Shown in pieces: positions 1 to 64,000 of a stretch of DNA of 64,000 nt. Below the pieces are notes generated by a model. The model had not been told where the DNA came from. It searched no databases and saw nothing but the letters and a program-made list of their open reading frames with translations. The translations under genes and the position numbers were made by a program. The DNA is from Burhinus oedicnemus (taxonomy: Eukaryota; Chordata; Aves; Charadriiformes; Burhinidae): NCBI GenBank assembly GCA_008921705.1, contig VFFE01007669.1, positions 5,033,633 to 5,097,632 of the forward strand. Reading direction: 5' to 3'. Position 1 is the first letter of the stretch, and each line of letters begins with the position of its first letter.

Positions 1-773
1 AAAGTTCTAGGAGCGTGTTTTTTCCTGCTACAGATACCTCCAAAAACTCTCATGTATGCAGACAAATACTGTGTTGCATCCTCTTACAGTAAAATTTTAT
101 AATTACATTAATTTATAAAAAGGTATGATAAAAATGTAAATTGTTTATAAATTTTATAACAAAATCATACCCTTTAGTTAGGCTGTGATCCAAATTCATA
201 CATTTTTAATAGATCGCTATTTTGGCTGCTAGAAACAGGTATTAGTACCTTTCATTATCCTCACACTAAAGATTAAACTAAGGATCTTGAACAGATGATA
301 CACTGAAATATGAGGATGCCACATGCAAGAAGTTTTAAATTAAGATGACACCTTTAAAAATAATTGCACTGAAAACCTTAGTAATCTGGTCTTATATTAA
401 AATAATGCAATCCCTTTATTGGAGCTTGCTCTTTGACCATCTACTGAATGGACTCTAATCCCTGGTAGTTTTCTGACTTCTTTCTAATTTGAACAGAAAT
501 TTTACTCCTGAAAGAAGGCAAAACTAAACTGAGGCTACCACTTCCACTTGCTTTCCACCGTAGTGTTCTGTGGCACAGCCCAGCATAGCATTTAGATGTT
601 TGCAGTCATTTGGCTAGTAAAGACCTGAACCAAAGCCCACCAACATTAACAGGAGATTCCCATGGACTTCACTAGAACTTGGATCAAACCATAAATGTGT
701 CCATGGCACTTAAAAGTGGCAAACGCAAAAGGATCAACATTTGAGGCAGACGCCATACCAAAAGCTTACCTAC
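1..773 (-). other. KLHL23: KLHL23 intron (partial)
   Basis: This AT-rich sequence lies downstream of the KLHL23 exon donor on the minus strand. I see no kelch-encoding exon or other gene in it, so the remaining KLHL23 exons must lie beyond the left edge of the window. Confidence 0.7.
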
Positions 774-1986
774 CTTTGATCATGTTTGCAATAGGAAACC
801 ATTTCTTTTTTAAAGGATCGTAGAATTCAGCTTCTTGCACGGGAGCTCCCTTTCGGTAACCACCCAACGCGTAGACGCAGCCACTCAAGGAAACTGCACA
901 GTGGTAATACCTCGCGTCAAGCATGGGGCAGCCTTCTGTCCAGTCATCTCTCTCGCTGTTATATATCCACACGGTGTCAAGGGCTTCGATGCTCTCCGTT
1001 CTATAACCTCCTGTCACATATATGTCTGGTCCCAAGCTAGTGACCCCATAGCTCTCTCTGGTGTGATCCGGCATCTCTGTTCCCTGGACCCATGCGTTGG
1101 TTAAAGGATCCCAAACATGCACTTCTGACAAGGGATGCCAATAATATCCTCCAATCACATACATGGCTGCTGTGGGTCTTCTGGAAAAACCCTTGGGATT
1201 GGGGTTCAGGGCACTGTATATGAGCGACCTTATCTTACTGTCATTAAGCCGGCATTTTTTTTGCAGGCTTAAAGCTGACCTCAAATACATGTTATCTAAG
1301 TCTACTTTGATGCAGCTCAGCAGTTCACAGACGTCTTCAATTCTTTCTTCCACGTTGTGCGCAACCCACTTAACGACAGCTTCGATGGCTGCCTCTTCTT
1401 TCCAAATATTGAGATTCTCTCTGGACAGAATAAAAAAGAGCTTCTCCTTGCCAATGTCCAGAAACTCCTCCTGCTTCCACACTTCTTCGAACTGCCATAA
1501 CAATATCCTCCTGGACTCTTTTTCTAGCTCCGAGCAATCGTGGTATTCCGCAAAGGAGTGCATCCCTATGCAGTTATCAGTATCTAAGTGCCTCACCAGA
1601 AACTGCTCGCAGGCTTTCTTTACCGCCACGAACTGGAGGAGGTCTGCAGCCTGGAGTAGGCTTTGGACATTTCTCTTTGTTATCTGGATCTGCGATGTGT
1701 ATACATAATTCACGAGGGCTTCCAGGACGGCATGGCTGAGCCCGGGAAGTCTGATCTGGTTTTTAGATTTCTCTTTCATATCGGCTGTGAACATGGCCTT
1801 AAAATAACTGCTGCAAGCCGCTAAGGCGGCTCTGTGGCAGTGGAAGATGACCCCCGAAGCGCTCTGCAGGGTGATGTCGGTGAACAGCCCGTCCAGGTAG
1901 AACGCCCGGAACGCCTCCAGGAAATCGGCGGGGTGAGCGGCGTCCCGGTAGAGGTACGCGTACTCCTCCTGCCCGGCCGCTGCCAT
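774..1986 (-). CDS. KLHL23: Kelch-like protein 23, first coding exon (partial gene)
   Basis: A BTB-BACK-Kelch protein. By family it is expected to act as a substrate adaptor for a CUL3 ubiquitin ligase; its specific substrate is not evident. From the ATG at 1986 the exon encodes about 404 residues: BTB domain about 25-130, BACK domain about 137-240, then the first kelch repeats from about 275 with the typical Gly-Gly doublets (VIGGYY, VTGGYR, ALGGYR). Human KLHL23 is 558 aa and reads almost colinearly. An upstream in-frame GTG at 1995 could extend the frame by three residues, but the ATG at 1986 sits in a good Kozak context (GCGGCGATGG) and matches the human N terminus. The exon ends in phase 1 at an AAAG|gtaggt donor (774/773). 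The rest of the kelch propeller is outside the window. It lies downstream of PHOSPHO2 in the same orientation, as in human, where a PHOSPHO2-KLHL23 readthrough locus is annotated. Confidence 0.97.
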
Positions 1987-2420
1987 CGCCGCCACCGCGC
2001 ACGACAGCGGGCAGCCGGGCCGGGCCGTGCGGAGCCGCCGGCCGGTACCGCCGCCCCGGGCTCCCCGCGGCTTTGTCCGCGCCCCGCAGAGCCGCTCCGC
2101 GAAGCCCCGCCGCCCTCCGGCTCCCGGCCCGCCCCGCGCGGCCTCCCCGCCGCGCTACTTACGCCCGGGCGGAGCGCGGCGGCCCCGTGACCATCTTTGG
2201 AAGAGCCGCTGCCCGCGGGAGGCGGCGGGGCCGGAGCGGCAGCTCCTATTTTGGTGCCCTGCCCTGGCCTGGCCTCCCCCGCGGACCCCGGCGTCCAGCC
2301 CGGCCCCCGCCCGCCGGGGAACCTCCGGCCGAACGGCTGCTGCTGCCCGGGGGCAGGGGGTTAAAAGGCTGGCCGCGATGATGACATGAGGCCCGGCCGC
2401 TGTCGGCCGTATTAGGGACA
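1980..2420 (-). promoter_or_regulatory. KLHL23: CpG-island promoter of KLHL23
   Basis: This is a dense GC/CpG stretch immediately 5' of the KLHL23 ATG on the minus strand. It contains a perfect CArG box at 2245-2254 (CCTATTTTGG). No clear TATA box is seen. The start site is inferred to lie between about 2000 and 2260. Confidence 0.75.
2245..2254. promoter_or_regulatory. CArG box (candidate SRF site)
   Basis: CCTATTTTGG matches the CC(A/T)6GG consensus exactly and lies about 260 bp upstream of the KLHL23 ATG, inside the CpG island. SRF binding is inference. Confidence 0.45.
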
Positions 2421-5400
2421 GAAGCAGATGCCTGGGGAGCGTCACCAGCTTGGTGGCTCTCAGCCACACAACAAAGCAAGGAGGCCTTCGACTGCCACTA
2501 ACAGCGACCTGAAGCCGCCTCTCGCAGGGGCACCTCGCTCTCCCAGCCGCTCGGAGGAGCGATGCTGGGAACGGCAGCGAGATCCAGGGGCTCCCCCGTT
2601 ACAGAAAGACGGGATTCGAGAGGGGGCGGCCAGAGCTCTCAGAACACCTGAACCTGGCAGGGTGCAAAGGCCAGTCACAAACTATGCTGACAAACAGACT
2701 CCAACTATAAGCAAATTATTCAGGAAGAAGGTTATACTGGCTTTCACTACTTCTGAAAATGCGGTTCACAACTTAAGAAGTCTTTTTCTTCTCTGCTAGG
2801 CAAAACATTTTTTGCGATGGAAGCCGTTAAGAGTATTTGAAGCACAGCATCCTCTGGGTTTAAGCAGCTGTGCTCCCTCCTTCACCTGCAGCATGGTTTG
2901 CATCCTTTGGATCCAGCAGCCAGACTCCCCCAGCCCTGCCAGAGCTCTCATAGATTGAAAGGACAGGCAGTGGTTTCTCCTACCAAAAGGAGGTGGATAT
3001 TTGTTATTATTAGCTAAGTGCCAGCAATACCCAAAAGGAGAGCTCCTGCTCTACACAGATTCTTTAGCATGAACTAAAGAAGGACTCTGAACTGGAAAGT
3101 GTATATGGACATACCCCTCTACCATCCTTTCCCACGTGCTAACTGTGCAACAGGACTCACCCTTGGACTCTACATAGTAACACAAGACATAAATGAGCTG
3201 ATAAAAAAAAAAACCCACACACCCCAACAAACCCTTCACACATCTTTGCCTTCAGTTTTTCAGCCACTCTTGACGCATTGTTAGCCCAGGGAATCAGAGT
3301 TTTGTGCTGTAACCCCGGAATTAGCAGCAGCCCTGCTGTCTCTGACCTGGGGCTGTCCCTCTGCTACATGACTCACTCCATTTCTTTCTCTGGAGCATTC
3401 CCTTGTACAGCCCTCAGTCTGTTTCTACATCCCCATGCCAACAGCTTTGTTTTGCTGTGGTTTTGCACTTTTCATTTCATCAGCTTCCTATGGACAAGCA
3501 GGAACTTCTCCCAGGTCTTGGCCATCCTACTAGCGCATAACGCTAAGTACTCTTCGCAGTAGCTGGTATATGATAGCAGATCTATTACCATACAGAAAAT
3601 TCCCCATGCACACGTACGCCTTCTGTTACGCATTTCTTTTCATAACATCTTTACCTAAGTCATCTCCCTCCCAGAGAGCACGTTGATTTAAACCACCAGC
3701 CAGTCTGGAGGTCAGCAACACTAAGTACCGAACGTGCGTCCCTTCCAGGAGCTTCTCCCTTTCTCTTTTGGCTAGGTTACCAGCTTAAACCAGCTTCACC
3801 CTTGGGAGACACTGATCTCCCCTCTCTTATACCCAAATGTGGAAAAATTTGGTAATTGTGGTGCTTCAGAAAAGTTCTCTCTTCTCTTTTATTAAGAGGA
3901 AAAAAAAACCCCAAAACCTCATATTAATAGCTTAATGGCCTACCTACTGGAAATGAAAGATATCTTCTGTCTCCAACATGCACTTCCCTAGCAAATAACA
4001 TCAGCTCTACCCTCTGCTTGAAGTGATTAGATGGTAATTGCTAATATTTCAAGTAGTCTACTTTGCTTAATCTACTCTCAACTCCTGCTTGGGTACTTTC
4101 ATCAAAACCACAAAAAACACCCCTTTTTGAGCATGAAGATTAATTTCTCACTCAATTTCTCACTCTCACAGCAAACTACGAGGTATGTTCCTTAAGGCTA
4201 AAAGAACAATAGTTAATAAAAGTAGAAGAAAAAGCTGAATAATTATTCATATACTCGTTTTTTGTTTGTTTGTTTTTAAGGAAGCAGTAACAGATCTCTG
4301 GAAAAACTGTAAGCAAGCTGTCTCACAACTAAGTTCTGAAAAGCACAGAAGAAACCGGCACAGAATCTGGAACATTTGAGCAGCACATCTAGAATGAAGG
4401 AGATACACAACTCTTCTTAAAAAAAAAAACAAAAACCAAAAAAAACCCCACAGTTACCATACAAAATTGTATGATGCAACAGCCACTACCATTCTTTTGT
4501 ATGACCTGTGAGACAACTTAAACCTGCCACACCTTGAGACCCACCAGTTCTTCAGATGCTGTCTTTGTGCGTTTGCACAAGACAAAAGGGCAAGATCTCC
4601 AATACAAACATCTCATGCACCTTTCAAATAACCAGATTAAAGCAATGCTCCTGAGAATTCAAGTATACTATTCTGGACATCTTAGACAACAGACTGTTCA
4701 AAGCAACCTGCTACAATTCATTAAAGTAGGTGAAAGGCTAAAAGCAGGACCATTTACAAGGAAGTAATCAAAGGAAATCTTTATTTATATACACTATCAG
4801 ACTAAAAACAGGCAAGACTACTCCTAAAAATCTTCAACTGAGAAAGGGAAGGTAGTGATAACATCAAATGTCAGTAAGAAAATGAGAACAATGCTGCACA
4901 GAAAACAGAGGAAGACAGCTACAGCAATCAGGCTGCTGAGCTACACCTCCGACATCTGCAACCCAAGTGCTGCAAAAGTTGAACTAATTTCTCAGTTATT
5001 AAGGCACTTAAACTAAACAGACATCAGTTCAATAGCAGACTACACAATCATTTTGGACCTTTTGCGGGACTATAAGAAGGAAAACATTTGACATGAAAAT
5101 ACATGATTTAACTTTAATGAGACTTATTTTTAGTATCTCTAAATGCATAGGCCAACTCTTGGGGCTCATCTCACTGTGAGTGGTAAGGAGAAAGACTGCA
5201 TGTTCACAAATGGTTCCTTGAACTATTTCAAGACAGAACAATTCTGTTAAAAAGTTAAAATGGGCACAGATGTTCCCTTCCAGCCTGTCAGAGAGGATTA
5301 TACTATAGATATGGACAAGAGTGAAGAGGCAAAAATCAGTGCAAACATGTATACATGTGCATGTTTCTGTGGGCTGTGCATTGCAGCAGAAACCCAGCAA

Positions 5401-5690
5401 GAAAAAAAGCACCTGACTGACTCAGAGCTGTCAGCATGGAAGATCAAAACAGCGCTAGCTCTACATGGAGTGGCAGCAGCACGCTGTCAGGGCGGTAGTC
5501 AGGAGAATGGGAGAGCGACTTTTCTTTAAACAGAACAGCAACGTCCTTACTGCTCTCCAGAAAGGAAGGAGTCTGACTAATGAAGGTGTTAGCTGAAGGC
5601 TCACACCTACACTTGTGTTCACTCTCTCCAGGCCCTTTCAGGAACAGGTGACACAGGCCAGCAAAATACATTACACAAATCAGGTGTGTT
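2421..5690. other. Intergenic region between PHOSPHO2 and KLHL23
   Basis: Mostly unique AT-rich sequence with short A- and T-rich runs and a GTTT run near 4262. Several short open frames occur on both strands, but none has a recognisable domain, good splice sites or homology that I can see. If a PHOSPHO2-KLHL23 readthrough transcript exists in this species, the region would be part of its intron. Confidence 0.6.
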
Positions 5691-5712
5691 GCTTTTGTCA
5701 GTGACAGTAACT

Positions 5713-5718
5713 TTTATT
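5713..5718 (-). terminator. PHOSPHO2: Poly(A) signal of PHOSPHO2
   Basis: TTTATT on the plus strand reads AATAAA on the minus strand. It lies about 570 bp downstream of the PHOSPHO2 stop codon, giving a plausible 3' UTR from 6287 to about 5695. Confidence 0.5.
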
Positions 5719-6287
5719 GTCTTTACAATACAAGATCATACAAACTATTAAAAGGTAATTTTGTTTGGTAAAATATTTAGTATATTGAAAATATAAATGC
5801 ATCGTCAGATCAAACAAGATTATAAGCATACCAAATAATTTACAAAATTAAACATTTATCCTGATCAAGGAAGTATAAAAGCCAACAGTTCCAGAACCAT
5901 GCTCCTGGCACCTGATGTTTTTTAAGTAAAGAATTTCATTCTTCTGTGCACTAATCCTACTCCTTCCCCTAAGCACGTGGAACAGAAAAGGTCAGTTATG
6001 TAGTTGATAAAGGCTTGAGGGGGGAGGGGGAAGACTAAGATTAATGGCAATTCCTCTTGCAACCCCCCTTCTCCACTTATGTTGGAGTGTGCACTATGTT
6101 AGAAAGCCATTTTAACTTCACTTTCCCACTATTGCCAAGATTGAATATAAACAGTTTTATATTGTATTTAAAAAACATGAGTTCACCTAACAGCCCAATT
6201 TTACAATTTTGTGCTTTTATACACATGCAGTTTTTCTCACCCAGGAAGATAAAATATAACTATATTAGTTTCCTGTTATTATTTGAA

Positions 6288-7013
6288 TTATTCCTTTATA
6301 AGCAGTTTCAGATAAGACATGATGTCAATAGCAGATGACCAAACTAGAACAGAACACTCTACAGGACTGAGATCTTGGGCCAGCTGAGAAATCTTTTTCT
6401 CCAAGGTATACCCTTGCCTGGCCATAGCAACGTCATCCTTCTTCAAAAACATTACTGGACATAAGTCATTCCCACCATCACCTATATATACAACTTGTGT
6501 ATAACTTACTCCTCGCTCCAACTGTTTATCTAGAAATTCTTTTAAAACTTTCCTTTTGCAAAGGTTTTTAGGGCACTTTGCACAATGGTGAGCATGGAAG
6601 TTCTGTACAGTAAGATAGCCAGTACTGCTGAATGCTGCAGGGTTTGTAAACACTTCATCAAACACCTCACGGAAGTCAGCAGCTTTCAAAATCCAGTCAA
6701 TAAATACTGTATTAGAATCTGAAACAATTATGCAGTCAAACAACTCTTTGTTCTCGCCAATAAAACCCAGAAGATCTACCATTCCCGCAGTGAAAGGAAT
6801 TGTTGTCATGGTCCTTTTCATCTCATCTTCTTTGACGCCATTGTCTCCCAAGTAGACAAAGACTCTGCCCATATATTCTGTCCAATGTCCTCGTTGGTAG
6901 GAGTTTCTTAATCCATTAGGAAGTTTTTTCTCAGGAGCACATTTCACAATCCAGGTATCACTATTTTCATCTATGATTGTATGGTCAAAATCAAAAACCA
7001 ACAGAAATTTCAT
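6288..7013 (-). CDS. PHOSPHO2: Pyridoxal phosphate phosphatase PHOSPHO2
   Basis: A HAD-superfamily phosphatase of the PHOSPHO family. Human PHOSPHO2 removes phosphate from pyridoxal 5'-phosphate. The protein is 241 aa, the same length as the human protein, and is encoded by one exon. HAD motif I is DFDHT at residues 8-12, with Asp8 as the expected nucleophile and Asp10 as the acid/base. Motif II is SDSN at 98-101. The Mg-binding motif IV is GDGGND at 178-183. Cysteine/histidine residues around 140-152 (HAHHCAKCPKNLC) are typical of the family. The ATG at 7013 follows an acceptor (ttctgacag|ctATG), so a leader intron separates it from a non-coding first exon in the CpG island near 8.05 kb. There is no signal peptide, so the protein is expected to be cytosolic. 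It is divergent from CFAP210, as in human. Confidence 0.98.
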   Translation of the reverse strand: MKFLLVFDFDHTIIDENSDTWIVKCAPEKKLPNGLRNSYQRGHWTEYMGRVFVYLGDNGVKEDEMKRTMTTIPFTAGMVDLLGFIGENKELFDCIIVSDSNTVFIDWILKAADFREVFDEVFTNPAAFSSTGYLTVQNFHAHHCAKCPKNLCKRKVLKEFLDKQLERGVSYTQVVYIGDGGNDLCPVMFLKKDDVAMARQGYTLEKKISQLAQDLSPVECSVLVWSSAIDIMSYLKLLIKE

Positions 7014-7015
7014 AG

Positions 7016-8034
7016 CTGTCAGAAAATAGCTTCCAAAACAAACAAAAAAAGAGAATTATTTATATAAACCAAAGTACTGAATTCCTACCCTGATGTTGTG
7101 CTCAGAAGAGAAAAATTCTGCAAGAAAACGAAGCATTAGGACAAATATCTAATCAAAGTAAACCATTTATGGCCACTACAGCTATGGGAAGTTGTGCTGA
7201 AGTTAAAAAAGCAGTCTTTAAAGGTCAAAGTTCTACCTCAGTATCAAACTTCTGTTAAAAATAGACAATATGAAAGTATCTAAACTCGTGCTGCATAATT
7301 ACTAACACTTGCTAACACAGAGTCAATCTTCCAGGACTCATGCACCATCAGTTTGGCCAACGGTTCTAAATTTCTCCATCATCACTTGCCAACGCAACCA
7401 AACTGGGATTCTCCCAGCAAAACACCTTAAGAGATACTTCAAAAGGAAACTACTACTGAGCAGTCTTTTTAACGAGGACACACCAAATCAAAGCAGCCAA
7501 CGAAAAGAAATACTACCATTTGCGTATCGGGGGGCGGGGGAACAACAACCCAAAAAACGGTCTGCTTGCTGTAGTCTTGCTACTTCAGCACCTACAGCCC
7601 ACCTCCGGGCTACGGAAATCACTGGGAGCAGGAGACGCCTCGTACCGAGAGCCGTTCCCTCACCGGCCCGTCCTCTCACACCCGTAACACAAGCACCGCC
7701 GCTTCCTCAGCCCCAGGCGTCCCTCAGGGCCAGCGCCCAAGCCAGCAGGCCGCGCAGCCACATAAGCAGCCCCCTCCCAACCGCAGCACAGCGGCCGCTG
7801 CCGCCTGCCCGGGGCGCAACGACCGGGCCGAGGGGTAAAGCACAGTAGCACCGGGGTCGCCCGAGGGGCGGGGCGGGCCTGGGCTGGGCGAGGCGGCGGA
7901 TGGGGGGGAGGGGGGAACAGAGCGCAGCACCGCCAGGGGGGTCTCGGCAGCGGACCGAAAGCCCGTGAGGGAAAGGAGCAGAGCCGTTACGGCCCGCGCG
8001 CCCCCCGCCAACGCCAGCACTGCCCCCGACCCAC
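7016..8034 (-). other. PHOSPHO2: PHOSPHO2 leader intron
   Basis: This lies between the acceptor at 7016 and a candidate donor at 8034 (GCGGAG|gtgggt on the minus strand). The distal third is CpG-rich. Long open frames at 7.3-8.3 kb reflect GC composition only. Confidence 0.55.
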
Positions 8035-8095
8035 CTCCGCGCCCGCCGCTTCCGGCTCCCTCCGCCTGAGTCCCGCCCGCTACGTGCCTCAAGCC
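8035..8095 (-). other. PHOSPHO2: Candidate non-coding first exon of PHOSPHO2
   Basis: It is inferred from the consensus donor on the minus strand at 8035/8034 and the acceptor just before the PHOSPHO2 ATG. The 5' limit is approximate. An ETS motif (CTTCCGG, 8049-8055) lies within it. Confidence 0.4.
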
Positions 8096-8124
8096 CACGT
8101 CATCACGTGACTCCCCGCCGCCGG

Positions 8125-8137
8125 GTCGCCTGGCAAC
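8125..8137 (+). promoter_or_regulatory. CFAP210: X-box (RFX site) of CFAP210
   Basis: GTCGCC-T-GGCAAC is an inverted pair of RFX half-sites: one perfect (GGCAAC) and one with a single mismatch to GTTGCC, with a 1-bp spacer. It lies 33 bp upstream of the CFAP210 ATG. RFX factors control many ciliary genes, which fits a ciliary axoneme protein. Binding is inferred. Confidence 0.6.
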
Positions 8138-8170
8138 GGCGCGCGTCCCCGGGCGGCGCGGCTCGGGGCC

Positions 8171-11100
8171 ATGGCGGCGGCGGCGCGAGCCGGGCGCCCC
8201 CGCGGGAGGCGGCGGCGGCAGCAGCAGGCCCGTGAGTGTGGCTTCTCCCGCGGGCACCGGGACCCGGGGCGGGGACAGCGCCGAGCCCGTAGCCGCACCG
8301 GCTGCAGAGGGCTCCGGGAGGCTGCAGGGGCGTTCCTTGTCCCCGTGTCCAGGGTGACTCCCCCGAAACCTGCCGGCAGCCAGACAGGCTGTTTCTCCCT
8401 AAAAATTACCTAGAAAGAACTAACCTGAAACCAGTGGAGGTACGGTCTCGTCAACAGCTGAAGCTAGAGAAGAACTGGGTGCCTGGCAGTTCCCTATCTG
8501 CAGGGAGCAGCGCGTCAGTGTACCTTTACTTTTGGCCAGGCTACCTTCACCTGGGGCAGAGCGAGATCATCAGGTCTGGTCCCCACCAGAAGAGAAACAG
8601 AACAGCAACTGCATCTGAAACACAGGCTTTGACATCAGTAGCGCTGTAAGAGAAACCCTCCTTACATTTTAGACGCGGCATGTCAGTCTGCTGCAAACCA
8701 GAAGGAGAATTTCTAAGAGGACACCCCTCCGTGCGGAGGGCCACTTCCTTTGAAAACGCTGGTGACAGTTTGAAGGGCATTTCACAAAACCTAGTCATCG
8801 CCGACAAAAGCTGTATTTATGCATGCACGTCTGTATGTAAGCCTAATACAACAAAGAAATGCTAATCTTTCCAACAAATCAAGAAACCGTTCTACCAGGC
8901 AGATCCATTTGAGTAAATACAATGAGCGTGCAGGAAAAAGGTGGTGACGCACAGCCTGTGCCCAAACTGCTGCCTCATCCAGCCAGAAAAACGGCATCAC
9001 CGATATTCCCCCTTTCCTTTTGGGAATGCTCCCTGGTCCCTGCTGTTCTCAGAATCATGCCCAAGTGGCTTCCCTGGCTGGGAAGCGTTAGTTACCACCA
9101 GCCAAACCTGTACGCACACACAAACAGGGAAGGGGACATACAAGCAGTTAAAGTCAGCCAGTGCCACAGCCCAAGCACATACACTGGCCGTAGTTAGACT
9201 GCAGATACGGACAGCCTGTCTTAGCTCTGGGGTACCGGGATGGGGAGCATACCTGTTAGGATAACTCAGTGTTGTTACTACGCAGGAACTCAAACCCCGA
9301 TACAGGTTTGAACGTAGGATTTTCTGGTATCAAGTCATCTCAGTTATCTTTTCTTTCCTCTGCACAGCATCTCATCATTTGGAAGAAAATAACGTTCTAG
9401 ATGGATATTTTCTTCCAAATGAAGTAGATCTTCATCAGGTAATTGTATTGCCGAAAGCAGAATGGGAAAGGATTCAGGACAATCTTGACAGCACAACTAG
9501 AGAAGCAGCACGCATCCTCGCTGAGAAGAAAGAACGAGAAGAAATGCACTTACGCTCCAAAGCGGCTGTAAAAGACTGGCCCAATACCATTATGGTAACT
9601 ACAAGATATATTTGTAAACAAGGGGATTCATTTTCACATATGCAAAACTCCTCATGGTTAACATCTCTAGCTGTAGTCCCTTTAACATTCGCTTTTTAAA
9701 TACAGATTTTAACTAAACTCCATTTAAATACATTTAACATCTAACATCAACATTTTAATTAATGCAAAATTTAAAAAATTCTTAAAAACCAAACATTGAG
9801 TACATCACCTTCAGAATGCTTTATACGTTTTTAGCCATGGGCTTTAAATGTGATTTCTCATTTTATCTGCACTGTAGGGCCTGGCACAACGGAAACTTAA
9901 AGCCAAAAAATTACGTGAAGAAAGGGAAGAGGAAGAAAGAAAGCGACTTGATTTGGAAGAAGAACAGTTCCAAGCAGCAAAACGGAAGGAGGCTATTGAT
10001 CATGCCAAAACCTACCTATACTATCAGAACGAAAGAGTGAAAGGGTTACATGTTTGTTGACAACTTATAACTTTTAAATTCAAATTGCACCGAATTTCTT
10101 TAAACACTTCTGAACATGCAAATTATTTCAAATGTTCTCTTGCAGAGTGCGCTTCTACTTGCTGAGGTCCTAAAAGAAAGAGATGCTCAAGTTGAATTTA
10201 AAAAGTTAAAGTCAGATGTTAACAAAAAGAAGGATGAAGAAAAGGAACATGAACATAAAGAAACCATTCTCAGAGAGCAAGAAAAGGCTCATCAGCATTA
10301 TATGAATCAACAGGCACTACGCAGAGATCAGCTGGAACAGTAAGTAATAATTAATCAAAAGTAACCCCACTTTATTATTTACTTAAACTCTCTTCTCACA
10401 AATACATTCTGTAAGGTTTTTACAGAAACTTATTAATAATTTGATTCACAAATGTGACACTTTGAAAGAAAAATCCAGAGTGCCACAAAAGACCTTGCAT
10501 GAAAGGGAAAAGCTGTGATACGCAGTGTCTTTTATTTGCCAACAGTCTGCATGTAAAATCGCCTCTGGTAGGCATCAATAGGTTTTAATCAAACCATTAT
10601 TCAAAAGTTGTTACTGAAAGTGTACTTTAGCTCAGTTTTGGTCCCAGAAAAGGAAAAGGTTAAACCAGATTTTCCATTTGCCCGTAACTAGATTCCAGAG
10701 AACGCAACAGGAGAACGCATCACTGCCACCTCCATTCTTCCTCTCAGCTCTTACAGAATCCCTATGGAGGGGTGTCCAGTGGTATTCATAGGACTGGCCC
10801 TGGTGGTCTGGCAGAAGGAATCAAATTTCCTGAGGCAGAGGAAGGGTTCAAAGTCTGGTCTCACATATTCCAGGTCCAACACATAAATCCTTGCAGAACT
10901 TAGTATAGAACACTACCAGTTTAAGCTGTTGCTTGCATGACCAGAAGGAGAAGCGTAGATACGGTAGGACTTACTGGGGAAATCTTGTTCACTGAGAATG
11001 GTGCAGAGATAGGCCAGAACATTAAGAATGCAGTGGTGCTAATGGGTCATCCAGATAAAACTTGTTACCACTGGACCGCAAGCTGTGAGCATACCATACC

Positions 11101-14100
11101 TGATTTCTGGTCAAAGGATTGAGGGCTACCATTACAAACAATGATGCTATTTTTCACCTCTGATATTCCACCCACCTTCAATTCAAAGTACCACATCCTT
11201 CAGTGCAAGGTACCTATGGTTACGCAGAATCTCTATCTGTTTGTTGTTTCATGCAGTCCCTAGCTCATTTATTCAACTCCTTTTTCTGATTCAGAATAAA
11301 GGAGCGCAAACATCAAGCAGATCTGGCCAAGCTAGAAGACAAAAGAGAAGGAGAACAAATACAGAGATTGAACCAACTGTACCAATTGGAAATTCAGAGA
11401 AGAATGGAAAAGGAACAGGAGGAAAAAGCTGAACGCCAGAGGCTGTATCACGTAAGTAACGGGAAAGCAGACAGTTCAAAATGCTTGTTTCACCTTGGCT
11501 GCCTGGAGTGAAACAATAGCATTCATACATCTAAATGGGCCCACTGGCAACACGTTTGCTGACAGCTTCAGTAGCCTTGGATCATATGCCTACCCTGCCA
11601 GATGCAGGCCCTGTCTTTCCTCTGTGCTTTTGAGAAAGGCCTCTTGGAGGCAGGTCCCTCCTCTTGTCTGAAGGGACATTGGCACCTGATGCTTTGACTG
11701 GCCTATGATTAAAAAGTCTGCTATTGACATTAAGGAATATTCTCCTTGATTTGAGAACTGGATTTAAGTTCCACATACCTGCTGGTTTAAGCCTATTTTT
11801 CTTTGTTAGGAACAGGGAACAGCCCGAGTCTGAACATAACAGTATCTTTTTAACTTGTCTTTCCCTTTATGATTGGAGAGGTTTAGAAATTTAGTCAAGA
11901 CGTACTGCCTTCTCTCTTCACCTTTAAACGCATCTTGCTAAATACAAGCCTCAGAACAGTTCTGGCCAGCATACAAAAGAAGGGGTTTTTTACATAAAAT
12001 TACAGAAAACTCTTCTTCAGCTACGATTTGGATTAAGCTCTCAGGCTGGGATAGTTTTGGATGAAGTGGGCCAGGAGCAGCATAGTCTGTGCATGTGTTG
12101 CTGGTGGCTGCACAGTCCCATTCCTCTCAACGTCCCCCTCTCCCACATGTGTGAATGGGATCAGGGGATAATGCTCACTGCATTGCACAGCAATTTGTTT
12201 GTGTAATGGGCTGGAGAAGCAGCTGTTCGATGCTCAGTTCGCCTTCTCCTTCCTCATATCTACTGTCTCCTCTTCATGCATGTTTGAACAGGGAGGCAGA
12301 AATAAGTGGAAGTACTGAGAACCCCTTTCCTCTCTTCTCTCTTTGAAAGAAACACAAAGAGAGAGAATAGGGAGTGATTTTTTTAAGTTGCTACCCCAGG
12401 CCAAGATTTTCTAGACTTCATCCGTTATATCAGGACCATTTTGCCTGTGCAGGAGCATGTCAATGACCAGAAAGCGATCAAAGCAGTAGAGGAACAAAAA
12501 CAAATGGAAGAAGATGATCGGATTAAAGCTCATTTTAAAGCAAAGGAAACTATTGCCAAGCTGATAAAAGAGAAAGAAGCTGAAATGCGTAGGTAGGTAC
12601 AACGCTAAATTGTAAATAAACTAAAAATTATACTGTACATATTCAAATCTTTCAGACTGATGATGTAATACAAACCACAGTTATTCTAGAAATTAAATTC
12701 TACTCATAGGGAGAGTAGTTAATGAAAAAAGGAAATTCTTTCACAGGTTCCTTAGTAATAGCTGTGTGTGTGAGCAATCTCTCCACCCTTCAAAGTACAA
12801 AGACTTACGGAAGTGCAAAGCTCAACACCAGTGTTCTGGGAACAGCGATTTTCCATATGGCCTGCCAAGCCTCCGCCTCCTCAACAACTAAAGACAATTA
12901 AAATCCTTGACAAAAGTATTTTTGGGCATCAGCTATATTTGCCTGAGTCAGACCAAGAAAAATAATCCGAGTTCTTAACTAGGCACCTACATTAATTAAT
13001 TTACATTGGGTAATTATTAAGGGAAGATGGTTTACCAATTTAACAGTGAGGGTACAGCATGAAGATACCATTGAGCCAATCTAAGAGCTCCCATCTCTTC
13101 CTACTTCTGGCCAATACTCCCAACATTTCTCTCCTCATGGCAAGATGCTAAGCAGACTCCTCCCCAAGTGATCCAGGTCATTATTGCAACAGAAAGCTAG
13201 TGTTACAAGAATACAGGGAACATTTAAAAACAAACAAACAAAAAACAAACAAAAGAACCCAAAACCAAAACAACAAAAAAACCCAGGAGGAAAACAAGGA
13301 GATCAAGGAGGTGGGTGGGTGGGTGAGCAGGCCTGTGTGGCAAGACGAGGGAAGACTGGAAGCAGGATTGCTGAGTTTGGTAGAAGTAATGCTTCAGGTA
13401 GACCCAGGTGTGTACCCTGGTATGTTATGGTACCTCATGTTCTTCTGCAGGCTAACACAGGAACATCAGAACAAAATCGTTAGCCAATTAGCTGTACAAA
13501 TGAATGAGGCATTAAAGAGGGAAGATGATCGTCTTGCTAGAGACATTAAAAAAAAAGAAGCTGAACAAGAAAAAAAACGCAGAGAGAAAGAGGCAAAAGA
13601 AAAGGCAGCCCTTGAATCGATTGCTGAACACAGAGCCACTGTGGTAAGAAACCTAGCCTGTTCTTAGTCCCAGATCCTGGCCCAGATCACAGCCAGTGGC
13701 CCTGGTGCCATGCATCAGCATGCTTCATCAGGTCCGCTGACATCTCTCGTGGGGTCCTCTCTCCCTCTCCCACTTCTCTGTTGGGCACACATCTGCCAGG
13801 GCTGCTGAAAACCCTGGACTTGGACACTAGCCAGCCACAATGACTGTGCTTATCAGAACAGTGATACAGGGCTGCTTCTGCTGAAAGATACGACTTCCAA
13901 CTTAGCAGGCTAGCTCCTTGGTTAACTTTTTTGTGTATTTTGTAAAATACAGATGAAGATGAAAGTGGAAAAGGAGAGAGAGGAAAAAGCAGAGGGTAAA
14001 AAAGAACTTCATGCGTTAATGGAAAAGAACCGCATCTACTTGGAAATGGAAAAAGCCAAGAAACAAAGACAACGTGACGCAAACATGGAAGTACAGAAAA

Positions 14101-14948
14101 TTCAGATCCAGCAAATGGTAAATAGAAGCGCTGTACCCTGTCAGCCCCTTCAGAAAGAAGCACGCATCTAGACCAACAGCACTAGCTCCTGCCTGAGAGG
14201 AAGAGAGAGGAAGCTTGCTGTGTTTTGTTTGGGGGTTTTTGTTTGTTGTTTTTTTTAAATCAGGTATGCTCCACATGTACTGGTGTTGGGGACCAGCCTC
14301 CTCTCAGAGCAGTGCTGCGAGTCAAGGCTGGTTTCCAAGGAGAGGTCACATCCTGCCCTGTGCCATTATGTACTACTGCCGCCCTCTTGTATCTTCTGGG
14401 CAGATCACCAACAGCAGCAGCTGATGCTGATGTTCACTGAGCTATTTAATGTACCCTTCTTGTGGGGGGTACGGCAGAGCAGAGAAGTGGGGAGGGATGA
14501 TATTTGCCAAGTATCAACAAACATCATCACAGATCTCCTGTAAGCTTTTACCCTCCCTAAGTTTTAAGGGATAGTTATGTTGTAAAAGAAACACTAAGCC
14601 TTGCTATTCCCTTTTCTTCATCAGGCTGAAAAGCAGGCAAAAAACCAGCAGGAAAAGCAAGCCGACTTGGACTACGATGCTCAGAGAGAGATGATTGCAC
14701 TTTGTAATGAGCGTGAATTTCAGAGCTATGCAAAGCAAGTAATTGAATCAGAGTCCAAGGCTACACATCATCTTTATCCTCTTCTCAAAGCATCCAAAAA
14801 TGGAAGAGGACTTGGACATGGGCCATTTTCCAGAGGAAGAAAAGGAATAAATACTAGTTCTCAAGCTCAGGATGATACTGGGACCCAGTATGCACAGAAT
14901 GATGCTGGGGCCTGTACTACTGCTCAAGAAGTTAAAAACATTAAATAA
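8171..14948 (+). CDS. CFAP210: Cilia and flagella associated protein 210 (CCDC173), complete, 9 exons
   Basis: A coiled-coil TPH-domain protein. CFAP210/FAP210 is known as a microtubule inner protein of axonemal doublet microtubules. Exons: 8171-8231, 9368-9594, 9878-10051, 10146-10339, 11295-11451, 12453-12592, 13451-13643, 13953-14117, 14625-14948. All have GT-AG borders and consistent phases (exon 1 ends in phase 1; exons 4 and 6 in phase 2; the others in phase 0). The exon 3 donor, CAT|gtttgt, is weak. The spliced frame is 1,635 nt, or 544 aa plus stop; human CFAP210 is about 550 aa. After an Arg/Ala/Gln-rich start (MAAAARAGRP) and a conserved PNEVDLHQVIVLPKAEW segment, the protein is almost continuous Lys/Glu/Arg-rich coiled coil, with EDDRLAR and KIQIQQM blocks. 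It ends in a non-coil Gly-rich tail after LYPLLKASK. Exons 5-9 are repeated in a shortened tandem copy 7 kb downstream. Confidence 0.95.
11100..14850 (+). repeat. Segmental duplication, parental block (within CFAP210)
   Basis: This block, from within CFAP210 intron 4 through most of exon 9, is repeated in direct orientation at about 17950-21430. Introns align in patches. For example, the sequence before exon 5 (from about 11225 vs 18109) and before exon 8 (13680-13952 vs 20309-20574) is nearly identical, while other intronic stretches cannot be aligned by eye. The left breakpoint is approximate. Confidence 0.8.
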
Positions 14949-14997
14949 TATTGAGACTATACAGCAAGGAAAGGCAGAAGCAGTTTTCATGTGATCA

Positions 14998-15003
14998 AAT
15001 AAA
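14998..15003 (+). terminator. CFAP210: Poly(A) signal of CFAP210
   Basis: A canonical AATAAA lies 50 bp after the CFAP210 stop codon, giving a very short 3' UTR. Confidence 0.7.
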
Positions 15004-15009
15004 ATATAA

Positions 15010-16400
15010 TTTTTAAACCTTATGGGCAGAGTTAAACTGTAAGTGATCTACTCCATATATGCTATGAATCTAGAAGTCCATTTGAAAAAAAAAAAAAATT
15101 GCCAGAGAACTGGTTATATTCTCAAAAAATCCCCAGCTTGTATTTCATGAAAGTTACTTCATTAAACTTGAGACAGAAATGCATGATATGTAATTGACCA
15201 TCACTGTAACCCATTCCATCCAAAAGCTCACTATTACTGTTATGTTTTTATTATTCTAAAAATTCACTGTCCCAGATTTTTCAGGCCTAGGATACGAATT
15301 CCCAGTGCAAAAGGTCGCATTTTTCACTAGCCCACTTCCAGTTAAGTATTCCCCATAATAGAAAAAACCAAAACAGCTTTACAGAATCTACAGGGGAAGA
15401 AAAAACGATCTAATACATGTGAAATTTAGAATAGTTATGGTGCTGCAGTTTTTATAGCATTTTGCAACTACCTCCAAAAAACAAATGTCATGCTATAAAT
15501 TAGTTATAATAAATGAAAATACAAATATTATTTGATCACAGCCCTTAAAAGGTCACCTAGGAGGCAAACAGTTCCCAATATAGCTGTAAATAGCTACTAG
15601 AAAAAAAGCATGGCAACAAGAACAACATAGTTAGACTGTTCTTTCAAAAAGGATAACAATGATTCAATCTGCGGTAAATAATCTGGATCTAAAATTGTTT
15701 CTCAGATTCTTCAGCTGACTTACTCTCCAACACCAAAGTCACACACACATCTCACTCCTTAAGCTTAGTTTCTTTGCTGAAATTTTACCATCGTGTTCCT
15801 GCATCGGACAGAGTTAGGGTTTCCTATAATGACTTCCTCCACGAGTATCCGGGGTCTAAACAGGATATCCCCCTGTTCTGCCATCCACTGAAAACAAAGT
15901 CCAAGAAACTTGAAGCTTTGCTTTGTTGCACACAACCTTCTCTTCCAGCCCCCCAGCTGCCCGTCTCTGTTGGCCAAACTAGAAAATTACGTAAGTTCTA
16001 AAAAAAAAAAAATTAAGAGCATTTTATACAGAGGATGCTTGACAATATTTTAGTTTGGAAAATGGGTCTTTTGCATGCCTTCAAGTTTCTAAGCCTGGCT
16101 TCTGACAGCAACAGGCTTTGAAGAAAGCACAGGACTTTGCGCAAGGTGGGAGGCTGCCCGAGAGACGAGGTCCCTCCTGCAAGCTAAGGGCCAAGCAGAG
16201 CTGGCTTTACCTCCCCTGCAGTGCACAACAGCTGGATGCGAGATGGATGTACTCCTTCCCGACTGCAGCAGCCACCTCCTCGAGGAGTCTCTTCCCGGCA
16301 GGGCAAGGGAGCAACTTCTGGAAGAAGGGGGAAGGACCGACCGAGGAGCTCCCTAGGGCAGCCAAGGGCCTTCCTCCGGGAAAACTGCGCCCAGGGGCCA
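15010..16400. other. Spacer between CFAP210 and its tandem copy
   Basis: AT-rich from 15.0 to 16.0 kb, becoming GC-rich towards the island at 16.4 kb. No exon of CFAP210 or another gene is recognised. Confidence 0.6.
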
Positions 16401-17560
16401 CCCTTTAAGGTCAGGTCATGGAAAAGGCGAGTTCCCAACAACCCCAGCGGCAGGCAGGCCTGGCGGGATGAAGATTACGTGTGAGGGGCGGCAGCCCACA
16501 GAGCCGGGCCCAGCCAAAAACCCACGGCGCCGGCCGCGCAGAGCAGAAGCCAAACAGCGGGAAGAAAAGCTCGGAGCAGAAAGACTGAGGCAGAAGAGGG
16601 GGGTGTGTGTGTATGGGGGGGTGGGTGTTAGCGTGTGTGTGTTAGTGTGTGTGTTACAGCCTCTTACAGGCTCGCTACAGGGCAACGGGTATTCCCCGAA
16701 CCAGCTGCGGAGGAGGGCGGCTCCCGCAGGCCTGCGCCCGGGCTCGGCGGGGCCGGGGCCTCCGCGGTGAACTCTGCCGCCCGACTCGGGCCGGGCCACG
16801 GAAAGGAGGGGGAGGGGAGGGAAGGGGAGGGAGGCGCCTCAGCCGCCGGGCCAGGCCGAGCCTCTCTGCCTGAAGGTGCGGGCGGTGCCCGCCGGCAGCT
16901 CCCGGCGGCGGGGCGGGGCGGGGTTGGGCGGAGCGCCGTGCCGTGCCGTGCCGCTATAACATCCGCGGCACAGCACCCGCCTTTGTCCCTGTTGTTGTTC
17001 GCTCCTCAGGTAAAGTCGTTCTCCCCGCTGACACTGCTTGCCGCGGCCGCCCTTGTTCCCCCTCCGGGGGCGGAAGAGCGAGCCCCGACTTGCCGGGACG
17101 GCCGGGCCCTCCCCTTCCGTAAGGATCCGTCTTTTTCTCTCGGCAGACGTTGCCGCTTCCCGGAGAGGCAAGCGCTGGGCGCAGAGCCGGCCCGCGGCGG
17201 AGAAGGGCCGACGATGGACCGCGAGGGGCCGGACGCAGCCCGCCGGGAGGCAGAGCTGGAGCGCGGCCGCTACTTGGCCCGCCGGGCCGTGGCCCAGGAG
17301 CAGCTGGCGCAGTGAGTCCGGCGGGGCCCGTCCGGCGGCGGGGCCATCGGGAGGGGAATGGGGTTTGGGGTAAAAACAAAAAAAAACAAAAAAAAATTCT
17401 TCCCGTGGCCAGCTCCGGGCTGCCGGGACCCGCCTGCACCGCTGGCGGGGCTGTGGGCAGGCAGGGCAAGAGTGGGGCTTATTTGGGGCTGAGACCGCTC
17501 CGGGCGAGCAGGCTCCGCCCGGGCCGCCGCGGCGGGGGGGGGTGCGCCTGGGGCTGCGTG
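16400..17560 (+). promoter_or_regulatory. CpG-island promoter of the CFAP210-like gene
   Basis: A strong CpG island directly upstream of and over the new first exon. It contains a GT-rich microsatellite (about 16601-16655), a G4-type run (16808-16831), three CCGTG repeats (about 16936-16952) and a TATA-like TATAAC (16955-16960). A CTCAG|gtaaag donor (17009/17010) and a ctcggcag acceptor (17146/17147) imply a leader exon of unknown 5' end and a 137-bp leader intron. I find no good X-box, only separate half-sites (GGCAAC at 16681-16686, GTTGCC at 17149-17154). Confidence 0.65.
16808..16831 (+). promoter_or_regulatory. G-quadruplex-prone G tracts
   Basis: Five runs of three or more G separated by one or two A residues lie on the plus strand, about 150 bp upstream of the TATA-like element of the CFAP210-like gene. 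Quadruplex formation is inferred from sequence only. Confidence 0.5.
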
Positions 17561-20500
17561 ACTCGCTTCTTTTACACCCTTGTTTCTGATTGCCCCGCGC
17601 TCCGTGGTCAGGCTGAAAACCTGTCACCTCTCCTCACCCTCTGTTTCCTCCGTGACTGTTCTCCAGCTTCAGAAACGTCTCTTGTTGCCAATGGCTATGT
17701 CTAGCCTAATGAATTAAACAAGACGGTCTATATTGTGGTATTGAGAGTAAGTGGTTTGTCTCCCTAAGGCAAAAACTCTTTATTATTGCTGCTTCCCCCC
17801 AGCCCAGAATTGTCTAGCACAGACTGATGACCACGGCTTGCACAGTGCTGTGGCACTGCTTGGAAGGCAGTGGGGTGGGCTAACAATTAAACAGCCTAAT
17901 CAAATTCAGTCTAATATTTGAGTCCATATGCTTGTCATGTTTGCTTTTGCTAGCATAGGCTTAACCAGCACCCTTGCACTAGGACTAAACTTTAGACAAA
18001 GGATTTGCAGCTACCTTTTAAAAACTGTGATTCTGTTTTTGACCTCTGACATTCTACTTTCACTTCAAAGTATCAATTTTTTTACTGTTAAAGTACCTGT
18101 AGATGTGCAGAATCTCTATCTGTTCGTTGTTTCATGCAGTCCCTAGCTCATTTATTCAACTCCTTTTTCTGATTCAGAATAAAGGAGCACAAGCATCAAG
18201 CAGATCTGGCCAAGCTAGAAGACAAAAGAGAAGGAGAACAAATACAGAGATTGAACCAACTGTACCAATTGGAAATTCAGAGAGGAAAAGAAAAGGAACA
18301 GGAGGAAAAAGCTGAACGCCAGAGGCTGTATCATGTAAGTAACAGGAAAGCAGACGGTTCAAAATGCTTGTTTCACCTTGGCTGCCTGGAGTGAAGCGGT
18401 TGCATTAGGCCCACGAATAAACGGGCCTACTGGCAACAGGAGGTTTGCTGACAGCTTCAGTAGCATTGGATCATATGCCTACCCTGCCAGATGCAGGCCC
18501 TGTCTTTCCTCTGTGCTTTTGAGAAAGGTCTCTTGGAAGTTGTAATGTGGCACCTGAGCTTTGACTGGTCTATGATGGAAAAGTTTGCTATAGGCAGCAA
18601 GGAGATTGTTGTTGACTTGGGAAATGGATTTAAGTTCCATGTACCTACTCTGTTTTAAGCCCATTTTCTGTTGTTAGGAAGAGGGAATAGCCTAAGTCTG
18701 AACATGACAGTATCTTTCTAACTTGACTTTCCCTTTGTGATTGGAGATGCTTAGAAGATTAGTCAGTACCTGCTTACCAGACTTACTGTTTCCCTCCCCA
18801 TGCCTGCTTGAGCAGGGAGACTGAAGTGGAGGTACTGTGATGATTCACTGGCATATGAGAGAGTAAGAGCAGAGAATTCCCACTGAAACTTTACTTGCTT
18901 CCCCCCCCATCTCCTTCTCATCTCAGTTACACAAATCTTACCCCATTTGCCCCCAACCTTGTCTATGCAATAAAAGCTATATATACAGTTAGAACTGCTG
19001 CTTCTGCATGATTACATGCTTTGTGCCTTACGTTTTTATGGTTCTCACTGTTTGAGCCCTTCAGAGTCTGTGCTGTGTGGAGGATACACAGGATGGGAGC
19101 AGTACAGTTGGAGCCAGTGGGGAAGTAGAGGAAAGAATATAACTTAAAGATACCGTGCTTAGTGCTGCAACCACATACTAATTTTACTTTTGTGGTAGTT
19201 TGTGGTAAGTAGGTCATAAGAATTCTTTTCTGTGTCTGGGTTTCTGTCTTCTATAGCTTCTCCATTGATACAACCAAAGAACTCTTATTATAAGCTAGGC
19301 CTGAAGTCTTTGCTGGATTTTTTTTTTCCAGTTCATATTTCCAAAAATCTCATTCTACATAAAAATAAAAGTACTTTTCCGTTTAAACAGGAATATGTAG
19401 CTGAGCAGAAAGTAATTAAAGCTGAAGAGAAACAAAAAGAGGATGAAGATGATGATCGGATTAAAGCTTATATTAAAGGAAAAGAAATGATGGCTGATCT
19501 GACAAGAGAAAAAGATGCCAAGACTAATAGGTGGGTCTAGGGCTGCGGTTTTCAGCATGAAGATTCAAACTTGCAATTTAATTTTGTGACAAATGTTACT
19601 CTGAATTTTTACATCAGCAAAATCAGTTCTTTGTGATGCAAGCAATTTTTCTGTAATTAAAACTTGAAAAAGTAGTAGAAAGTCCAGAAGAAATGCCTGT
19701 GAGTTCCAGTATTAATTGGTGCTGTTGGGGGTGAAAGTGGGATTGCTGGCTTTGTTAGGAGCAGTGCCTCAGGTAATCTGAGCGGATATCCTGGTATGTT
19801 ATGGTAGCTCATGTTCTCCTGCAGGCTAATGCAGGAGCATAAGGACAAAGCTTTTGAAAAACTAACTGCACAGATGAATGAGGCATGTAAGATTGAAGAT
19901 GATCGTCTTGCTAGAGGAGCTGCAGAGGTAGAAGATGAATACCAAATGAAAAACAAAGAGAAAGAAGCAAAAAAAAAGGCTGCCATTGAATCTGTTGCTG
20001 AACACAGAGCCACTGTGGTAAGAAACCTAACCTGTTCTTATTCCCCTTTCTGAGATGTACTTCTGAATACCTTTTAGAAACACCATAGATTCTAGCACAG
20101 CCGTCTTGAGATGTACATGCAAGTTGTCACTTAGCAGCTGCCTCTCATATTTACCATCTGTAGTTTCAGAATTAACTTATTAAGAAAGGTGCACGTGGTA
20201 CATGTGATGATCCTGTCTCAAAAAATTAGAGTTGGAAGGCTCTATAGTTGTTGGTAATTAGTGCAAACATTTTCCAGGCTCTGCACTGCTTACTCTAGCT
20301 GAGGAGCCTGGCCCAGATCACAGCCCATGGCTCTGGTGCCATGCATCAGCATGCTTCATCAGGTCTGCTGACATCTTTCCTGGGGTCCTCTCTCCCTCTC
20401 CCACTTCTCTGTTGGGCGCACATCTGCCAGGGCTGCTGGACTTGGACACTGACCAGCCACAATGACTGTGCTTATCAGAACAGTGATACAGGGCTGCTTT

Positions 20501-21350
20501 TGCCAAAAGATACAACTTCCAACTTAGCAGGCTAGCTCCTTGGTTAACTTTTTTGTGTATTTTGTAAAATACAGATGAAGATGAAAGTGGAAAAGGAGAG
20601 AGAAGAAAAAGCAGAGGATGAGAAGGATCGTAATCAGTGGATGACAGCAGATCGTATCTACTTGGAAATGGAAAAAGCCAAGAAACAAAGACAACGTGAC
20701 ACAAACATGGAAGTACAGAAAATTCAGATCCAGCAAATGGTAAATAGAAGCACTGTACCCTGTCAGCTCCTTCAGAAAGAAGCACGCATCTCAGACCCAG
20801 AGTACTAGATCTCCTGGGTGGGAGAGAGAGAGAGGAAGCTTGCTGTGGGTGCGATGTGTGCATTTTGTTTGTTTTTTTACCTGTGATCACTGCAGGTGCT
20901 GATGTTGGGGACCAGCCTTCTCTCACAGCAGTGAAACAGAAGCCTCTTCCAGGCTGATTTGGCCCATGCTGGTCGAGCAGGATTACCTGGGAGGGCTGGT
21001 AATAAGAAAAAGGTCAACAGTGGCAGATCACATCCTGTCCTGTGTCATTATACCATTTTTTTCAACCATGCCACTACTGCTCTCTTGTATCTTCTGGGCA
21101 GGTCACCAAAGAGCAGCAGCTGATGCTGATACTGACTTAGCTATTCAGTGTTCCCTTTTTGTGGGGGGATATGGCAGCGGAGAGAAGTGGGAAGGGATGA
21201 TGTTCGTCAAGTATCAACTAAGTATCAGCTAACATCCCTTTTCTTCATCAGGCTGAAAAGCAGGCAAAAAAACAGCAGGAAAAGCAAGCAGATTTGGACT
21301 ATGATGCTCACAGAGAAGCTGCTTTTCATAAGGATCAAGCATTTTGGTGA
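17214..21350 (+). CDS. CFAP210-like chimeric protein: new first exon plus duplicated CFAP210 exons 5-9
   Basis: A partial tandem duplicate of CFAP210. Exons: 17214-17311 (new), 18178-18334, 19391-19530, 19825-20017, 20575-20739, 21252-21350. The last five correspond to CFAP210 exons 5-9, and all internal duplicated exons have exactly the parental lengths (157, 140, 193, 165 nt) with GT-AG borders. The new exon starts MDREGPDAARREAELERGR and ends in phase 2 (GCGCA|gtgagt), exactly the phase needed to join exon 5. The spliced frame is 852 nt, or 283 aa, with no internal stop. Identity to the parent by eye: exon 5 49/52 residues, exon 6 25/46, exon 7 39/64, exon 8 44/55. The last exon diverges after LDYDA and stops at 21348-21350, about 75 residues before the parental end. 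The retained part is coiled coil, so tubulin-lattice binding is possible but the N-terminal region is lost. It could be a functional paralogue or a transcribed pseudogene; the intact frame favours function. Confidence 0.72.
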
Positions 21351-21430
21351 TGAAGACAGTGAGTAACTGAATCAGTGCCATTACTGGATATATTTTTCTA
21401 TTCTCCTCTCCAAGCATCCAAGCAAAGGAA
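17950..21430 (+). repeat. Segmental duplication, derived block
   Basis: The direct-repeat partner of 11100-14850. Its intron before the exon 8 equivalent keeps about 250 bp (roughly 20045-20305) that has no counterpart in the parental intron, so one copy has gained or lost sequence there. Confidence 0.8.
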
Positions 21431-21440
21431 CAAGGTGTGG
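21351..21440 (+). pseudogene. Decayed remainder of CFAP210 exon 9 in the tandem copy
   Basis: Beyond the new stop codon, sequence still aligns with the parental last exon: gtaactgaatcag matches gtaattgaatcag, and a pyrimidine-rich block ending ctccaagcatccaa matches ctcaaagcatccaa. The frame is lost. This places the 3' end of recognisable duplication near 21.43 kb. Confidence 0.6.
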
Positions 21441-23159
21441 GCTTCCTAACCAGGACAACTGCAAAAGCAAGAGTGGCAGTGTATACGTGTGCAGTATTCA
21501 AAAAAATTGGGGGGAGGCAGGGAAGGATGGTTGATGTAACAACATCCATGTTCATCCTGCCAGATGTACACGAGCCCCCAGCTTGCTCAGGGACTGAGCA
21601 AACACTTGGCATTGTGTAGGAGTGTTACAGCTTGCGTGCCCCTCAAAGCCCTGCCTGAGGGCAGGGCCAAGAACTCTCCTCAGAGCCAGCACAGACCCAG
21701 GTATTGTCTTGATTGGTCAGTCCTGCTGTGGTCTGGGCTGCTGCACAGTTTTTGGACAGCAGGATATGGCTGGGTGGAGCTGACTCCCTGTACCCATGTC
21801 AGTTAGCATGACCCATAAGGGGCTCAGTTGTGGGGTGAGGAAGTTGCTGCTGAGAACTTGACACCCATGATGCATGCATTTCGGAGTTTTTGCCCAGAGT
21901 AGCTCCAGCCCGGTGTCAGGGCTGAATGCCCATCACTGGTTGGAGCACAACTTCCTCTTTGAGTTTCATCCAAGAGCGTCCAGTTTGTGATCGCCCTGTA
22001 ATGTGAACCAAAGCACAGTAAGTAGGAACAATCAAGAGACTTGTTTCAAAAAGTCATTTCTGACGTAAACTAAAATGCTAACGTTGCTGCACTATCAACT
22101 AAAAGTCACACAGAGTTCTCTCCAATTATCTTGGAGTAATTGATTTTGGAAATGATATATTTAAAAAAAAAATAGAGACATGGCAATTAACTTGTGAAAT
22201 TGTTTCTAAATATGTTTTTTCTTAGTTCACTAATGAAAAATTTATTTCCATTCTCTCTGAGCCAGTGCTCCTATTACTACTTGAAGCTTTTTTCAGCAAG
22301 CAGAAAGAATGGAAACTTTCAATAAAAGCCTTTTGATTGCAGAAGCTGGAGCCTTGAGAAGAAGCATTGATTACAGTAGAAGTGGTGTTGAAATCTGCAG
22401 AGCTTGACAGTGCTCCACATGCATCCCTAAGTGCATATTTGCACATGCTCGCTACCATGCAATTGGTGAGTTGAATGGGATTTAGTCTACCTCCACAGCA
22501 GCAAGAAGCAAGGTGGATTGCAGCCTCATTTCCTACTCAACTTCAAGAAACACCCTGTTCTGCAGATTGTGTATATCTGCAGTTGAAGTCTACAGCCTGC
22601 TTCCATGGGGCTTATACACCTTTTACTTTGAACATCTACAGAAATATCAAACTCAAGTACCAGAAAACAACTCTTCCTTTCAGTACACCTAGAGTGAAGT
22701 AGGAATCCAGTGTAATTTTAAAGCACACTGGCTAAATATGGATTTAATTACTCAAATTCAGCATGAAAAAAATCCAGCATGAATCATGATGTCACTTGAT
22801 TCCATTGACTTTGAGATGCACGTTTTGTGTGCTTGCTTTAAATGACTAACTCTAGTTAGTAATCCTCTATAAAACTAGGCAAAAAAACCCTGTAGTGTTT
22901 TAAGACCATAAAGAAATACTTGAGGTTCTACAACTTTCAGTGACAAAGCATTTTGGTAACATGTCATTGTCTTTTACAGTTGTCTTACATGAAAGGCAAG
23001 AATGGAAAGCTGCTTGCAGGAATAATACAGAAGACTAAAACCAGTTTGATGTTTGCAATATGTTGAAGAAAACAGGAAAGAAGACAGGGAATAGGCTAAG
23101 AGAACAGCTCTGTGTGCAAGTAGAAGCAGGTGAAAGCTATTGAACAGACTGAGATGAGA

Positions 23160-23485
23160 AATAAACAGAGAAAGCTGGGCTCATTCAGTCTGGCAATGAG
23201 GAGACTAAGGAGTGGTCTAATTACAGCCTACAGCTGCTTGAAGGGTAGTTACAAACACGGCAGAGCCAAACTCTTCTCAGCACAGTCAGGTGCTTGATAT
23301 AACAAGCTGTGACATGGGACATCAGACTGAGTAGTCAGGAAAACCTGCTTCCCCAGGGGCACAGTGTAATGGCACTGGATCAGAATGGTCAGAGGTGGTG
23401 GAGTCGCCACCTGTGAAGGCTTTAAAGATGTCTTGTGTAAGGCAGGAGTTTGGCCTAGCTGACCACCAGAGGTTCTTTTCAGCTA
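23160..23485 (+). mobile_element. CR1 LINE 3' fragment (old)
   Basis: It matches the CR1 3' end: gagactaaggagtggtctaa, then tacagctgcttgaag, gtggagtcgcc and ctgaccaccagaggttctttt occur in order. It is strongly diverged and lacks the terminal ATTCTATG-type octamers. Confidence 0.75.
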
Positions 23486-24432
23486 CTGTTTAAAGATGGC
23501 AACAGAATACAGGGAGATCAGCTGTAGCTGATAAGAAAGGAAATTGCTGACCTGGAAGAGGTACCTCTAATCTAATGCCTAGCATCAGTACGTGTATTAG
23601 TTATTAGCTGAAGTTTTAATTAATAGCTAGCAAATCAGAATATGCTTTGAGAAATAACTTGGCTAGTAAACTTTAGTTACTGTTTTTGCTCAACAAAGTA
23701 CCCTCTCACATGGTCTGCTGCTTCAGGAGGTTGTAGCAGATGAGAAACATAATAGGTATTGGCCTTACAGGAAGGCCAAGACCTTAGAAATGTAAGGCAA
23801 CCTTCAGACTGAAACGGAGACCTTAAATCAAACTGCATTTTTTTTCCATACCTGTCACCGAACTCTGGAAGTAGAGCAGCAACTTAGATTTGAATGTTTT
23901 GGCCTCCAGGGTCTAACACGGTATTCTCCCAACAGTAACACAACTGGTACGTGTGTTGCTATAGTACCCATGTAAGAAAATACTGTTGTCATGGATCTAC
24001 TACAACTCCTACATAGGAAATGGAAGAGAGAAGCTTTCTAAGATGCCTCATATCCCAGGGAAATTTGAGTTAACTCACTGCAGCTCTTCACTGTTAGGCA
24101 GTGTTCCAGGTTGGAGTTACTAGTTCTGTTTTGCTACTACTCGGCTCTGAGGAGGTTTGAAGAGGACACCTACCTGGAAACAAACTACCTGTGAACAGAA
24201 GAGTTGGCACCATGGGACTATTAAGGATGGACATTTTTGTATCCCAGTACAGACTGGCTGTATGTTCCTGAAAAAGAAAAGAAAAAAGTTCTTTCAAAGC
24301 TCACCTGTTGGGTTAGGTCAAATAATCTGTTCTGTTTCAATAGCTAAATTCTTTCAGGTGCCTGTTATTAACTTAAGCCTTTCTGGTATCTCTTGAATGG
24401 AAGAGTGCTGTAACTAGTTTGTAATTTTCCTC

Positions 24433-24495
24433 CTTGTTCTGGCAGTGCATCTTTGTCTCTGACGCTGAATCTTCCTTCTTGTTCTGGCAGTGCAT
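24433..24495 (+). repeat. Short tandem duplication, period 45 bp
   Basis: An 18-bp block (cttgttctggcagtgcat) occurs at 24433-24450 and again at 24478-24495 with related flanks. Confidence 0.7.
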
Positions 24496-25107
24496 GTTTG
24501 AGAGAAGGAAAATTCATGACTTGAAATAGCTCTCAAAAAACGCCCTTATGTCTGAAGGCTAAGATGTAGGAGGGAGTTGAAGCGAAGGGCAGAGGTGTGA
24601 CAAGACTGTATGAGATGTCTTCTTTGGAATTATCTTCAGTTAATTAATTTCTGTTTAAAATAAACGAAGTTGTACTATAGGCTTTGTTAAACTTGTAATG
24701 CATGTAGTCATTCCCTTTACACTCCTGCACTTCCATCCCTACAATCTAAGCTTCTTTTTGCTTTGGTGTGTCATGGCCTTTGGCATTAAGAACTAGATAT
24801 CTAAGTGGCTACGTAAATGATTGAAACCTGCTTTCTAATCTGTTAAACCATTCTCTTGAAAGCCATCTTAAAAGCATAGTTGTTCATAGCTGGTTGATTC
24901 TGTCTTGCATAAACCAGCATGGCACTTTCTCTTTCTGTGGGTTTCTTCATCTCCAATACATTATCTAGAGAAATGCACAATTCTGTTAGGTGCTGAAGGG
25001 CTTGAACATCAGAACTGCAGGTCCAATAAAATTCAACGTTGCATCTCTGTTAACATAATAGTAATCACCCGTGCCCCCTCAAATGAGTAGCACGTGTCTG
25101 ACTCCTT

Positions 25108-25250
25108 TACTATGTAAAGGAAAAACAGGCAAAGGTTAGAAAGCAGCAACATGTACTGGAAGAAGCAAGCAATAGCTACTGAGTGGACCAGAGACAGGAT
25201 CAAAGGCGTGAGACTGATAAGATCTGGGAAATACAAATCCAGCAACTGGT
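25108..25250 (+). pseudogene. Possible decayed extra copy of CFAP210 exon 8
   Basis: Read in one frame, the stretch is Lys/Gln/Glu-rich and ends EIQIQQL followed by gtacag. CFAP210 exon 8 ends KIQIQQM followed by gtaaat. The last 27 nt match at 21 positions by eye. A stop codon (tac-tga) interrupts the frame. No neighbouring exon relics are found, so chance similarity of coiled-coil sequence is possible. Confidence 0.3.
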
Positions 25251-26259
25251 ACAGTGGCATAGTGGACAAGGGAGAAATTGGGCTATCTTTGGTAAAGCTT
25301 AGTATTACCTTACTGCTATAGGACAAGTATTTCTACATTAGTTTCAGTTACAACCTCTCAATGCATATACAAGTAATTGTACAGTAGTTAGTTATTATAC
25401 AGTAAGACTTAAACTCTGTTTCTTTCTTCTTCAGAAATACGTCTGACAACTGCAGAAGTATCTACTAAGGACTAAGAAGCTAGCCACTGTGTCCTTACAA
25501 GTTATATGTGCCTGCAAAACTTAGCGGTGCCCAACAGCTGAAGCTAACGCTGGAGCAAGTTAGAAGGCATGCTGTTTGCCAGAACCTGCCTCTGCTCAGC
25601 TTCAGCTCGAGAAACAAGCACTGTAGCTACAGCCATAGCTTGCAACTGTACCTGTAACTACTCTAGTTTATTGTGAAACAAAGCAGTCGATTAACTTCCT
25701 AGAAAGTCTTGAGGCAACAACCAAAGGTAAACTATCAATTAATCCGTACTGTAATCCTCAAGTATTGCTGGGCCTCCAGGCTTAATTAAAACCTTTTGTT
25801 TTGGCTTAAAAAAAATTTCTTACTGAGCAAATAATAAAATTGAATAAGCTGTTTAAAAATATCTGTCTGTAACGATGTTGAGTGTGCCTCTTATTTGTGA
25901 TGGTTTTCTACTTACTTTACTTTGGAGAATGCAGTGGAAGATAGGAATACTGTCTAAAGTTGCGGCACTGGCTGAGTCTTTAATCCTTCATGGGAAAGAG
26001 ATGTCTGCAGCAAGACTGCGTGTTATCTAGCACTCAGGCTTCTGTAGGAAACGGGAAAAGCACTTTCCTGCTTTCTCCTAAGCACTCTGCTGCCAGCACA
26101 GCCAGGTTGCTAGGCTGGGATACTGGCATAGGTGACTTTTTGATCAAAACTTGTTCTTTCACTCAATTCTAAACTGCGTGTAAGCTGTCCTACCACTATG
26201 TTGAAATTCACATCATCAAACAGGCAGTTCTTCTGTAATTAGTGAAAACTACTCTGCTT

Positions 26260-26283
26260 CACACACACACACACACACACACA
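26260..26283. repeat. (AC)n microsatellite
   Basis: About twelve uninterrupted AC units. Confidence 0.9.
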
Positions 26284-29200
26284 GAAACCCCTCCTGTATT
26301 TATGTAAGTACAAGATCAAAGTTTGCAACTAGCAAAAAAAATTAGTGATAAAACACTAGATCAGCTTCATTACATAGCTGGCGTTTTTATGTATGTTACA
26401 ATATATTCACAACAGTGACTAGACAGTCATCTGCCATTCTGTGGTAGAAAGCTCTAATTCCGTCTGTAACTCAATACTATCATTCAATTTAGCATGGAAT
26501 AAAAATCTGACTATTCACATCTTCAGTAAAAATGTATAGATCTTTTTAACTGAAGAGGTAGTGTCCTGACATCAAATCACCATCCCTTGTAAATCTATAC
26601 AAACAGTACCACCACTTTAAATGGCTGGGGATTTGACACTCACAAGCATTTACGCAGGTTGCATTGTATGACTTGGAAGTGAATCTAAATACAGAAGATG
26701 CTAAGTAATCCTGCAAGAAGCACGCATGGCAGACATATGGAATACACTAACAAATATGCAAAAAAGCATTTATTTCTGAGAAGTACTTTAATACACAAGT
26801 TGTACATTACATATCAAGAACTCATTCTCCCAGCTGACAACTGGATCATCTGTCCTGTTGGGAACTATAAATTACAGAACGTCCAAAAGACTGAGGTTTC
26901 CAAATACTCTGCTAAATACTACATGCACAATACTGCCTGTATAATTAACCACAATTCTTTTAGCTGGTGAAGGAAACCAGTTATCTGCTAGTTCCTCTTG
27001 CCACTGCTCATAAATTAACAGGCCTAACTTTTTTCCAATCCTTCTAACCTTTCTTTTCATTAGCAGTTATGGCTAAAGCTGCACACTGACTGCTTTTTGT
27101 ATACAGTTATAGGGGTATGTACAGGATATGTAGAAACGTCTAAGTTCCTGCCAAAAATAGCAAGTTTCTTTAAGTGCTTTGCATATTGCAAAATTTCAAT
27201 TCAAAGTCAGCACTGCATATAGTTCAGTTTATTTAGTCCTTTTAATGTCAGTGTTACAGCTTTGATCAATACAAATACAAATTTTAAACCAATCATATAC
27301 ATATTTAGCAGTTTAAGATCTGTCCTCTGAACTACCTCATGTTAACTGCCCTATTAGTTTCTTTTGAACAATGACTTAATGAGTAAGGAAGGACACTAAT
27401 TCTTTAATGAAATGTACCTTTACTTTTATGTAGTTTTACTATCTAAACTCAGTTTATTACTGCTATTCCTTTTGTGAAATTTCGTACTAAAATTAGAAAA
27501 ATTATTTTGGTATGATAGCTTTTTTTTTTTTTTAAAAAAAGCGCAGATGAATATTACTTTTTGCTTTTACACAGCACAAGTTTTGTTAGAACAGTGTTCC
27601 TAACAACACAAATTATTCAAAGTTAAGAAATAATAATTCTACTCAAAGTACATATACAACAAAATGGAAAGCTAAAGTTCTATGCTAGGCAACTGCAGAA
27701 TTGTACCAAATTCAAATTTTGCAAAATGCAGAGTTCACAGACTTTTTGATACGCATTTTCTTGAATAATTTAATTAAATACTGGATTAGCAAAAGAAGGA
27801 AAGTGCAAGTAATGGTTCTTGACATTTCTATCACATTGACTCTAGAAGTGTGAAGATTGATTTTGTCACTAGTATCCTCCAGGTTAAGTTGACCAAAGGA
27901 AAAAAAAAAAACAAAAACCAACCCCAAACTGCATGGCTGCTGCTAAACTACTACTGCCTTGTCTCACAAAGTGGTTCTTCAAGTACTGGAGAGAGCGAAT
28001 ATATAGATGATTTAAAAGAGAGGTCTTTGGTAAAGCATAGTATGTCTATCTCTACATTTTCTATTATAAGGGAAGTCCTAAAAGCACAGATACACATTTT
28101 TGTCAATCAGACAAGCAATGAGTCTACTATGCCCCTAGAAAGTGTGTCCAAAAATACTTTATTTGCTTCAGTAAATCAACAATAAATCAACAGTTCCAGG
28201 AAAGGAGGCTAAAGAACTGCTTTTATGTTTACATTAATCTAAAATCCAATTGCCAGACTGACACTATTACAAATTGGACATTGTTAGGGGATTACTGCAA
28301 GTTCTTCAGGGCATCTGACAAAGACCACTGCAAGAAAAGTCTGTAGTGTGGGGTTTCAAGTAGCAAGTGAGAAGTTTCAGGTTAAAATTTTGACAACCAG
28401 ATAGAGCAAAGGGTTAAAATGTAACCATAGCCTTTTTTTTTTTTTTTTAATTTTCCTAAAAAAAACCCCCAAAACAACAGAACACCACACCCAAAACCAA
28501 AGCAACAAGTGAAACACTATGGCTATGTCAAAGAATTAGCAGACAGCAACACATCTTTTACAGGCAATAGTGTCTACACAACCTTACATTATATCCACCC
28601 ACCCTCAGTAAGAATTCGTGCTTCTGAGCTGATGGCAGTACCCAGGAAATCCAACATCAAATAATGGTCCCTTTCTGATAAAGTCTGGAAAGCTACTGCT
28701 AATACTAAATTCAGCATTCCATGAATACACAGGCTATACGGTATTAGTAAAATGTCTGTATCTATTGTCAATACAACAGAGAATGCATGTCTAACTTTTG
28801 GAAATTATTTCAAGCCTGTACACACACTTAAACGTATGTTTACAAAGTTAGTCCAGTACTCCCTGCCTGCCCTCATTTTACCTTGAGTCTTCAGGTTCAC
28901 ATTCTCTGGAGTAAAGTCAGTTCTGGGGAACTGACAGAAAAAGCTGTCCTCTAAATATACTACATTTTTCCCCATTTGCAAGGAAGACCATAAGCATTGT
29001 TTTGATTACTGCTGGTATTGCTTTCAAATATGCTTGCAGTTCAGTTCTCCAAGCCAAAAGCCTGTCACACAGCTGCCAAACGTGGCACTGAGCTATGCTG
29101 TGACTACAGCACAAGGTGGTTACTGTGAAGCTGGGAACAGGAAAGCTCTGCCGTTGAGGGAAGAAACAGTTCCAAGGACAGCAAGAGCAGGAGTCAGTGC

Positions 29201-31821
29201 CTCACAAGGCAGCAAGAGCTCACTGGTGCTTGGGGACATCTTGCTGTCCATGAGACCGTGCTTCAGTCCCACTGAATTTTTCTAAGCATTCTCAATTTCC
29301 AGTCTGATAAAGCAAAGTACCAATCTGGCAAATCCCCCCCTCTTACAAGACTGCACTTGTTGTGCGTTTCAGTTTAAACAAAGTGATTGACACTAAAACA
29401 ATTTACCGTCAAATACCATACAGGCACAGCATGCACTCATCAAGAGATAAAGTGTATCCCACATGTGCAATTAAAAGTAACCAACTTCTTACAAAGTACA
29501 TTAAAAACAAGAAAATTAGTTTTGTGCCACCAACTCAGATGAATTTTAACATGCTATGAAAAAATTAGAGCTCATTTAATTTGTACAAATAATTTTCTGA
29601 ACCATTACAAAGAAAAAAATCCATATGGAAGGGTATACAAGCGCATCTTTTGAAATAACTAGTTACACACAACTGCAAACTACAATTGGATATAATCTCC
29701 ATTTTGAGAACTTACACTAAGGACTTTGTAACATTTTTTAACAATTCCTATGGATTGCCTTATTGCTGACTGCTTTCATTTCTCCCCATCTACAGCAGAG
29801 TCAATATAGTTGAGGGGGTTTTTGTTCGCAAGCTTACATGAGCTTCAGTGGTATTGGCAAGAATATTCTCAGTAGTGCAACCTTACTTCTTCAGCAATAG
29901 TTTGCTTGTGTCAGCTCCGTAAAAAATAGTAAAAGAACACTGCAAACAGTTTTTAAATGAAACTCTGAAGCACATGGCATGCATAGCACAGTATAAATGC
30001 ACTGAAGAAGCCTTTGTCCAAGCTGCTATACAATTCTCTTAAGCCTAACTTCCTAGCTTTTTCTTACTAGCGTACCCCAAAATAGGATTACAACTTCTCC
30101 AAAGTCATACAGAGTTCAGAGTAGCTTCACACAGAACAGGTCGGCTGTACAGATCTTTGGTTCACTCCTATAAGCTCTCTTAAGTAACAGCTGTATCATC
30201 CACCCACATGTGGGCTTGCATAAAAGCATTTTTACACATTCTGTGTAATATGACCACTGCAATGTGAAATTCATACTAAAACATGGGGAAAAAAAGTTGA
30301 TAGCCAAAGCAGCTCCACAGCAGCTCCACTAACTATTCTGCTGAAAAGTAACACTACATACTTCTAGTTTTCTTCCCTTAAAAAAGTTGCTTATGTTGTT
30401 CACAATCCTGTATTTTCTTTTGCTTTCAAGACATAACTGTTTTCCTTTAGCTAACAACTGTCTGGATCACAATGTTGAGCCAAGTTTCAGCAATTCTGCT
30501 CATCTGCTGTAGACACACACTGATTATAAAGTGTGTTATATAGCAAAAATGTTGACATAACAAAGACAGTAAGAACAAATTATGTCATACAGTCAAAGAT
30601 CTGCCAAAAAAATCAACTATTAAAACATGGTTTCGCTTTGACACAGCTTTACCTTAATGCTTGTCACTTCTCTTCAGGAATTTCAAGGTTTGCCAGCCTT
30701 TGCAAAGTTCAAAGGACTGAAAGAAGCGTTGGGGTTTGCCCCAAATCTATCTTCCTCTCAGCCCACTACGTTGTTACTACGTAACAGCTGCTCTTTTGTG
30801 ATCATACATATGTGAGCACTCCTGCAGCAACACATGCCAACCTGCTTCTCTTTCATATGAAGGTGTGGTGGTGAGAAAGAAACAGTGGGGGGTCCCAGAG
30901 GCAAGAGAGGAAAGCAGAAAAGGGAGGGAAGTGGTTTGAGGAAGACACACACATAGTAGAGAATGAGGAGGAAATCATAGTACAGTCTTTAGAATGAGGT
31001 GACGAAGGGAAGAAAGCAAATTTTTGTTTAAAAAAATTAAGAGCCTGTCTTAAAACATTACTTGAAATTCCGCTTCAACTACCCCAAAAAACAGTACTGG
31101 AGAACTGCAGTAGTCTTCTCATAGACTGCTAAGAAGCAGCAAGAGTGGAAAGGATTTCCTGGTTCCTTATTCTGACACCCACTGTGAATTCTGGTAATCT
31201 GTTTCATGTCTGTGCATCCATTAATTAGCAACTGAGGCAGAGTAGTCTGAAGCGTCCAACCTGAATCTTCTGCCGTAGACAAACATGAAAACATGGAACA
31301 GAAAAAGGAGGTTACAGGGAAAAATTTACACTGATAAGCACTTAAATTTTTTTTTTTTTTTTTTTAGGACCAAGAAATAACTCCCAAACACAGACGACTG
31401 CCTTACAGCATGAATTAATTCTACTGTTGGCAGTGACAGAAGTACAAACGGTGAAGATTTACTTAAATTACTTTGCTTTGTGATTACAACAAAAGCCCTG
31501 TAATTTTCCTCTACAATTTAATTTCCTTAGGATTTATACCTACTGAAATACAGATGTAGCAACACTGGACTGATGGACACCTTGCATCATTCTCCTAGTT
31601 CTAAGATGGCATGTAGTGTACTTGCAGCTATCTTCTTCACACATGAAACAAGCTTCTTCACAGGCAGCCATTGTTTGCACTAAACTAAATTCATCAGGTA
31701 AAAAATAAATGCAGCATAGAAGTTACCCTTCTAGCTGCCAACACACAAGGATACATAAACCAATGAAATATTTAAAATACAGCACACTGTATTACACATA
31801 TAATTCGGTTTTCATTTCAAG

Positions 31822-31827
31822 TTTATT
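31822..31827 (-). terminator. PPIG: Poly(A) signal of PPIG
   Basis: TTTATT on the plus strand is AATAAA on the minus strand, about 130 bp after the PPIG stop codon. Longer 3' ends using more distal signals are possible. Confidence 0.45.
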
Positions 31828-31959
31828 AAAACTTTAGCAGTACAAATGATCCAGGTTTTAGATTATCAAAAGACCAAACTGAAGTCCACATCTTAAAAAA
31901 AGGCGTTCCCCAAAACGTCTCTAAAACTTTGAGACAATGGAAACATTAAGTCCACAAAC

Positions 31960-34900
31960 TCATCCGTGCCTGTCGTCATCTGTTCCAGGACTTGTTTCAT
32001 GATCAGACTTTTTATCCTTACTAGGGGCATGATCTCTTTCCTGACTCTTTGATTTTTGGTTTATTTCCTTTTCTGCTGAGGATCTGGTCTTTTCCTTTTC
32101 TCTACTGCTGCGTGAATATGATTTTTTTGATTCTCTCTCTTTGCTACTTGTTCTCTTTTTTGAGTCTGGACTTCTATCCTGATCTCTACTAGACTTCTTA
32201 TCTTTACTAGATTCAGGACTGCTACTTTCATGGCTTTTGGAACGCCTCTTCCTTTGGCTTTCAGTATCATTCCTCTTATATGAGCTTCTACTTTCTCTAT
32301 TCGAATACCTCTCTCTGTTTCTGCTTTGACTTTCCTCCCTCTCCGAGCTCCTTGATTCTCTCCTCCTCCTATTTTCTCTTCCTCTGTATTTATCTGGTGT
32401 ACCTCTCCTTTCTCTGCTTCTTGATCTTCCTCTTCTTCTTGTTTCTCTATCTCTATTCCTTGAATAGTCTTTACTTCTACTGCGATCTCTGTCTCTGCTT
32501 CTCGATCTTCCTCTCCTACCCCTATCTCGGCTTTTGCTTCGATCCCTTGTTCTACTGCTGGAACTATGTTTTCCTCTAGCATGCTCACGCTCTTTGCTTC
32601 TTGACTTACGTTTCTCCCTGTCTTTACTCTTCCTATGGTCTTGTTCGTTACTTCTTGAACCTGCCCTTTTACTTCTCTCCTTGCTCCTACTTCTTTCTTT
32701 ATCTCTCCCCCTAGAATCATAGCGCTTTTCTTTTTCTCTACCCTTCTCATGGTCTCTGTCTTTGCTTCTTGATCTTACTCTCTTTTCATCATGTCTACTG
32801 TGCTTAGAGTCTCTCTCTTTACTTTTTGATTTCTCTCGGCTTTTACTATGGCTTCTAGATTTAGCTCTTCTCTTGGCCTTGCTTTTGTTATGCTTGTCAT
32901 CTTTTTCTGAATTCCTTCTTGTCTCCCTGTCTTTACTGCTGGATTTGTGATCTTTTTTCTTCTCCTTTTCCCCTCTTCTGCTTGGACTTTCAGAAACTTG
33001 TCTGTGGTCTGATATTTTTCTCTCTTTTCCTCTTCCTGGGCTTTTTTGATTATCTTTCTTGTTTTCATTTATTTCACTCCTTGGAGAGAGAAAGATACAA
33101 TTTTTAAAAATATTTTGAATCCCCTCCACTCCGAAAAAATAAGTCAAAAATAAGACAGCATTACAACTGAAACTTAAAATCACATTAGGTCATCTATATT
33201 AATAACTATGTATTTACAGTAGCATTATTAAAATCAGACACAGTTAAGGAATGGGATAACCAAGTCAGCACCCTGTTTTTTGGGAGTAACTGTAATTGAA
33301 TATCTAAGATGACAGGTATTACTTTTAATATATAAAAAATTTTCAATGCATGTACTCTGGAAAGAAATATTCTTACTTGTCCCCTTTTATCCATCTTTCT
33401 CCACTAGATACTCTCATTCTTTGAGCTCTTTGCATTTCTTGCCTCCAATGTGGAGGAGTTTCACTGCGTCGGAATCGATCTCTTGACCTGGATCTGGAAG
33501 GTGTCCGATAACGCTTGAAGGGAAAAAGAAATATTGGGTATAAGTTTGAATTTCACATGCTGTGATAGCTAAGCAAGGTTTTTATCCCTGGCGGTTGATT
33601 CTACATAGCACCTAACATGATGCTTCACATGTATATACCAAGTCTACACCGACAAGTTACTAACTTACTGAAAAATATATTTGACATTCAGCTGAAGCAG
33701 GAATACAAAATGTCTGATCAAATAACTATTTTTAAGGTAACTTCATTTTCAGGATTTTTGTACTCTGCTGACAGGTCTTCTGTTGCTTTTAATTAGCACA
33801 AACGCAACTCATTTTTCTAATAATGAAAATTCTTCTTAGCTTTGACAAGCAACACAAAAACAATACTTCACACAAACGTTTTTACTAAAAATTTGAGGGA
33901 TAGAGACTTCTGTTACTAAAACCATTTGCGACAAACAGTGCATAGCATGTGGCTTCACAAAATCAGAAGAACCAATCTGACAGTCTTCCCCACATTTCTG
34001 GCACTGATGTTGTACTGGTTCTGGTGTTCACTAGAACCCTTTTTGAGCTTATCTCATTCACTAATTCACAGAATACTACAGTGACAGAAAGCATTTTTTG
34101 TTTTTTCTCCCCCTCCTCCATCAAATAATTTCCTGTTTGCATACTGAGTTTAATTTAGTTTTCCTTGTTGTCTTCCTTCAAACCTCAGTCCCCAAATCAA
34201 TTATGATGCACCATAAATCCTGTTTTTATTTTTTTTAATAGAATCAACCATCCTAATGAAAATGGTAACACCAGCAGTAAGACTATGCTATGACCTTGTT
34301 TCTTTTGGAGAACAGATTGTAAACATTTACCCTTGGTCCTCTTCCTTTTATTTTCCTTCCAGATCTGGTCACTAACAGCCTCCTCTGGTATGTTGACTGT
34401 GAATTCGATAGATTACTAAAAATAATTTTTAAAAAGTTATATTGTTTATAACATCAAAGAAAGAAGGAATGACAAAATAAAACCAATTTTAAAACCTCTT
34501 CAGAAATTGAACTAAATGCAAACACACATTTAATTTTATTTTTTTATTGTCAGTGCAGACAGTAACACAACCACACAGTAAAAACTTCAGATTTTGTGAC
34601 CAAAAAATATTTTACCAGATTTCCATGTTCTTCCATTTTTGAAAGAATAAATTATAGATTCAGATTGGACAATTCCAATAAATTCTAAATGAAATTACAA
34701 TGCATTTTCCTTTCTTTTTTTGAATCAGTCCTTTTAATTTTTTCACTCACTGAAACCATTTTCAAAGACTAAGCCTTTGTTCTAGGACAAAAACAACAGT
34801 TAACCAATAAACTGAAAAATCCATTTTTCATCCAGAAGTGGTCACAACATGGAACTGTTTAATAGGGAAAGAACTCACTTAACATTAGAGTCCTAAAACA

Positions 34901-37900
34901 GTAATGCAACCATACGACTGTCATCATGTAGCCAGACTGAAAACAGATGTATTACCTTTCTCTTTCCTTCTCTCTGCTTTTCCTCTCTTTTTCTTTTTCA
35001 TCTGCTTTAGGAGGACTTTTCCTCATCAGGAACCGGTTTTCAGGTACAGGAGGAATTTCTTCAGGACGGACAGTGGATAATGGCTGTGCTTCAGGGTTTT
35101 CATCTTCACTTTCACTGGATGAGCTTTATTTTTGTATAAAAAATATTTATACTTAAAGTCAGTTATTTGGATGAGGGAAGACCTTTCAATCTATTTAAGT
35201 AATTCAGAAATTCTCTTAATTCAATACACAATGATACCACAAGAAACTCAGGAAACAGCTATTTCGGAAGCAAATTTTTTCCCCCTATGATATCTTTGCT
35301 CCAAAATGTACAGCTGAAGTAGATTTCCGACCAACATTTTTTATCTATGAATTCCAACGGTGCGACACTGAACATGTATTTACTCTCTATTTAGATACAG
35401 CGCTTTTTTTTTAAAAAAATTCTTTGAAAAACACTACCAAGAGTGTCAAATTCAGATTTTAAACTAGCATATATAACTGGCTACAAACTATTGTAATTCC
35501 AAGCAGTTGATATGAACAAGCTTGTGTGAAATGGGCTTAGTCCCACAGAAACACTGTTTAGGCAGCATTGCCTTTTGTCAACATTTCTTACATTTTACTG
35601 CTAGCTTAGAAAAATGTGACTTGCACTGACACAACTTATATCTCACATTGAGCTACAAGTAAAACTATTAGATTAGAAATAACATTTTCAGAAGGAAGAA
35701 CACCTTTTGAGTTTTATTATCTTCCAGTGAAACTGCAAGACTTTTGGCATATCAGACAGAAATATCATTGTTAAGTATGTTTCTTAACTTTTTTGTTTTA
35801 GTTTTGCTTTTATTCCTGCATATTGCATTCTCATGAGTCCCACTGCATATAATTTAAATTGAATTGCACAGAAGTGAATTTGGGGAAACAAGCTATCACC
35901 ACCCATTTCAAACCAAGCACTCATGCAACTTTTCAAGCCAAATATACATAAGTCTTAGTCCATTCCTCCGCTCCTTTACAAACCACAGCACGTATGCGCA
36001 TGGACACTGTCCCTTCCCATCGTATCAGAAAATATTAAGCTTGTATATGGAAACCGATTGTCTCCCAGACTTCAAAATAGCTACTTCACTAGTTACAGAA
36101 TGCTATTCTGTAGTTATAGGACATGAAAATGGTACTGTATGGTGTACATGTAACAAAACAAATCTCAAAATTGACCTTTTCTTGCTTTTCTTTCTCTTTT
36201 TCTTTTCTTTCTTATGTTTCTTGGAATTTTTCTTGTGTTTCTTTTTTCGTTTTTTAGATTTCTCTTCCGAAGCACTCTCAGAATCCGATGATGAATCAGA
36301 AGATGATTCTGAATCACTTGAACTTTCCGAGTCACTGGATGAGGAAGATGACTTATGTCTTTTCTTTTCTTCTTTCTTGGCTTTAAGTCAGAATAGCAAA
36401 GACACATTTTAAAATCAAACACTTCTAAATAAACCTCAGAAAAATCAACTTACCTAGTATCTGCCTGAGCTGCTTCTAACTGTGTCATGAGACTACTTTA
36501 TCAAAATACTTAAGAACAAATTCAGATTTTGAAGAAAAGTTTCTCCCAATTACAATAAAAAATGTGTCTAGAAATATGTATGAAATTTTCAACATTTTGT
36601 ATTTATGAAGCTCTATAGTATCAAATTTATACTGTCAAAAACTTGTAGAACCCTGTAAGTTTTCAGATGATGTTTTATACAACATAAGCTACATATGAAG
36701 AATTATTTAAAATTTATTTAGAAAGTGTTTATAAAAAAAAAAAAATTTCTTTGGCTTCAGGTTTAACCTCACTTCATATAAAATAGAACACAGACTAAAC
36801 TGATTACTCAATGAATTTAGCTCAGAGGGAAGATGCAAAAACCAGCCTTCCTGCTAAGTAAAACCATGCTCAGAGAACAGTCCTAATCCTCCAGCTCATC
36901 ATGTGTTGTTTGGGTTTTTTTGTTTAGTTTTGTTTGTTTTAGATTTTTTTGTTTTTAACAGAAAGATACAAATAACTTACTAACCATCTAGTATGAAAAG
37001 GAACTCTGCTAAAGGGCAGACTAGTCCTTAATTACATATTTCACCACTTCTTGTGTGGCTGCTGGAGCTGCAAATCAGCAACTTACTGGCAATCTGATAT
37101 TAGTCTGACAGGAAATAACCCAAGAACAAACACACCTTTTTATGCCCTTTTAACTGACGTGAGATCTACTTAAACCATTAAAAGTGGTGTAAGTATTATT
37201 TCAGAGTCACACTAATTTTTAAAAAAAATAAAGCAGCAATAAAAAATGTACTACAAAAACTTCACTAAAGGAAGTCTAGGCTTCTGAGTTATGACACTTC
37301 AGGTAAATCAGTTAAATTGTATGAATACTCTTCAAATGTGTCATGAAATTTGTATCAGGCTATCATCCAGAAAATTAAAAGCTCTATCTAGAAAATACAG
37401 AAAAGAACACTGGTTGTCTTTGGACTGCTGTAGTTGACTTCTAATTAGCATCAAATATTATTTTACTTTGCCATTGTAAATTGCAAAGATAGTCCATCAT
37501 TCACTACACAACATACTACCACCACAGCCAGAAGAAACAGAACCTTCGCCTTTAAACAGAAGAAAAATATACCAAAAATAAATATTGATGTCCAAACAGT
37601 CTGTTTCCTTGTCAAAGCAAGCAATCCATATTTGAGCGGAACACCTGTTAAGACCTTAGAACAGGCTTCAGATCAGAGATAGTAATGAATTTTAAAATTG
37701 TGTATGAATCCTACCTGAAAGTATTAGCCTATTTTGCAAAGCTTTTAATAGCTTGCTCTATCCAAAGAATTCATAGTTTACAGAGATATTATCTGACCTA
37801 CATCAACGTACAAGCAGTTTAAATGCAACTTCCCACCACCTGCTCTTCTTCTGCACAGAACAGGTAAGGGAAAATATTAGGTACCAAAGACAGGGTTACG

Positions 37901-40900
37901 ACTATGCAGCCTGTCTGCATTTGAAAACTATTCAGACACAGAGAACACAATGTTTTCACATAGCAGGAAACATAAAGATGTCTCCCTGGATAGCCTAAGT
38001 TTTTTCCTTTCTATTAAAGACAGAGAAATTCAACTGTTGAGTATAGCCAAGCACTTGTTCTATTGGCTTTCACTTGTGCCCAAGAAGATGATGCAATTTG
38101 TACTTAGCAATTGTTTATCAGTCACTATTACAAAATAATTAAGGCAAGAAATTAGATAAACTCTTGTAAAAAAAAAAAAAAAAGAAGGTAAAATATGTTA
38201 TGACAACTTTCCTATTGGATGATTTCAGTCCTTGTTGTACAGAAAGTCCGCTTGGGTATTACAATAACTGAAGTGTCAGAAGCTAAAAGATTTCAAGAAC
38301 TTCAAAGAAATACAGGTTATTATCCAGCTTTTTACTTATGAACACCCTTGATTTTGTACATATGGATGGAAAGAAAAATTCCACTTCAGAATTCCCTGCT
38401 AGCACTCTGATCATACACCACACTTACAGGTGTCCAGAAAAAAAGTGAAAGTGGCAGCAGTACCAAATACTAAGAAGTGTCTATTAAGAACTATTCAACT
38501 TCCAGCGTGCAGTTATTTGGAAAATGAATTATTTTAATTCAACACAAACTTGATCTCATTTTTGCAAAACCACGTGAGTTTTTCAAGGACATAAAGTTCC
38601 TTGCCAAATTGGTCAGAGAAGAAAATAAAAATGAGTCTTGGGGATAATGAGTCACAGTATAATAATTAGGGATGTATTATTTGTAATAATAAGCTAGTAC
38701 TTCCTAGCAACTTTAATTTTCACAGGGGAAAATTCTCATTTGGGCTAGAATGATAAAAATCAGTGAGGACAGATGCAGAGTTGCCCAAAACACATTTCAA
38801 GTTGCACTTCAGGCAGCTTCTTTATGACAGATGATGTGCTGTGGGAACTTCATATTGCCTCTTGGAAATTGGACATAACCGGGTATGCTTTAGAGTAGCA
38901 AAGTTAAGTGTGGGTGTATTACACTAATAGCACAGACAGACAATTATGGGTTCCTAATGGAGAAGAGAGTCAGCATTCCACAGAAAAGCAACAGTTAAGC
39001 TCTCATTCACAGCATCACCTCTTAACTTTTTTTCCCTATATAGTTATTGAATGTAAAACAGTGAAATCTCAAATACATGAAGTTGTCATATTTTACTCTC
39101 ATCATACCATGTCTTGCCCAGAACACCTTCTGGCTGTAGACTGTGACGCGTTGATGTTCTAGATCTATCAGCAGCCTTCAGTATTGTTCCAATGTTTTCA
39201 TGACAATATCCAAAATAAATGCTAAGGCAGCACAACAATATCCAAAATGAAAGCTAAGGCAGCACTGTTCTTTGTCTTCAGCAAAGTACTAGCTGCTACC
39301 ATTAGATCACTGATGTAATCCAACAACTCTTTTGTAGCAATCCAGGATCCTACTATCAGGTCTCCCATTCAGAATGCAGCGATATATACAGTGGTGAAAG
39401 ATTTCCTCTTCGCAGTGATTCAGAACACTTACTTCCAAAAGAATTGGCTGAGACAAAAGATCTGGATGACAGCAATCTAGCTGAGGCTTAATTCAGGTAA
39501 CAGCAGATCAACTACATGGTGCAGAAAAATCTCGGCAAAAACAACTAAGTATGGCATCTTGGCCTCTCTTTTTGTGGTTGTACTCTTTATGGATACTTTT
39601 TTCTCCTTCTAACATTACCAAATCTCCACGCTGGTACAGTGAATGAAATTTAGTTCCATTGCACTAGATTGCATTAATTTTTCAGATTGGCATCACAGAC
39701 ACAAGTCACACCCGTGTGACTTCTACAGTGACTTTTTACACGGTGTTTTCTATGTGTTTATTCACAAGCCTCATTTGACAAAGACTAATGAAAGCCTGAT
39801 AATCAACTGAAACACAACCTCTGTACTTCATAGATTGTATCAGTCTCCTGGTCATTCCTGGGTGCACTTGTCTTGTTTGTTTAGGACAGCCTGCTGATTG
39901 AAATCAGCTGGTTCTCAAAAGATGTTTTTAGTACTTCTTGCAAAATGCTTCCAAAAGACAGTATTATTTTTTTTTTTTTACTTCCCTTGTCAGTCCAGAC
40001 TAAGATACCTGGTCTCTTCTCTCAGCCTGTTGCTCATTAAAGCACTGTATTTAATAAAAAGTCTCTGTAATATTTTATATTGGTTTTAGATTGTCTAAAT
40101 ATATATACATTCACTGAGTGTAACAAGTACGTATTTATAAAAGAAAACTGAACAGTTTGCAAATTAATTTCAACCAAAGCTGCCTGGTGTCATATAGGCC
40201 TGGTGACACCCCAACAAAAAGAAGAATCTCACTTGAGCTCTAAATACCATGAACACAAAAAGTACTAAAAAAGTTAATTAATTTCTAAGTCACAAGACAC
40301 TTTCAAATACTTCTTATCTATTCAATACTTTTACTATTGGCCCATTCAAAAAAACCACTCTATTGCACTACACTGTTTCCTACATGCTTTCAGGCAAAAC
40401 ACATCTCCAAGCTCAATTTCAGAAATGTCTGAACAAAGCATCAATAAATGCAGTTATTTCCTGTATTTTCTCCCTCCTGCATCTGTTTTAAGTGTGTCAA
40501 AAATTAGCTATGACAGTTTTATCTGCATTCTTGTAACAACTTCAGGTATGTTATAGTCACTACTTTAAAATTGAGTTAGTGAGCAACTACCTCAACAAAC
40601 ATAATGTGATTTTTAACATGCAGCAAATAACGTCAATGGCAGATGTAGCTGGGAAATCATGTGGCAGGGAGTGAAATGAAGAGGGGAAAAAAACCAAAAC
40701 AAAACAAAAAAGACACCAAAAAGCCCAGAACTGTTTACATAGCAAAGACAGAATATCTGGCAAGAGGTTTTGGATATACTTTCTGGTGACATCTATCTCT
40801 GTCCAGCAGCAAATGCTATTTTGAGTACTGAACCAACCTGGTGCTGGCCAATTACAGATCACAACAACAAATGAAACCAATCCTGCAGTGTGAAGGTGAG

Positions 40901-41651
40901 AAAGAAACAAACAGACTTCTATTTACAGTCCAGCTGTTCCAGCTCATTAACTTCAGGATTAGGTTTCAACTTATGACCACATCTGAAACAGATACATCAC
41001 TTCCTACTCCATTCACTGTGACCTATAGTTTTTGCCAGACTTCATGAACTACACGACTATGCTGCATGGCACAGCCAAGCACTCTCAGCTTGTTATAAAC
41101 TGTAGCAAGTCTTACGTTAGCCTCATAGTATCAGACTCCTGGACTTGAAATGAAGAAATGATCTGGACAGAAAGCAGTTGGACTCAAGCACAAAAGTTAC
41201 AACAGATGATCTCATCTTGTAATTCACAGCAACAATGCTCAAATAATTACCTTGTATCGAGTCCAATAACCTGTGTTGGACTACAGCAGTCTCCAAAAAA
41301 AGGGTGCCTTTACTTCAGGACGTTTAGACAGGTATTTTCCCTGATATTTTTTTCCAGTGTTTAATCACCCTGCTGTTCAGGGTATCAGGTCTTTTTTTCT
41401 ATTTTGCATGCGTCTTGGTTCAATTATTTGCCATGGGTTCCCCTTATGTCTTTCACTGCTTAATTAAGGACCCACGAAAATTATACACTGTAATCCAGTT
41501 GCCAGAGACATGCGTTAGGGAATGCTACCGTACTTGATTCTTGTTGATCAGATGACATTGTTACTGTGAGGAGCCCTATGCCTCTGGACATAGATGATTT
41601 TGTAGAGAAGCAACCTGCCCCACAACTGCAACACCAGAGGATGGTGGAATG

Positions 41652-41701
<50 letters not shown>

Positions 41702-44700
41702 CAGCAGTACTGAGGCAAAGAGGTACAAGGACACAGACAAATGGGTAGGACCAGACAGTCAGGTCTTTCCAGAAGCCTGCTCTCTTTTAGAGGAAGTTAA
41801 AGGAAAACAACATTTTGTAATTATTTTATTCACTCTTTTGATGACAAGTACTTTAAAGCCCTCCCTAATGGCTTTAAGTCATCAGACTGCTCAGTGCCAA
41901 AACTTTCATTTAGTCATTCAATTTCAAGTGTTTCAAGTAAAAAGGGAGTGTGGCAAACCAAGGAAGACATATATACAGAGTAGGTATCTCACTCATTAGC
42001 TTCACCCATTCTATATCTGTATTGTTTTATTTTATTTTCTAATCTACACCACCCGTGCATTTTCTAACAGATACCAAGCTCCTGAGTACTGTCCAGAAAA
42101 ACAAAATTATGTCCTAACACACAGGGTGACTTATGAGTGAATCTAAGAAGTTTTAGAACCTTTGAGAAGTCAGGATCCATAAGATAACTTTGCTTGGAAT
42201 TCTGAGGTATTGAAAAGATCACTTCAGACCCCAAAGTCATTCTGCTAGACATCACAACAGGTGAACAGAGAACTGCATCAAAAAGGAAAGGAAAAACTAA
42301 GAAGCTCGAGTTTGAATGACTGTATTTTCCTTAGGCCAAAGAAACAATTATTCTTGTGCTTCAATATCCTTGGTGCAACCCTTCACAGTACATATCAGCA
42401 GAAGGTGCTACAAATGAAAAAAGTATGATGAACCCCATCATAGTTCCTACCAAACATGTATCCTGGGTTTCCTCTAATGACATTCTCCAGCGTGACAGCA
42501 ACATCTTAGATTGAGCCTTATTTTCTAAGAGAAGCAGAATCTGATCTCCAATACTATGTTCAGCTCTGGAATGACAGAGCAAGGCACCCCTTCCAGAAAG
42601 AAAGCCAGGTTCTGACATATTCCTCTTTCAGAATATAGTTTATAGTAACTTGAAAAGGATATCTGCTAAAGGGCAATTCCAGGCTTTTCTGCTCTAAGAG
42701 CCTGTTCTGAAGATTTACCTGAAAGAATCATGAAATAACTTCAATGCCTGCAAAAAAAGCAGCCATTATCAACTAAAGTCAGACTGCCATCAGCCTTCTT
42801 AACATAGTGCTCTGCTTTCTATGGGACAAGTGCTTGTCAGCTTTGTACTAAAATTTAGCTAATATAAGGAAATCCAAGACAGGAGAAACTTTGAAGAAAG
42901 CATATATAATGTTTCTTTAATGCCTTCTACATCAACACCATTTAAGTGTTTTAGAAGACAAACTGTACTGCAATGTTATTCACCTTTTCACCAATTACCC
43001 CTCCATCCATCACAAGTAGATTTCTAAGTATTTTTATAAGCAACCAACAGGGAAGAAAATGAGCAAAATTACCTCATAGTTTGCATCTATGTAAACGTAC
43101 AGTTCAACTTTACCTTTGGATTTTGGAATTAACTCTCCACAACTCAGTATGCGTACTTCAGCATATGGTTTACTAGATGCATCTGTTTTCTGGTTTTCTA
43201 TTTCTCTCACAACTTCCTGACCTGAGATGACTTGTCCAAAAACAACATGATGTCTGAAGAATTTAAACAAAAGTAAGAATTCTTAGTACTTAATTTTCTC
43301 AAGGCACTTCCCAAACAAACATTACAAGAAGGTAAGAGATATTTACCCATCTAAGTGAGGTGTAGGTTTAGTTGTTCTGTTGTTTCCAGATTTTAATTTA
43401 AAGAGAAAAACAAAGTCAGTATTAGTGCAGTCAGCATTTGAAGCATGTCATATACACATATGAAGGTGAAAGTTATTTTGAGTGAAATAATAAAACTGAA
43501 AAAAACTAATACATACTATTCTGTTTGTGTGCAGTTAGAAGTATTTAACGTTTTAGCCATTAAACTATCTATTCATTACTTTATCACATTTTACTGAACA
43601 AACTGAAGTGCACAAATTTTTAGACAGCATCCTCATATAGCATATAAGTATTCTATTTATTAAATTATATAAATACTACCAGGAACAGATATAAAAAATT
43701 AAAATTAAGGCAACTGCCTCAGAGTAGAAAAACTGTAAATAACCTTCTATACATTAGAAAATAATCAGAAATCAAAGGAAGACAAAAATATCTACGTACA
43801 GATTATGTGACACAGAAGTAGAACTGACTTTCTCTCAGCTTTCCCCTATACTACCATTACTAAGGCATACAGATGTCAGCTGCAGCAGAAGTAAAAAACT
43901 GGGATAATTACAGTAATGGTCAGTCAGAAATCCCAAAATAAGGGTCTAATGGTAAGTGACATCCACAACTCACCATGTTAATTAAGGTCATGAAACATGG
44001 GTAAGTGATGTATTTCAAGAATGTTTTCTGCAGATAAATTAGATTTAAGAAGACTCTACTGCAATGTATTTTAAGAATGTTTTAACTGTAAATGAGACTT
44101 GGAAATGTATTTTGTGACAACCCCACCCCCCGCCCCCACTACTTTTGAGATCCCCCAGAGCTGTTTTGCCTTCTTCCAGACAACACTTACTAGAAGAAAG
44201 TGATCAGAATTCAAGGAACTAACAGGTTTGATGTATTGCCCAAGTTAGAACACAGCTACTGAAAACTATCAAAAGCTCTTCTGCACAGACAATAAGCACC
44301 AAACACAACAGAGATAAAAACAGTCAGGCTCCCTAAACAGCTGTCATGGTTTGGGCTGGGCTGGCCAGCGCATTAGGAAAATGGCTATTTCCATGCAACT
44401 TTGTGAAAAAGAATCAACTTTTGGTCTGCACAGGAGCTAGTCTTCAATATTTAAAAGGATTACTTTTACAGCTTACAAATGGCAAACACCACATACATTT
44501 CAGAACAATACTTACATAAAGAACTGTGAACCATTTGTATCTTTCCCTCGGTTGGCCATCGAAAGGAGAAATTCCTTGTTGTGCTTTACAGCAAAGCTTT
44601 CATCTAAAGAAAGTGTTTTCAGTTACTTCAAATGTAACACATATGCTTAAATAAATGCCATAATCTAAGTAAACTCATCCTTATTAAATAAATCTGCTAC

Positions 44701-47700
44701 TCACTTCAGTAAAAAGTCGTATTAAAAGTAGATTCAAAATAACAGTTTTTTTAAAATTCTTTCCATTCTAAATAATGCAATTTAATAAGGAGAAATATGA
44801 AGTAATGGTTTATAGCCTAAGAAAAAACTAAAAAATTGAGTATCGTTGTTCAAGAGATTTGCTTCCTACCAAAATTAGCAGAGACCTCATCATTTTAGGT
44901 TGTTGCTTTTTCTATTCTGCACATACTGATCATTGTCTCTTTGGAGCAGAAGTTTTTTAGCTGTGCATTAACTGTTAATAAACCTCTCATTTTCAAGCAG
45001 TTTTGTTGTTTTATTATTTCTTAATACACACAGATATCTAGTTTGATTGCAATCCCAAACAACTTCTGTTTGTCTGTCAGACACACAGATGAACTTATCC
45101 AGCTGGCTATTAAGAAAATAGGTTTAACTTTAATGAATCCTACTTCTGATGAGCAAATCATTGTAACAGTTCAAACTAAATCCCAATGAAAGTGTGAAAT
45201 GTAATCACTGTTCTTCATTTAAGACATCTATGGGATTATCCTATCTCACTCCTTTTCCAAAACAGCATAAAGGCTGTTGGGGGACCCAAACTCTTCAGAC
45301 AGATGAAGTCTGCTCAATATTCTTTAGATACAGATGGCAGGAGCAAGCATTAACAAAGAGAAAAAGTACGCTGTACGTAAGGATATGGTTTCACATCACA
45401 CTGTGTCACTGGCAGTGAAAGGGGCAGTCCCACTCACTCTCCAGTCACCTGTACAATAGCTATCTGGCATAGCATAAAGTGTCAATCTAATCCTATGGTG
45501 AATTGGTTAAGGGATCCACAAAAGCAAAACTCCCACAAAGTCCATTTCATACTGTGGCTGAGTTCAACAGCCAGCTTGCAACTGTCAGAAGATAGGCAGA
45601 GGGTTTGCTCCTTCTTCCATCTCCCCCAGCCATACATTTCCTCAAATCCAGCTTCTCATTTGTGTTGGTTCTGATGCTTGTCAAATTATTGAATTGGGTC
45701 CGCTCACTAATATACAAATAAATACTTTTTTTTTTTGCTGCAATAGTCTTTGGGCATTTTGGCAAGCTGAATCAGATCCACGTGTGATCTGAATGTGAGA
45801 TGGTGCAAGGTAAGACCTTCTCCCTCTTTTGGCAGTTGCAAACTGTTGATTCAACTCAAGGTCTGATATAAAATTGCAGCCTGGCCCTACTGAAAATGTT
45901 AATAATTCTTTTGATTGCTTGCTGCGAGCTCAGACAAGAACCAATGTTAAAAAAAATAAAGTGGCAGGGGGAAGAGACGAGCATAACCGCTCCTGCTGGT
46001 AGCAGTAGGGATAGTACAAAAACTGCTCCAAGAAACACAGAGATGCTCCCCTACATTCTGGACAAATACAGGCTGAGAAACACACTGGAGCGCAGAAGAG
46101 GTACTTCTTCTACAACACCAACTGAAAAAGAACCAGAACTGTGAGAAAACTGATGGCCTCTTTATCATTAATTCCCCTTGGCTTCAGGAAAGCAGGGCTT
46201 TATGCTTTCTTTTAAATAAACATTTGCAAAGAAATCTGGCTCCATCATCCCTTTCTCCTTTTCACTGGAAGAAAAGACAGTCCTCAACTTTTAGCTAGCT
46301 GCTCAAGCCAGAAGCGTATGTTTAAAAACAGTTATAAAAACTTAAATCTGGTAAAATGGACAAATACAAAGTTTTATTTTTTTCACTAATTAAAAAGGTT
46401 TGTATCTGTTGTGGTTTAACTCCAGCCGGCAACTAAGCACTAAACAGCAGATAGCTCACTCCTCCCTGGTGGGATGGGGAAAAAAATTGGAAGAGCAAAA
46501 GTGAGAAAACTCGTCGGTTGACATAAAGACAGTTTAATAGGTAAAGCAAAAGCAGCGTGCACAAGCAAAGTAAAACAAGGAATTCATTCACTACATCCCA
46601 TCGACAGGCAGGCATTCAGCCATCCCTAGGAAAGCAGGGCTCCATCACGCATAATGGTTACTTGGGAAGACAAACACTATAACTCTAAATGTCCCCCTAC
46701 TCCTTCTTCTTCCCCCAGCTTCATATGCTGAGCATGACGTCATATGGCATGGAATATCCCTTTGGTGAGTTGGGGTCAGCTGTCCCAGCTGCATGCCCTC
46801 CCAGCTTCTTGTGCACCCTCAGTCTACTCGCTGGTAGGGTGCGATGAGAAGCAGAAAAGGCCTTGACTGTGTGTAAGCACTGCTCAGCAGTAACTAAAAC
46901 ATCCCTGTAATATCAACACTGTTTTCAGCACAAATCCAAAACACAGCCTCATACAAGCTACTATGAAGAAAATTAACTATACCAGACAAAACCAGCACAA
47001 TGTCTTAAAAGTAAAATAAAATAACCTAAACTGGACAGTCAAAGGCCTCTAAGACCAGACAAAATCTTAACAAAAACAATGGCGTTCAGGTTTACAGAAC
47101 AGAGACAACAGAACATAAAGGTGATTGCTTACAGTAACACCAAAATAGAGCAACCTGATAAAACACTTACCTTCAAAAAAGCCACCATAAATGGATTCTC
47201 CTCCCCTGCCATTTCCTTGAAAGAGGAAAAGTGACAGTTACAACTTAAAGTAGTGATTAACAAAGTCAGGTTATGTGGAAGGTGCTTCATAATATGAAAT
47301 ACTGATCCAACTGCATCCAAATCACTGACATTCTTCAAGATATGCAAAGAAGATCAAGATGTATCTTCGTAGTCCCAAAGCAAACTGGCAAAACAAGAAA
47401 GTATTCTCCCCTGTGTTCTGCTTTATTCTCCCTTTTTTCTTTATTTCCCAGCAGCAGATATGATATCTTACCCTCACATTTAAACCTTGCAATGGAAAGT
47501 ACTTAGTACTCTGAGTACTGAGTTCACGGAGCAAAAAGTGTCCATGTGTGCATGCACACGTATAATATAGTATTATTATATATTAATATATATAAGTTTT
47601 CATGTAAAGGATCTTAGACAGAAAAAAAGGAAAAAAAGCAGTTGAATCACAGAATAATTAATATAAGTAAGTGATGCTACAAAGAACTGCAATTCTATTA

Positions 47701-50289
47701 CATAAGCATTAAAATTTTCTTCAAAGATTCACATCCTACCTTCACTGAAGTCACCTCCTTGGATCATAAAGTCTTTCACAACCCTGTGAAACAGACAACT
47801 TTTGTAATGCAATGGCTTTTGGGTGGATTTTCCTGTACCCTTTTCACCTAAAGGAAAAGAGGAGGAACAAAAACCAAAATTACTCTCAGTACCTGTAGAA
47901 TCTCCACTAAAAAAGCGCTACATAAGCACTTAATCAAAATCATCTCCTAAGCTCTAAAAAATTAGCTTGTGAGGCAGACACACACCTGTAACACCAATAA
48001 GAAACTAGCATTTAAGAAAGCAAAGCAGAAACTACCTTCTGTCTCTACAGTTATACCAGAAAAACTTACTGACATTATTATACAACTCTGGTCTTTTCCA
48101 TGCAGTTTAGGTTTAAGATAACTGGCATTGCTCAGAAGCATGCAAGAAACACTCAGATCTTCAGTTACAACATGGCAAGGTTAAGGTACCATAAAAACTC
48201 ATAACAAAAACAAAGAGGCAAGGGGAAGGAGAAGAAATCTCGTTCCCTCTCCCCCTCATTATTACAACTGCCATCTTCCTCCTTTACATCAGTTTTGGTG
48301 CTCAAGACCCAAAAGCAGACTCTCTGCTTCAGTTACAACACTACCTACTTCCCATCCTACCCTCAAATAGATAAGGTCTCTGCTGACTTAGTAACATGAA
48401 TAGCTCCTGGTGGGTCCTGTAAATGGCAAAGCCAACCTCAAGGTAACAGTAAGGTAATCAGTGGGAGTATGTTGGAAGGAAAAGGATCTCTTCCTCTCAG
48501 TGCTGGCAAACCATTAGACTGTATCTTCCTATAATCTTATTCTGAGCTATTAAACTGGCAGCTTTTGTCAAGGGCAGTCACCTCTGAACTTATCTGTGAC
48601 AGAGCGGTGCCTCCATATGGATCTGACTAGCTAGAAGAAACACTTTTGATAGGAACTTTGATAAATGCGAACCCGTATCTGTTTCACTAACTTGGCATAT
48701 GCCTAATGTAGATATGCCAGGAAAACACGGAACTGTTTACCCTGTTTTAGTAAGACAGCATATACTTTTCAAAACTGCCTGAAAAAAATGAGTAAGGAAA
48801 ACAAATAAAATCAAAATTTGAATTCATTTTCTGTCAATATCATAAACACTCTACCCATATATTTCCCCCACTATTCTTAAATACGTTAAAGCAGCAAAGT
48901 AGTTCAGCATCTGAATTTGATTTTGAATGTCAGCAACTAAGTATGAACTTAATAGTGCTTGTTCCTGACCTGAAATGCTGTTGAAAGACTTCAAGTCAAA
49001 AATTTAAAGCAGTAGCAGGAAATAACACATTTATGCAATAAATATGACTTTTGGGCAGTTGACAGCAGATCAAGAATGCCATGGTCACATGATAACATAC
49101 TCACAGCCATTAAAAGGAATCACTTAAAGGTTTGAATTTGTTAACAAATTTTGGTAATCTGATTTTGTGCCAGTAAACCTAATGTCAGATCAGATAATAC
49201 CTACATTCCTGCAGACACCATGAACGGTGCACTAAGCATTCTAGCTAATTTGACATGAATGTAATTATGCACCCACACCTGATCCAGATCATATTAGTAC
49301 TGCAGAGTGATTCAGTATTAACAGCTACGGAGCCTTGACCTGAAAATCAACAGAGCTGGAAGGAAAGGAAGTAGAAAATGCTGAAGACAGAAAGTATGTA
49401 TGCTATTTATGGATTCATAAAATTATTCTTGTGATAATAATGTAAGTTTTGCTAAACTATCAGCATTTTCAACAAAAGCCTGCAGTCCACAGGACAATAA
49501 TTCTGTTTGGAAACACTTCTGGGAAAGAATCTTCTCAGTATTTTGCTCAAAAAATAATCTGAGTTTCAATAGGAGTGGAAGTCACCAGTCTCCATCAACA
49601 AAGGAAAATAAAAATGAAGAAAAAAAAGTACTAATGAATACCATCAATACCTTTCAAATACCTCGAAGTATCGTAAGACTGAAAAGTAAGTCTGCATGGT
49701 TGACCTCTTATTGGCTACCTTTCAAGACTGGATGATGTTATATAATGTGAACAGTTCTATCTATGCTAGTAACAGAAAATCAGCTTACTATGTCCGTATT
49801 TAAAGCAATGAGTATATACTCCCTGCAACATGCTAAGCCAAAGCTACAACTGCTTTGATTCTACATCAGATGTACACGAGAAATCAGCTAAATCTCTACA
49901 GATACCAAGAACCAATGTTTTACATACTGACTTCTATATGTAAGAAAATGTCAGGAAAAATAACATAGACATCAAACTAGCTAACATGGTATTACATTAA
50001 AAATTATAAATAAAATCAAAAATCATAAATAAAATTTAAAATCTACAAACCTGTGCAAAGGCAGCGAAAATTCTCACATGTCTTTGGACACACATCTGAA
50101 AACAGTTCAAAGACCACTCTTCCAGCTAGAAAAAAAAGCCATATTTATTATGAAGTTAACTGGTATTTGTATTATTCTTATATATCTTATATGAATTTGT
50201 AACTGAATGGATATTTTAATTTTCTTACCAGGTACATTGTTGATGGCTATGTCAAAAAAGCAACGAGGTCTCTGGACCTTTACTCCCAT
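31960..50289 (-). CDS. PPIG: Peptidyl-prolyl cis-trans isomerase G (SR-cyclophilin), complete CDS, 12 exons
   Basis: A nuclear cyclophilin with an RS-like tail, known to bind the RNA polymerase II CTD and associate with splicing speckles. Coding exons in transcript order: 50229-50289, 50051-50125, 47740-47847, 47171-47215, 44516-44603, 43347-43376, 43114-43253, 36176-36380, 34956-35123, 34331-34415, 33377-33513, 31960-33079. All borders are GT-AG and phases agree. The total is 2,262 nt, or 753 aa plus stop (human 754). The PPIase domain spans about 1-175, with [15 protein letters not shown] (catalytic Arg), GSQFF and [12 protein letters not shown]. The cyclosporin-contact Trp of cyclophilin A is His here, as in human PPIG. 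A Ser/Asp/Glu-rich block and a Lys-rich block follow (exon 8), then [30 protein letters not shown] and the long RS/RD/KE-rich C terminus in the last exon. The first coding exon has a 19-bp 5' UTR after its acceptor; the promoter is about 10 kb upstream. Confidence 0.97.
33514..36175 (-). other. PPIG: PPIG introns between exons 8 and 11
   Basis: These are short AT-rich introns around the exons at 34331-34415 and 34956-35123. No gene or recognised repeat is seen inside them. Confidence 0.7.
39203..39265. repeat. Tandem duplication, period 32 bp
   Basis: Two nearly identical copies of a 32-bp unit beginning acaatatccaaaat and containing gctaaggcagcac, with few differences. Confidence 0.85.
41652..41700 (+). 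repeat. Poly(A) homopolymer, 49 bp
   Basis: An uninterrupted run of 49 A on the plus strand. The upstream sequence has no recognisable retrogene or SINE. Confidence 0.95.
43377..44515 (-). other. PPIG: PPIG intron 5
   Basis: AT-rich intron with no recognised element, apart from a possible short LTR-like snippet near 44343 that I did not accept. Confidence 0.65.
44604..47170 (-). other. PPIG: PPIG intron 4 containing a solo LTR
   Basis: Intron between the 45-bp and 88-bp PPIG exons. The LTR occupies 46407-46999, ending only about 170 bp from the upstream exon. The rest is unique AT-rich sequence. Confidence 0.75.
46407..46999 (-). mobile_element. Solo LTR of an avian endogenous retrovirus
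   Basis: I recognise this as a common neoavian ERV LTR, probably of the ERVL group. Sense is the minus strand: it starts TGTGCTGGTTTTG and ends AAACCACAACA. It holds a degenerate TATA region (catatgaagc where catataaagc is usual, about 46717-46726) and an ATTAAA poly(A) signal (46533-46538). No internal retroviral coding sequence adjoins either side, so this is a solo LTR left by recombination. I could not identify a target-site duplication. It lies in the same orientation as PPIG. Confidence 0.85.
47848..50050 (-). other. PPIG: PPIG intron 2
   Basis: AT-rich, unique-looking sequence without recognisable genes or repeats. Confidence 0.65.
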
Positions 50290-51384
50290 GGCTTCAAAAG
50301 TTTAAATACTGTAAGTAATAAAAATAAAATTTAGTCAAATTTTAATTTCAAGTCAATGTAGAAGATTTTACAAAGATAACAAAAACTGCAGAAAAGCAAA
50401 CCTTCAAAAAAAAGAGAGCAAACATAAGTATTTTTGAATGTTCAGAAAACGCAAAGTATTTTAGGTCATTTTCATGTTTTGTAGACCCAACTGAGTGATT
50501 TTATTCATGTTTGCTGCAATAGTATTAAATTGAAACTTGAGTGCCAAACTTCAGATTAGGAAATACAAGAAGAAAAGATACTGTAAAGTATGGGCATAAT
50601 AAAGCTTGAAGACTTTTTGTTATCCAGATGGTACAGGATACCTAAGTTGTCTGCTCCTACAATTCTGTATCCTAGGTAAAATAAACATGAGAGGAAAAAA
50701 AAGAAAAAAAAAAATCAGCTTTGAGACCAAACAACTTGTTTGAGTGCTCTCAAACAACTTTTTGGAACTGCCTTTCACTGTTTAAAAAGACTAATTTGCA
50801 ATCTCTGTTAGACTCAGTAGCAGTGGCTGAGGCAGCTACCACCTCCACATGCCAACCCAGCCCTCTGGTCAGGGCTACCAGCTTCAGATCAGGCCTGTTC
50901 TCAGGAATACACCAGGCGCTGCAGTTCACAACTCCGTTCAGTTCACCTCAGTTACTATTAATTACCCGGACCATGAACTACAGCTGCTCAAGAGAGAACA
51001 TACTGCTTGTCCACGAGCACAGAAAGGTGAATAGCCCAGGATGGTGAAATTCTTCAGCTGCTGTAGATGAGCAGTAACTGCTGAAGTCAAGTAGGCATAC
51101 GTTCAGAAACACCGCAACTTTTGCCGCAAATAAAGAGAATGGTTAAAGAGTGGAAAATAACTTATGATGGTTACAACTTGACAAATCAGCAACACATTGT
51201 CATGTTAAGATACAAGCATTCAGTTTCATCAGAATATATTTCCTGGATTCCTGTCGCTCTAATTAGCATCCAAACCATTCTACATTGGGAAAAAAAAAAA
51301 GTAGCTCTTCTACAATTACTGCTAAGTGAAATTATTTTAGCTTTTTATTGTTTCTTTTGCTTTTATGTCATTGCTTATCTCTTT

Positions 51385-51531
51385 TGAGTCACCATCCCTG
51401 GAAGTATTTAAAAGACATGTAGATGTGGTGCTTAGGGACATAGTTTAGTGGTGGACTTGGTAGTGTTAGGTTTACAGTTTGACTCAATGATCTTAAGGGT
51501 CTTTTACAACCTAAATGATTCTATGATTCTT
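51385..51531 (+). mobile_element. CR1 LINE 3' end fragment
   Basis: It begins with tcaccatccctggaagtatt and ends with tctttta caacctaaatgatt followed by ctatgattct. This is the typical CR1 3' terminus with ATTCTATG-type repeats, moderately diverged. Confidence 0.85.
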
Positions 51532-52914
51532 TATCGAGAATTTTAATGCAACTTTTCCCTTATCTTTGAGTATGTAAATCCCTTTATTTTTGTGTAACAA
51601 GCAATGTCTTAATCCCGTTTGCATCTCTGGCCTTCCAACATTATGTACAATCACGATACTCATTTTCTGAAGCCCCATCCTCTCTGAATTACTTCAGAGA
51701 GAGAAGAAAAACAATGAGGGCAAAAGGATCTGTAAGACTGGAGAACCTTTTCCAGAATTTGGAATAGAATCCATAAATTTTCAGTTCTAATTGTTTTTTA
51801 TTGCCAGAAAACACTACTCAAATCTAGCTGACATACTGCATACATCTCTCCTAGAACTTCACTCATAGCTGTACCACAGAACTGCCTTGAAAAATTCAAT
51901 TGTCGCCATCTGTCACTCTCAGCTTACAAACAAGAGGCTATAAGAAATCAAAAGACAGTAGTATAATCATATTAGTCTATATTCTCTCTACTTGTGCTCA
52001 GTGTCACTCCTAACGTTTTGCCAAGACTACACAGCGAAAATCACAAGAACAGTGCAGGACTGATTTAAATTAAACACCACTCACTAATTTACTATTCATG
52101 TGATTTTTAGCATGGGAAGACTGCAAACATGCAGAATCTCACTAGATACCCTCTTAGCTGTGTAACAAACACATTAATTCACACAAGCTGAAGACTCATC
52201 AAAACCAGAAGGCTTGCCTCAGTCTGCTTGCTCCTCTCCCTGAATTACTATTTCTCTTCTATTAGTAGAACAAATTTTGCAGCCAGGCAGGGAAACAAAT
52301 AGAGAAAACACCTGTAGCTGATGAGTTTGATGTTGTCGAGTTAGCAGAAGGCTGACTCAGCTCATCATGCTGCTGCAGAAACTCTGGGGCAGCACAAGGA
52401 CGCTGGCAGTGTGGGCAAAGGAAGAGAGATGAGACAAGTGGGAGGGAACAGACTGCCTTCAGAACCAGACCAGCCCAAAGGACAGCCATCAACTCACACT
52501 GTCAGCAGCAGAATAGACTATGCATCTGCACAAAAGGGCGGGGGGATAATTTTTCCTAGGAAACCTCTCAGAATAAATGCTACAATAAATATTGTTTGGT
52601 GGTAAAACTGACAGTTTTAACTGAACTGAGTCATCTAAGGACCAGTAGTACCACAACTGATTGACAGCATCCAGACTTCAAACACTTAGCTGTAGTGCTT
52701 GAGCGAGGAGGGATTTAACTCCTGCTTTACAGGCAATTTGCTTGAGAAATGTAGAGGTATGCCTTAACATTTATATACAGTATTTTGGCCAAAATAAACA
52801 CAACTATCTTAATATGTGACATAATTTTTGTTTCAAACATTGATAATGACTAAAGCTAAATAGTAAAATAAACGTCAATATACCTACGTCAGTCAATTTT
52901 TAACTCAGTTTTGT

Positions 52915-54690
52915 AGAGAACAGGGTGAGAGAGAGAAGGAAAAAACTAGAGAAAACGTGGGCCCACTATTGAATGAGACAGGGGCTATGGTGATAGACGG
53001 AGAGAAGGCGGAATGACTGAATGCCTTCTTTGCTTCAGTCTTTACTGCTCAGGCCAGCCCTCAGGAGTCCCAGACTTGGCAGGTAACAGAGAAAGTCTGG
53101 AGGAAGGAGGACTTCCCCTACATTGAGGAGGATCAACTTAGAGATCAGTTAAGTAAACCGGACATCCACAAGTCCACGGGTCCTGATGGGATGCACCCGC
53201 GAGTGCTGAGGGAGCTGGCAGAAGTTGTTGCTGGGCCACTCTCCATCATCTTTGAAAGGTCCTGGAGAACAGGCGAGGTGCCTGAGGACTGGAGGAAAGC
53301 CAATGTCACTCCAGCCTTCAAAAAGGGCAAGAAGGAAGATCCGGGAAACTACAGGCCAGTCAGCCTCACCTCCGTCCCTGGAAAGATGATGGAACAGCCT
53401 ATTCTTGGTGTCATCTCCAAGCATCTGGAGGAAAAGAAGGTGACCAGAAGTAGCCAACATGGATTCACCAAGGGGAAGTCATGTCTGACTAATCTGATAG
53501 CCTTCTACGATGGCGTGACTGGATGGACAGATGAGAGGAGGGCAGTGGATGTTGTTTACCTTGACTTCAGCAAGGCTTTCGACACTGTCTCCCACAGCAT
53601 CCTTGTAGGCAAGCTTAGGATGTGTGGGTTGGATGAACGGACAGTGGGGTGGATTGAAAACTAGCTGGCAGATAGAGCTCAGAGGGTTGTGATTAGTGGC
53701 ACAGAGTCTAGTTGGAGGTCTGTGACAAGTGGCGTTCCCCAGGGGTCAGGACTGGGTCCAGTCCTGTTCAACATATTCATCAATGACCTGCATGAAGGGA
53801 TAGAGGGCACCATCAGCAAGTTTGCTGAGGACACAAAACTGGGAGGGGTGGCTGACACACCGGAAGGCTGTGCTGCCATTCAGCGTGACCTGGACAGGCT
53901 GGAGAGTTGGGCAGAGAGAAACCTAATGAAGTTCAACAAAGGCAAGTGTAAGGTACTGTACCTGGGGAGAAATGTACCAGTACAGGTTAAGGGCTGACCT
54001 GCTGAAAAGCAGCTCTGTGGAAAGGGACCTGGGAGTCCTGGTGGACAACAGGATGGCCATGAGCCAGCAATGTGCCCTTGGTGGCCAAGAAGGCCAATGG
54101 CATCCTGGGGTGCATCAAGAGGTGTGTGGCAAGCAGGTTGAGGGAGGTTATCCTCCCCCTCTGCTCTGCCCTGGTGAGGCTGCACCTGGAGTACTGTGTC
54201 CAGTTCTGGGCTCCCCAGTTCAAGAACAACAGGGAACTGCTGGAGAGGGTACAGCAGAGGGCTACAAAGATGATTAGGGGACTGGAACATCTTTCTGATG
54301 AGGAAAGACTGAGGGACTTGGGTCTTTTTAGTCTGGAGAAGAGAAGACTGAGGGGGGATCTCATCAATGCTTACAAATACTTAAAGGGAGGGTGCCGGGA
54401 CGATGGCACCAGTCTTTTTCCAGTGGTGCCCAGTGCTAGGACAAGAGGTAATGGGCACAAACTTGACCATAGGAAGTTCCATCTGAACATGAGGAGGAAC
54501 TTCTTTACTTTGAGGGTGGCAGAGCACTGGAACAGGCTGCCCAGAGAGGTGGTGGAGTCTCCGACTCTGGAGACATTCCAAACCCGCCTGGACGCTATCC
54601 TGTGCAACTGGCTCTAGGTGACCCTGCTCTGGCAGGGGGGTTGGACTAGACGATCTCCAGAGGTCCCTTCCAACCCCGGTGATTCTGTGA
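52915..54690 (+). mobile_element. 5'-truncated CR1 LINE with reverse-transcriptase remnants
   Basis: A CR1 non-LTR retrotransposon, cut at the 5' end and inserted antisense in the PPIG leader intron. Reverse-transcriptase blocks are visible in order: STGPDGMHPRVLREL, NYRPVSLTSVPGK, YLDFSKAFDTV (first catalytic Asp), [18 protein letters not shown] and a FAEDTKL motif. Two stops interrupt the frame near 53014-53016 and 53662-53664, and frameshifts lie near 53.99 and 54.07 kb. The C-terminal part is open from 54072 to 54617. The family motif is normally FADD; here the first Asp is Glu. The element ends with the CR1-type GATTCTGTGA followed by an A-rich stretch. It is dead but relatively young among the CR1 copies here. 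Confidence 0.93.
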
Positions 54691-57600
54691 AAAAATAAAG
54701 AATTCTACCTGAATCCCTATTCTCACCAACTTTTGCTCAGTTTGATGGTTTTCTACCTCTACATTGTCTCATGAACAGTGGAACAAATTAAGTTTAGTCT
54801 GTGTTCTAAACGTTACCTTCAGTGTCCCCTGCACTTTCCCTAAATCCTCCAATATCCCCTAAATACTGGCTGTACTTGGTTCTAAACAACAGTTACGTTA
54901 ATTGGTCAGTATGAATACCCTGACTGGACAAACACCAGGCCAAGTAAATATACCTAACTCTTGAGCTGATGGTACCTAGTAAACCAGGCTAAAACATCAG
55001 TGATGTTTATCTTACCTACCTACAAGTCAAGTGAACGTTTCCACTCCAATATACTTAAGTATCTTTTGCACAGTTATTACTTCAGACAGACCTTCTCCTG
55101 AACTGTTACAAGGAAAACTACTGAGTTACAAGTGATCCATAAACTATTAATTTCTCTTCATGTAGTATTTAATACCAAACACAATCTTGTACATACTGAT
55201 CATTTAAAACTTGTCTATATTAAAAGCAAGTACATGGGGTATGAATGTTAAATGCAGAACCCACAAAGAAAAACAATTTGAAAATACCAAGAATAAAGTC
55301 AGAGAATTACAAATATAACTCAATAGTACTATACGTCTGGTAACAATAGGGCTTACATGACTTGCGTATTTATCTCTTCAAATTTATTTTCAATTAGAAT
55401 GTGGATACTCTTAACCCACAATACTTTCCATTTTTTAATTGTGAACTTGATGGAATTTTACTAGTGAAGGGAATATGATTTTAAAGTCAACCCAAAAGAT
55501 ACACACAGCAACGTGCTATGCAGAAGGGCAATCTTGAGAAGTCAGCTCACTTCTTTCCAAAACTCTGCAAGAAAAGACACTATAACAACCCAAGTACTAT
55601 CCTGAAATGTCCAAACCATGCATCATTCTCAACCACCTCCTGTTTGAGAAACCTTACTAAATCTAAGTAGAAACTATGCCAAAAAAACCCCACCAGTATA
55701 GCTATCAAAAGAGGCCTGTTTGTTTTATTTCTGAAAGTGGAATTACAGTTCAGCTTAGAGTATATTTGTGTTTATTGACAAATACACCAGAAATATTTAG
55801 TCCTGTCAGAACAGCTGCATCCATAACCAATGCATCACCAGCTGTGTCCATCAGGGTTCACATCCCTTCACACCTCCATCAGCCTCATTATTTTGTTCAA
55901 ATATTTGCAGGATGAAGCTGGCCAATTCACAGCCAGGCTGCAGACAGCTGTTCTCCTTCAAAATGATCCATGTCAATGGAAAAAGATAACTATCCCAAAC
56001 TGTTCACAAGCACCTCTCTGCCAGAAATCATCACTTGTGTTGGTATGCTTAAAAATACATCTTGGGGAATTTTTTTCAAAATCACCTGTGCTAGCAAGGA
56101 TCTGGTAAAAATGTTCTTTAATATAAACTAGCTCCTTTTAACTGAAATAGGCTAAAAAGCACTCACAGATCCACACCAACTAAAGTATCCACCTGTCATG
56201 CATCTCACAAGAGCTGATGGCAAGTAGCAATAAAGTACCATTTCCTAGTTTTACGAGGGGAAAAAAACCCCTTTAGTTCTATCTATGCTGAACAGGTCAT
56301 GCGACTACCTATTTGTTTCAGTCCCTGCACAGGACAGAACAGATTTGGAGCAAAGATGTAATCAGTAGGAGAACTATATATTGTGTCCTATTCCTTCACT
56401 TCTTTCTCTGTCATTATCAGCTCTTCCCTATTTTAATTTCTCTTGACCCTGCCTTTGTATTTGTTTCCTTGCATCAATTTACAGTTAACTTCTGCACTGA
56501 TCTTCATTCAACGTCCAAATGAAGTGAACAGTATAGTGCATAAACTCACATTCCTAGCATTTTGTTTCAGGCCACCTACAAATGCAGGAAGACAAAATTA
56601 CATTGATTTATATTGCAAAAATAGCCATCTGGAATCTTCAGAAACATATTTTTAAGCAAAACGTTGAGTGCAGAAAATGCAAATGCACAAAGTGAATACT
56701 GAACATACACCACATTGACTAAGGCTGTGGTTCCAGTCACTTTAAGCCAATGTAAATGTGGGTTGATACCAGAATGGAGGGCTCATACATCCACATGTTT
56801 AGCTTTCATACAGGAGGCGACCTAGCTGCATAAAAATTACCCTTTCCTCCCCTCTCCAAGAAAAGATTTGGCAGCAGCATGTATCAGCTTAAAGTGACGG
56901 TGGAACCATAGACTAAAAACGTTGTATGTTCATTCCAGTATGGATTAAACTGGAAATGAATTTATTACTGTGAAATGGGAGATACGCAATTTTGTTCCTA
57001 GTTCCATTCCCATGCCAGAGCTTCCAGCTGTGGTAGAATGATACTGAAGGTGTGAACAACAAAAATCCAACCAGCTCAACCCTCAATCTCCATCGCTTCC
57101 TCAGCATTTTCCCCACCACCACCATCTTTTCTTCTGTGTTTCACCATCAAAAAACTCTGAATTAGCAGCAATGACAACTAAGGAAATAAATTTTTTTTTC
57201 TTTCATTTTACTAATCAGCAGCACAGGATTTTTGTTGTCAGCAGATTTACGAATAAGGTACTACACTTGAACATATTTCAGGTTTAGGATGCTGTCTTTG
57301 CAATCACATAGACTTAACACATCCATAAGAAAAGAAGAAAACATTTGCGTTCTACACAGGTCTATGAAATTTACGCAGGAAGACTTTCTACCCATCATCA
57401 CAAATCACGTATTACAGGTTTTCAACCTGACTGTCCCTTCTAATGGTATTTAGAGGGAAAAAGCCAACCACAAAAAAAGACTTTCAGCATTTTTGCAGGC
57501 AAAAGCAATTGACACCACTTTCTATCAGGCCTCTTTCTCTAGAATAATGCTACAAGTCTTTTTTGTACTATTGACATAGTATTTTTTCCCCCCTAAAAAA

Positions 57601-59859
57601 GAAATCAAATTAAGAGATACCTGGCAATATCAACCATTGTCTTCCGTGGACATAAGGCAAGAGACTGCTATCCTCTTTGGGAGATTTAAAAAAATACCAT
57701 CATCAGATAGGTCCCAACTAAATATGCAGTAAATACTCCTAACGCTACTGCACTGCATAGTTCATTTACATCACTTTCAGTATGATATTTTGCTTTTATT
57801 AACATGGCTTTAATCTTCTTGTACTAAAGTAGATAAGGAATATACACCCAGTTATATAACATCTCAGCTGAGAGAAGGTAACATTCAGCTGAGAAGGTAG
57901 TAACATTCTCTTAAACTATTTAAACAGAAATATAGGTTCCCACTAGATCATGCCCTTCGTTTTATTTTCCTCGGACAGAGACAGCTACAACGAAAAAGAT
58001 GTTAAAATATCTAACCACACTCTTGCCAATAGCAAGTAAAAGCTTTGTTGCCAAGAGTTAGTAATGATTTTCTATTATCTAATTTATGCACAAAGTGCCT
58101 TTTTTTTTTTTCCCCCCTGTTAAGATTTGTGAAAAAATACAGGTGTTTTCTCCCAGGTCTGTGCACAAGTAAGTGCCTTCTCTACCAGAAGCAGCAATGA
58201 AACATGTCCATTTCAATTCTACTATTCGTAACCAGAAAGTGGATTAGCATAGATCTGAAACCATTCATTTATATTTTAAAACTTATAAAATGCTAAAAAA
58301 AGGCAAATTTTAGCATTGTATGAAAGGGAAAAAAAAGCTTTTAAGGGGTCTAGTGTTATCTCCAAGCCATTTACCCATTAGGATCCCCAAACTAAATTTC
58401 AGAAATGGAATCCCTTCCTCCCCCATTACTAAAGATGAGAATAAGGCAAGACCATGCAACAGTACGAAACAGTTCTTAATGTTGACCCATATTTATCAAC
58501 CGTAACCAAAAAAAGCTTGTTTTTCATCTTCTGTTCTCATGTTCTCCTCCTTTCTCTACTACTTTAGCTCTAGATCCTTTCCCTGCCTCATCCCAGCCTC
58601 CTACCTAAACCTTACTTCATTAGAAGATGGCCAGATTTGCTCCCTGGCACTCGCTGATTCTGCTACCAAATGGAAAATGGCTCCTAAATGCACATGGCAT
58701 AGAGCAGTGAACCAGTAGTAGACATATCATGCTGCAGCACAGTAAAATCCTCCATTGCAGTACATATTCTTCACTCCAAATTCCCTCATAATCCACAGAT
58801 TTTTTGAGATCCTAAGGGGCAAAAAAAAAAAAATATCTTTTGATAACAGCTTGATGACTGCTTACCTAACTTAAAAATCTGTTTGTTTCACAGGACTGGA
58901 AAAATAGGAAGTCTTAATAAAAAATGTAGTCCCAAAGGGCGCTCTCAAAGGATTATTGATGTTAGTATCCTTTATACGTTCCCCTTCTACTTCATATACA
59001 GGAAACTATACCTTTTCCCAAATCTTTATAAATATTTTTTTAAAAACTGATAAATCAAGCTCTGTGAGTTTACATAAACTAATGCTTCACAAATCATGTG
59101 TAATTTCCATATTTTTATCATATTTTTTATAACGATAGCACCTAAAAATTTGAGTCATGCTGGACCCCAATGCATTAATGAATGGGAATAGCGAAACAAA
59201 ACGGGGGGAAAAAAGATTAAAAAAACCCCAAAAAACAACAAACCCAAACCCACCTATCCCTGCCCAAAGAACAGCTTCTTCTGCAAACAATATAGAACAA
59301 AAACACAAAAATCAAAATACTCTCTCAGAAAAGATACATCTTAGAAAACAGACATCATGCAAAAGAAATGGTCTCATGTTGCTCTTAAAACAGGCCTCAG
59401 ATGATTACTAAAATATAATTAACTTGTCAAACATTAGGCAACTAGTAGCAAAAGTGACTTCTTTATCATTATTATGGAAGATACTTTTCTAATTGTGAGT
59501 GAATTGTAAGGCAATGTTTAGCACTACAATATATATTTTGTCTAGTTTCAATAAACTATTTATTTTTCTCCTAAGCCTCTCTCCTTCAAAGCCTCCTCAG
59601 CGTCTCAAAGTACAATCAGATACACACAGTAGTTATAGTTTGGTCGTGGCTCCAAACAAAATGAGCCTGAAACTCATCACTCATAAAAATCCCTGAATTG
59701 CCTTAGGAAATCCTTAAAAGAGAGCAGAGGACCCTCCTGCCAGCCACGGTAGCTCCTGTAGGCTCCACTTCCCTAGGAGAGGCCTGCACAGGGGAAGAGA
59801 ACATGTGGCACGCACACAGCCCGGTTACTTCGCCTTCTAGGGGAGGAGGGAGGATTCAT

Positions 59860-60930
59860 TCAAACTCCCGAGCAGGCACCGAGCAGCACCCGAAAGGCCG
59901 ACCAGGGCGCGCTCGCAGCGGGCAGGCAGACCCGCGGCGTGCCCGGCCCGCGGCTCGTTAAGCTGCGGAGACGCGATGCCCGGCCTGCCGGACCCTACCA
60001 CCTTGGCACAATTCTCGCCAGGCCCGTCCGCCACTTCACCTATCGCTCCTGATCCCACCTGCCTTCGGGCCCTGCTCGCCGCTTCTCACCCCCACCCCCC
60101 CTCCTTTCCTCTCAAGGGCCACTCATTACCTGGGATGCCCCGGACGCCCCCTCTCCGGCCGCGGACCGCCCGCCCCTCGCACACGGGCCGCCGGGCCTTG
60201 CGAGGGGGCGTGTGTGCGCGGGGAGCCGGCGCGGGCGACCGCGACTGCCCCACGCCCGCGCCGGAGCGGCGGCCAGGCCGAACCAGGGTAGTCTCCTCGA
60301 CGGGCCGGGGAGGGGCCGGAGCTCCCACCTCCGTCCGTGACCGAGCCTCAGGCCCCGCGGCGCTACGACCTCCACCCCCCCCCTCCGAACCCTCGGCGCC
60401 CACGCCGCGGCCCTCGCTCGGCCGCATGGCGACCAGGCCGGATCCCAGCGGCGCCCGGCTGCGGCGCCGGCACTCACCCCGCTCGCGGCCCGCGGCGCCC
60501 CGCGCTCCTCAGCGCCTCGCCGCCATGTTAGAGCTGGTGCGGCACAGACTGCGTCAGTGGAAGGAAAGGGCGGGAGGGGGCGACCCCGGGGGCGGTGCGG
60601 CGGGGGGTAGGCGGCGGGGCGCGGAGACGGGAGAAGCGGCACCCCGGCCCGGGAAGGGTTGGAGCGGGGGGGTATCCTCGGCCGCGGTACAGCCCTGCCT
60701 GGCGGCGGGGGCCGCTCAGAAGGAGCCGAAGCGGCTGGGGGAGGGGGGCGCCCGCTCGCCCGCCTCCTCGAGCTCGTCAGAGGCGCTCCGCCCCCTCCCG
60801 GCGCCCGGCCTGCCGGGGCGGCTGCTGCCCCGCGCCCCGCCGCAGGCCCCGCCGCCTGAGGCGAGGCTGGGCGCAGCACGGGAAGGCGCCGGTGTCGCTG
60901 GATCGGCAGGAGGCCTCTGCCGTGCGCCTT
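59860..60930 (-). promoter_or_regulatory. PPIG: CpG-island promoter of PPIG
   Basis: A dense CpG island about 10 kb upstream of the PPIG start codon. On the minus strand it contains a consensus YY1 motif, AACATGGCGGC (60519-60529), typical of housekeeping start sites. The non-coding first exon of PPIG is inferred to begin near here; I cannot fix its exact ends. The long open frames on both strands over this stretch are composition effects. Confidence 0.7.
60519..60529 (-). promoter_or_regulatory. PPIG: YY1 motif
   Basis: GCCGCCATGTT on the plus strand is AACATGGCGGC on the minus strand, an exact match to the extended YY1 consensus. Its ATG is not the PPIG start codon. Confidence 0.6.
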
Positions 60931-62990
60931 GCAGGTACACGAGTGTTTTCCGACCAAGCGTGTGTGGGGCCTTCCCTGCTGGCGGGACACTGGTGGGTGG
61001 CTCAGCGAAGAGCCCGGAAAACGGCCAAGGGACTGGTAAAGGAAGCGTCTGAAACAGTACTGGAGGGGCTTGGGGTTACTCCAGCAGTACCTGGCACAGG
61101 TCGTTAGGGGTTGTAAAGAGCTAAAATGGGCGTTTAGACCGACCGTATGCAAAAAAGTTCCTGATCATCTTCTCCCATATGTCTATATTACGGTTCACAG
61201 TTAATTTCTGTGTATCTTAGAAATAGGGACATGAAAGTGTATGACAATGCATAAAGCTGTGAGCATCTTCAAAATTAAGTAAGAGCTACACAGAATTATG
61301 TACCTCTTTTGAAGGGTTTTAATTCAGACCAGTGAGTATTGGGGTTAGTAATCATACATAACAACAGGAGGTAATGGAAGTTCTGTCACTGGCTCTTGAG
61401 AAGTCTGTTGAAAGCAGGAAAGCAATTTTTCTCCTTCTGAATTTCTGGGGAGAAAAAATAAAAATTGAGATGCTGACCCCTGTGAGTTCTGAAATCCTGA
61501 AGAAGCTGGTGACTGGGCTTCTCTTCAGTAAATCAACACTGGCTTCATCACAGCATGCTTTAATAAATCTTGCATTCTTCCCCTTAAAATGTAAGGTATT
61601 TTTATCTAGCTGTTTTAATTTCTTTTAGGCATTATTAATTGATTTGATCCAAATGTACTTGACAAGTCAAAACTAAAAAGTTTGGCACTGTGTACGTTAA
61701 AAATCCATATGGTTTGCAGAAGTCCCCATCATATGAACGTGGAATAGTTTTCCTCTAAAGTGGGAGATCAGATGCCTTGGAGTTCTTACGTGAGTTTGCA
61801 CAAGGCCTGAAATACTTGAAAAAGGTTAAGTGCCAGCCTTGGAGATCACCTGGCAGGGTTTGGGTCTCACTCTGTTACTTGCATGCCTGCGTAGACTGTA
61901 ACTAAGGCGGTCTGGATTTGCTAGCAGAAGGGTACAGGAGCTGTTCCAGTTACAAATTTTACAGTTAGAAAAATTGTTACAAATCCAAATAAAAATTTTA
62001 CATGTTTTTCTAAAACACTACAGGTCTATAATAAATAAGGTAGAGGCTGTTTTATTAGTTTGAGTTCCATATTCATAAGCCAATCCAATACATGAGGTAT
62101 GCAAATGATCAACAACAGACGAAAAGTCAAAAAAACCAAACCTTTGATAGACAGCTGCAAAACAGCTAGTCAGAATTGCTCATGGTAATAGTTCTGGTTG
62201 TGATTTTAGATAGAATTTCGGAACAATCTGAGATTCTTATCATTCTGTGTAAATGTCTCTGTTATTATTAATTGTGGTAAGAAAAGGTCCAGAAAGATGA
62301 CCTGGAGCTATGTGTATACAACATGAGCAACATACATGTTACAACATGTTAGATTGGTGTTCCAGAACTCATGCATTTTTAACTTTTTTTTTGGCAAAGC
62401 ATAGAAAAATTATAATGTAAAATAAAGTAACGTTAATCCCAGTACAGTGAAGCCAAACTCTTGAATTTCGCCCTCCCTGTGATGTCCCTTTGTGATTTTT
62501 CTAGGCAGGGAAGACCTTTTTTGCCCTCAGAATGTGTTACGTAAATGTTGGTTTTATTAATATGATCTCTGGATAATCTGTAAGGTCCCTTCCAACCCAA
62601 ACCATTCTATGACTCTGTGAATACTCAAGATGACCTTGGAACTTTTTGTTTGTTTGTTTGTTTAATTTCCTTTGGAGGGTCTAACTGGCTGGACTTTCCC
62701 CTTTCTCCATACGTTTCCTGACATCTCAGCTGATGGAAAATGCTGTCTCAGGGCAGATGCACCATAAGTAGCAGCGCAGAGGGACATGGCGCACTGAGGC
62801 TAACCCACGCGTGAGTTTGGTTTGAGTGAGCAGCATCCATCTGTGGCTCGAACGCAGGAAGGGTCTTGTGAAAAAGTAAACTAAGGACTTCTCAGATTGT
62901 GTTCTGCAGGCACAGGGAGGTCCCAAAAGTTGCGCAGGCGACGCTGATCCCTTTGTTTCCTTATTTAACCTAGCAGGGCGCTGGACTTTG
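60931..62990. other. Intergenic spacer between two CpG islands
   Basis: AT-rich spacer with a short CR1 tail (62564-62620) and a GTTT run (62648-62665). No gene is recognised. Confidence 0.6.
62564..62620 (+). mobile_element. CR1 LINE 3' terminal fragment
   Basis: gtaaggtcccttccaaccca followed by attctatg-actctgtg is the CR1 3' terminus. Only about 57 bp remain recognisable. Confidence 0.75.
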
Positions 62991-63700
62991 CCGTTCCAAT
63001 AGCCCTCTCTTAAGCCAGCGCTTGCGGATACCTCGCGTCCCGCGCCCCGCCGGGGCCGCGGCTTGGGCCTGCCGGCAGCTGGGCCCTGCCCGCCGCCCTG
63101 CCCCGCCGCCCCGGGAGCCCCGCGGGCCCCCCCTCAGAGCCCTCCGCCGCCACCTCTCCGCCCCGGCGGGCTGGGGCACGGCCCCGGCAGCGCCACCCTA
63201 CCGCTGTACTCCGGCGGCGGCTGCCGGCACGGGCGGGCGGGCCGGCACTGCGGTCCGGGACCCTTTCCGCAGCGGAGCGAGGCGGTTCCGGGGGGCCGGG
63301 CCCGGAGCTTCCTCCCGCCAAGCACGGCAGTCCCCTCTTCCTCCCAGAGCGTAGGTGCTTAATGCAGCCGCCGTTGGGCTAAACGTGGCCGAGGGAGCGC
63401 CGGGCAGTGGCGGGAACCGAGCCTAACGCTGCGGTTTGCCCCCTGCCTGCGGCTGGAGGGCAGCGGGACCCTGGCCGCCTGCTCCTCTCCCTGCCCGCCG
63501 CCGCCTTGAGGCCTGTGCGGCGGCTCAGCCCCTTCCCCCGCTCCTGCTGAAGCGCTTCTGGGTCAAAATCTCCCCGCAGGAAAGGAGGAGGCGACCGGCA
63601 GGTGGGAGCAGGCGGGCTTTCCGCGGGTGAGCCGGCGGTGCGGGGCAAAGGCAGGAGAGGAGGTAGGCCGCTGCTGGTACCCGCGTGAGTGGATGTTGTA
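62990..63700 (+). promoter_or_regulatory. CpG island, probable promoter of the next gene to the right
   Basis: A second dense CpG island about 2.5 kb from the PPIG island. A good plus-strand donor (TTCCGCGG|gtgagc, about 63621/63622) could end a non-coding first exon. In human, FASTKD1 lies head to head with PPIG, so a plus-strand FASTKD1 start is expected here, but no coding sequence is visible to confirm this. Confidence 0.45.
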
Positions 63701-64000
63701 CTGCCCACGGCACGGCTGAGGAAGACTGAGGTGACTCTGGCAGGCAGGTGAAAAACACTCTATACTACACAAGCAGCTCTCTTAACACTTAGTTACTTAA
63801 GTCTTTAATAATTTTTATACCTGGGGAGTGGCGGGTGTCTACGTTTTCTGCTTTCTAGAAGACTTCCTGGCTCACTTACTGTGTTTCAACTGATAGGAAA
63901 TGATTTTAAAGACTTTCTTGTCCTTTTAGTGTGTATTTTTCATGGTAAGTAGAACACTTTAGAAATAGTTCTTTAACTAGATACAAATTTACTATTTTAA
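63701..64000. other. AT-rich end of window
   Basis: No feature recognised. If the CpG island drives a plus-strand gene, this would be its first intron. Confidence 0.5.

Follow-up and report, generated by a model that had tools for sequence, protein, structure and literature searches.

The 64-kb stretch of DNA that was analyzed (the window) carries, on its plus strand, the gene for CFAP210 (8171–14948) followed by a real, well-formed truncated tandem duplicate of that gene (17214–21350) with its own CpG island. We favor, with somewhat better than even confidence, the interpretation that this copy arose long ago by tandem duplication of the 3′ portion of CFAP210 rather than by fusion with a new exon. 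It would run from the 3′ half of exon 4 into the beginning of exon 9 and have inherited its splice phases from the parent, a step that is well supported. Its transcript would encode a 283-aa α-helical protein corresponding to the middle of CFAP210.

Gene models of CFAP210 and its copy

On the minus strand, the window contains a BTB–Kelch gene at 766–1995, presumably KLHL23 from its place in the gene order, a PF06888 phosphatase gene at 6288–7013, which we take to be PHOSPHO2, and an arginine–serine-rich gene at 31960–33183 that has no Pfam match and is assumed from gene order to be PPIG. A reverse-transcriptase fragment (RVT_1 domain) at 53191–53664, presumably of the CR1 type, is the first of two open pieces of what we take to be a CR1-type LINE (53191–54617). 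Both this element and the order of the genes are indicative of a bird.

Splice modeling gave parental CFAP210 (CCDC173) an open frame of 544 aa in nine coding exons (8171–8231, 9368–9594, 9878–10051, 10146–10339, 11295–11451, 12453–12592, 13451–13643, 13953–14117 and 14625–14948, plus strand), with GT–AG at all junctions and an AATAAA at 14998, past exon 9. The predicted protein matched CFAP210 chain 7ung_o from the PDB with a phmmer E value of 4.2e-115 and contains the Pfam TPH domain. Scanning the 64 kb with the RFX X-box consensus given in PMC5752003 returned two exact matches. One of them (GTCGCCTGGCAAC, 8125–8137, plus strand) is in the parental promoter, 34 bp 5′ of the ATG, within an island common to CFAP210 and PHOSPHO2. 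The other (53227–53239) falls within the CR1 stretch.

The copy comprises six coding exons with an open frame of 283 aa and no stop. The first, of 98 nt (17214–17311), ends in phase 2 and is collinear with exon 4 at 10242–10339; it is followed by the copies of exon 5 (18178–18334), exon 6 (19391–19530), exon 7 (19825–20017) and exon 8 (20575–20739), all exactly equal in length to their parental counterparts, and by the start of exon 9 (21252–21350), where the stop codon comes 75 residues earlier than in the parent. The internal junctions are all GT–AG and the incoming phases read 0, 2, 0, 2, 0 and 0. The splice model, junctions and matching phases thus bear out the six-exon anatomy and uninterrupted 283-aa frame proposed in the initial annotation. 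The first coding exon ends in phase 2, as described there; its donor is weaker than that of the leader, agreeing with the consensus at six of nine positions. The start codon has A at −3 and G at +4, and the spliced leader (16960–17213) contains no upstream ATG. The first AATAAA after the stop within 21350–22700 (22321–22326, plus strand) is a candidate poly(A) signal, as a sequence match only. In place of the lost introns or broken frame of a processed or dead pseudogene, the copy has kept its introns and its frame is open.

Splice-anchored scans of the window with exon 2, exon 3 and the initial 75 nt of exon 4 found no copy of any of them; the copy therefore either breaks off within exon 4 or has decayed past recognition 5′ of there. 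The second-best match in the scan with the start of exon 2 was an inverted repeat inside exon 2 itself (9368–9429): over its first 75 nt, the exon agrees with its own reverse strand at 49 positions.

A further stretch, at 25189–25248, looks like the 3′ end of exon 8 (reading ...QIQIQQL before a GT) and was considered as a possible relic of a third exon 8. Its last 60 nt scored 38 at the protein level against 20 for the next site, placing it third among 6,745 GT sites, behind the two genuine exons; when 120 nt were compared, its protein score ranked only sixth. A third CFAP210 copy ending at 25248 was left unconfirmed, as there is an in-frame stop upstream and 4 of 500 DNA shuffles did as well; splice-anchored scans of exons 2–9 yielded no companion relic exons.

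Age, gene conversion and selection

Identity between parent and copy varies sharply along the duplication. Among the exons, it is 96% in exon 5, which lies inside a near-identical tract, 72% in exon 6, 76% in exon 7 and 87% in exon 8, where a divergent block occupies the middle of the exon. Intron 7, which carries a 257-base insertion, is 92% identical over its aligned bases, intron 8 is 81% and intron 6 only 52% identical, while the second half of intron 5 is unalignable; in introns 4, 5 and 6, unalignable stretches lie beside tracts of 92–98% identity. Ks is 0.09 for exon 5, 0.80 for exon 6, 0.32 for exon 7, 0.35 for exon 8 and about 0.47 for exons 6 and 7 combined. The longest identical run in alignable columns, at 90, was reached in 0 of 2,000 permutations, and identity in windows of 100, 200 and 400 columns was more extreme at both ends than in 1,000 permutations. 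By these permutation tests, identity is uneven beyond chance, as looked for in a tandem duplicate with conversion.

Because the high Ks of exons 6 and 7 stands beside near-identical tracts, the copy is most likely an old duplicate that was later patched by gene conversion. Conversion would have equalized short tracts, with statistical support for exon 5 with its flanks and for intron 7 to exon 8, and exons 6 and 7, outside these tracts, would have kept diverging. The description of the gene as new is doubtful, given a Ks of about 0.47 in exons 6 and 7 and the unalignable intron stretches. For zebra finch, PMC12047795 gives 5.0e-9 mutations per base and generation, with 2–3 years per generation. 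If that rate applied, a Ks of 0.47 would correspond to very roughly 100 million years, a figure good only to an order of magnitude because of the small samples and conversion. At about that age, the copy should occur in many birds. Two local features were also observed: a block of copy exon 8 (20617–20658) diverges between near-identical flanks, and at residues 221–222 the copy retains the A-D common to mammals and sea urchin, where the parent has changed.

The dN/dS comparison proposed in the initial annotation gave an ω of 0.46 for exons 5–9 (bootstrap 0.29–0.72). Exons 5–8 contain no indel in 655 bp, against 21 events in 1,434 bp of alignable introns; 9.6 would be expected at the intron rate and 4.8 (P = 0.008) at half that rate, in which half of the indel events are assigned to the branch of the copy. 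At half rate, 3.4 frame-shifting indels would be expected (P = 0.033). Exon 9 has one in-frame 3-base gap, and its differences up to the divergent end are at third positions only (5/5). Replacements numbered 60 where 75.4 were expected without selection, and only 1 of 3,000 simulations was as low, a deficit that is partly the constraint on the parent itself. At the 62 differing sites in exons 5–9, only the parent agrees with an outgroup at 23 and only the copy at 11. Four mammals and sea urchin have 56 invariant columns in common, of which the copy keeps 26 and the parent 30. Both genes have thus changed, the copy about twice as fast; constraint on the copy has weakened, though it has probably not vanished.

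The same data bear on an unlikely but serious alternative, that the copy is a decaying pseudogene whose frame stayed open by chance or was re-seeded by conversion in exons 5 and 8 and whose island gives a noncoding transcript or none. Decay would fit the ω of exon 7 alone (0.89) and of exons 6 and 7 together (0.60, 0.35–1.09), whose upper bound passes one, as well as the longer branch of the copy in these two exons (0.44 versus 0.21 for the parent), the loss of the conserved tail and the lack of an exact X-box in the island. A frame without a stop would survive 56 random substitutions with a probability of 0.066, falling to 0.006 after 112, and exons 5 and 8 could owe their intact sequence to conversion from the parent. 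Decay is harder to reconcile with exons 5–8 that are free of indels beside introns that are not, with splice sites that are all retained and with the confinement of exon 9 differences to third positions. Retention of the frame suggests a coding function in the past.

Origin of the first coding exon and its CpG island

The 98-nt exon very probably descends from the 3′ half of CFAP210 exon 4, as judged by comparisons in the collinear register. Aligned without gaps to the last 33 residues of exon 4, it scored 40 (BLOSUM62) with 9 of 33 residues identical, a score reached by 2 of 200,000 shuffles. When the shuffle test was repeated, 0 of 50,000 did as well with the bird parent, 37 of 50,000 with human CFAP210 and 315 of 50,000 with cow. 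The collinear window was the best of 512 windows of parental CFAP210 (40; next 23) and also the best in human (27 versus 19), mouse (29 versus 19) and cow (19 versus 18); it was not top-ranked in the 9cpc chain or sea urchin, and hence led in three of the five CFAP210 sequences from outside birds. Profiles from which the copy was left out agreed. With the parent included, the exon added 16.6 bits (0 of 1,000 shuffles and 0 of 148 other CFAP210 windows as good), and with all bird sequences removed, leaving mammals and sea urchin, it added 13.6 bits (1 of 1,000 shuffles and 0 of 148 windows).

Nucleotide comparisons pointed to the same origin. The exon agrees with the last 98 bases of exon 4 at 45 positions, a level attained at none of the 300 other GT sites within the parent gene; for shorter ends, 0 of 300 sites did as well with the last 12, 40 or 60 bases and 1 of 300 with the last 20. 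When the 6,741 GT sites of the window were ranked, both strands included, the exon came first after exon 4 itself, with margins at 98 nt of 35 versus 15 for protein and 45/98 versus 43 for nucleotides; with 75 nt, the lead shrank to 30 versus 26 and the nucleotide comparison was tied at 35. Identity to exon 4 falls from 20/33 at first codon positions to 15/33 at second and 10/32 at third. Third-position GC rises from 0.34 in the end of exon 4 to 0.94 in the 98-nt exon, and overall GC from about 41% (mean of the three codon positions) to 79%.

The initial annotation had the duplication start inside intron 4 and described a chimera whose first coding exon was newly supplied. Such a gene, with an unrelated CpG-island exon ending in phase 2 by chance, is improbable. 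It would explain why BLAST-level similarity of copy and parent begins only at 17997 (parent 11112), in intron 4, and why so GC-rich an exon has fewer than half of its bases in common with exon 4. Searches that left the register free also missed the likeness: when the 33 residues were aligned locally with the first 218 residues of the parent, 148 of 2,000 shuffles did as well, which is not significant; the 33 residues alone had no PDB match; and in a six-frame scan of the window with profiles built without the copy, the segment was not listed. Against it, every test in the collinear register, whether by protein, profile or nucleotide, indicates exon 4, and the phase and donor position of the exon equal those of exon 4. 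A match to the 3′ end of exon 4 would place the start of the duplication upstream of intron 4, and the proposed chimera gives way to an exon that is most likely the GC-enriched 3′ half of exon 4. With that origin, the phase-2 match would be inherited and not coincidental. The copy exons could in principle also be an alternative 3′ end of CFAP210, as parental exon 4 is phase-compatible (phase 2) with copy exon 5, but this is very improbable, since it would require a skip of ~7.8 kb past parental exon 9 and the AATAAA at 14998 and would leave the CpG island and the exon-4-like first exon unexplained.

Under the favored duplication from within exon 4, the exon 4 piece, now very GC-rich and lying inside a CpG island, would serve as the first coding exon, and the island would act as the promoter of the copy. 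The presence of this island at the first exon, claimed initially, was confirmed at 16376–17725, with 75% GC and a CpG observed/expected ratio of 0.90 over 16700–17360; in all, five islands in the window reach 400 bp. A candidate untranslated leader exon (16960–17009, plus strand; start approximate) has TATAA at 16955 and the donor CAG|GTAAAG, the sole GT in 16900–17330 that agrees with at least seven of nine donor consensus positions. The proposed leader intron (17010–17146) ends at a good CAG acceptor and is plausible from its splice sites, which also define a candidate untranslated part of the second leader exon (17147–17213, plus strand). Compared with the 5′ part of exon 4, the latter was equaled by 97 of 1,000 and 790 of 1,000 shuffled leaders with two profiles, too many to indicate descent from that part.

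No exact RFX X-box was found in the island of the copy (16376–17725); the best one-mismatch site lies at 17684–17698, with 0.58 such sites expected by chance. Its absence is mild evidence against the copy being regulated like a typical ciliary gene; some ciliary genes have no X-box. The island was also compared with that of CFAP210 and PHOSPHO2, which showed no likeness beyond that of shuffled sequence (132 of 200 shuffles in forward and 45 of 200 in reverse orientation were as good), though permissive BLAST returned 48 bp at 75% (E = 2.4e-4). Separately, 17068–17346 resembles 63064–63345 in opposite orientation (score 36 versus a maximum of 35 in 200 dinucleotide shuffles). The match is gapped and about 60% identical, both sides are GC-rich CpG-island stretches, and the resemblance is probably due to composition.

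Predicted protein and its possible role

Residues 9–276 of the predicted protein align without overall shift to residues 197–464 of CFAP210 chain 7ung_o. The E value was 1.6e-33 (phmmer) with both 7rro_o and 7ung_o, a relation extending over the coiled core. Of the five distinct chains at E ≤ 0.001, four are named CFAP210 or CCDC173 and one is a TPH-domain protein; the TPH domain (PF13868) scored 52.7 bits against a cut-off of 27. The copy thus shares with CFAP210 the straight coiled middle (human residues about 197–464) and the TPH domain, and differs in missing both ends, in the composition of its first exon and in having no exact X-box. It is without 186 N-terminal and 75 C-terminal parental residues. 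The N-terminal region, including the elbow near CFAP52, was not found in the copy by the splice-anchored scans, and the lost C-terminal tail is one that aligns from bird to sea urchin.

The lost ends correspond to contacts described for CFAP210 elsewhere. In mouse sperm (PMC10663601), CFAP210 forms long helices with a 48-nm period in the B-tubule, its N-terminal elbow crossing B07–B09 beside CFAP52 and the rest lying between B06 and B07. The account of human cilia in PMC9564825 has CFAP210 binding near B07–B10, with FAM183A linking it to CFAP45. For trypanosomatids, PMC7617938 describes CFAP210 as a core inner protein whose C-terminus is bound by CFAP106B, the end that the bird copy is without. 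The same source offers a parallel in RIB72 A–D and CFAP106 A/B, paralogs that occupy common sites or alternate between them and are likewise duplicated inner proteins beside the product of a parent gene; these are near full-length and seen in structures, whereas the CFAP210 copy is truncated and known from sequence.

The protein of the copy could still occupy the tubulin cleft of CFAP210 in the B-tubule, if the middle part suffices for binding. Without the N-terminal part that bends around CFAP52 and the conserved tail, it is not expected to build the normal 48-nm chain, to transmit the 48-nm register or to dock CFAP106. The expected role would be that of a substoichiometric or tissue-restricted accessory. 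From the sequence, the chance that the copy has an expressed function is about even. A more specific proposal, in which an internal coiled-coil exon was absorbed into a CpG island and became the first coding exon of an expressed and selected ‘core only’ CFAP210, is speculative and on balance doubtful. Such a protein would reside in the doublet microtubules of cilia or sperm, lacking the ends by which the parent sets the 48-nm chain and docks CFAP106.

5′-truncated tandem duplicates that gain a promoter are a general class. The CFAP210 copy is like them in its truncation, new upstream CpG island and open frame; by contrast, in the copy an internal exon itself lies inside the island and is GC-rich. 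In the PubMed Central articles consulted, no description of a bird CFAP210 copy was found, and annotations of bird genomes may well list it. If it is not expressed, the copy is an ordinary truncated duplicate, one that warns how a plain exon can turn so GC-rich that its ancestry is masked. Should it be expressed, the copy would yield an inner microtubule protein of a bird that has neither end of its parent, and with it a natural experiment on the region of CFAP210 that determines doublet periodicity.
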